NCBI GenBank assembly: GCA_020352775.1
Contig: CP070684.1
Span: forward strand, 574,043-611,725
Reading direction: 5' to 3'
Source of the DNA: Candidatus Omnitrophota bacterium
Lineage (GTDB): Bacteria > Omnitrophota > Gorgyraeia > Duberdicusellales > 4484-171
Length of the DNA: 37,683 bases
Shown here: piece after piece, positions 1 through 37,683 of the stretch
Layout of the letters: every line of letters begins with the position of its first letter
Position numbering within the stretch: position 1 is the stretch's first letter
Made by a program: the position numbers and the translations under genes
The notes under the pieces: model-generated
What the model was told of the DNA's origin: nothing
Databases searched by the model: none
Seen by the model: only the letters and a program-made list of their open reading frames with translations

Positions 1-24
1 ATGTTTACTGCAAAAAATAGAAAA

Positions 25-53
25 TTGACATTGGGCGGGATACGCACTACAAT
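25..53 (+). promoter_or_regulatory. Sigma70-type promoter upstream of gpsA
   Basis: TTGACA at 25-30, a 17-nt spacer and TACAAT at 48-53 give a near-perfect housekeeping promoter. Initiation is expected near position 60, leaving a leader of about 80 nt that carries an AGAGGA ribosome binding site before gpsA. Judged from sequence only. Confidence 0.65.
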
Positions 54-139
54 TTATACAAGCTCAATCAGAATAGATAGTGTTCAGCATTGTGCTTATG
101 CTTTCTTAAAAGCGCTAAATTATATTTATAAAGAGGATT

Positions 140-1144
140 ATGAGCAATAAAGTTTCTATAATCGGAGCAGGCAGCTGGGGAACAACCTTGGCTATCATTC
201 TTTCCCAAAAAGGCATTGAAGTTACGCTTCATAGTGTGTTTAAAGAACATAATCTCGCAATGCAAAGAGAAAGAATAAATGCCCTTTTTCTTAAAGGTGT
301 AAAATTTCCTTCCAATCTTATTATCAGCCCTTCTTTAGAAACTGCCTTAGAAAACCAGATAGTTATCATCGCTATCCCGGCAAAGTTCGTAAGAAAAATA
401 TGCACCACAATTAAAAAGCATAAGATATCTTTGAAAAATAAAATCTTTGTGAGCGTAAGTAAGGGGATTGAGGCAAAATCTTTAAAGCGGGTATCTGAGA
501 TTATCCGTGAAGAATTAGGAAGAGTTGATATTGCGGTGCTCTCCGGTCCCAATATCGCTCAAGAAATAGTTAGCGGCATTCCCTCTACAACTATTATTGC
601 TTGCAAGGACAAAAAAATAGGAAAGAGACTACAGCTGTTATTTACTTCTTCTGCATTCAGGGTATATTTGCATGAGGACTTGGTAGGTGTGGAGTTAGGC
701 GGAGCGATTAAAAATATTATTGCCATTGCTTGTGGAATTTCTGATGGGTTAGGTTTCGGTACCAATACCAAGGCAGCGATTGTCACCCGGGGCTTGGCTG
801 AAATCGCACGATTAGGCAAAAAGTTAGGAGCAATGCCACAGACATTTTGGGGAATAAGTGGGATAGGTGATTTAGTAACTACTTGTTTTTCTCCTTATTC
901 ACGCAATAGGTCTGTGGGTGAACAAATAGGAAAGGGAAAGAAGCTAAAAGAAGTGATTGCCAAAATGAGTATGGTGGCTGAAGGAGTGGAGACTGTAAAG
1001 TCTGCTTTCACTTTAAGTAAGAAGATAGATGTAGATATGCCTATAACGCGCCAAGTGTATGCAGTGCTTTATCAAAATAAATCCCCCCAAAAGGCAGTTA
1101 GTGACCTCATGAGAAGGCCATTGAAGAAGGAAAAAGTCGGATAA
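140..1144 (+). CDS. gpsA: NAD(P)-dependent glycerol-3-phosphate dehydrogenase
   Basis: GpsA reduces dihydroxyacetone phosphate to sn-glycerol-3-phosphate, the backbone for phospholipid synthesis, in the cytoplasm. The 334-residue protein has the usual family length. It opens with a Rossmann dinucleotide-binding motif (IGAGSWGTTLA, about residues 8-18). It also has the conserved catalytic region GGAIKNIIAIA, the following GLGFGTNTKAA segment, and the GIGDLVTTC and SRNR motifs of the C-terminal helical domain. The ATG at 140 is preceded by AGAGGA at 131-136 and agrees with the family start. It is read from the consensus promoter at 25-53. No hairpin with a U-run follows it; the next element is the tRNA-Pro promoter. 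I see no anomalies. Confidence 0.97.
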   Translation: MSNKVSIIGAGSWGTTLAIILSQKGIEVTLHSVFKEHNLAMQRERINALFLKGVKFPSNLIISPSLETALENQIVIIAIPAKFVRKICTTIKKHKISLKNKIFVSVSKGIEAKSLKRVSEIIREELGRVDIAVLSGPNIAQEIVSGIPSTTIIACKDKKIGKRLQLLFTSSAFRVYLHEDLVGVELGGAIKNIIAIACGISDGLGFGTNTKAAIVTRGLAEIARLGKKLGAMPQTFWGISGIGDLVTTCFSPYSRNRSVGEQIGKGKKLKEVIAKMSMVAEGVETVKSAFTLSKKIDVDMPITRQVYAVLYQNKSPQKAVSDLMRRPLKKEKVG

Positions 1145-1173
1145 CCGACCTAATCTAGTTTTTTAAACCCCTC

Positions 1174-1202
1174 TTTACACCCCAAAAAAAAGAAAGTATA
1201 AT
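1174..1202 (+). promoter_or_regulatory. Sigma70-type promoter for tRNA-Pro
   Basis: TTTACA at 1174-1179, a 17-nt spacer and a perfect TATAAT at 1197-1202. Initiation is expected near 1209, about 83 nt before the tRNA. Transcription may continue into pilZ-hom-thrC-argS-recJ, because no terminator is visible after the tRNA. Confidence 0.75.
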
Positions 1203-1221
1203 AAGCCAGAAAAGATATTAA

Positions 1222-1249
1222 GGCATTTCGGCTTATCAGCCTCAATGCC
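1222..1249 (+). other. Hairpin in the tRNA-Pro leader
   Basis: GGCATT (1222-1227) pairs with AATGCC (1244-1249), and GGCT (1230-1233) pairs with AGCC (1238-1241) around a TATC loop. The two stems are separated by a symmetric TC/TC internal loop. It lies downstream of the predicted tRNA-Pro start site. No T-run follows on either strand, so it does not look like an intrinsic terminator. It may be a processing or stability element, or chance. Confidence 0.45.
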
Positions 1250-1291
1250 GTTAAAAATTAAGGTAGATAACTTAGATAAATTCATTTTTGA

Positions 1292-1370
1292 CGGGAGGTG
1301 GCGCAGTCTGGATTAGCGCACTTGAATGGGGTTCAAGGGGTCGCGGGTTCGAATCCCGCCCTCCCGACCA
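1292..1370 (+). tRNA. tRNA-Pro (anticodon GGG)
   Basis: A full cloverleaf is visible. The acceptor stem is CGGGAGG/CCTCCCG and the D stem GCGC/GCGC with an 11-nt loop. The anticodon stem is CTTGA/TCAAG with loop ATGGGGT (anticodon GGG at 1328-1330). The T stem is GCGGG/CCCGC with loop TTCGAAT. CCA is encoded at 1368-1370. It reads the proline codons CCC and CCU. It has its own consensus promoter and sits 50 nt before pilZ with no terminator between them. Confidence 0.97.
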
Positions 1371-1420
1371 TCTTTAAGATTTTAAGGAGATAGAATTTAT
1401 TTTTTAATAAGGAGGTAGAT

Positions 1421-1804
1421 ATGGCAGAGGAACAATATTTGGGCCCGGAGAGAAGAAGATTTCCTCGTCTTAACGAGAATTACGTAGTCAGTTACCGCAA
1501 GACGGAAGCAGCGAGAAAAGAGTATGATCTTAGTCAAACAAAGAATATAAGTAGAGGGGGAGCCTGTATTGCTACTCGTACGCAATTTGAAAAAGGAGCT
1601 CATTTAGAAATTGTAATGCGGGTCCCTTTCAGGCCTGAGAAGATAACCGTTGAGGGAGAAGTGGTTGAATCTAAGGAAGTAGTGAAGAATTTGGTTTCCC
1701 ACACACGGATAAAGTTTGTTAATGTGGATCCTGCCCTTGAAAAAGAGCTGGGCGCATTTTTAGAACAACTGTTAGAGGAAGAAGGAGAGGAAGAGGAAGA
1801 ATGA
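1421..1804 (+). CDS. PilZ domain protein (probable c-di-GMP receptor)
   Basis: A 127-residue single PilZ domain. Both c-di-GMP-binding motifs are visible: RxxxR (R12 to R16 in RRRFPR) and N/DxSxxG (N42, S44, G47 in NISRGG). The chain ends in a run of glutamates, an acidic tail not needed for the fold. PilZ proteins sense cyclic di-GMP and often affect motility or pili, so a link to the type IV pilus cluster at 9.8-22 kb is plausible but inferred. The start is set by a strong AAGGAGGT at about 1410-1417. The stop overlaps the hom start (ATGA, 1801-1804), so translation is probably coupled to threonine biosynthesis genes, an odd functional pairing. Confidence 0.88.
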   Translation: MAEEQYLGPERRRFPRLNENYVVSYRKTEAARKEYDLSQTKNISRGGACIATRTQFEKGAHLEIVMRVPFRPEKITVEGEVVESKEVVKNLVSHTRIKFVNVDPALEKELGAFLEQLLEEEGEEEEE

Positions 1805-3069
1805 TAAAGAAAATAGGCATAATCGGATTAGGTAATGTAGGAGAGGCAGTAATACGGTCTCTTAAAGATTCTAGCCGTCTAATTTCGCGCAAAGCTTCCC
1901 TTAGGCTGGAAGTAAAAGGGGTTTGTGACGTTAGGAAGGATAAAAAACGCATCGCGTCTAAGTATCGTATTCCTTTTACTACCAAACCTTCTTCATTGAT
2001 TAATGACCCTGATATTGACATTATCGTGGAGTTGATCGGGGGGATAGGGCCGGCGCATAACATTGTCATCGCAGCACTTAAAAAAGGAAAACATGTTGTG
2101 ACAGCGAATAAAGCGCTTTTGGCCAGTCACGGAAAAGATATTTTTTCTCTGGCTCAAGCAAAGAAGCGCGAGGTAGGATTTGAGGCCTCGGTATGCGCTG
2201 CAATTCCGCTTATAAAAAGTATATCTAAAGGGCTGGTAGGGTGCGAAGTAAAGGCTCTTTACGGTATCCTTAACGGCACTACCAATTATATACTCGATAA
2301 AATGACAAAAGAAAGAATCGATTTTAACTGCGCTTTAGCGCAAGTGCAAAACAAGGGGTTTGCGGAAAAGAACCCCACCCTTGACATAGAGGGAATCGAT
2401 TCTTTACATAAGCTATGTATTTTAAGCTATCTTTGCTTTGGAGTATGGCCACCTTTGAAAAAAGTCTATGCCGAGGGCATATCAAGAATATCTCTGCTTG
2501 ATATTTTATACGCCCAAGAACTTAATTATCGAATAAAACTCCTTGCTATTGCTAAAAAGCAACGTGATAAAATTGATTTAAGGGTGCACCCTACTCTTCT
2601 TGCGGCAGAGCATCTATTTTCTGACACTTCTTCAGCATATAATGCAGTTTATCTTAATACTTATCCGGCCGGAGAGCTTCTTTTCTACGGCGAAGGAGCA
2701 GGTGGAGTTCCTACTTCTTCTTCTGTTATTTCTGATATTGTGAGTATTGCCCTAAACGAGAAAGGATTACTAAGAAAAGAAGAGAAGGTCTCTTTGTGTG
2801 ATATGAGAGATGTAAAAATGCGCTACTATATGCGGATTATGGCACTGGACAGGCCCGGTGTGTTAGCTAAGATTTCAAAGATACTTTCTACCTACAATAT
2901 TAGCATCGCTTCCGTAACCCAAAAAGAAAGAGATATCCATAAATTCGTTCCCATTGTGATGATTACCCATGAGGCGAGAGAAGATGACGTATGTAAAGCG
3001 CTCTCTCAGATAGATAAGCTCTCTGTGATTAAGAGCCCTTCCCAGAAGATAAGGATAGAAGATCTATGA
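1801..3069 (+). CDS. hom: Homoserine dehydrogenase with C-terminal ACT domain
   Basis: This enzyme reduces aspartate semialdehyde to homoserine, the branch step towards threonine and methionine. The 422-residue protein has an N-terminal Rossmann fold (GLGNVGEAV, residues 8-16), the conserved catalytic segment [12 protein letters not shown], and the later EGIDSLHKL motif containing a conserved lysine. From about residue 346 a C-terminal ACT domain ([13 protein letters not shown]) follows, which in this family usually mediates feedback control by threonine. No aspartokinase is fused. It overlaps pilZ by 4 nt and thrC by 4 nt (ATGA at 3066-3069), so the three are almost certainly translated from one mRNA. 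The length matches monofunctional Hom enzymes. Confidence 0.96.
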
Positions 3070-4136
3070 AGCCGTATTCCGGTGTCATTACGCGTTACAA
3101 AAAGTATCTTCCTGTAACGTCTAAAACCCCTATTATAACTCTTCAGGAAGGTAACACTCCCTTAATTTATGCCGCAAGTATCTCTCGAAGTTTAGGCCAG
3201 CCCTTAGGAGTCTATCTAAAATATGAAGGGGTTAATCCCACCGGATCATTCAAGGATCGTGGGATGACTATGGCAATTTCTAAAGCAAAAGAAAAAGGGG
3301 CAAAAGCTGTAATTTGTGCTTCCACGGGTAATACCGCTGCTTCAGCTGCAGCTTATTCTGCAAGAGCAGGTCTTAAATGTATCGTGGTAATTCCCGAAGG
3401 TAAAATTGCGATGGGCAAACTCGCTCAGGCAATGATTCACAACGCAAAAATAATTGCAGTTAAAGGAAATTTTGATGACGCCTTAGAGATTGTAAAAGAG
3501 GTTACTGAAAAATATCCCGTGACACTAGTAAATTCCATAAATCCTTATCGCATTGAGGGTCAGAAAACCGCCTCTTTTGAAGTATGCGATTATTTAGAGA
3601 AGGCACCACATTTTCATTGTTTGCCAGTGGGTAATGCCGGAAATATTACTGCTTATTGGAAAGGATATAAAGAGTATTATTCTTATAAAAAGATATCGAG
3701 CTTGCCAGTAATGCTTGGATTTCAGGCTGCAGGTGCTGCCCCCATTGTCAAGGGCCACCCTATTAAGAAACCCAAGACTATTGCTACTGCAATTAGAATC
3801 GGAAATCCTGCCAGCTGGCAAAAGGCCGTGGAAGCTAAAAATGAATCAAACGGACTTATCGATATGGTAACCGATAAAGAAATCCTTAATGCTTATAAGG
3901 TATTGGCTCAAACAGAAGGGGTATTTGTAGAACCTGCATCAGCAGCTTCGCTGGCAGGATTATTTAAATTAAAAAGACAGGGATATTTTAAAAGACTAAA
4001 AGATAAAAGAATTACGGTGGTCTGTACACTTACTGGCCACGGCCTAAAAGATCCCAAGATCGCAATCAGCGCTATAAAGCGCCCGCCGACTGTTAACGCA
4101 ACAGCAGAAGCTGTAATCAAAGCTGCCAAAATCTAA
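3066..4136 (+). CDS. thrC: Threonine synthase
   Basis: A PLP enzyme that converts O-phosphohomoserine to threonine. The 356-residue protein is of the short ThrC type. The PLP lysine is expected at K63 in GSFKDRGM. The phosphate-binding [15 protein letters not shown] segment and the late [10 protein letters not shown] and [10 protein letters not shown] motifs are typical. It starts within the hom stop codon, and the pair gives the last steps of threonine synthesis except homoserine kinase (thrB), which is not in this window. No Shine-Dalgarno is needed if translation is coupled to hom. Confidence 0.96.
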
Positions 4137-4147
4137 GCTCCTAAATC

Positions 4148-5740
4148 ATGAGAGGATTTTACCAGAAAGTTTCTCAAATCTTAGAAGATATAGTGAGGGA
4201 AAAATACGGTCTGGAGTTGGAGCCGCCTTTATGGGAAGTGCCTAGCCGTCAGGAATTTGGAGATTTATCTTCGATGGCGGCAATGAAACTCGCCTCAAGA
4301 TTAAAACGAGACCCTTTAGGAATCGCCATTGATTTAAAGTCGCAGTTAGAGAAAAAGCTTAAAGGTGTAGCAGAAAAAATAGAGATTGTTAAACCCGCCT
4401 TTATAAACCTATTTATTTCTCACAAGGAACTTAGCCAAGCCATGAATCAGCTTCTTAAGGAAAAAGATGATTTTTTCCGCCACAGCATAAAAAAGAAAGT
4501 GCTCCTAGAATTTGTGAGTGCCAATCCTACCGGACCGCTTTCTATTGCACATGGGCGTCAGGCAGTGGTAGGTGATGTTATCGCTAACATCCTTGAATTT
4601 TTCGGAAATAAAGTGACGCGAGAATACTATATTAATGATGCCGGGCGCCAAATCGAACTTTTAGCTGCCTCAGTTGCGGCGCGCATAAAAGAATTAAAAG
4701 GCGAAGAATTTTCCTTCCCTCAGAATGGTTACCAGGGCCAATACGTTAAAGATATTGCCAAGGAGTGTTTAGGGAAGAAAAAAATTAAATTGGATAAATT
4801 CGTAGAGTCACATGTGCTTAAACTGATAAAGAATGAACTAGCCTCTTTAGGGATAAAGTTTGAAAGCTGGATCAGCCAGACAAAACTTATTCAGGAAGGA
4901 GAGGTGGATAGGGCAATTGCATTTATGAAGAAGAAGGAGTTAATTTATGATGATGGTGGTGCGCTGTGGTTTTCTTCTACTAAGTTTGGCGATGATAAAG
5001 ATAGAGTGATTAAGAAAAGCGACGGCGAATTGACCTACTTTACCTCTGATATTGCTTATCACCGCGACAAACTAAAGCGTAAATACAACCAGCTTATAAA
5101 TTTATGGGGACCGGACCATCACGGCTACATTGAACGGGTTAAAGCCGCGATCGAAGCATTGGGGTATCGGCGCCAAATCCTAAAGGTGCTTATTATCCAA
5201 TTAGTAAGTATTAAGACCAAAGAGAGGATGTCGCGAAGAAAAGGAACCGCGATTCTACTTTCTGATTTGGTTAATGAAGTGGGTCCGGACACGGCACGTT
5301 TTTATTATCTGGTGCGGCGTAATTCATCACACTTAGAATTTGATATTGATTTAGCAAAAGAAGTTTCGTTTAACAATCCCCTGTATTATGTGCAATATTG
5401 CTGTGCCCGCATCAATAGTATCTATGAGAAAGCAGGCAAAAGGCGTTTTGACCCGGCTTTTAGTAAATTCCTAAAGGAACCAGAGGAGTTTATGCTTTTG
5501 CGGGTATTGCTCCAATTTTTCCATTGCCTGGAGAAAGCTTACTATACTTTGGAGCCGGTTTTTATCATTGAATATTTAAAGAATTTGGCTGCAATCTTTC
5601 ATAAATTTTATGAACGAAAAAGAGTGTTGGTAGATGATAAAAATGTGAGTTGTGCTCGCCTTAATCTTTTAGAAGCAACGCGCATTGTGTTATATTGCGC
5701 TCTTAATCTTTTAGGTATTAAGCCGGTAAAGAAAATGTAA
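4148..5740 (+). CDS. argS: Arginyl-tRNA synthetase
   Basis: A class I aminoacyl-tRNA synthetase charging tRNA-Arg. The N-terminal Arg-tRNA synthetase domain is followed by the conserved SANPTGP (residues 124-130). The HIGH region reads SIAHGR (132-137) rather than the usual HVGH. The KMSKS equivalent is ERMSRRKGT, typical of ArgS. A C-terminal DALR anticodon-binding domain ends the 530-residue chain, slightly shorter than common ArgS proteins of 550-580. It starts 11 nt after thrC without a clear Shine-Dalgarno. The next gene, recJ, follows after 3 nt, so both belong to the same run. Confidence 0.96.
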   Translation: MRGFYQKVSQILEDIVREKYGLELEPPLWEVPSRQEFGDLSSMAAMKLASRLKRDPLGIAIDLKSQLEKKLKGVAEKIEIVKPAFINLFISHKELSQAMNQLLKEKDDFFRHSIKKKVLLEFVSANPTGPLSIAHGRQAVVGDVIANILEFFGNKVTREYYINDAGRQIELLAASVAARIKELKGEEFSFPQNGYQGQYVKDIAKECLGKKKIKLDKFVESHVLKLIKNELASLGIKFESWISQTKLIQEGEVDRAIAFMKKKELIYDDGGALWFSSTKFGDDKDRVIKKSDGELTYFTSDIAYHRDKLKRKYNQLINLWGPDHHGYIERVKAAIEALGYRRQILKVLIIQLVSIKTKERMSRRKGTAILLSDLVNEVGPDTARFYYLVRRNSSHLEFDIDLAKEVSFNNPLYYVQYCCARINSIYEKAGKRRFDPAFSKFLKEPEEFMLLRVLLQFFHCLEKAYYTLEPVFIIEYLKNLAAIFHKFYERKRVLVDDKNVSCARLNLLEATRIVLYCALNLLGIKPVKKM

Positions 5741-5743
5741 GTC

Positions 5744-7417
5744 ATGAAAAGGAAATTGTGGAATATTAAAGAATTAACTCCCAAAACTTATAAGCTTGCT
5801 AAGCGTTTTCGTATTTCGCCTGTTCTTATTCAGGTGTTGTTTAACCGTCAGATCAGTGAAGATGATTTTCAGAGTTTTCTTTATCCGGTTTTGATAAACC
5901 TTCACCCGGCGCACCTTCTTCCGGATATAGAAAGGGCAGTCCAGAGAATAAAGGCGGCAACAGAGAATAAGGAGAAGGTTTTTGTGGTGGGTGATTTTGA
6001 TGTAGACGGCATTACTTCTTTAGCAATCTTTCATGAATACGCAAAAGATTTTTCTGACAAATTTTGTTTCTATATTCCACACCGGGTAAAAGAAGGTTAC
6101 GGATTAAGTAAAAAGTGCGTACAAGAAGCTAAGAAAGAAGGCGCGTCTTTGATTATTGCCTTTGATTGCGGAACAAATGCTTATGAGGCCTTAAGTTTTG
6201 CGGCCTCTTCAAGAATTGATGTTATCGTAGTGGACCATCACCATTGTCAGGAGAGCCGCATAAAGCCTTTCGCATTAATAAATCCTAAAAGAAAAGATTC
6301 TTCCTATCCTTTTCGTGAGTTAAGCACTGCAGCTCTTTCCTTTAAACTCCTGCAGCTATTAAAGAAAAGTTCTTGCGCTAAGATGCTTGATTTGGTGGCG
6401 CTTTCCTTGATATGTGATGTTGTTCCTTTAACGGGAGAGAATAGAATTCTTCTAAGGGAGGGATTGAAATTAATCAAAAGTACTTCGCGCCTCGCCATTA
6501 AAGCGTTGTGTGATGTAAGTAAGCTAAAACAAAAAAATATCGATACCTTTCATATCGGCTATATTCTTGGGCCGCGCATCAATGCCTCCGGAAGAGTAGC
6601 TCACGCTAAAGATGCCCTGGATATCTTTTTAAGCAATGATAACACAAAAGTGTATGAGCTTGCTGCAAAGCTTGGGAAGTATAATCAACTACGCAAGGGA
6701 ATCGAAGCTGGTATATTAAAGGAGGCGGAGGCCAGCGCACAAAAGAGTGTGTTGAGTGAAGATGGAGCAATTGTAGTTGCCAATGATGGCTGGCACCCGG
6801 GAGTGTTAGGAATTGTTGCTTCGCGTCTGGCAGATAAGTATTATCGGCCTACATTTGTTATTTCTTTTGAGGAGGAGCTGGGAAGGGGTTCAGGCCGTTC
6901 TATTCACAGCGTTCACCTTATGGATATGCTTAAAGAGTGTGCTGATTGCCTTCATCTTTACGGGGGTCATCAGAAAGCCGCCGGAATACATATCAGGCGA
7001 GATCAGATTAAAACATTTAAAGAGAAGTTAAATTATTTTATGAAAGAAAATGTTAAGGCCCAGGACCTTGTGCCGGTATTGGAGGTAGATTGCGCAATTG
7101 ATTTTGAAGATATCACCATGGCCCTTATTGAGCAGCTCCAGCTTCTTAAGCCTTTTGGAGAGGGTAACCCCCAGCCGCACTTTGCCAGTTTTAATATCAG
7201 AAAAAAGACTCTACCCCAGAAAAGTAATAGCGGCTATTCAGTATGGTTTGATAACGGCCATCTTACTTTTGAGGCCACGGTTTATGATAAAGACTTTTTG
7301 GAGTTGTTAGATTATGGGGAGCGTTTCGATATTGTATATACTCTGGAGAGAAATTCTTTTTACAATATTCCCAGATTGATAGTGAGGGATTTAAGATTGG
7401 CGGCTGGCGAAGGCTAA
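5744..7417 (+). CDS. recJ: Single-stranded-DNA-specific exonuclease RecJ
   Basis: A 5'-3' single-strand DNA exonuclease of the DHH family, used in RecF recombination and base-excision or mismatch repair. The 557-residue protein has the ordered DHH motifs: GDFDVDGITS (metal-binding Asp residues), FDCGTNA, VVDHHH and CDVVPLTGENR. A DHHA1 domain follows with GRGSGRS and the YGGHQKAAGI motif, then a C-terminal OB-like domain. It starts 3 nt after argS with no Shine-Dalgarno, suggesting coupled translation. Its last 27 nt overlap the end of rpmB on the opposite strand, leaving no room for a dedicated terminator. Confidence 0.96.
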   Translation: MKRKLWNIKELTPKTYKLAKRFRISPVLIQVLFNRQISEDDFQSFLYPVLINLHPAHLLPDIERAVQRIKAATENKEKVFVVGDFDVDGITSLAIFHEYAKDFSDKFCFYIPHRVKEGYGLSKKCVQEAKKEGASLIIAFDCGTNAYEALSFAASSRIDVIVVDHHHCQESRIKPFALINPKRKDSSYPFRELSTAALSFKLLQLLKKSSCAKMLDLVALSLICDVVPLTGENRILLREGLKLIKSTSRLAIKALCDVSKLKQKNIDTFHIGYILGPRINASGRVAHAKDALDIFLSNDNTKVYELAAKLGKYNQLRKGIEAGILKEAEASAQKSVLSEDGAIVVANDGWHPGVLGIVASRLADKYYRPTFVISFEEELGRGSGRSIHSVHLMDMLKECADCLHLYGGHQKAAGIHIRRDQIKTFKEKLNYFMKENVKAQDLVPVLEVDCAIDFEDITMALIEQLQLLKPFGEGNPQPHFASFNIRKKTLPQKSNSGYSVWFDNGHLTFEATVYDKDFLELLDYGERFDIVYTLERNSFYNIPRLIVRDLRLAAGEG

Positions 7418-7630
7418 GTTACCTTTGCGAATACATTTGACACATACCAGGATTTCTTTGATTTTACCGTTGGTAACCACACGTCTAGTTTGAAGATTAG
7501 GGTAGAACTTTCTTTTGGTAATACCGGTTGTCTTTTTTCCTACCCCACCTTTTTTCTTGGCCATACCACGACGGGTGATAGAGGAACCAGTAATCGCCTT
7601 TTTTCCACAAATTTGACACTTCCTGCTCAT
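7391..7630 (-). CDS. rpmB: Large ribosomal subunit protein bL28
   Basis: A 79-residue ribosomal protein of the 50S subunit. It is recognised by the start MSRKCQICGKK, the basic middle and the RRVVTNGKIKEILVC segment. It is the zinc-binding (C+) form, with cysteine pairs C5/C8 and C63/C66. It has its own promoter at 7642-7669, whose -10 box ends only 11 nt before the ATG. No Shine-Dalgarno is present, so the transcript should have a leader of only about 4-5 nt. The 3' end overlaps recJ by 27 nt in convergent orientation. Confidence 0.96.
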   Translation of the reverse strand: MSRKCQICGKKAITGSSITRRGMAKKKGGVGKKTTGITKRKFYPNLQTRRVVTNGKIKEILVCVKCIRKGNLAFASRQS

Positions 7631-7641
7631 AATTATTGACT

Positions 7642-7669
7642 ACTATACCTATAAATTATTTATTGTCAA
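7642..7669 (-). promoter_or_regulatory. Sigma70-type promoter for rpmB (near-leaderless)
   Basis: On the minus strand TTGACA (7669-7664), a 16-nt spacer and TATAGT (7647-7642). Eleven nt separate the -10 box from the rpmB ATG, so RNA should start 4-5 nt before the start codon. It sits just downstream of the helicase stop codon at 7686. Confidence 0.75.
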
Positions 7670-7685
7670 GGAAAAATTAGATTCC

Positions 7686-9632
7686 TTACAGTTCTTGGCG
7701 CAGTTGTCTCTCGGCATCTACCGCATCGCGGTTTATGCGAGAGAGGCAATTAATTATTTTTGTTTTCAGGGATGGGCTTATGATGTGGGAAGAGCAGATT
7801 TCTCTAAACACCTGTATGCTCATTCTGAAATAACGCACAATCTCTCCATCATCCACACTGCAAAGCCGGTGCAGATTGTTAAAGGGCTGGCCGTCAAACC
7901 ACGCCTCGCAAGCCGCGCTTAAGTGAAAGTAAAACTTCTTGCTTAAAGGATAAATGCGGAATTTACGTTCGGTGTTATGTATATTTTTGGTAAATTGCTC
8001 AACTTCTTCTTTGATTCGTTTAACCCTTTTAGTCAGGCGCGGCCGTTTTTCGCCTTTGCGCGGTTCATACACCAGGGAGGTGATTGCAATAAATAAACTT
8101 TTTTCATCCAGGCTGTCTAAGTACCCTTCTTCAAACATCTCTGAGACCGGAAGCTCAAAGCTATATACTTTGGCGGCTAAATCCGCTTTCCAGCTTAATC
8201 CCGTCTCTAAGATATAAGCGCACTCTCTTAAGAGGCTGATTTTGCGTTTCATCAACCCCAGCACTTCTTTCTGTTCCCAGGGTTTAGCTTGGTGAAAATG
8301 AAATGAGCGCGGATAAAGGTCATATATTTTTTCGCCCATAATTTTATAGAGATTTAGTATCGTAGCATAGCAGGAGTTTAGCTGGCTCTCAATGAGCTCG
8401 TATTTACCGTAAATAATATCTTGCAGGGATAAAATATCTATATGGTGAGGGTTAATCCTTGAAAACACATAGCCTTCTTCATCGATTCCCCGTCGACCGG
8501 CGCGACCCGCCATTTGATAGAAATCCCGTGTTTTAAGATAGCCGTGGTAGCGGCCGTAAAATTTGCTTAAAGAGTCGAACACCACGGTTTTTGCCGGCAT
8601 ATTTATTCCTAGCGCAAAGGTTTCGGTGGTGAATATAAATTTTATAAGACCGGAAGTAAAGATTTGCTCCACTGTCTCTTTTAAGGAAGGAAGGAGCCCG
8701 GCATGGTGATAAGCAATCCCTCTTTTTATGAGCTGGGAGAGAAAGTTAAAATGAGCAGATGCAGGAATACGCAGCTTGGTGGTGATTTCATCTAACAACT
8801 CTTTTACTTTTTGTTTTTCTTCTTGGGTTAGAAAATTGAGGCCGTAAACTTCATGGGCTAAATCTTCACATCTTCTGCGTGAGAAACAAAAGTAAATGCA
8901 GGGGTAAGCGCCTTTGTATTTTAGATGATGTACAAGAGTGTTTAGGCGGTTGGGTTTTAGATGAAGATGTGAGTCTCTAAAACGGCCCGGGACTTTTTTT
9001 AAGTATTTTTTAATCAGCCCTGCTTTTTTCAACTCCCCAAAGTTAGGAAAGATTTCATTGTGGCACTGAAAGAAAAAGTGTAACGGTACGGGTCTTTTTT
9101 CTTCCATAATAGATTTAATGGGAGGGGTGTGCACTTTTTTAAGCCACCAAATAAATTCTTCAATGTTAGGGATAGTTGCGCTTAAAGCAAGCATTTTCAT
9201 GTGGGGCGGAAGCAAGATGATTGCTTCTTCCCACACGGTGCCTCGTTCGATGTCGTCTAAGTAATGGATTTCATCGAAAATTACCCAATCCCGGTGGGTG
9301 AACTCTTCGGGATTGACCAACAGAGCGTTTCGAAAAATTTCAGTAGTCATAATCAAAATTGGTGCATTGCGGTTGATGCTGACATCCCCGGTAAGAATGC
9401 CGGTAGAGCCCGGGTATTTTTTGGAGAAATCCCTGAATTTCTGGTTACTCAGTGCTTTTATGGGCGCAGTATAAATTACTCCTTTATGTTTCTGCATACA
9501 GTTTTCAATGATGCGTTCGGCAATGAGGGTTTTACCCGCTCCAGTGGGAGCGCTTACGATTACAGAATGGTTTTTGAAGGCGTAATGGATCGCTTCTTCC
9601 TGAAATTTATCCAGCTTAAAATCTTGGTTCAT
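7686..9632 (-). CDS. Ski2-like superfamily 2 RNA/DNA helicase
   Basis: An ATP-dependent SF2 helicase of 648 residues. Walker A is APTGAGKT (residues 28-35), motif II is DEIH (120-123) and motif III is SAT (151-153). Motif VI is QMAGRAGRRG, near residue 375. DEIH with MAGRAGRRG is the signature of the Ski2/Mtr4 group, which unwinds structured RNA for exonucleolytic decay, so an RNA-turnover role is likely but inferred. After the two RecA folds there is a helical C-terminal region. The protein is shorter than eukaryotic Ski2/Mtr4 or mycobacterial HelY (about 900-1000 residues). The ATG at 9632 lies 9 nt after an extended -10 box with no Shine-Dalgarno. It is transcribed towards rpmB. Confidence 0.9.
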   Translation of the reverse strand: MNQDFKLDKFQEEAIHYAFKNHSVIVSAPTGAGKTLIAERIIENCMQKHKGVIYTAPIKALSNQKFRDFSKKYPGSTGILTGDVSINRNAPILIMTTEIFRNALLVNPEEFTHRDWVIFDEIHYLDDIERGTVWEEAIILLPPHMKMLALSATIPNIEEFIWWLKKVHTPPIKSIMEEKRPVPLHFFFQCHNEIFPNFGELKKAGLIKKYLKKVPGRFRDSHLHLKPNRLNTLVHHLKYKGAYPCIYFCFSRRRCEDLAHEVYGLNFLTQEEKQKVKELLDEITTKLRIPASAHFNFLSQLIKRGIAYHHAGLLPSLKETVEQIFTSGLIKFIFTTETFALGINMPAKTVVFDSLSKFYGRYHGYLKTRDFYQMAGRAGRRGIDEEGYVFSRINPHHIDILSLQDIIYGKYELIESQLNSCYATILNLYKIMGEKIYDLYPRSFHFHQAKPWEQKEVLGLMKRKISLLRECAYILETGLSWKADLAAKVYSFELPVSEMFEEGYLDSLDEKSLFIAITSLVYEPRKGEKRPRLTKRVKRIKEEVEQFTKNIHNTERKFRIYPLSKKFYFHLSAACEAWFDGQPFNNLHRLCSVDDGEIVRYFRMSIQVFREICSSHIISPSLKTKIINCLSRINRDAVDAERQLRQEL

Positions 9633-9641
9633 ACGCCCTAT

Positions 9642-9650
9642 ATTATATCA
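9642..9650 (-). promoter_or_regulatory. Extended -10 element of the helicase gene (leaderless geometry)
   Basis: On the minus strand TGATATAAT occupies 9650-9642, an extended -10 box (TGnTATAAT). Only 9 nt separate it from the ATG at 9632. No good -35 box is seen at the right spacing, as expected for extended -10 promoters. RNA should begin within about 2-4 nt of the start codon. Confidence 0.6.
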
Positions 9651-9793
9651 GAAATTAAAAGGGTGCAATCACTTTAATTGCCAAAATCGCTTAAAAATAA
9701 GGCCTAAATTCTGTATTTAAATTTTTTCTTTACTTCCTTTTATTATTTGATAGATTAGTATATAGATTTCTTCATTATTTATGAGCTATCCTA

Positions 9794-9799
9794 TATAAA
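9794..9799 (+). promoter_or_regulatory. Candidate -10 element of the response regulator gene
   Basis: TATAAA at 9794-9799 is followed by 7 nt and the ATG at 9807, placing the expected start site at or next to the start codon. No convincing -35 box and no Shine-Dalgarno are visible. The region is A/T-rich, so the match is weaker than the one before the bamD-like gene. Confidence 0.4.
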
Positions 9800-9806
9800 A
9801 AGATTC

Positions 9807-10178
9807 ATGAAGAAGAAAAAGATTCTCCTTGTTGATGATGAACCTCAATTAGTAGATACACTAAAGCTGCGCCTGGAGGCTAACGATTATGAGGTTGTTA
9901 TTGCTTACGATGGCAACCAGGCTCTTGAGAGGGTACGTAGTGAACAACCGGATTTAATCGTATTGGATTTGCTGCTTCCTAAGCTTGACGGCTACACGGT
10001 TTGTGGGCTGCTTAAAAGAGACTCAAAGCATGCTCATATCCCAATAGTAATGCTTACCGCCCGTACTCAAGAAGCTGATATAAAGATGGGTAAAGAGGTT
10101 GGCGCGGATGAATATATTACCAAGCCTTTTGAACCTAAGATTTTATTAGAAAAAATAAGCAATCTTTTAGGAGGATAA
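9807..10178 (+). CDS. Receiver-only response regulator
   Basis: A 123-residue CheY-like receiver domain without an output domain. The acidic pocket D10/D11, phospho-acceptor D54 (IVLDLLLP), T84 and K106 (TKPF) are all present, so it should be phosphorylatable. It ends just before pilB (3 nt gap), and its 3' end holds the GGAGG used by pilB. Single-domain receivers such as PilG and PilH act in chemosensory control of type IV pili, so it probably signals to the pilus machine. The partner kinase is not in the window. The start has no Shine-Dalgarno and a -10-like box 7 nt upstream. Confidence 0.93.
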   Translation: MKKKKILLVDDEPQLVDTLKLRLEANDYEVVIAYDGNQALERVRSEQPDLIVLDLLLPKLDGYTVCGLLKRDSKHAHIPIVMLTARTQEADIKMGKEVGADEYITKPFEPKILLEKISNLLGG

Positions 10179-10181
10179 ATT

Positions 10182-11852
10182 ATGGAGAAAAAAGAGGTTA
10201 TCGACCTTTTACTAGAACGGGGATTAGTCAATATTGAGGCGATTGAGGCGGCAAAAGAGGAAGTTAAGCGTACCGGGTTATCTATTGAAAAAGCCCTGGA
10301 GAAGTTAGGATATCTTAGCCAGGAAGATATTGCTAATGCTCAGGCCGATGCATTAGGCATTCCTTACATGGACTTAAAAAATTACAATGTCGATGTGGAA
10401 TTGATGGAATCAATCCCTAGAAATTTAGCGAAGAAATACAGAGCAATACCTTTATTGCGAGTAGGCGAAAACCTAACTGTTGCTATGGCTGACCCGCGGG
10501 ATATTATGGCTATAGATCAGCTGCGTCGTTCCATGAAAGTGAATGCTATTGTTCCGGTGCTAGCCACTGAGGAAAGCATTCAGAAAGTGCTCGATGAGTA
10601 TTACGGTATTGCCGGCTCTTTAGAAGATATAGTCAAGACTGTAGATAAAGATAGATTTGCAGAGGTTGAAGAAATGGATTTAGCAGAGGCCGCGGAAGAA
10701 ACACCAATTATAAAACTGGTAAATTATGTCATCTTACAAGCAGTAAAAGACAAAGCTTCTGATATCCATATTGAACCAGAGCTGGAACTTACTCGCGTGC
10801 GCTACAGGATTGACGGGATATTGCATGAGGTAAACAGTATTCCTAAGAAGCTTCATCGCGCAGTTGTTTCGCGAATTAAAATCTTATCGCAATTGGATAT
10901 CGCTGAAAGCCGCGTCCCGCAAGATGGAAAGGTTCGTATGAGAGTAGGCGGTACGGATTTAGATGTAAGGGTATCTACTTTCCCTACCATTAACGGAGAA
11001 AATGTAGTAATGAGATTACTTATAAAGTCCGCGGTCCTTCTGGGACTGGAGGAATTAGGTTTTTCTAACCAATACCTTGAGGGATTTAATAAGCTCATTC
11101 GAAAACCCAATGGAATCATGCTTGTGACCGGTCCTACTGGTAGCGGGAAAACAACTACTCTTTATGCGGCACTTTCCACCATAAATTCTATTGAGAAAAA
11201 CATTATCACTGTTGAGGACCCGGTTGAATATGAATTACCTTTAATAAGACAAACCCAGGTTAACCCCAAAGCAGGAGTTACTTTTGCGACGGGCCTGCGC
11301 TCTATATTGAGACAAGACCCCGATGTTATCATGGTAGGTGAAATACGTGATTTAGAGACAGCTGAGGTTGCGATTCAGGCCGCACTCACGGGGCATTTAG
11401 TTTTTTCAACCCTTCATACTAACGATGCCCCAAGCGCTTTAACGCGCTTAGTAGATATGGGGCTTGAGCCATTTTTGATTTCGAGTTCGGTGATTGGCAT
11501 TCTGGCTCAAAGATTGGTGCGACTTATTTGCAATAACTGCAAAGAAAAATATGCACCACCCAAAGCAGTATTAAAAGACTTAGGGTTAGAATCAAACATA
11601 GACTTTTATCGTGGTAAAGGTTGTGACGAGTGTAAAGGAACGGGTTATTCCGGAAGAACTGGAATCTATGAGCTGTTGATTTTGGATGAAGAGCTAAGGA
11701 ATTTAATTGATGCTAAAAAGTCAGCAGATGAGATAAAGAAAAAGTGTAGAGCAAAAGGAATGAAGGTTTTAAGGGAAGTTGGTCTGGGAAAGATGAAGCA
11801 AGGTTTAACTTCGCCGGAAGAGGTGCTGCGAGTAACAATGGAGGCAGATTAA
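10182..11852 (+). CDS. pilB: Type IV pilus/type II secretion assembly ATPase (PilB/GspE)
   Basis: The cytoplasmic hexameric ATPase that drives filament extension. Of 556 residues, the N-terminal MshEN domain (about 1-150) is the type that can bind c-di-GMP in relatives. The ATPase core has Walker A GPTGSGKTTT near residue 316. It also has the Asp-box region EDPVEY, Walker B-like MVGEIRDLETA and the His-box segment LTGHLVFSTLHTNDA. A zinc-binding tetracysteine follows (CNNC near 450, CDEC near 481), typical of PilB/GspE and absent from PilT. GGAGG at the end of the receiver gene serves as its ribosome binding site. pilC begins 1 nt after its stop. Confidence 0.95.
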   Translation: MEKKEVIDLLLERGLVNIEAIEAAKEEVKRTGLSIEKALEKLGYLSQEDIANAQADALGIPYMDLKNYNVDVELMESIPRNLAKKYRAIPLLRVGENLTVAMADPRDIMAIDQLRRSMKVNAIVPVLATEESIQKVLDEYYGIAGSLEDIVKTVDKDRFAEVEEMDLAEAAEETPIIKLVNYVILQAVKDKASDIHIEPELELTRVRYRIDGILHEVNSIPKKLHRAVVSRIKILSQLDIAESRVPQDGKVRMRVGGTDLDVRVSTFPTINGENVVMRLLIKSAVLLGLEELGFSNQYLEGFNKLIRKPNGIMLVTGPTGSGKTTTLYAALSTINSIEKNIITVEDPVEYELPLIRQTQVNPKAGVTFATGLRSILRQDPDVIMVGEIRDLETAEVAIQAALTGHLVFSTLHTNDAPSALTRLVDMGLEPFLISSSVIGILAQRLVRLICNNCKEKYAPPKAVLKDLGLESNIDFYRGKGCDECKGTGYSGRTGIYELLILDEELRNLIDAKKSADEIKKKCRAKGMKVLREVGLGKMKQGLTSPEEVLRVTMEAD

Positions 11853-11853
11853 A

Positions 11854-13080
11854 ATGGCAACATACAATTATCGAGCACGTGATAAATTTGGAAAGTTAAC
11901 GCAGGGCTCGATCGAGGCTAATGCCGAAAGCGAAGTTGTTGCCAGATTAAGAGAAAAGGGGTGTGTGCCTATTGCCATAAAAAGAGCCGAAGAGGCGCAG
12001 GGTCTAAGCAAAGTGCTTAATGATTTTTTCGATAGGTTCAAAGGAGTTAAGTATTCTGATTTAAACGCTTTTACCCGCCAGTTTTTTGTGCTCCAGCGCG
12101 CCGGTCTTCCTATTCTAGTCAGTCTTAATGTTTTAAGAGAACAAAGTCAGAATAAAAGATTAAGGGATGCCATTGAGAATATTGAGAAAGATATAAGAGG
12201 AGGGGCAAGCCTTTCCGGGGCGATGAAAAAGCATACCAAGGTTTTTAGCGACATCTATATAAGTATGATAGAGGTAGGGGAGGCATCCGGAACATTGGAT
12301 GAAATCCTCGAAAGACTGGCAGCTTTAGGGGAACATGAAGAACACGTGCAGATGCGAATCAAGGCTGCGACTAGATACCCGATTATCGTTATTGTGGCGA
12401 TTGTGTTAGCATTTTCAGTGCTTACTACTTTTGTGGTGCCACGTTTTGCAAAAATATTTTCAAAGTCAGGGGTAGATTTGCCTTTGCCTACTCAGGTTTT
12501 GGTGTGGTTGAACCGTTTCATCACAGATTTCTGGTGGGTGTCAATCGCGCTCCTTATCATTGCACTTTTTGCTCTTAAAAAATTCATAAATACTACCCAC
12601 GGTCGCATCTGGTGGGATAATTTAAAACTTAAAGTTCCGGTATTTGGACCACTTGTGCTTAAGCTTTCAATGTCCCGTTTTACCAGGATTGTAGGGATTA
12701 TGATGCGTTCCGGTGTACCGGTACTGCCGGTTTTAGATCTTGCTTCTGCCGGAACAGGAAACGCTGTGATTTCAGGTATAATCGATAATATTAAGTCCGG
12801 CGTAAACGATGGGCATGGTCTGGCAGATTCAATCAGGTTTACCGGAACCTTTCCTCCGGCGGTGGTCCAGATGGTTTCAGTGGGAGAAAAAACCGGAAAG
12901 TTAGACGAATTAATGATGCATGTTTCTAACTATTATAATTCCCAGGCAGAATATACCATTGATAACCTTACCACTTTGATTGAGCCTATGCTTCTTTTGG
13001 TGTTAGGCGGCGGAGTTTTATTTATGGCCCTGGGAATATTTTTACCAATGTGGAATCTGATTTCGCTCTTTAAGAGATAA
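11854..13080 (+). CDS. pilC: Type IV pilus/type II secretion inner-membrane platform protein (PilC/GspF)
   Basis: The polytopic inner-membrane protein that couples the PilB ATPase to pilin assembly. The 408-residue chain has the usual two T2SSF repeats (about residues 70-195 and 270-395). It has a hydrophobic segment after the first repeat (YPIIVIVAIVLAFSVLTTFVVP), a second before the second repeat and a third at the C-terminus (LLLVLGGGVLFMALGIFLPMW region). The start MATYNYRARDKFGKLTQGSIEA is characteristic. It sits 1 nt after pilB. No clear terminator follows, and the major pilin promoter lies about 25 nt downstream. Confidence 0.95.
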   Translation: MATYNYRARDKFGKLTQGSIEANAESEVVARLREKGCVPIAIKRAEEAQGLSKVLNDFFDRFKGVKYSDLNAFTRQFFVLQRAGLPILVSLNVLREQSQNKRLRDAIENIEKDIRGGASLSGAMKKHTKVFSDIYISMIEVGEASGTLDEILERLAALGEHEEHVQMRIKAATRYPIIVIVAIVLAFSVLTTFVVPRFAKIFSKSGVDLPLPTQVLVWLNRFITDFWWVSIALLIIALFALKKFINTTHGRIWWDNLKLKVPVFGPLVLKLSMSRFTRIVGIMMRSGVPVLPVLDLASAGTGNAVISGIIDNIKSGVNDGHGLADSIRFTGTFPPAVVQMVSVGEKTGKLDELMMHVSNYYNSQAEYTIDNLTTLIEPMLLLVLGGGVLFMALGIFLPMWNLISLFKR

Positions 13081-13104
13081 TTTACTTTTTTATTAAAATT
13101 TAAC

Positions 13105-13132
13105 TTGCAACGCGTGATAATTTTTATATAAT
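13105..13132 (+). promoter_or_regulatory. Promoter of the major pilin gene
   Basis: TTGCAA at 13105-13110, a 16-nt spacer and a perfect TATAAT at 13127-13132. It leaves a leader of about 50 nt carrying a strong AAAGGAGG ribosome binding site. With the terminator at 13593 it makes the pilin a separately expressed unit. Confidence 0.65.
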
Positions 13133-13189
13133 AATTATAAAGGAATTAAAAGTAGTAATAACGATAGAGAAAAAGCAAAGGAGGTGCGG

Positions 13190-13564
13190 ATGTCAAGAAG
13201 AGGTTTTACTCTTATCGAGTTGGTGATGATTATCGTCATCTTAGGTATTTTGGCTGCAGTGGCGGTTCCCAAGTACTTTGATTTACAGGCTGATGCTCAA
13301 GCTGCCGCAGAAAAAGGTGTAGTTGGAGGGGTAAGAGCAGGAATTGCTACCTATTTTGCACAGAACAAAACCTTTCCGGCTTCACTTGATGCCGTTGCTA
13401 ATGGTACTGCTTGTGATGAAACCAATCCTTGCTTTGACACCATACTTGGCCAGGGCGCGGTAACTGAGGATTGGTCAAAAGACGCTACTGGAAATTACTT
13501 AGGACCGGCGGCAAATTCTTATATTTACGATAATACCGACGGTTCATTCCTTAAAGTTCCTTAA
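13190..13564 (+). CDS. Major type IV pilin / GspG-like major pseudopilin
   Basis: A 124-residue prepilin. The leader MSRRG is followed by FTLIELV, so prepilin peptidase should cleave after Gly5, leaving Phe1 and Glu5 of the mature chain. A 20-residue hydrophobic helix comes next. Two cysteines near residues 82-87 (CDETNPC) could form a small disulfide loop. I choose the ATG at 13190 over the upstream GTG at 13184. The Shine-Dalgarno AAAGGAGG overlaps that GTG, and the ATG gives a canonical short leader. Its private promoter and strong terminator, unlike the linked minor pilins, imply high expression, which argues for the main filament subunit. Whether it forms a true pilus or a secretion pseudopilus cannot be told from sequence. 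Confidence 0.92.
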   Translation: MSRRGFTLIELVMIIVILGILAAVAVPKYFDLQADAQAAAEKGVVGGVRAGIATYFAQNKTFPASLDAVANGTACDETNPCFDTILGQGAVTEDWSKDATGNYLGPAANSYIYDNTDGSFLKVP

Positions 13565-13592
13565 GGAATAATTTTTATTTTTATAAATATAA

Positions 13593-13637
13593 TAGAGGGC
13601 AGAGGGTAGTTAAACTTTCTGCCCTCTAATTTTTTTG
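13593..13637 (+). terminator. Intrinsic terminator after the major pilin gene
   Basis: An 11-bp perfect stem, TAGAGGGCAGA (13593-13603) with TCTGCCCTCTA (13618-13628), a 14-nt loop and a T-run at 13630-13636. A textbook rho-independent terminator that separates the pilin from the minor-pilin genes. Confidence 0.9.
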
Positions 13638-13663
13638 CCACTTTGAGTTTTTTTAGTTAAAAT
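13635..13663 (+). promoter_or_regulatory. Promoter of the minor pilin cluster
   Basis: TTGCCA at 13635-13640, a 17-nt spacer and TAAAAT at 13658-13663, each one base from consensus. The -35 box touches the end of the pilin terminator. The leader before the ATG at 13682 would be about 12 nt, with no Shine-Dalgarno. Confidence 0.55.
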
Positions 13664-13681
13664 AATAAAAAGCTTTTATTT

Positions 13682-14197
13682 ATGGATAGAAGGAAAAGCT
13701 TTACTCTTATTGAGCTAGTTATGGTCATCGGTCTTATTGCCATTGTTGCCGTGATTGTAATTAGTCCCAGAGCAAAGATTGCATTATCGCGAACCCGCCA
13801 TGCCGCATACAAAATTAAATCCGACATAAGATATGCCCAGAGTCATGCTCTTTCTTCCCAGAAAAACACCATGATTGATTTTGACCCCGCCACGGAAACT
13901 TACAGGGTATATGTAGAAGATACCCCTGGTAATTGGGTTCTTTTAAAAAACCCCTTTACTAAGGAAGATTTTACGGTAAACCTTAACGAAGGAGATTACA
14001 AAGGGGTAGATATTTTAGAGACTAATTTTAACGGAGCAGGTTATGACCTCGGCTTTGATGCAGCCGGTATCCCCTATAGTTATGATTCTTCTGATGGGTC
14101 AGCCTCTGAGCTTTTAGCGTCGGGCAGTGTATTTTTAGGCGAAGGTTTATTCGTAGAGGTTAAAGTCAACACCGGCAAAGTTTCGATTGCAGAGTAA
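13682..14197 (+). CDS. Minor pseudopilin, FimT/GspH-like
   Basis: A 171-residue prepilin with leader MDRRKS and the N-terminal methylation motif FTLIELVMVIGL. The residue before the expected cleavage site is Ser rather than the nearly invariant Gly. The later part (IRYAQSHALSSQ, then a beta-rich tail) fits the GspH/FimT domain, in which a second conserved helix precedes the globular beta domain. Such minor pilins prime filament assembly or sit near the tip. It is the first gene of a four-gene H-I-J-K series and is probably read from the promoter at 13635-13663. The start is set by the leader; no Shine-Dalgarno is visible. Confidence 0.85.
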   Translation: MDRRKSFTLIELVMVIGLIAIVAVIVISPRAKIALSRTRHAAYKIKSDIRYAQSHALSSQKNTMIDFDPATETYRVYVEDTPGNWVLLKNPFTKEDFTVNLNEGDYKGVDILETNFNGAGYDLGFDAAGIPYSYDSSDGSASELLASGSVFLGEGLFVEVKVNTGKVSIAE

Positions 14198-14216
14198 TTT
14201 AGGAGCTTAAAGAGCA

Positions 14217-14612
14217 GTGCGCAAAAGAAGTTTTTCTCTTATCGAGATAATTTTAGTGATTGTTGTTATTGGCATTTCTTTTGTGGGTTTAGCAGTAGCG
14301 ATCCACAATGCTTTAATTGGTATTCACAAACCCGAAGCGCTTTCTGGCGCAACTGCGTTGGCAGTGAAAGAGGCGGAGCGCCTTATCGCTACAGATTTCG
14401 ATTATGTGACCAGTGAAAATTTTGGTAACCCCAAGAGTTATTTCGGAGATTTTTCAAACTATAGTTGGGAAGTGAGGGTAGGTAGCATCGATGATGTTCA
14501 GCCGAATCTGGGCAGTGACCCCACCATGGATATCTATAAAATAGTAGAGGTAAGGGTTTACCACAATGCCATAGATTACGTAGCGATTAAGTTTTTAATC
14601 AATGACCTTTAA
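14217..14612 (+). CDS. Minor pseudopilin, PilV/GspI-like
   Basis: A 131-residue prepilin starting at GTG 14217, with leader MRKRS and methylation motif FSLIEIILVIVVIG. As in the preceding gene, Ser replaces Gly before the predicted cleavage site; Glu5 is kept. The length and the position between GspH-like and GspJ-like genes match PilV/GspI. The helix is followed by a short beta domain rich in aromatic residues (YFGDFSNYSWEVRVG). The start codon is supported by AAAGAG just upstream and by the short basic leader. The function, tip complex assembly, is inferred from family and order. It ends just before or within the next gene, depending on that gene's start. Confidence 0.8.
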   Translation: MRKRSFSLIEIILVIVVIGISFVGLAVAIHNALIGIHKPEALSGATALAVKEAERLIATDFDYVTSENFGNPKSYFGDFSNYSWEVRVGSIDDVQPNLGSDPTMDIYKIVEVRVYHNAIDYVAIKFLINDL

Positions 14613-14619
14613 CTTTTTT

Positions 14620-15123
14620 ATGAAAAAGAAAAAAGGGTTTACGCTAATCGAGCTGGTTATGACCGCGGTGATCTTAAGCATTATTGCCTTGGCAGGCGCT
14701 CCTCTTATGATAGCGGTAAATGAAGGCTGGTTGACTTCGGTTAGGCGCAATGAATTTTCTGAGAGCGCAAGGATAGCCATGGATAGAATGGTAAGATTAA
14801 TAAGAAGAGTAAAAGATGAAGATAGCGTGTTTATTGCAGATAGCAGTATTTTTCAATTTATTAATAGTGAAGATAATATCATTACTTTTGATAAATCCGC
14901 AAATATCCTTAGACTTAGCGTGGATGACAGCACCAATGATCTCGCAGCTGATGTGAGCTTATTGGAGTTTACCTATTTTGATAAAGACGGAGCAATTATA
15001 GCTATTCCCAAAGTAAATCCTGCATCAACAAATGTAAGAAGAATTCAAATAGATTTAGTGTTTTCATTCGGCACTGAGCAGTTGAGTTTCAGGTCTCAAG
15101 TAGCTCCCAGAAGGATTCAGTAA
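14620..15123 (+). CDS. Minor pseudopilin, PilW/GspJ-like
   Basis: A prepilin of 167 residues if started at ATG 14620, giving the canonical leader MKKKKG and FTLIELVMTAVIL with Gly before the cleavage site and Glu5. An in-frame ATG at 14602 would add MTFNFF and overlap the previous stop by 11 nt. I prefer 14620 because of the leader, although neither start has a clear Shine-Dalgarno. The following SARIAMDRMVRLIRRV segment resembles the conserved second helix region of GspJ/PilW. It is the third gene of the H-I-J-K-like series. In type II systems GspI, GspJ and GspK form the tip complex, and a similar role is inferred here. Confidence 0.82.
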   Translation: MKKKKGFTLIELVMTAVILSIIALAGAPLMIAVNEGWLTSVRRNEFSESARIAMDRMVRLIRRVKDEDSVFIADSSIFQFINSEDNIITFDKSANILRLSVDDSTNDLAADVSLLEFTYFDKDGAIIAIPKVNPASTNVRRIQIDLVFSFGTEQLSFRSQVAPRRIQ

Positions 15124-15133
15124 GGAAGGTTAA

Positions 15134-16174
15134 ATGATGAACATAAAGAAAAAAGAGCTTCCCAAAAGGAAGGCCTTTGGTGTTGTTGCAGCGGTGTTGA
15201 TTATGCTTCTTGTCGCGGTGATGGGGGTTACTGTGGCGTATTTAATGGGAACTGATATTTCAAGCTCAGCCAATTATCAATATTCTCAACAAGCATTATT
15301 TATTGCTGAAGGGGGGTTGCGCTATTATCTTGAGCAGTTAAAAAGACAGGTAACTTCCTGGAGCTTGCCTCCTGAGAAATCAGTTAATGAGCCTTTAGGA
15401 GCAGGTACTTTTACTATTACTACTGCTAATGAAGAGGATGATGAGGTTGATCTGACTTCAACCGGATATATAACTGCAGCTGATGGCACAATAGCTAAGC
15501 GCGTGGTATATGTGCACCTCAAGCGCATCCTTCCCCCTGCTTTTAAATATGCCACCTATTCCGATACTAATGTTAATCTTTCCGGGAAAGGAGAAATAAA
15601 CGGCGATACCGCTGCTGACCAGCATGTGCATGGCGAGCAGGGGTGGAAGATGAATGGCGATGTAGAGGAAGGAGCAGACATTGATTTTCCTTATATGGAT
15701 TTTCCAAGTTATGCAAAGGATGCTGATTACATCGTGGATGGAAGTTTTACTTTTGAAGAGGGTAAAACTTATGAGGGGATATACTACATTACGCAAAATG
15801 CTTTTGTAGAAAATGGAGTGACAATAGAGGGCAGTGTTATTGCTGAGCAGAATATTGAAGTGAAAGGAAAAGACATAAATCTTAGCGCCCAGGGGGGGTA
15901 TCCGGCTCTTGCGGCACAATTAAATATAAATATCAACTGTAAGGAGCAGGAAGAAACTATATCCATTGAAGGGTTGGTTTATACCGAACAAAATTTTATT
16001 CTGGTAAGCAAAGGAACTACGGATATAACTGGTTCGGTTATTGCCAAACAGAATGTAAATATTACATCCAAGGGCAATACCACCATTACTTATGATCCAG
16101 ATATTATTGTGACTCCTCCGCCTTATTTTTCAAGCATTCCCGATCCCACAATAGATTGGGATGAGATTTATTGA
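15134..16174 (+). CDS. PilX/GspK-like tip protein with repetitive beta-solenoid-like tail
   Basis: A 346-residue protein. The basic leader ends in AFG, followed by the hydrophobic helix VVAAVLIMLLVAVMGVTVAYLMG. It lacks Glu5, as GspK and PilX proteins often do. The segment QQALFIAEGGLRYYLEQL is typical of the PilX N-terminal domain. From about residue 205 the chain carries at least four repeats with a central QN pair: YITQN, VIAEQN, VYTEQN and VIAKQN. Each is followed by alternating hydrophobic residues and glycines, which suggests a beta-solenoid. The end is proline-rich. The position after GspJ-like fits the tip cap. An adhesive or DNA-contacting tail is speculative. GGAAGG precedes two adjacent ATGs (15134, 15137). 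Confidence 0.8.
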   Translation: MMNIKKKELPKRKAFGVVAAVLIMLLVAVMGVTVAYLMGTDISSSANYQYSQQALFIAEGGLRYYLEQLKRQVTSWSLPPEKSVNEPLGAGTFTITTANEEDDEVDLTSTGYITAADGTIAKRVVYVHLKRILPPAFKYATYSDTNVNLSGKGEINGDTAADQHVHGEQGWKMNGDVEEGADIDFPYMDFPSYAKDADYIVDGSFTFEEGKTYEGIYYITQNAFVENGVTIEGSVIAEQNIEVKGKDINLSAQGGYPALAAQLNININCKEQEETISIEGLVYTEQNFILVSKGTTDITGSVIAKQNVNITSKGNTTITYDPDIIVTPPPYFSSIPDPTIDWDEIY

Positions 16175-16220
16175 GGAATCAGTGGTTTTAGCGTTTTCAG
16201 TTGCTTTTTAAAACAATCTT

Positions 16221-16272
16221 TTGCATTTTTTCTTTTTATAAGTATAATAAATAGAGTAAAATACGGTATTAT
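16221..16272 (+). promoter_or_regulatory. Promoter region of the pilMN fusion gene (two candidate -10 boxes)
   Basis: TTGCAT (16221-16226), a 16-nt spacer and TATAAT (16243-16248) form one promoter with a leader of about 25 nt. A second -10-like box, TATTAT (16267-16272), is followed by 7 nt and the ATG at 16280, a leaderless arrangement. No Shine-Dalgarno is visible in either case. Confidence 0.55.
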
Positions 16273-16279
16273 GCTTTAA

Positions 16280-17923
16280 ATGGAGCCGAAAACAAAGATG
16301 AACCCTATAAATTTAAGCAAAATCATAAAAAAAGGACCAAAAGAGGTTCTTTCTATAGATTTTGGTCGCGGTTTTGTAAAGATTGCCTGTCTGCAACCCC
16401 TCGGTCATAATTTTAAACTTATCTCCTACGATATCAAAAAGATTACTTCCTTTGCGGATAATCGCGATGAAGTTTTAGAATTCATAAATAATTTTATCCA
16501 AACTCACTCTATTAAGGGAAAAGGGATATATGTGACACTTTCGGATCCCGATTCAATAATCATAAAACGTCTTACCCTCTCTGGCGTATCAAAGGAAGAA
16601 GAAATCCTTAAGGCCGCAAAGTGGCAATTGCAGGAAGGGCTTTCTTTTTCTATAGAAGAGGCGGTGCTTGATTCGCGCAAGATAAGAGAATTTACTGATG
16701 AAGAGGGGGTAAAAAAGATTGACATACTGTTTGTGTTAGCGTATGCACAAGCCCTGCGCCAGTATCTTTTGGTGATTAAGGAATGTGAGCTCATTCCAAT
16801 AATAGCGTCGTTAGGTCCTTTTAATTATTCCTATCTACTTAAGCGTATCAGTCCTCAGGAAGAAGAAACCCAGGCCCTTCTTGATATCGGACAGTATAAT
16901 TCAACGCTTTGTATTTTTAAGGGCAGTGAGTTAACTCTGGCAAGGACATTATCGTTTTCTTCTGAGAAGCTTGCTAAGTCTTTGACTTCTTCTTTGACTT
17001 CGGATAAAGGAAAGATTTCTTTTTCTTATGAGGAGGCAGACCGGATAAGAGAAGAGTTTGGTATTCCCAAAGATGATACTGTAGAATTAAAAAAGGGAGT
17101 CAATGCCGGGCAAGTAATGTCGCTATTACGTCCGGTTTTTGATGAGCTAATAAGAGATTTTAAGTTTACTTCCTATTATTATACCTCTAATTATCAGGAG
17201 AAAGCACCTTCCAAGCTTTATATTACCGGAGGAGGAGCGAACCTAAAGAATTTAGGTAATTATTTAAAGAAAGAACTCGGTGTAGAAGTAGCGCAATTAC
17301 CCCTGCCTGACTGCATTTTAACCGAAGAAGCCCAGAGAAAAGATTTAGAAAAGAATAAAAATCAGATGATGAGTACCTTAGGCGCAGTATTTGCGACTTT
17401 CGGAGCGGTTAATTTGCTGCCTTCAGAGTTCAGGTCTTTAAGGCGAGAGTTTATCGAGAAGGCTGCCCTTAGAGTATTTACCTTTGGAATGTGGGCGATA
17501 TTTCTTGCTGTTTTACTTATTGTTTATGGTCAATTTCAAGGGTATAAAAATAAACTTAAATATTCTCATCTTCATCTGCAGAATATCCAAGACATCCAAG
17601 GCTTAAAAAACCAGTGTGTTTTTAGAGAAAATCTTATACAAAAAATACAAAGAGGTAGAGTCCCGGTGGATGGAGTTTTAAAAGTCATCAGTGCTCTTAT
17701 TACTCACGATATTATTTTAAATAGGTTAAGCTTTAATCAGGAAAATGACACTTTAATTTTTAAGGGTAGTGTTTCGGCGAGCGGAGAGATTGCAGCGCTA
17801 AAACTCACTGACTTTATGAAAAAAATTGAAGCTTCTTCGTATTTTAAAGATACACAGCTTGTATCCTCTGAGAGATTCGGAGAAGTTCAGCGGTTTGAGA
17901 TAAAATGTATTTTGGTTCAATAA
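16280..17923 (+). CDS. PilM-PilN fusion, type IV pilus alignment complex
   Basis: A 547-residue protein joining two normally separate subunits. Residues about 20-365 form an actin-like PilM/GspL-type ATPase domain (LSIDFGRGFVKIA phosphate-1 segment, ALLDIGQYNSTLCIF phosphate-2 segment, LYITGGGANLKNL adenosine segment). At about residue 377 the PilN signature NLLPSEF begins. A transmembrane helix (FGMWAIFLAVLLIVYGQF) and a periplasmic PilN-like domain to the C-terminus follow. Separate PilM binds the short cytoplasmic tail of PilN, so the fusion makes that contact permanent. GspL of type II systems has a similar combined architecture. pilO follows directly. ATG 16280 lacks a Shine-Dalgarno; ATG 16298 is an alternative. 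Confidence 0.88.
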   Translation: MEPKTKMNPINLSKIIKKGPKEVLSIDFGRGFVKIACLQPLGHNFKLISYDIKKITSFADNRDEVLEFINNFIQTHSIKGKGIYVTLSDPDSIIIKRLTLSGVSKEEEILKAAKWQLQEGLSFSIEEAVLDSRKIREFTDEEGVKKIDILFVLAYAQALRQYLLVIKECELIPIIASLGPFNYSYLLKRISPQEEETQALLDIGQYNSTLCIFKGSELTLARTLSFSSEKLAKSLTSSLTSDKGKISFSYEEADRIREEFGIPKDDTVELKKGVNAGQVMSLLRPVFDELIRDFKFTSYYYTSNYQEKAPSKLYITGGGANLKNLGNYLKKELGVEVAQLPLPDCILTEEAQRKDLEKNKNQMMSTLGAVFATFGAVNLLPSEFRSLRREFIEKAALRVFTFGMWAIFLAVLLIVYGQFQGYKNKLKYSHLHLQNIQDIQGLKNQCVFRENLIQKIQRGRVPVDGVLKVISALITHDIILNRLSFNQENDTLIFKGSVSASGEIAALKLTDFMKKIEASSYFKDTQLVSSERFGEVQRFEIKCILVQ

Positions 17924-17944
17924 CATATATTCGAAGGTAGAGTC

Positions 17945-18541
17945 ATGCGATTTAATTTAGCGGTATTTAGGGATATTAAAAATTTAGCTAAGTCAGAGAA
18001 AAAGCTAATTATATCTAGCGCCGTTGCTTTGTCGGCGCTTTTGATTCTATTTTTCGCAGTCTATTTGCCTATAAAAAATAAGGTCAAAATGTTCGCAAAA
18101 GAACAGTTTCAGGTTGATAGCCAGATTAAAGAGATACAAGAGTTAGTTGATACCACAGCAGGTAAGGGGTTTGCACGCCTTGAAGAGCGGTTTAAAGCAC
18201 TTGATAGAAAATTCCCCCAGGAAGAGAAGGAAGCCATAATATTACTATCTGCCTTTGCCCAGAGATTAAATATTGATATTATCACCATGAGGCCTCAATC
18301 TAAGAAAGATTTTATTGATGAAAAAGAAAATAAGGTGGTAATAGACGGAAAGACTTGCCGTATGGTTGGGGTATCTTTGGAGATGAGAGCTCTTTATGAA
18401 GACTTGGTGGAATACATAAGGATTTTGAGGCAAATGTTACCATCGTATGTGAGCATCGATAACTTAAAAATCATTAAGGACCGAACAGATAGTCCGGTAT
18501 TGCATATTCGCCTTAATTTCAATCTGCATCTTTTGTCATAG
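17945..18541 (+). CDS. pilO: PilO-like alignment complex protein
   Basis: A 198-residue inner-membrane protein. It has a short cytoplasmic start, one transmembrane helix near residues 23-43 (LIISSAVALSALLILFFAVYL), a coiled-coil stretch with the segment KALDRKFPQEEKEA, and a ferredoxin-like periplasmic domain. This layout, its length and its place directly after PilN identify PilO or GspM, which dimerises with PilN/GspL. The identification rests on architecture and gene order, because sequence conservation in the family is low. GAAGGTAG before the ATG serves as ribosome binding site. Confidence 0.82.
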   Translation: MRFNLAVFRDIKNLAKSEKKLIISSAVALSALLILFFAVYLPIKNKVKMFAKEQFQVDSQIKEIQELVDTTAGKGFARLEERFKALDRKFPQEEKEAIILLSAFAQRLNIDIITMRPQSKKDFIDEKENKVVIDGKTCRMVGVSLEMRALYEDLVEYIRILRQMLPSYVSIDNLKIIKDRTDSPVLHIRLNFNLHLLS

Positions 18542-18580
18542 CTGCAACCAAGCACATAGCTCCAAAAAGGAGGAGAGGAA

Positions 18581-19075
18581 ATGACTGAAAAAGATAAAAA
18601 GAATCTTATAATTGTCGGAGTTTTAATCGCTGTCCTCATATTTATGATTGCTAATGCGACAAAAAGAGTAAAGAGAGCGAAGGGGCGTATAGCCAGGTCA
18701 AAGAGCGTAGCTTCTGCTAGAGAATCAAAAAAGGGGAAAAGAGCAGAGCTTCCAGAAGGCGCAATAGTTGAAGTTTCTAAAGCCAGGCCCTCCGCTGCAA
18801 ATATTTTCAGCAGATTAGACATGGAGGCAGAAAGTATAAGTCTTAAGCGAGATCCTTTTTCTATGCGCACTATATCTGTAGAGGAAGAAATTGCTTCGCA
18901 TGGGGTTCGCCTTTCCGGTATTCTTTGGGATAAAAGATCTCCCCGGGCCGTAATAAATGATGAGATAGTAAGCGTGGGGGATAAATTTAATGACTATACT
19001 GTAAGTGCGATAGAAAAAGATAAAGTTATTTTGAGTGAAGAGGAAGGCAGTATTACTCTTAGATTGGTAGAGTAA
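18581..19075 (+). CDS. PilP/GspC-like periplasmic linker protein
   Basis: A 164-residue protein with one N-terminal transmembrane helix (NLIIVGVLIAVLIFMIANA), a basic linker rich in Lys and Arg, and a C-terminal small beta domain. That domain contains VRLSGILWDKRSPRAVIND followed by GDKFNDYTV and KVILSEEEG. The pattern (activity or assembly at a pore, 'G.LW....P.A.IN....VGD') is that of the HR domain of PilP and GspC, which binds the N0 domain of the secretin. It lies just before the secretin gene, as expected. It has a transmembrane anchor instead of the lipobox of classical PilP, more like GspC. A strong AAAGGAGGAG precedes the start. Confidence 0.78.
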   Translation: MTEKDKKNLIIVGVLIAVLIFMIANATKRVKRAKGRIARSKSVASARESKKGKRAELPEGAIVEVSKARPSAANIFSRLDMEAESISLKRDPFSMRTISVEEEIASHGVRLSGILWDKRSPRAVINDEIVSVGDKFNDYTVSAIEKDKVILSEEEGSITLRLVE

Positions 19076-19089
19076 CGCTTTTAAAGGTA

Positions 19090-19119
19090 TTGCCTAAGTA
19101 TTGATATTTGAGTTAAAAT
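19090..19119 (+). promoter_or_regulatory. Possible promoter of the secretin gene
   Basis: TTGCCT (19090-19095), an 18-nt spacer and TAAAAT (19114-19119) lie in the 84-nt gap before the secretin gene. The match is moderate. The gap and the strong GGGGGAGGA ribosome binding site suggest separate or boosted expression of the pore. Confidence 0.4.
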
Positions 19120-19159
19120 ATAGAAATAAATAATAAAAGATTTTAACCTAGGGGGAGGA

Positions 19160-20704
19160 ATGAATATGGCAAGGAGAATTAGAACTAAATTGACCAGATT
19201 ATTATTGGTATTCGTTTTTGTAATTTCAGGCTTTTCTGTTTATGCACAGGAAGAAGGCATGATTACTTTGATTAAATTTAAAGAGGCAGACATTGGGGTA
19301 GTAATGCAGTCTATTAGTCAGAAAGCATTCAGAGACGGAGATAAGGTCAATATCGTGGTAAGCCCTAATGTAAAAGGGTTTGTCAATGTGCATCTGGAGA
19401 ATGTGAGTTGGCTTACGGCACTGGAGGCAATACTGACGCCTTATGATTACAGCTATGAATGGGTGGGTAGAAACATCATTTTAGTAGATACCTTAGAGAA
19501 GATAAAGGAGAGAGAATCAAAGGCAAAAGAAAGACAGGAAGTCGAAGTGCCCCGTACCAGAGTATTTAAATTAAAGTATATCGATGCCAACGATGCCAAA
19601 AGAGCGATTGAGCCGTTACTTTCTCCCATGGGCAGAGCTTCAGTGTTAGAGATGACTGGCCAGTCCGGCTGGGAGTTCGGTACGGAAAGCGCTGCCAAAA
19701 GGGCGAGGGTGGCGGAACGAAGAATTTCCCGCACCAAGACTTTGGTTGTTTCAGATAATACAAGAAAACTATCCGAGATCGAGGATTTACTTCGAAAAAT
19801 AGATGTGATGCCTCAACAAATTTTGATAAAAGCAAGAATCATGGAAGTAAATAGAGATGCTCTTACTGATATTGGTTTTGATTGGGGTACTGGAGACCAA
19901 GGGGGGAGCCAAGAAGATTTAATTTTTACGGACTTGGTAGGCTCTGGCAGCAAGGTTGGAGGAGGGCATATGTTGAGTGATCAAATTACCCCCGCGGCCT
20001 TTAACCCTCTGGAAGGCATCAGCAATCTTACCACAGCCGATACGGGCTTAAAATTAGCATTTCGAAAGCTTACCGGAACTGAATTTGAAGTGATTCTGCA
20101 TGCTCTGGAGGAAGATGGTCGAGCCAATTCTCTTTCAGCACCGGTTATTCTTACTTTAAACGGCCAGGAAGCCTCAATTTTAGTGGGACAGAAATACCCT
20201 ATTGTTAAGACTGACACCAGCACTGAAACCGCAACCATTACTGGAGGTTCTTTAGATTACTATCAGGATATAGGGATTCAGCTTAATGTGGTTCCTCAGA
20301 TTTGCGGTGAAAATGAAGATTTTATAACTATGATTATTCACCCTGCAATCACAACCCGTGAATCAGATATTTCAATTACAAATCAGGCAGGGGATGTTTT
20401 TGCCTCTTATCCGCTTTTAAATTCCCGCGAGGCAGAAACACAGGTTTTTGTAAAAGATGGAGAAACAATAGTAATGGGTGGTTTATTAAAAGATGTGAAG
20501 AGAAAGCAAGAGATTGGAGTACCGATTTTAAGGCATTTGCCCATCTTAGGATGGCTGTTTAAACGTTATACTGATAATACGGAAAAAATAGACCTTTTAA
20601 TTTTTATTACTGCTAAAATCGTAAAACCTGGCGAACCTATTCCTTTAGAACTTCTGCAGGGCAATGAGTTGTCCTTAGAGTTTAAGGAAGAGTTTGAGAG
20701 ATAG
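19160..20704 (+). CDS. Secretin, outer-membrane pore of the pilus/secretion system (PilQ/GspD)
   Basis: A 514-residue secretin. An N-terminal signal peptide ends near YAQ. An N0/STN domain (ITLIKFKEADIGVVM, then VNIVVSPNVKGFVNV) and an N1-type domain (FKLKYIDANDAKRAI) follow, then the secretin core with the closing signature GETIVMGGLLKD and the LPILGWLFK motif. It has fewer N domains than classical GspD, closer to short PilQ forms. No lipobox is present. It should form a multimeric gated channel through which the pilus or secreted proteins pass. It follows the PilP/GspC-like gene and has the strongest Shine-Dalgarno of the cluster (GGGGGAGGA). Confidence 0.93.
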   Translation: MNMARRIRTKLTRLLLVFVFVISGFSVYAQEEGMITLIKFKEADIGVVMQSISQKAFRDGDKVNIVVSPNVKGFVNVHLENVSWLTALEAILTPYDYSYEWVGRNIILVDTLEKIKERESKAKERQEVEVPRTRVFKLKYIDANDAKRAIEPLLSPMGRASVLEMTGQSGWEFGTESAAKRARVAERRISRTKTLVVSDNTRKLSEIEDLLRKIDVMPQQILIKARIMEVNRDALTDIGFDWGTGDQGGSQEDLIFTDLVGSGSKVGGGHMLSDQITPAAFNPLEGISNLTTADTGLKLAFRKLTGTEFEVILHALEEDGRANSLSAPVILTLNGQEASILVGQKYPIVKTDTSTETATITGGSLDYYQDIGIQLNVVPQICGENEDFITMIIHPAITTRESDISITNQAGDVFASYPLLNSREAETQVFVKDGETIVMGGLLKDVKRKQEIGVPILRHLPILGWLFKRYTDNTEKIDLLIFITAKIVKPGEPIPLELLQGNELSLEFKEEFER

Positions 20705-20719
20705 GCTTAGAGGGCCGGG

Positions 20720-21535
20720 TTGGGCCAAAATATGTATCTTGAATTGTACGGCTTAAAAAACTCACCCTTTAACATCACTGCTGATCCTGAATTTTATTTT
20801 GAGAGCTCTTCTCATAAGGAAGCGTTTGCCGCCCTTCTGTATGGTATCAAGGAAAGAAAGGGAATAATTTTAGTCACCGGAGAAGTGGGTTTAGGAAAGA
20901 CCACTCTTTGTAAAGTTTTTATGGAAAAACTCTCCGGTCAGATAAAGACTTCACTTATCCTTAATCCTTATTTTAGTGAGGTACAATTGCTGGAGGCGAT
21001 TGTAGGGGATTTTGGGCTGAAGCTAGCCAGAAAGACACGCCTGGACATAATAAATAAGTTAAATTCTTTTCTTGTGGAAAACAGTTTGGCGGGAGGCAAT
21101 GCTGTTTTAATAATCGATGAAGCGCAAAGCTTAACAAATCGTCAATTAGAGCAGATACGGTTGTTATCTAATATTGAGACTGCCAAAGAAAAACTGTTGC
21201 AGATAGTTTTGGTGGGCCAGCCAGAGTTAACCGAGAAGCTCAAGCAACCTAATTTGCGCCAAATCCGCCAGAGAATTTTTGTAAAGTATAACCTCATGCC
21301 TTTAAAAGAAGAAGAGTTAAAGGGCTATGTGGAGCATAGATTGGCTAAAGCAGGAAAGTCTGATTTAGAAATTTCTCCCGAAAGCTACAGGATTATTTAT
21401 GAATTTTCAGGAGGAACCCCTCGCTTGGTAAACATGCTTTGTGATCGGGCGTTACTCTGCAGTTTTGCCAGAGAAAGCAATATTTTAAATGAGGCAATTT
21501 TTAACGAATGCGTCAGAGAACTTGCGCTACCCTGA
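20720..21535 (+). CDS. ExeA/GspA-like AAA+ ATPase
   Basis: A 271-residue ATPase of the ExeA/GspA family, with the typical beginning MYLELYGLKNSPFNITADPEF. Walker A is GEVGLGKTT (residues 54-62) and Walker B is VLIIDEAQ (about 129-136). In Aeromonas, ExeA with ExeB helps insert the secretin through peptidoglycan. The adjacent secretin and GspB-like genes support that role here, although the C-terminal peptidoglycan-binding domain of ExeA is absent. The drawn TTG start at 20720 has AGAGGG 5 nt upstream. The family start and an ATG point to 20732 as an alternative (shorter by 4 residues). Confidence 0.87.
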   Translation: MGQNMYLELYGLKNSPFNITADPEFYFESSSHKEAFAALLYGIKERKGIILVTGEVGLGKTTLCKVFMEKLSGQIKTSLILNPYFSEVQLLEAIVGDFGLKLARKTRLDIINKLNSFLVENSLAGGNAVLIIDEAQSLTNRQLEQIRLLSNIETAKEKLLQIVLVGQPELTEKLKQPNLRQIRQRIFVKYNLMPLKEEELKGYVEHRLAKAGKSDLEISPESYRIIYEFSGGTPRLVNMLCDRALLCSFARESNILNEAIFNECVRELALP

Positions 21536-21562
21536 TTTTAAAAAGAAGGATTTAAAGGTAAA

Positions 21563-22075
21563 ATGAGTATAATCTATGAAGCACTAAAGAAAATCGAAAA
21601 GAAAGAGGACCCAAAGGTTGCACCTACCCCTTTTCCTGTAGAAAAAGTAGCAGAACCAAAGGAGCAGCAACCACAAGAAGAACCGTCGTACCGGATAAAT
21701 AAATTTGTTTTTTTTACCGCAGTAGGGGTAGGGATATTTTCTCTTTTTCTTTTTTTAATGCATCTTTTTCATTCTAAGCCTGTAGTGCGAGAATCTCCTT
21801 CTCTTGAGAGAGCATATGTAAAGAGAGATGCTGTATCATATAACCAGCCAAAGCTTGAGAGACCAGCTTTTATAAATAATGCCTTAGATGAAAGTAGAAA
21901 CAGGAGTTATTATTTACAGGGGATAATATATACTGAAGATAGCCCTTTTGCCCTTATAAATGGTAAAAGAGTAAAAAGAGGCGAAAGAATAGGGGGGGCA
22001 ATAGTTAAGTCTTTATCCGAGAGTGGAGTGGAATTAGAGACAAAAGATGGTAATATCCAACTTACCTTAGAATAA
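21563..22075 (+). CDS. GspB-like secretin assembly partner
   Basis: A 170-residue bitopic protein. It starts MSIIYEALKKIEKKE, typical of the GspB-like partners of ExeA/GspA. A Pro/Glu-rich linker, a transmembrane helix at about residues 48-68, a periplasmic linker and a C-terminal beta domain follow. The C-terminal pattern YYLQGIIYTEDSPFALING, then RGERIGGAIV and VELETKDG, matches the GspB C-terminal domain (an HR-like fold related to that of GspC). With the preceding ATPase it likely forms the ExeAB-type complex that places the secretin. AAAGG lies 4 nt before the ATG. The strong terminator downstream ends the cluster. Confidence 0.82.
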   Translation: MSIIYEALKKIEKKEDPKVAPTPFPVEKVAEPKEQQPQEEPSYRINKFVFFTAVGVGIFSLFLFLMHLFHSKPVVRESPSLERAYVKRDAVSYNQPKLERPAFINNALDESRNRSYYLQGIIYTEDSPFALINGKRVKRGERIGGAIVKSLSESGVELETKDGNIQLTLE

Positions 22076-22096
22076 TAGAATTTATCAGCTAAAATT

Positions 22097-22138
22097 AAAG
22101 GGGATAAGCTAAAAACTTATCCCCTATTTTATTTTTTT
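22097..22138 (+). terminator. Intrinsic terminator after the pilus cluster, probably bidirectional
   Basis: GGGGATAAG (22100-22108) pairs perfectly with CTTATCCCC (22116-22124) around a 7-nt loop, followed by TATTTTATTTTTTT. The A-rich run before the stem becomes a T-rich run on the minus strand, so it can also stop RNA from tRNA-Leu, whose 3' end is 25 nt away. Confidence 0.92.
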
Positions 22139-22163
22139 AAGAATTATTGGTAATAAACTATTT

Positions 22164-22250
22164 TGGTGCCGGAGGAGGGAGTCGAACCCTCACGGAGTTG
22201 CCCCCACTGGATTTTGAATCCAGCGCGTCTGCCAATTCCACCACTCCGGC
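22164..22250 (-). tRNA. tRNA-Leu (anticodon CAA)
   Basis: An 87-nt class II tRNA on the minus strand. The acceptor stem is GCCGGAG/CTCCGGC. The anticodon stem is CTGGA/TCCAG with loop TTCAAAA (anticodon CAA, reads UUG). It has a long variable arm, T stem GAGGG/CCCTC with loop TTCGACT, and an encoded CCA at 22166-22164. It has its own consensus promoter at 22265-22293. Confidence 0.97.
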
Positions 22251-22264
22251 AAGAATTGCTTTTA

Positions 22265-22293
22265 ACTATAGCATCTATGATTTTCTTTGTCAA
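22265..22293 (-). promoter_or_regulatory. Sigma70-type promoter of tRNA-Leu
   Basis: On the minus strand TTGACA (22293-22288), a 17-nt spacer and TATAGT (22270-22265), 14 nt before the tRNA. The -35 box lies inside the left arm of the inverted repeat at 22289-22318. Confidence 0.8.
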
Positions 22294-22318
22294 CCCTTCG
22301 GGTATACTCAGGGTTGAC
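22289..22318. repeat. Perfect 9-bp inverted repeat over the tRNA-Leu -35 box
   Basis: GTCAACCCT (22289-22297) and AGGGTTGAC (22310-22318) are perfect inverted copies separated by 12 nt. Each arm ends in a TTGACA on one strand (minus 22293-22288; plus 22314-22319). It may be an operator, the -35 boxes of two divergent promoters, or chance. On the plus strand the matching -10 region (near 22336-22342) is weak. Confidence 0.55.
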
Positions 22319-22371
22319 ACTGAGGCGATAAATCCAACAATAAATATCAGGCTCATCGCCGAATGTGTCAA

Positions 22372-22400
22372 TTGACAATCTCTGTGCGAGATGATATTAT
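22372..22400 (+). promoter_or_regulatory. Sigma70-type promoter of tRNA-Ala
   Basis: TTGACA at 22372-22377, a 17-nt spacer and TATTAT at 22395-22400. The RNA should start about 14 nt before the tRNA. Transcription may continue into the lipoprotein and nfo genes, since no terminator follows the tRNA. Confidence 0.78.
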
Positions 22401-22420
22401 TCCTTCTATAAGCTATTGAT

Positions 22421-22496
22421 GGGGCCGTAGTACAGTTGGGAGTACGCTACGCTGGCAGCGTAGAGGTCGAGGGTTCAAATCCCTCCGGCTCCACCA
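22421..22496 (+). tRNA. tRNA-Ala (anticodon GGC)
   Basis: A 76-nt cloverleaf. The acceptor stem is GGGGCCG/CGGCTCC (one G-T pair) and the D stem GTAC/GTAC. The anticodon stem is CTACG/CGTAG with loop CTGGCAG (anticodon GGC, reads GCC and GCU). The T stem is GAGGG/CCCTC with loop TTCAAAT. CCA is encoded at 22494-22496. Confidence 0.97.
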
Positions 22497-22524
22497 ACCT
22501 ATAGATAGGAGGAGATTTATTGCA

Positions 22525-22953
22525 ATGAAAAAGTTCATTTTCTTTTTAGCGATTGGGTTGTTGGTTTGCGGCTGCGCTACAGTGGAAAGAGATGAGCACC
22601 TAGCTTCTTTGGAGCAGGAATTGTTTCAGTTACAGCAAGAGAATGCGTTATTAAGAAAAGAATTGACAACTACTGAAAGAGAATTGGCAACTACTGAAAG
22701 AGAATTGGCAGAGACCGAAGAAGAACTTGAAGTTCTAAAGAGCAAGCCCGTCAAAGTAGAGGTTAAGTTGCCCACAGGACGCCAGATTCAGACTGCTTTA
22801 AGAAATGCCGGATTTTACAGAGGAAAAATAGATGGCGTCATTGGAGCAGGCACCAAGAGAGCAATCAAATCATTTCAGAAATCAGAAGGACTTAATGCTG
22901 ACGGGGTCGTGGGAAGTAGAACTTGGGAAAGATTGAGAGAGTATCTTAATTAA
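22525..22953 (+). CDS. Lipoprotein with heptad coiled coil and peptidoglycan-binding domain
   Basis: A 142-residue lipoprotein. The signal peptide MKKFIFFLAIGLLVCGC ends in a lipobox with the lipid-bearing Cys expected at residue 17. Residues about 25-75 form a charged coiled coil built from heptads, including three ELxxTEx repeats. The C-terminal 60 residues are a PG_binding_1 domain (IQTALRNAGFYRGKIDGVIG, then GTKRAIKSFQK and GLNADGVVGSRTW). It probably anchors the outer membrane to peptidoglycan, like Lpp in role but not in sequence. An AGGAGGAG lies about 10 nt before the ATG. It follows tRNA-Ala with no terminator and probably shares its transcript. Confidence 0.88.
   Translation: MKKFIFFLAIGLLVCGCATVERDEHLASLEQELFQLQQENALLRKELTTTERELATTERELAETEEELEVLKSKPVKVEVKLPTGRQIQTALRNAGFYRGKIDGVIGAGTKRAIKSFQKSEGLNADGVVGSRTWERLREYLN
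22660..22722 (+). repeat. Three tandem 21-bp repeats encoding coiled-coil heptads
   Basis: Units at 22660-22680, 22681-22701 and 22702-22722. The first two differ by a single base; the third is diverged. Each unit encodes exactly seven residues (ELTTTER, ELATTER, ELAETEE), one heptad, so copy-number changes would keep the frame. Confidence 0.85.
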
Positions 22954-22992
22954 TACTAGTTTTTGACTAGTCGCAAAAACCGCATATAGAAT

Positions 22993-23856
22993 TTGAGACT
23001 CGGTGTTCAAGTATCTAGCGCAGGTAAGATTTATTACGCTATAGATAGGGCAAAAACATTGGATTGCAACACGATGCAGATTTTCGCCCGCAATCCCCGT
23101 CAGTGGCGTAAAGCATCCTTAAGCCAAGAGGATATTGCGATATTCAAAGAAAGAGTACAGAAAGAAAAAATAAGCCCGGTTGCGGTACATATCCCTTACA
23201 CGCTTAATTTGGCAACCGCCAAGCCGCACTTTTACAAAGTCACAATAAAAGAATTTATCGCAGATTTAATTGAGGCCGATAAACTTGGTGCTCAGTACCT
23301 CATCACTCATATGGGCTCTCATAGAGGAATTAGTGAAGAAGAGGGCCTTTCTAAAATCGCAAAAGCCTTAGAGGAAATCCTAAAAGCAACAGAAGGAACA
23401 AATACGATGATTCTTCTTGAAAATACTTCCGGAAGCGGTAAATGGCTGGGCTATACCTTTTCTCATCACAGGATTATCTTAGGGCAGATTGATTTTAGCT
23501 TACGGGTGGGAATATGTTTTGATACCGCACATGCCTGGGCAGCAGGATACAAGATTGATGAGAAAAACGCAGTTGATGAGTTGGTTAATGAAATAGATAG
23601 AGAAATTGGAATAGAGCGCTTAAAAGTTATTCATCTTAATGATACACAAACCAACCTGGGTTCGCGTCATGACCGCCATTTTGATATCGGGGAGGGTAAC
23701 ATCGGTAAAAATGGCTTTTCTTATATTTTTGCTCACCCGTCCTTAAGAGATTTACCTTTTATCCTTGAGACACCTAAAAAGAGCGACGAAGATGATTTAA
23801 GGAACCTGGATATGGCAAGGAGGCTTTATAAGAATGCAATACTCCAAAGAAATTGA
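22993..23856 (+). CDS. nfo: Endonuclease IV (AP endonuclease)
   Basis: A zinc-dependent AP endonuclease of base-excision repair, 287 residues. The family metal-site motifs are all present: HIPYTLNLA, ITHMGSH, LLENTSGSG, CFDTAHAWAAGY and HLNDTQTNLGSRHDRHFDIGEG. The start is a TTG at 22993. An in-frame TAG at 22987-22989 lies just upstream, and the TTG gives MRLGVQVSSAG, which lines up with the family start, so TTG is the best choice. No Shine-Dalgarno is visible. The 3' end overlaps leuS by 23 nt, so the two genes are in one transcript. Confidence 0.95.
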   Translation: MRLGVQVSSAGKIYYAIDRAKTLDCNTMQIFARNPRQWRKASLSQEDIAIFKERVQKEKISPVAVHIPYTLNLATAKPHFYKVTIKEFIADLIEADKLGAQYLITHMGSHRGISEEEGLSKIAKALEEILKATEGTNTMILLENTSGSGKWLGYTFSHHRIILGQIDFSLRVGICFDTAHAWAAGYKIDEKNAVDELVNEIDREIGIERLKVIHLNDTQTNLGSRHDRHFDIGEGNIGKNGFSYIFAHPSLRDLPFILETPKKSDEDDLRNLDMARRLYKNAILQRN

Positions 23857-26287
23857 TAAAAAGTGGCAAAAGTTCTGGAGTAAGGAGAAGCTTTTTGCGG
23901 CTGACATAAAAGAGAAGAAATCAAAGTATTATTGTTTGGTGATGTTTCCCTATCCTTCCAGTGAACTGCACGTGGGTCACGCCCGTAACTACGTTATTGG
24001 AGATGCAGTAGCAAGGTATAAGCTTATGCAGGGTCATAATGTATTAAGTCCCATGGGATGGGATGCATTCGGTCTTCCAGCAGAAAACCAGGCGATCAAG
24101 CATAAAGTGCACCCTAAAGAGTGGACGCTGAAAAACATCAAACGCATAAAAGAGCAGCTAGATAGTTGGGGTATTGGCTATGACTGGGCTCGTGAAGTGA
24201 CAACCTGCCACCCCAATTATTATAAATGGACCCAGTGGATTTTCTTACAATTATATAAAAAGGGATTGGCATATCGTAAAGAAGCAGCCGTAAACTGGTG
24301 TTCTTCATGTAAGACTGTGCTTGCCAACGAACAGGTTATTAATGGAGAGTGTGAACGCTGCTCAACCGAGGTGGAACAGAAAAAACTAGAGCAGTGGTTT
24401 TTTAAGATTACCGATTATGCTGATAGATTATTAGAAGACCTAACATTATTAGAGGAGTGGCCGGAGAGGGTGTGCACGATGCAGAAGAACTGGATTGGAA
24501 AATCCAGCGGAGTTGAGATGGATTTTGAGGTTCAGGATAGTTCCTTAAAAATTAAATGTTTTACTACCCGCGTCGATACTATTTTTGGAGCGACTTTTGT
24601 CGCCCTTAGTGCTGAGTACCCCCATCTTGAGGAATTGATAAAGGATGCACCCAATAAAGATGAAATAATTTCCTTTATTGATAAAGTAAAAAGTAAATCT
24701 GTTTCTGTCCGTACCCTAGAAACTTTTGAGAAAGAAGGAATATTTAGCTCTAAATACGCTATCAATCCTATGACCGGTGAAAAAATCCCGATTTGGATAG
24801 CAAATTATATTTTGATGGAGTATGGAACAGGTGCGATTATGTGTGTTCCTGCCCATGATAAGCGTGATTTTGAATTCGCTACTAAATATAATTTAGGTAT
24901 TACTGAAGTTATTCAGTCAGCAAGCGGTAGCCGCACCCCGCAGACTCCCGATGAGGTTTATGAAGGGGAAGGGGTAATGGTTAATTCCAAAGAATTTAAC
25001 GGCCTTAATTCAGAAGAAGGCAAAGAAAAGATTGCTGCATATATGAAGAAAAAAGGAATTGGCGAAAAGAAGGTGAACTTTAAATTACGCGACTGGCTTA
25101 TTTCCCGCCAGCGTTACTGGGGCGCGCCAATACCAATTATTTATTGTAATAAGTGTGGTGAAGTTCCGGTTCCAGAAAAAAATCTACCGGTAATTCTTCC
25201 TGAAGCAGTTAAGTTTTTACCTACTGGCCAGTCACCCTTATTGCACATCGATAAATTTTTAAATGTTAGTTGTCCTAAATGTAAAGGCAAAGCCCGTCGC
25301 GAAACCGATACCATGGATACCTTTGTTGATTCCAGCTGGTATTATCTGCGCTACATATCTGCCCACCAGAAGAAAGTGCCGTTTGTGGGTAAAGATGTTA
25401 ATAATTGGCTTCCAGTAGATCAGTATATCGGCGGAGTAGAGCATGCCATACTGCATCTTATGTATTCCCGCTTTATCAATAAATTCCTTAAGGATTTAGG
25501 ATGGATAAGTTTTTCTGAACCGTTCCAGCGCCTTTTTACTCAAGGAATGATCGTTAAAGACGGAGCAAAGATGTCGAAATCCAAAGGTAATGTGGTCGCA
25601 CCCGATTACATTATTGATAAGTATGGCGCTGATACCATGCGTCTTTACATTCTTTTTATGGGACCGCCGCAGAAGGATGCGGAATGGCAGGATGAGGGCC
25701 TGCAGGGTTGCTGGCGTTTTATTCAGCGCGCTGCGCGCCTAATTGATATGCTGAGTGAATACAAAGAAGAGCAACCCGAAAAAGAATTAAACGAACACGA
25801 GAAGATAGTGCTTAGAAAAATTCATTCCACCATAAAAGAAGTAACTGCTGACCTTGAAGGCAATTTTCAGTTTAATACCGCCATCAGCAGGGTTATGGAG
25901 TTAGTCAACCAGACTCATAAGAGTTTAGCCGAAGGAATTTTGAGAAAATCAATTTTTAAAGAAGCAGTATCTACGGTGTTTGTGCTTCTGGCACCATTTA
26001 CTCCTCATATAAGTGAGGAAGTCAATGCTCTTTTGGGAAATAAGCAATCGATATTTAGAAAAAAATGGCCTCAGTTTAAAGAGCAATATCTTCATCAAGA
26101 GGAAGTTGAAATTGGGGTATTGGTCAATGGCAAATTAAGAGAAAAGCTTAAAATCAATGTAAACTGGGAAAGAAGTGAAATTGAAACCAAAGCCCTTTCT
26201 CTGGAGAAAGTTAAAAATATCCTGAAAGACAAGAAACCTAAAAACGTGGTGTATATACCCAAAAGAATCGTAAACATTGTTGCCTAG
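23834..26287 (+). CDS. leuS: Leucyl-tRNA synthetase
   Basis: A class I synthetase of 817 residues, normal for bacterial LeuS. It begins MQYSKEIDKKWQKFW. The HIGH motif is HVGH in PYPSSELHVGHARNYVIGD. A zinc-type domain with CSSC and CERC follows. The CP1 editing domain contains TTRVDTIFGATFV and the MCVPAHDKRDF segment. The KMSKS motif is KMSKS in GAKMSKSKGN, and an anticodon-binding domain comes at the end. AAGGAGG at about 23818-23824, inside nfo, is its ribosome binding site. It lies 1.5 kb from tRNA-Leu(CAA), which is read from the other strand. Confidence 0.97.
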   Translation: MQYSKEIDKKWQKFWSKEKLFAADIKEKKSKYYCLVMFPYPSSELHVGHARNYVIGDAVARYKLMQGHNVLSPMGWDAFGLPAENQAIKHKVHPKEWTLKNIKRIKEQLDSWGIGYDWAREVTTCHPNYYKWTQWIFLQLYKKGLAYRKEAAVNWCSSCKTVLANEQVINGECERCSTEVEQKKLEQWFFKITDYADRLLEDLTLLEEWPERVCTMQKNWIGKSSGVEMDFEVQDSSLKIKCFTTRVDTIFGATFVALSAEYPHLEELIKDAPNKDEIISFIDKVKSKSVSVRTLETFEKEGIFSSKYAINPMTGEKIPIWIANYILMEYGTGAIMCVPAHDKRDFEFATKYNLGITEVIQSASGSRTPQTPDEVYEGEGVMVNSKEFNGLNSEEGKEKIAAYMKKKGIGEKKVNFKLRDWLISRQRYWGAPIPIIYCNKCGEVPVPEKNLPVILPEAVKFLPTGQSPLLHIDKFLNVSCPKCKGKARRETDTMDTFVDSSWYYLRYISAHQKKVPFVGKDVNNWLPVDQYIGGVEHAILHLMYSRFINKFLKDLGWISFSEPFQRLFTQGMIVKDGAKMSKSKGNVVAPDYIIDKYGADTMRLYILFMGPPQKDAEWQDEGLQGCWRFIQRAARLIDMLSEYKEEQPEKELNEHEKIVLRKIHSTIKEVTADLEGNFQFNTAISRVMELVNQTHKSLAEGILRKSIFKEAVSTVFVLLAPFTPHISEEVNALLGNKQSIFRKKWPQFKEQYLHQEEVEIGVLVNGKLREKLKINVNWERSEIETKALSLEKVKNILKDKKPKNVVYIPKRIVNIVA

Positions 26288-26309
26288 CCTTTAATTTTCC
26301 TGACCAGAG

Positions 26310-26627
26310 ATGTTATTGCTTACCCCTCGCGAGCGTAAAATTATTCTTTTTATTGGCGGATTAATTCTTACTGGAAGCATCCTTCGGTTTAGCCGTAATG
26401 CTCGAGGCCCTAAAGAGGAGATTGTTTTAGTTAAGGAGTTCATTAACATCAATAGCGCAGCTATTCAAGAGTTAGAGAAAATACCCGGGATAGGCCCGGT
26501 AATGGCGAATAGAATAATAGAATACCGCCTTAAAGGCGGTGCCTTTAAGACCATTGAGGATTTAAAAAAAGTAAAAGGGATTGGAGATAAAAAGGCTTCC
26601 ATAATTGCCACACATATTAAGTTTTAA
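26310..26627 (+). CDS. comEA: ComEA-like DNA-binding competence protein
   Basis: A 105-residue protein with an N-terminal transmembrane helix (KIILFIGGLILTGSIL) and a C-terminal helix-hairpin-helix pair. The pair contains ININSAAIQELEKIPGIGPV, AFKTIEDLKKVKGIG, and a following helix. ComEA binds incoming double-stranded DNA in the periplasm or on the membrane and passes it to ComEC. The comEC gene follows 22 nt downstream, which supports this over other HhH proteins. No Shine-Dalgarno is seen. The type IV pilus genes 4 kb upstream could supply the pulling filament. Confidence 0.92.
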   Translation: MLLLTPRERKIILFIGGLILTGSILRFSRNARGPKEEIVLVKEFININSAAIQELEKIPGIGPVMANRIIEYRLKGGAFKTIEDLKKVKGIGDKKASIIATHIKF

Positions 26628-26649
26628 GTCCTTTCTAGATTAAGATTAA

Positions 26650-28128
26650 ATGAAAAATAAGTATTTAGCTTCTTTATTACCATTTTGTATTTTTTTGGTG
26701 TTTGCTACAGGGATTATACTGGGACACTATTTAGCTCATTTTTTTACGCTTCTTATTACAGCATTAATTTTTTTACTGTTAGTTTATATTTTTTATAAAA
26801 GAAAAAATATTCTCTTTTCGGATATTTTGCTCCTTGTATTTTTTTTCTTTGTGGGTGGGGCTTGGCATGCATCAGCTAGCCGTAATATAGACCCATTTTT
26901 GTATAAAGAGAGTGTTTTTAGGCTAAAAGTTGTTTCTTTACCAGAGGAGAACCAATTACGTAATACCCTTTATGCCCAAATAAAAGAGATTGGTGGGGCT
27001 CCAGCACAAACAAGAGTAAAGGTCTTTGATTATACTAAATCTTTAGAATATCTGCACTCTTATGAAGCAGAGGCAAGATTAAGCAGGAAAAAGTATCAAG
27101 AAAGATTATTTTATTCTCTTTGGATAAAAAAGAGCGCTTTTCTTAGGGAGCTACCAATGGGATTATCTGATAGCCTACGAGAAAAAGGAACTCGATATTT
27201 GCTTAAGGTATTTAAAGATAACGTAGATAGCGAGGCATATCGATTTCTGGCGGCGGTATTTTTAGGCAGAAGGGAGTTGTTAGAGAAAGAGAGGGACTTA
27301 TTTTCTAGAGCCGGAGTATCGCATCTACTTGCTATTAGCGGTCTTCACATTGGACTTACGGCATTGATTTTATTTTTTGTTCTGCGCATATTTTGTGCAT
27401 CATTTCGAGTGAGTTTGATAATATCTGTATTCTTTCTGTGGTGTTATACATTGCTTGCCGGAGCAAGTTCTGCTACGGTACGCGCAGTGATTATGTATTC
27501 AGTGTTTGCGCTAAGCTTCTTAGCAAAACGAAGGGTTAATGTTTTCAATGCCCTGGGGCTTGCAGGAATCACAATTCTTTTTATTCGTCCCAGTTCGGTT
27601 TTTGAGGTTGGGTTCCAATTGTCTTTTTTCTCGGTACTTTCTATTATTATTGGTTATAAGATTTTTTCTTTCAAAAGCTTTACGATACTCCCTTTGGATT
27701 ATGCTAAGAATATCTTGTTAGTATCGCTCTATGTTATGATTGGAATCACTCCTTTAATTTCTTATTATTTTGGACGGGTATATTTTTTCAGCTTTCTTTA
27801 CAATGTATTGCTGATCCCTTTATTTACCTTAATTTTAGCGATAAACTTTGTTCTTATTCTTTTTTCTTTCTTTTCTTTTATCGCCTTTTCTATAGGAAGC
27901 GTGCTTTCTATTTTTATTTCATTTTTTGTTAATCTTACTAGATTTTTAGGCTCTTTTTCCTGGTCTTTTGCATCTTTTAGGTTTTCCGGACAAATGATGC
28001 TGGGATATTATATGTTTTTGGCGGCAATTTTAGTTATCTCAAAAACTGGATTTGGCCGCAAAACCTTAAAAAAGATTAAGATCGGGGTTCATAGAAAGAG
28101 AGTGATTTTGCCTTCAGAGAGGGCCTGA
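26650..28128 (+). CDS. comEC: ComEC-like DNA uptake channel, lacking the beta-lactamase-like domain
   Basis: A 492-residue polytopic inner-membrane protein. The N-terminal part has several helices and a DUF4131-like soluble segment. The Competence domain follows with the diagnostic HLLAISGLHIG (near residue 225), then AGASSATVRAVIMYS and GFQLSFFSVLSI. Many ComEC proteins (about 700-800 residues) carry a C-terminal metallo-beta-lactamase-like nuclease domain; here the chain ends after the last helices with a basic tail. Another nuclease would be needed to degrade the non-transported strand. It follows comEA. No Shine-Dalgarno is visible. Confidence 0.92.
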   Translation: MKNKYLASLLPFCIFLVFATGIILGHYLAHFFTLLITALIFLLLVYIFYKRKNILFSDILLLVFFFFVGGAWHASASRNIDPFLYKESVFRLKVVSLPEENQLRNTLYAQIKEIGGAPAQTRVKVFDYTKSLEYLHSYEAEARLSRKKYQERLFYSLWIKKSAFLRELPMGLSDSLREKGTRYLLKVFKDNVDSEAYRFLAAVFLGRRELLEKERDLFSRAGVSHLLAISGLHIGLTALILFFVLRIFCASFRVSLIISVFFLWCYTLLAGASSATVRAVIMYSVFALSFLAKRRVNVFNALGLAGITILFIRPSSVFEVGFQLSFFSVLSIIIGYKIFSFKSFTILPLDYAKNILLVSLYVMIGITPLISYYFGRVYFFSFLYNVLLIPLFTLILAINFVLILFSFFSFIAFSIGSVLSIFISFFVNLTRFLGSFSWSFASFRFSGQMMLGYYMFLAAILVISKTGFGRKTLKKIKIGVHRKRVILPSERA

Positions 28129-28137
28129 ATCCTTGAA

Positions 28138-28166
28138 TTGACAAACCAGGCCAGGTCTGGTATAGT
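28138..28166 (+). promoter_or_regulatory. Consensus promoter giving a leaderless bamD-like mRNA
   Basis: TTGACA (28138-28143), a 17-nt spacer and TATAGT (28161-28166), followed by 7 nt and the ATG at 28174. The expected start site coincides with the A of the ATG. The TTG that begins the longest reading frame is the -35 box itself, which decides the start at 28174. Confidence 0.82.
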
Positions 28167-28173
28167 CTTTGCT

Positions 28174-29121
28174 ATGAAGAAATTAGCGATTTTTGTAATT
28201 CTGGCATTGCTTTCCTGCAATAATGCTTTTGGCTTCTGGATTTGGTCTCCCAAGACCCAAAAATGGAAGAACCCCAAGTATTCCCCTCTGGTAACTCCTT
28301 TTCTTCAGCTCAAGGAAGGGGAGAAGACCTTTGAGAAAAAGAAATATCAACGGGCTTACAGGGAATTTAAGAAAATACTCCTTCATTATCCAGATTCCAA
28401 AGAAGCTGCCGAGGGGCAGTATTATTTAGGGCGCTGCATGGAAGAGATGAATAAGCCTTATCAGGCATTTTTAGAGTATAGTAACGTAATTGAAAGATAC
28501 CCTAATAGTAAGCGTATAAATGAGGTAGTGGAGCGCCAGTATAAAATCGGGGAATATTTCTTAAGCCGCGGACACAAACAGTGGCTGGGAGTCTCTATTT
28601 ATGATTTTGTTGATCATCCCGCGATAGAGATCTTTACCAAAATCGTGGAGAAATCTCCCTATTCAGAATATGCGCCACAGTCTCAATATAAGCTGGGATT
28701 ACTCTTAACGCAGCTAAAGCGTTATGATGAGGGTCGTGATGCTTTCCAGAAGGTAATTGAAAATTATCCTGATAGTGAATGGGCTCCGGCTGCCAAGTAT
28801 CAGTTAGCAATCACTACCGCTAAAGGCGCCGCCGGTGATGCCTATGATACTACTTCTGTAAAAGAAGCGAGCGAAAGGCTCGATGAGTTTATCAGAGAAC
28901 ACCCTGAGGCAGAAATTACTTCTTCGGCAGTAGAACAGCTGGATGAGTTAAAGAATATGGAGGCAAAGAAAAACTTTGGTATCGCACAGTTTTACGAGAA
29001 ACAAAAGAAATATAATTCCGCACGAATTTATTATAAACTGGTCATCAATGAATATCCCGCAACTCATTACGCCAAAGCTTCAAAATCAAAATTAAAACAG
29101 TTAGAAGACAGAGGGCTATGA
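28174..29121 (+). CDS. BamD-like outer-membrane assembly lipoprotein with TPR repeats
   Basis: A 315-residue protein starting at ATG 28174 with signal peptide MKKLAIFVILALLSC, possible lipidated Cys at 15. At least five TPR-like helix pairs follow. Examples are YQRAYREFKKILLHYPDSKEA, PYQAFLEYSNVIERYPNS, YDEGRDAFQKVIENYPDSEWA and YNSARIYYKLVINEYPATHYA. The pattern is that of BamD/YfiO, which works with BamA to fold outer-membrane proteins, although it is longer than E. coli BamD (245). The overlap with lptE (ATGA, 29118-29121) supports an outer-membrane biogenesis role. A longer frame from TTG 28138 is rejected because that codon lies in the promoter. A general TPR lipoprotein (YbgF-like) is the main alternative. 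Confidence 0.82.
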   Translation: MKKLAIFVILALLSCNNAFGFWIWSPKTQKWKNPKYSPLVTPFLQLKEGEKTFEKKKYQRAYREFKKILLHYPDSKEAAEGQYYLGRCMEEMNKPYQAFLEYSNVIERYPNSKRINEVVERQYKIGEYFLSRGHKQWLGVSIYDFVDHPAIEIFTKIVEKSPYSEYAPQSQYKLGLLLTQLKRYDEGRDAFQKVIENYPDSEWAPAAKYQLAITTAKGAAGDAYDTTSVKEASERLDEFIREHPEAEITSSAVEQLDELKNMEAKKNFGIAQFYEKQKKYNSARIYYKLVINEYPATHYAKASKSKLKQLEDRGL

Positions 29122-29636
29122 AGAAGGCGCTGGCTATTGTTTTCCTTATTTTGTTAGGGTGTGGATATACTACGCGTGGATTTCTTCATGAGGGAGAGAG
29201 TATCTTCATTGCCCCCGTAAAAAACAAAATAAAGATCGCCAAAGAAAGCAGAAAGTACGCTGGCTATGTGAGTTATCCGGTATTGATAGAGAAGCGGCTC
29301 ACCAATGCTTTGATAGAAAAATTTCAGACCGATGGCCACCTGAAGGTGACCAGTAGTGAGCCTTACGATCTTAAGCTTGCGCTAGATATCACAGATTATA
29401 GAAAGGAAACATTACGTTACACCGACAGCGATGATATAGAAGAGCAACGATTGTGGTTGACTGCTTTCTTGACCCTTACTGATAATAGCAAGAATATAAT
29501 TAATAGAAAAGAGATTAGAGGCGAGGCTACTTTCTTTCTAGTCGGCCCACAACAGCAAAGCGAAGGATTTGCGCAAAACGAGTTAGTTTCTGATACCGCA
29601 AGGCGAATACTTGAGGCGGTAGTCGAAGAATGGTAA
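29118..29636 (+). CDS. lptE: LptE-like LPS assembly lipoprotein
   Basis: A 172-residue lipoprotein with signal peptide MKKALAIVFLILLGC and lipobox Cys at 15, followed by GY, typical of the LptE/RlpB family (CGY). The mature part shows SIFIAPVKNKI, the PVLIEKRLTNALIEKF helix and a following beta-rich region with the HLKV strand. This is the fold pattern of LptE, which plugs LptD and delivers lipopolysaccharide to the outer membrane. Its place before a HolA-like gene mirrors the lptE-holA order of other bacteria. Start and end overlap neighbours by 4 and 7 nt. Confidence 0.83.
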   Translation: MKKALAIVFLILLGCGYTTRGFLHEGESIFIAPVKNKIKIAKESRKYAGYVSYPVLIEKRLTNALIEKFQTDGHLKVTSSEPYDLKLALDITDYRKETLRYTDSDDIEEQRLWLTAFLTLTDNSKNIINRKEIRGEATFFLVGPQQQSEGFAQNELVSDTARRILEAVVEEW

Positions 29637-30325
29637 ACATCACGGAGCGAGTTTCCTCTGTTATTGGGATTGATGCTCTGGCGCGTCAGCGCGCCATTGA
29701 AAATATAAAGCAAAGGATCTTAAAAGATAAATCCCGCACCCTTAATACCGTTATTTTTTATCCTAAAGAAATCAATCTTAAGGATCTGCAGGAAAAAATT
29801 ATTACCTATTCCTTTGATAAAGATAAATTAATAATTTTTAAGAATGCCTGCCGTCTTTCTGCAGATGTAAAAAAGTTTCTTTTTGAGAGTTTTAAAAAAA
29901 TAGTGGCTTCAAACTATCTAGTATTTGAGATAGAAAGAGATTATTTTAGTCTGGTGCGCGATTCTAAAATTAGTTCTGATAAGTTTTTTCAGCTTATTTT
30001 AAAAAAGGGGAGGGTCTTAAGGATCTCTTCTTACGGGCGCAAGGTCAGCATCGAAGATTTTAAAAGAAGTGTTAGAAGAAATGACTTATCTTCATCGCTA
30101 TATGTCTTAGAGAAACTGTTTGTTGATGTTGGAAGATCCAGGGAAAAGGAGTATGCCACGTTTCTTTTGGGGGTTTTGCTGACGGAAGTTTCTTTTCGCA
30201 GAAGAGACTCTCAGAAAGAGAAAAATTTAAACCTTCTCTGGGAGACAGATCGGGCCCTTAAGGAAAAGGGGATAGATTCGCGCCTTGCATTGGAAGTTTT
30301 GCTTGCGAAACTGATAGCTATTTAG
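29630..30325 (+). CDS. HolA-like DNA polymerase III delta subunit, short and divergent
   Basis: A 231-residue protein without an obvious catalytic motif. Identification as the clamp-loader delta subunit rests on three points. It lies between lptE and rpsT, both classical holA neighbours. It has a basic alpha-helical middle. Its C-terminal LWETDRALKEKGIDSRLALEVLL resembles the DLALKTG pattern closing the HolA collar domain. Typical HolA has about 330-340 residues, so roughly 100 residues of the N-terminal AAA-like region appear missing or reduced. ATG 29630 overlaps the lptE stop by 7 nt. The 3' end overlaps rpsT by 8 nt on the other strand. It could instead be an unrelated lineage-specific protein. 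Confidence 0.55.
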   Translation: MVNITERVSSVIGIDALARQRAIENIKQRILKDKSRTLNTVIFYPKEINLKDLQEKIITYSFDKDKLIIFKNACRLSADVKKFLFESFKKIVASNYLVFEIERDYFSLVRDSKISSDKFFQLILKKGRVLRISSYGRKVSIEDFKRSVRRNDLSSSLYVLEKLFVDVGRSREKEYATFLLGVLLTEVSFRRRDSQKEKNLNLLWETDRALKEKGIDSRLALEVLLAKLIAI

Positions 30326-30581
30326 CGCTCTTTAACAGCTTGGTGAGACGGCTTTTCTTTCGGGCCGCTTTATTGGCATGGAGAATCTTTTTGGAGACAG
30401 ATTTATCAAGGATTTTATATACCTGACGAAGTGCCTCAGCACGGGTTTTAGTATCAGCGCTTTCGATAGATTTCTTAAATTTCTTTATCGCTGATTTGAT
30501 TTGTTGTTTTATCTGGAGATTCTTCTCCCGCCTTTTTAGGTTTTTTCGTAAATCTTTTTTTGCTGCTTTTCTTTGTGGCAT
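30318..30581 (-). CDS. rpsT: Small ribosomal subunit protein bS20
   Basis: An 87-residue, highly basic three-helix protein that binds 16S rRNA. It is recognised by the start MPQRKAAKKDLRKNLKRR, the middle SAIKKFKKSI and the end HANKAARKKSRLTKLL. AAAGGAG lies 7 nt before the ATG and a consensus promoter lies at 30606-30634. It ends with TAG at 30318-30320, overlapping the convergent HolA-like gene by 8 nt, so no terminator stands between them. Confidence 0.96.
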   Translation of the reverse strand: MPQRKAAKKDLRKNLKRREKNLQIKQQIKSAIKKFKKSIESADTKTRAEALRQVYKILDKSVSKKILHANKAARKKSRLTKLLKSAK

Positions 30582-30605
30582 AATAGACTCCTTTTGGTTT
30601 TAAGG

Positions 30606-30634
30606 ATTTTATAGGAATCGTTTAGTTGTGTCAA
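30606..30634 (-). promoter_or_regulatory. Sigma70-type promoter of rpsT
   Basis: On the minus strand TTGACA (30634-30629), a 17-nt spacer and TAAAAT (30611-30606). A leader of about 18 nt carries AAAGGAG, a conventional arrangement. It is back to back with murJ, whose ATG is only 21 nt from the -35 box. Confidence 0.75.
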
Positions 30635-30654
30635 GATATTTTTATTAACGAGCC

Positions 30655-32193
30655 ATGTTTAGAAAAACCATAAAAGATACTACTACCGTAACCCTGGGTA
30701 CACTGGTTTCACGTCTGTTGGGGTTTGTGCGTGATGTGTTGGTTGCTAAGTTTTTCGGCACCTCCAACCTCCTTGAGGCATTTATTGTGGCTTTTCGCCT
30801 GCCCAATCTTTTTCGCAGCATCTTTGCGGAAGGTTTTGCTGATTCAGTCGCCACTCCGGTACTGTCAGAATATAGAAAGGAAAAAGATAAGCTTTTTGAA
30901 ATCGGCAATCATCTTCTTTCAATCTTTATGGTTGCACTCTTGGTATTTACTTTTTTGGGCATCGCGCTAAGTAAATACCTGGTTTTAATCATTGCTCCGG
31001 GATTTATTGCCAACCCGGCAAAATTTGAGCTGGCAGTATCATTTACCCGCATTACTTTTATTTACCTTTTTCTTATCGGGTTTTCAGTTAACTCTACTGC
31101 TATTCTATGCGCTTTAAAGAGATTCTTTATTTTTGCCATAAACCCCGCATTTCTTAATATTTCGTTTATCATCGGGATTATATTCTTTCAGCGTTATCTT
31201 CATAATTACATCTTGGTAGCCTGTGTGTTGGTAGCAGGTCTTTTACAAATGACTTTTTCTCTTATTTCTCTTAAAAAAGTGGGATTTAATTTGCGCTTTA
31301 ATTTGGGGCGGGCCCTAAAAAACAGTGTGGTTGTGCGCATGGTGAAATTGTTTATTCCCCGTATTTGGTCTAGTGCCGTGTATCATCTTAGTGTGTGGAT
31401 TGATACGGTATTTTCATCTCTTACTGCGATTGTGGGCAGCGGAGCTTTGGCTGCGATTTATTATGGAAATCGCCTCATTCAATTCCCTTTTGCTCTTATT
31501 GCGCTGTCCATATCACGCGTGGCAGTAGTAGATTTGTCAGTTTATCACAAAGAAGGAAAGATAGATGATTTTAAAAGGCTTTTTGTGTTTTCTTTTCAAA
31601 ATATCGTATTTTTTATTGTACCGGTTTGTTTTCTTTTTATGTTTTTATCAGAAGGAATCCTTGAAGTGCTTTTTAAAAGGGGAGCATTTGATCTTGCATC
31701 TTTAAAAATAACCTCATCAGTTCTTTTTTTCTATTCCTTCGGGCTTTTCTTCTTCTGCACCGTAAAGCTTTTGGTGCACTCTTTTTACTCTTTAAAGGAT
31801 ACGGTCACTCCTGCTAAAACCGCCACCATCTCACTTTTCGTAAACGCCGCTCTTAGTGCCGCTCTTATGTTTCCTTTAAAAATCGCAGGGGTAGCCCTAG
31901 GGAGTAGTCTGGCAGCACTTTTTAATTGCGTGCTTCTCTACAGAGTTCTTGTAAGAAAAATCGGTCCCATGGATTGGAAAGAAACAAAAAAACAACTTAT
32001 AAAAGTAATAGTTTTAAGTATCGCGCTGGGTTTTCTTTCTCGTATCCTGTGGGAGGTGCTTTTATGCTCTAAGTATTTGAAATTAGGCATTATCGCCCTT
32101 ATCTGGTGTGCTGTATTTTCTATCGTGGGTAATTACCTTGGTTTTAAACAGATTCGTTACGTAAAAGAATTAATTTTAAAACGAAAGAAGTAA
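30655..32193 (+). CDS. murJ: Lipid II flippase MurJ
   Basis: A 512-residue polytopic membrane protein of the MOP superfamily that flips lipid II for peptidoglycan synthesis. The opening TVTLGTLVSRLLGFVRDVLVAKFFG and the LPNLFRSIFAEGFADSVATPVLSEY segment are hallmarks of MurJ/MviN. The C-terminal half contains the SFYSLKDTVTPAK motif. About 14 hydrophobic segments are visible. It starts 73 nt from the divergent rpsT start codon, with no Shine-Dalgarno. Its stop shares one base with the uvrC start (TAATG), so uvrC is translated by coupling. Confidence 0.95.
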   Translation: MFRKTIKDTTTVTLGTLVSRLLGFVRDVLVAKFFGTSNLLEAFIVAFRLPNLFRSIFAEGFADSVATPVLSEYRKEKDKLFEIGNHLLSIFMVALLVFTFLGIALSKYLVLIIAPGFIANPAKFELAVSFTRITFIYLFLIGFSVNSTAILCALKRFFIFAINPAFLNISFIIGIIFFQRYLHNYILVACVLVAGLLQMTFSLISLKKVGFNLRFNLGRALKNSVVVRMVKLFIPRIWSSAVYHLSVWIDTVFSSLTAIVGSGALAAIYYGNRLIQFPFALIALSISRVAVVDLSVYHKEGKIDDFKRLFVFSFQNIVFFIVPVCFLFMFLSEGILEVLFKRGAFDLASLKITSSVLFFYSFGLFFFCTVKLLVHSFYSLKDTVTPAKTATISLFVNAALSAALMFPLKIAGVALGSSLAALFNCVLLYRVLVRKIGPMDWKETKKQLIKVIVLSIALGFLSRILWEVLLCSKYLKLGIIALIWCAVFSIVGNYLGFKQIRYVKELILKRKK

Positions 32194-33431
32194 TGGCAAA
32201 TCTTAAGGAGAAAATAAAAAAATTACCCCTCACAGCAGGGGTGTATATCATGAAATCAAAGAAGGGCGAAGTTCTTTATGTGGGCAAAGCCTCTTCTTTA
32301 AGAAAAAGAGTAGTCAGCTATTTTAGGAGAGGGCGCTCACGAAAGACCGAGATTCTGGTAGATAAAATCGCAGATATTGATTTTATTGAGTGTGAATCAG
32401 AGGCTCAGGCTTTAATTTTAGAGGCATCGCTCATAAAAGAGAAGATGCCTAAATATAACATTGCTTTGCGGGATGATAAAAGTTATCCTTATGTAGAGAT
32501 TACCAAAGAAAAATTTCCACGCCTTAGGGTTTCGCGGCCAAAGGGAAAAACTAAAAGTATGCTTTTTGGACCATACCCTAATGCAGGGCTTCTAAAGATG
32601 GCGTTAAAGATGATTCGAAGAATTTTTCCTTATTGTTCTTGTAGGAGGTGGCCCAAGAGTGCTTGCCTTTTTTATCATCTCAATCTTTGTCCAGGTCCTT
32701 GCATCGGGGCTGTTTTGGAATCTGAATATAGAGAAAACATTGAGGGGATTTGTAAAGTATTGAAAGGAGAACGAAAAGAATTAATAGAAGATCTTGAGCA
32801 GAAAATGAAGGAGTTTTCGCGTAAAAATAAATTTGAAGAAGCTGCTCTACTGCGCGATAAAATTTTGGCGATTCGCAATCTCTACCGTGGCAGAGGAAAA
32901 ATGCATGAGCTTCTTTTTTTAAAAGATGTAGTGGGCCTTGCGCATCCTCCTTTGGTGATTGAGGCTATTGATATTTCTTCTTTGAGCGGAGGAGGTGCGG
33001 CAGGCTCAGTGGTAGTGTTTAGGAATGCAATCCCAGATAAAAACAGTTACCGTCGCTATCGCATAAAAGAAGCCCGGTCCCGCGATGATTATGCCATGAT
33101 TGCAGAGGTGGTGAGAAGAAGATATTCAAGACTCCTAGAGGAGAAGAAAAAATTACCCGATTTAATTCTTATTGATGGTGGCAAGGGGCATGTAGAGAGA
33201 GCAAAGATTGAATTGGATAGACTGGGGGTTTCAGTAGCGGTTATAGGAATTGCCAAGCGAAATGAAGAATTATGGTTTCCTAAGGGTGCGGGTAAAAAAG
33301 AACGATTGGTTATTCCTAAAGATGACCCCAGTTTACATCTTATTCAGAGAATAAGAGATGAGGCACATCGTTTTGCCCACAAATATCATCTTTTGTGTCG
33401 CAAAAAGAAAATGACAGAAAAAAATGACTGA
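32193..33431 (+). CDS. uvrC: Short UvrC-type excinuclease subunit lacking the linker and HhH region
   Basis: A 412-residue UvrC homologue; E. coli UvrC has 610. The N-terminal GIY-YIG nuclease (GVYIMKSKKGEVLYVGKA, then ECESEAQALILEASLIKE), a Cys-rich segment (CSC, SAC, NLCPGPC, probable Fe-S ligands) and the UVR helix pair near residues 196-230 are present. The C-terminal RNase H-like nuclease keeps its acidic residues and His (AIDISSLSGG, SRDDYAMI, IDGGKGH, RDEAHRFA). About 140 residues between UVR and the second nuclease are missing. The chain ends about 20 residues after RDEAHRFA, so the C-terminal tandem HhH domain is absent. It overlaps murJ by 1 nt and the alkyltransferase by 8 nt. Confidence 0.88.
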   Translation: MANLKEKIKKLPLTAGVYIMKSKKGEVLYVGKASSLRKRVVSYFRRGRSRKTEILVDKIADIDFIECESEAQALILEASLIKEKMPKYNIALRDDKSYPYVEITKEKFPRLRVSRPKGKTKSMLFGPYPNAGLLKMALKMIRRIFPYCSCRRWPKSACLFYHLNLCPGPCIGAVLESEYRENIEGICKVLKGERKELIEDLEQKMKEFSRKNKFEEAALLRDKILAIRNLYRGRGKMHELLFLKDVVGLAHPPLVIEAIDISSLSGGGAAGSVVVFRNAIPDKNSYRRYRIKEARSRDDYAMIAEVVRRRYSRLLEEKKKLPDLILIDGGKGHVERAKIELDRLGVSVAVIGIAKRNEELWFPKGAGKKERLVIPKDDPSLHLIQRIRDEAHRFAHKYHLLCRKKKMTEKND

Positions 33432-33693
33432 GTTTGAGAAAAAAGTTCTTAAAGAAGTAGCCAAAATACCATTGGGCCAGGTACGTACCTATAAATGGGT
33501 AGCAAAAAAAGCAGGCAGGCCCAGGGCCTGGAGAGCGGTTGCAAATGCATTAAAGAAAAATCCTTATCCACTTCTTGTGCCTTGCCATCGGGTGGTCAAG
33601 TCTTCAAACGATTTGGGGGGTTACAATTTGGGCCGTGAGCTTAAACAGGAACTAATAAATTTAGAGAAAAAAATAAAGGATGTGATACAATAG
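33424..33693 (+). CDS. Minimal O6-alkylguanine-DNA alkyltransferase domain
   Basis: An 89-residue protein consisting only of the DNA-binding and active-site domain of Ogt/MGMT. The acceptor cysteine is present (C54 in PCHRVV), as are the upstream GQVRTYKWVA helix, RAVANALKKNP with its Asn, and the LGGYNLG segment. Stand-alone proteins of this size are usually alkyltransferase-like (ATL) proteins with Trp in place of Cys; here Cys predicts true dealkylation. It overlaps uvrC by 8 nt, so the two are translated together. That links alkylation damage sensing with excision repair, as known for ATL proteins. An overlap start removes the need for a Shine-Dalgarno. Confidence 0.88.
   Translation: MTEFEKKVLKEVAKIPLGQVRTYKWVAKKAGRPRAWRAVANALKKNPYPLLVPCHRVVKSSNDLGGYNLGRELKQELINLEKKIKDVIQ
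33683..33691 (+). promoter_or_regulatory. Possible extended -10 promoter of prfB
   Basis: TGATACAAT at 33683-33691 fits an extended -10 box (TGnTACAAT), lying at the end of the alkyltransferase gene and 25 nt before the prfB ATG. No -35 box is seen. prfB has no Shine-Dalgarno. Confidence 0.35.
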
Positions 33694-33716
33694 AAAATCA
33701 AAATAGACAAAGACTT

Positions 33717-34805
33717 ATGCTTGAAGATATTAATAATAAATTAAAGGATTTAGAGGCTAGCATAAACAATTTTCGTATTTCTTTAAAGATTGAAGAGAAA
33801 CGAAAGGCAATGGGAGAGCTGCAACTTAAGATGTCTGAGCCTGGCTTCTGGCAGGATCAAAAGAAAGCTTCAGAGATAGTGGCGCAGTTGAAGGATTTAA
33901 AGAGCGATGTGGAGGAGTGGGATGGCCTTTATCAAAAACTACAAGCACTAAAAGAGCTGGTTGCGCTTTCCGATACTTCTTATGAGAAAGATATCATGCA
34001 GGAGACAGCGGATTTAGATAATAGCATCGAAAGCTTGCGTTTAAAGATCCTATTTTCTGGCAGATTCGATGATGCCAATGCCATTGTGGAAATTAATTCC
34101 GGAGCCGGCGGCACTGAGGCCTGTGATTGGGCAAGCATGCTTTTTAGGATGTATTTTCGCTGGGCAGAAGAGAAAAAATTCAAACTCAAAGTGCTTAATG
34201 AGGTAAGGGGAGAAGAGGCCGGGATAAAAAATATTACTTTTTTTGTTGAAGGAAGGAGAGCGTTCGGACTGCTTAGGTCCGAAAAAGGAGTGCACCGGCT
34301 GGTAAGGATTTCACCTTTTGATGCCAGCCGCAGACGTCATACTTCTTTTGCTTCGGTTGATGTGCTGCCGGAGATCAAAGAGGATATTGATATCGAGATA
34401 AAACCAGAAGAGATAAGAGTCGATACTTATCGCGCTTCCGGTGCCGGGGGTCAGCATGTAAATGTTACGGATTCGGCAGTAAGGATTACGCATTTTCCTA
34501 CTGGGATTGTGGTAAGTTGTCAAAATGAGCGTTCTCAGCATCAGAACAAATATAGTGCGCTCAGGGTCCTGAAGGCAAAATTGTATGAGATTAAAGAAGA
34601 GGAGAAGAGAAAAGAGCTGGAAAAGATTTCCGGAACTAAACGTAAGATTGAATGGGGTTCTCAAATCCGTTCTTATGTTCTTCACCCTTATCTTTTGGTG
34701 AAAGATCATCGCACCAATACCGAAGTTGGTAATGCTAAGGGAGTGCTGGATGGAAAAATTGATGAATTTATTTATGCTTATTTAAAACTAATGAGCCAAG
34801 AATAG
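33717..34805 (+). CDS. prfB: Peptide chain release factor 2
   Basis: RF2 recognises UAA and UGA and triggers peptide release. The 362-residue protein has the RF2 stop-codon motif SPF (in RISPFDASRRRHTS, near residue 198) and the universal GGQ (GAGGQHVN, near residue 243). Many bacteria control prfB with a +1 frameshift at an early UGA. Here the whole gene is one open frame beginning MLEDINNKL, with no in-frame UGA, so that autoregulation is absent. Its stop is 2 nt before secA, suggesting coupled translation. Confidence 0.95.
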   Translation: MLEDINNKLKDLEASINNFRISLKIEEKRKAMGELQLKMSEPGFWQDQKKASEIVAQLKDLKSDVEEWDGLYQKLQALKELVALSDTSYEKDIMQETADLDNSIESLRLKILFSGRFDDANAIVEINSGAGGTEACDWASMLFRMYFRWAEEKKFKLKVLNEVRGEEAGIKNITFFVEGRRAFGLLRSEKGVHRLVRISPFDASRRRHTSFASVDVLPEIKEDIDIEIKPEEIRVDTYRASGAGGQHVNVTDSAVRITHFPTGIVVSCQNERSQHQNKYSALRVLKAKLYEIKEEEKRKELEKISGTKRKIEWGSQIRSYVLHPYLLVKDHRTNTEVGNAKGVLDGKIDEFIYAYLKLMSQE

Positions 34806-34807
34806 TT

Positions 34808-37683
34808 ATGTTTAAGAATTTTCTCCTTAAAAAATGTGAGAAAAAAATTAATTCTTTAAAGCCGGCGGTAAATATCGCTCTTAATAGAGAGATTCCCACC
34901 CCTTCTTTGAGTGAAATTGCTTCTTTAGCGGGTATTGTAAGCAAAGTCAATTCTTTTGAAGAAGAGTTAAAAACCAAACCCGATAATTTCTTTAAAGAAA
35001 AGACAGCTGAGTTTAGAAAAATGGTTATGGAAAAAAGCGCCGCATTAGAAGGTCAGGAACAAAAAGAAGTAGTTGAGGGGGTTTTAGATGAGATTCTTCC
35101 CTTTTATTTTGCGATGGTGCGCGAAGCTGCCCGAAGAACTGTTAGGATGCGTCATTTTGATGTGCAGATTTTAGGAGGAGTAGTGCTGCATAAAAATAAA
35201 ATCGCAGAGATGGTTACCGGTGAAGGTAAAACCCTGGTAGCTACCCTAGCTGCCTCATTAAATGCATTAGCACAGAAAGGCGTGCATATCGTGACGGTAA
35301 ATGATTATCTGGCCAGACGTGACCGGGAATGGATGGGTCCTATTTATGAATTCCTGGGATTTTCAGTAGGCGTGATTCAGCAGGATATGGAAAAAGAAGA
35401 GAGGAGAGCAGCTTACCGCTGTGATATTACCTACGGCACTAATAATGAATTTGGTTTTGATTATTTAAGAGATAACATGGGTGTGCGCCCTGAGGATATG
35501 GTGCAGCGGGGTCATTTTTATGCTATTGTAGATGAAGTCGATTCAATTCTTGTTGATGAGGCACGCACTCCCCTTATTATTTCTGGTCCGGCAGAAGTTT
35601 CAATCCAGAAATATTACCTCGCAGATAGAGTAGCGCGCCAGCTCAGCACCAAGTGTATTATTCAGAGTTTTGACAATAAAGAAGGGACAGTCACGATTAA
35701 GAATCTTGACGGCAGCGAAGTAAAGATGGCGCCCCAAGATTTAGAAGAAAAGTTTGATGCTATTGTGGAAGAGAAAACCCATCACGCTTTCCTTACCCAG
35801 CAAGGAGAAAAAAGGTGCGAGAAGCTTTTAGGGATTTCAAGTTTAGCAGAGGATATGCCGGATAAATTTTCTAATCCCTGGCTTCATTATGTCACTCAAT
35901 CTTTAAGGGCGCATAATCTTTTTCGCGCTGACAGAGAATATATCGTTAAGGAAGGTAAAGTTATGATTGTAGATGAGTTTACCGGCAGACTTATGTCCGG
36001 CAGGCGCTGGTCTGACGGCCTGCATCAGGCAGTTGAAGCCAAGGAGGGCTTAAAAATACAGGAAGAAAGTCAAACCCTGGCCACCGTAACCTTACAAAAT
36101 TATTTTCGAATGTATACAAAGCTTGCCGGCATGACCGGAACCGCATACACTGAAGCAAATGAATTCAAACATATTTACGGATTAGATGTAATTGCTATTC
36201 CCACTAATTGTCTCCTCATACGAACCAATCATCCTGACAGGATTTATAAGACCAAAAAAGGAAAATTTGAGCAGGTAGTGAGCGAGATCCAAGAGCTTTA
36301 CGAAACAAAAAGACCGATATTGGTAGGTACGATTTCAATTGAAGACTCAGAAGAGATTTCATTTTTACTTAATAAAAAGGGTATTGCGCATAACGTGCTC
36401 AATGCCAAATACCACGAAAAAGAAGCGCACATTGTTGCTCAGGCCGGAAGATTAGGCCAGGTTACTATTTCAACCAATATGGCCGGAAGAGGTACTGATA
36501 TTATCCTGGGAGGAAACGCTGATTATTTTATTAAGGATATTTTGGCCAAGAATAATATCAGCCCTGAGGACCCCTCATATGTTGCACAGTATCAAAAGCT
36601 TTATGATCAGTATAAAGATAAGTTTGGGGAGGAACATAAAAAAGTAGTGGAGTTAGGAGGCTTACACGTTATTGGCACTCAGCGCCATGAGGCACGCCGC
36701 ATTGATAATCAGCTGCGCGGTCGAAGCGGACGCCAGGGTGATCCGGGTTCATCCCGTTTCTATGTATCTTTGGAAGATGATTTAATGCGTCTTTTTGGTT
36801 CCGAGAGGATTTACTTTTTGATGGATAAGCTTGGATTTCCTGAGGATGAACCTATTGAGCACGGATTGGTGAGCCGTTCCCTTGAGATTGCGCAAAGGAG
36901 AGTAGAAGGGCATAACTTTGAGATACGAAAGAATCTTCTTGAGTATGATAACGTGATGAATAAGCAGAGAGAAGTGATTTATAATCAGCGTAGCAGTGTG
37001 CTTGCCAAAGAAAGTATTCGCGAAGAGATACTTGAGATGATTGATGAAATTATTGAAAAGAATATCCCTCTTTATTTTGAAGAGGAAAGAAATGTCCTGG
37101 GACTCGCGCACTGGCTAAAAGTAGCATTTGAATTAGAAGTTTTGCCTCAAGAGATAGGAGAGCTAGAGACGCAAGAAATTATAGATTTAGTTAAACAAAA
37201 AGTGTATGCAATGCTTGATGAGAGAGATAAACAATTTGGTAAAGAAAGAGTAGCTCAAATTGAAAAGATGGCAGCATTATGGGTTATCGATTCCCGCTGG
37301 AAGGAAAACTTGTTAATTATGGATTCTTTGAGAGAAGGGATTCACTTAAGAGGTTATGCGCATACCGAACCATTAGTGGAATACCAGAAAGAGTCTTATG
37401 CCGCTTTTCAAGAAATGGTTGGTGTTATAAAAGAAGGAATTGTGGAGATGGTATTTAAAGCTAAAATCGCGCTTCCTAAAGAGGAAGCCGGTGTATTTGC
37501 CAGCGCCCCGAAAAGTTTTGTCCATTCTCAGTATTCTTCTTTACAAAAAGGAGAGCGTCCACCAGAAACTGAAGGAGAACAACCGCCTTCTGTTCCCAAA
37601 GCCCCCCTTAAGCATGAAGGTAAAAAAGTAGGCAGAAATGATCCTTGTCCTTGCGGAAGCGGGAAAAAATATAAGAAGTGCTG
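34808..37683 (+). CDS. secA: Preprotein translocase ATPase SecA (3' end cut by window)
   Basis: The motor of Sec protein export. The frame is open from ATG 34808 to the window end (958 codons plus two bases), so only the last few codons are missing. Walker A is TGEGKT, motif II is DEVDSILVDEARTP, and the RNTGTD-like motif is NMAGRGTDI. The preprotein cross-linking domain, GLHVIGTQRHEARRIDNQLRGRSGRQGDPG-type region, helical scaffold and a proline-rich linker follow in order. The window ends in the zinc-binding SEC-C motif (CPCGSGKKYKKC plus TG, probably a further Cys). SEC-C binds SecB or ribosomes in relatives. It starts 2 nt after prfB without a Shine-Dalgarno. Confidence 0.96.
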   Translation, partial: MFKNFLLKKCEKKINSLKPAVNIALNREIPTPSLSEIASLAGIVSKVNSFEEELKTKPDNFFKEKTAEFRKMVMEKSAALEGQEQKEVVEGVLDEILPFYFAMVREAARRTVRMRHFDVQILGGVVLHKNKIAEMVTGEGKTLVATLAASLNALAQKGVHIVTVNDYLARRDREWMGPIYEFLGFSVGVIQQDMEKEERRAAYRCDITYGTNNEFGFDYLRDNMGVRPEDMVQRGHFYAIVDEVDSILVDEARTPLIISGPAEVSIQKYYLADRVARQLSTKCIIQSFDNKEGTVTIKNLDGSEVKMAPQDLEEKFDAIVEEKTHHAFLTQQGEKRCEKLLGISSLAEDMPDKFSNPWLHYVTQSLRAHNLFRADREYIVKEGKVMIVDEFTGRLMSGRRWSDGLHQAVEAKEGLKIQEESQTLATVTLQNYFRMYTKLAGMTGTAYTEANEFKHIYGLDVIAIPTNCLLIRTNHPDRIYKTKKGKFEQVVSEIQELYETKRPILVGTISIEDSEEISFLLNKKGIAHNVLNAKYHEKEAHIVAQAGRLGQVTISTNMAGRGTDIILGGNADYFIKDILAKNNISPEDPSYVAQYQKLYDQYKDKFGEEHKKVVELGGLHVIGTQRHEARRIDNQLRGRSGRQGDPGSSRFYVSLEDDLMRLFGSERIYFLMDKLGFPEDEPIEHGLVSRSLEIAQRRVEGHNFEIRKNLLEYDNVMNKQREVIYNQRSSVLAKESIREEILEMIDEIIEKNIPLYFEEERNVLGLAHWLKVAFELEVLPQEIGELETQEIIDLVKQKVYAMLDERDKQFGKERVAQIEKMAALWVIDSRWKENLLIMDSLREGIHLRGYAHTEPLVEYQKESYAAFQEMVGVIKEGIVEMVFKAKIALPKEEAGVFASAPKSFVHSQYSSLQKGERPPETEGEQPPSVPKAPLKHEGKKVGRNDPCPCGSGKKYKKC

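Follow-up and report, generated by a model that had tools for sequence, protein, structure and literature searches.

Is a small alkyltransferase encoded in overlap with UvrC a working partner of the excision nuclease, or a neighbour kept by inheritance? The question is raised by a locus of Candidatus Omnitrophota lying in the window, that is, the whole stretch of 37,683 nucleotides analyzed here. The window is part of a single-contig genome of 1.275 Mb, estimated to be 85% complete.

The two genes and their products

Against the bacterial UvrC family TIGR00194, the UvrC of the window scores 408.6 bits, above the family cut-off of 285.45, and it shares with this family both nuclease domains, the four-Cys region and the UVR motif. 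Pfam places GIY-YIG at residues 16–89, UVR at 195–229 (PF02151, 35 bits) and UvrC_RNaseH_dom at 245–395. The first-pass annotation had stated that both nuclease sites are kept, and indeed all the catalytic residues are found: Y18, Y29, R39, E77, and N89 of GIY-YIG, which are conserved in relatives, and D260, D299, D328, and H392 of RNase H, which are kept in 182/182. Cys150, Cys158, Cys166, and Cys170 are likewise present and conserved in relatives. The protein differs from TIGR00194 UvrCs in lacking both the middle linker and the (HhH)2. Its residues 231–236 join full-length positions of about 239–371, so that about 127 linker residues (about 140 by the earlier estimate) are missing between the UVR motif and RNase H. 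It stops where the UvrC_RNaseH_dom profile does, with coverage to 158/159. A C-terminal (HhH)2 is usual in UvrCs, though not universal; none is detected in it by Pfam, and the 55–65-aa tail of full-length UvrCs is absent. An assembly or frameshift artefact hiding the HhH was rejected, since the downstream frames are those of AGT and prfB and all sampled members of the same family end alike.

Table 1. Coordinates of the pair, its neighbours, and fused genes in related genomes
Feature	Location	Strand	Remarks
murJ (lipid II flippase)	30655..32193	+	Overlaps uvrC start by 1 nt; ancestral left neighbour of pair
uvrC	32193..33431	+	412 aa, short form: GIY-YIG nuclease, four-Cys region, UVR (UvrB-binding) motif, RNase H nuclease
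uvrC/alkyltransferase stop/start overlap	33424..33431	+	8 nt, ATGACTGA; holds AGT start and uvrC stop
Single-domain Cys-bearing O6-alkylguanine-DNA alkyltransferase (AGT)	33424..33693	+	89 aa; Y23, R37, N46, C54, H55, E81
prfB (release factor 2)	33717..34805	+	Ancestral right neighbour of pair
UvrC-AGT fusion, G242	L064:1648-3186		Single-contig genome
UvrC-AGT fusion, G230	L063:1250-2827		Same genus as G242
UvrC-AGT fusion, G273	L283:1757-3256		Different genus from G230 and G242

The uvrC stop overlaps the start of the alkyltransferase, as noticed at first pass, and the two are overlapping genes, not one fused frame (Table 1). The N-terminal domain is usual in AGT/MGMT proteins and not strictly required. 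The ORF in the window lacks it and holds the complete C-terminal AGT domain (DNA_binding_1, 104 bits; TIGR00589, 98.9 bits), including the PCHRV motif with the reactive Cys that had been noted. This “mini-AGT” has in common with the C-terminal domain of AGT/MGMT/Ogt the full domain, PCHRV, the Arg finger, Tyr, Asn, His, and Glu, and differs in its missing N-terminal domain and in being encoded behind or fused to uvrC. Among the 105 pair members described below, the active-site residues of the ALKYLTRANSFERASE are nearly invariant: Cys in 104/104 readable members, Arg in 105, Asn in 104, and His, Glu, and Tyr in 103 each. Omnitrophota mini-AGTs further differ from AGT/MGMT/Ogt in a Trp two residues after the base-flipping Tyr (Y-x-W), which is seen in 96/105 (window 33496-33498). 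In two genomes (L255 of G162 and L211 of G305), the mini-AGT frame is broken near the active site, and the MAGs show two PF01035 pieces; these are either decayed genes or assembly errors.

An AlphaFold model of the single chain, built with a 7-sequence alignment, has a pLDDT of 91.4 (56.6 from the single sequence). Its best PDB match by TM-score is M. tuberculosis OGT bound to DNA (TM 0.90, superposing at 0.8 Å); TM is 0.86 with human AGT and 0.76–0.81 with ATL structures. The comparison with ATLs matters, because the mini-AGT resembles S. pombe Atl1, E. coli YbaZ, and V. parahaemolyticus ATL in being a single domain of similar size, with the N-terminal domain absent. In ATLs the active-site Cys is replaced (Trp, Ala). 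The mini-AGT may be imagined as an ATL-like recruiter that binds O6-alkylguanine and calls UvrABC with its Cys unused, the more so because its partner UvrC is a known ATL contact: the Cys-less homologue of E. coli binds directly to UvrA and UvrC (PMC10779285), a link to excision repair that adjacency and fusion suggest for the mini-AGT too. Against this, no readable pair member has lost the Cys, the catalytic Asn, His, and Glu are conserved as well, and the model is nearer to AGT than to ATLs. Being encoded with uvrC is a further difference from ATLs. ATL identity is ruled out by the Cys and the other catalytic residues, which mark an active-type AGT, and a recruiter with an idle Cys is very improbable. 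Since AGT domains consisting of the C-terminal part only are active when fused to a nuclease (PMC10779285), the conserved active site and the AGT-like model together suggest that the mini-AGT should be an active alkyltransferase. That it would act by direct reversal is the safest part of the mechanism considered below, and is very probable.

Distribution of the pair

Loci of uvrC were taken from 182 genomes of the phylum, and the HhH and a downstream alkyltransferase were scored by script, with the HhH of G058 scored by eye. An alkyltransferase was counted as paired when it was fused to UvrC or lay no further than 400 nt downstream of its gene. The genomes came from best-scoring rows, so that the frequencies are not those of an even census, and some loci have a flank of about 1.5 kb only. 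An adjacent or fused pair is found in 105/159 scored genomes of the window’s class (102 within 400 nt and three fused), whereas the alkyltransferase lies slightly further away in eight and is not found nearby in 46. These pairs come from 33/41 families, a recurrence that speaks against chance and confirms the conservation of the pair in relatives. In about one third of the class genomes the two genes are not adjacent, and several are without any AGT match; none of the 19 genomes from other classes has the pair. Among the 102 adjacent unfused pairs, 46 overlap and 74 are within -60 to +30 nt. By gene structure and conservation, a compact UvrC and a single-domain Cys-bearing AGT form here a pair of DNA-repair genes that is found across this class of Omnitrophota. 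Neither a second UvrC nor an alkyltransferase (PF01035) beyond the one match turned up in searches of the window’s genome (85% estimated completeness), and these candidates were dropped. The three objections raised at first pass, namely a second UvrC, a pair without conservation, and a frameshift, have all fallen away.

The pair is real, conserved and apparently undescribed, has a rare natural fusion, and is made of ordinary components; among the papers searched, none described a UvrC-AGT fusion or UvrC in Omnitrophota. The number of its origins is beyond the alkyltransferase tree, which is too weak for such counting with 86 columns. In one genus of family f36 (G229, L096; G327, L062), the slot behind uvrC is occupied by a full-length AGT of another subtype. 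By its sequence, this AGT groups with the ordinary AGTs that are not adjacent to uvrC, as though one partner had been exchanged for another of its kind.

The pairing also has to be weighed against a plain DNA-repair operon, in which the mini-AGT, an ordinary direct-reversal enzyme, came to lie behind uvrC at an early stage of the class and stayed there for the convenience of co-expression; each protein would act on its own, and the fusions would be a stop-codon accident that both domains tolerate. murJ stands beside 86/105 pairs and prfB beside 64/105; murJ-uvrC-AGT-prfB is an old block of unrelated genes, so that vertical inheritance alone could keep the pair, and the AGT by itself has a full set of active-site residues. 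However, the pair is also seen without murJ or prfB adjoining (murJ was not found adjoining at 19 pair loci, some of which are cut short), in one genus an AGT of a different type has taken the slot, and the pair turns up again in Elusimicrobiota.

In 150 Elusimicrobiota genomes, UvrC frames are mostly 425–460 aa, as expected without HhH, and most of them are unpaired. At least five Elusimicrobiota have uvrC and AGT paired: four of these genomes, with the AGT in-frame or adjacent, plus L135. A mini-AGT close behind an HhH-less uvrC is seen in G500, G473, G517, and G532 (L311, L312, L313, and L314, respectively). These four mini-AGTs are of another sub-lineage, with the N-terminus KIPKxIxKKMxxYP-FY in most. 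Probably, this pairing is independent or transferred. Small Cys-bearing AGTs also occur in Elusimicrobia and, away from uvrC, in Patescibacteria, and judging from these sequences are not rare. In a Clostridia contig (L169), uvrC and the AGT gene behind it both encode full-length proteins.

HhH loss, the short linker, and fusions

The short linker is common to all sampled classes of Omnitrophota and is also seen in Verrucomicrobia and Patescibacteria contigs. By this distribution, it is an ancestral trait of the whole phylum that has nothing to do with the pair; the idea that linker loss belongs to the pair was rejected, because the unpaired classes of the phylum show it as well.

The HhH has a different history. 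It is absent in 117/159 genomes of the class and in 3/19 of other classes. The first-pass annotation had proposed that the small protein perhaps supplies DNA binding lost from UvrC; put more fully, the helix-turn-helix of AGT would take over from the HhH, and the pair would be a split UvrC. Pairs are indeed in excess among HhH-less UvrCs by raw counts (84/117 versus 21/42 of those with HhH; Fisher p 0.014), but the excess disappears when relatedness is taken into account. On a UvrC tree of 176 rows, the minimum number of changes is 15 for the HhH and 28 for pairing, and over nine supported independent HhH contrasts, a test of low power, pairing goes the same way in 1.1, the opposite way in 0.4, and does not differ in 7.5. 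Dependence between HhH loss and pairing is not supported: the two are largely decoupled, and uncorrelated on the tree at this low power. Individual genomes tell the same: 21 have the pair while UvrC keeps its HhH, 27 of the class have an HhH-less UvrC without adjacent AGT, and several HhH-less genomes more than 90% complete have no AGT match at all. An HhH-less UvrC without adjoining AGT is the norm in Elusimicrobiota and is found in Patescibacteria, Phycisphaera, and WOR-1 contigs too. The proposal was therefore not upheld, and replacement of the HhH by AGT is improbable, even though AGT sits at the exact HhH position in the fusions described next.

There are more intimate cases. In three genomes of family f9, UvrC and AGT form one open frame (Table 1), with the AGT domain directly after RNase H, exactly in the place that the HhH has in TIGR00194 UvrCs. 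The distance from the end of RNase H to AGT is 16 residues in G230 and G242 and two in G273. As around the pair of the window, murJ is upstream in all three, and prfB is downstream in two, the contig of G230 ending too soon. In a sister genome, G046 (clade support 100/100), UvrC has the HhH and AGT is a gene of its own, with an overlap of 4 nt between the two genes, so that HhH loss and fusion were probably simultaneous in that lineage. The fusion is present in 3/8 genomes of the family, and no other stop-free fusion was found among the matches listed when 384 class genomes were searched with the G273 fusion. Its rarity suits the plain operon, as do about ten genomes in which only one stop codon parts uvrC from an AGT that is in frame with it, so that fusion is a small step. 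On the other side, two genera have retained the fusion, and its active sites are intact. The architecture resembles that of the archaeal AGT-EndoV and ATL-EndoV fusions, in which a C-terminal-only alkyltransferase domain is joined to a repair nuclease (PMC10779285), and differs in that the nuclease here is UvrC, which makes the incision of excision repair, and the host is a bacterium.

A proposed joint unit of direct reversal and excision

The best explanation of these observations is a co-expressed, sometimes covalent unit of direct reversal and excision, to which we give about even odds. The suggestion of such a joint unit at first pass has become more credible through the three natural fusions; the conserved pair and the intact Cys are supported too, while the part that had the small protein replace the HhH was lost. 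Cooperation between AGT and UvrC is argued for by pairs that keep recurring, by a partner exchanged for another AGT, by the fusions, and by the known ATL-UvrC contact of E. coli; it may be true or false with roughly equal probability. Confinement of the fusion to one family speaks against the joint unit, as do the third of class genomes in which the genes are not adjacent and the several that have no AGT match, and operon neighbours need not touch. The plain operon is accordingly a serious competitor, somewhat below even odds.

If the joint unit exists, the compact UvrC and AGT would be co-translated, and AGT would be made with UvrC because both work at the same lesions. AGT would flip out O6-alkylguanine and transfer small alkyl groups to its own Cys, and lesions that it binds without reversing, or sites with spent AGT, would be handed to UvrABC. 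The contact would probably be near the RNase H end of UvrC, where AGT is attached in the fused family, and may exist in unfused species as well. A stronger version is rather unlikely: one complex would decide whether O6-alkylguanine is reversed directly or removed by dual incision, and the nuclease that carries AGT would clear it once spent, with AGT covalent in one family and a bound partner elsewhere in the class.

What is known of how direct reversal and excision repair share alkylated guanine comes mainly from the ATL proteins, which lack the Cys. With a natural fusion of UvrC and alkyltransferase, and with a pair kept in most families of the class, ready-made proteins are at hand for testing this link; the pair is of interest as a test system, not as a new kind of enzyme. 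In E. coli, the HhH is required for 5′ incision; how general this requirement is becomes questionable when so many UvrCs lack the HhH and yet have their nuclease residues intact.

UvrA and UvrB are present in the window’s genome. The uvrB gene (L285, G000:C1:572041-573942) stops some 100 bases short of the window on its left side, and its C-terminal part reads N. Within the window, a Ski2-like DEAD helicase with a DSHCT domain is encoded at 7689-9632 on the minus strand, opposite to its neighbours.
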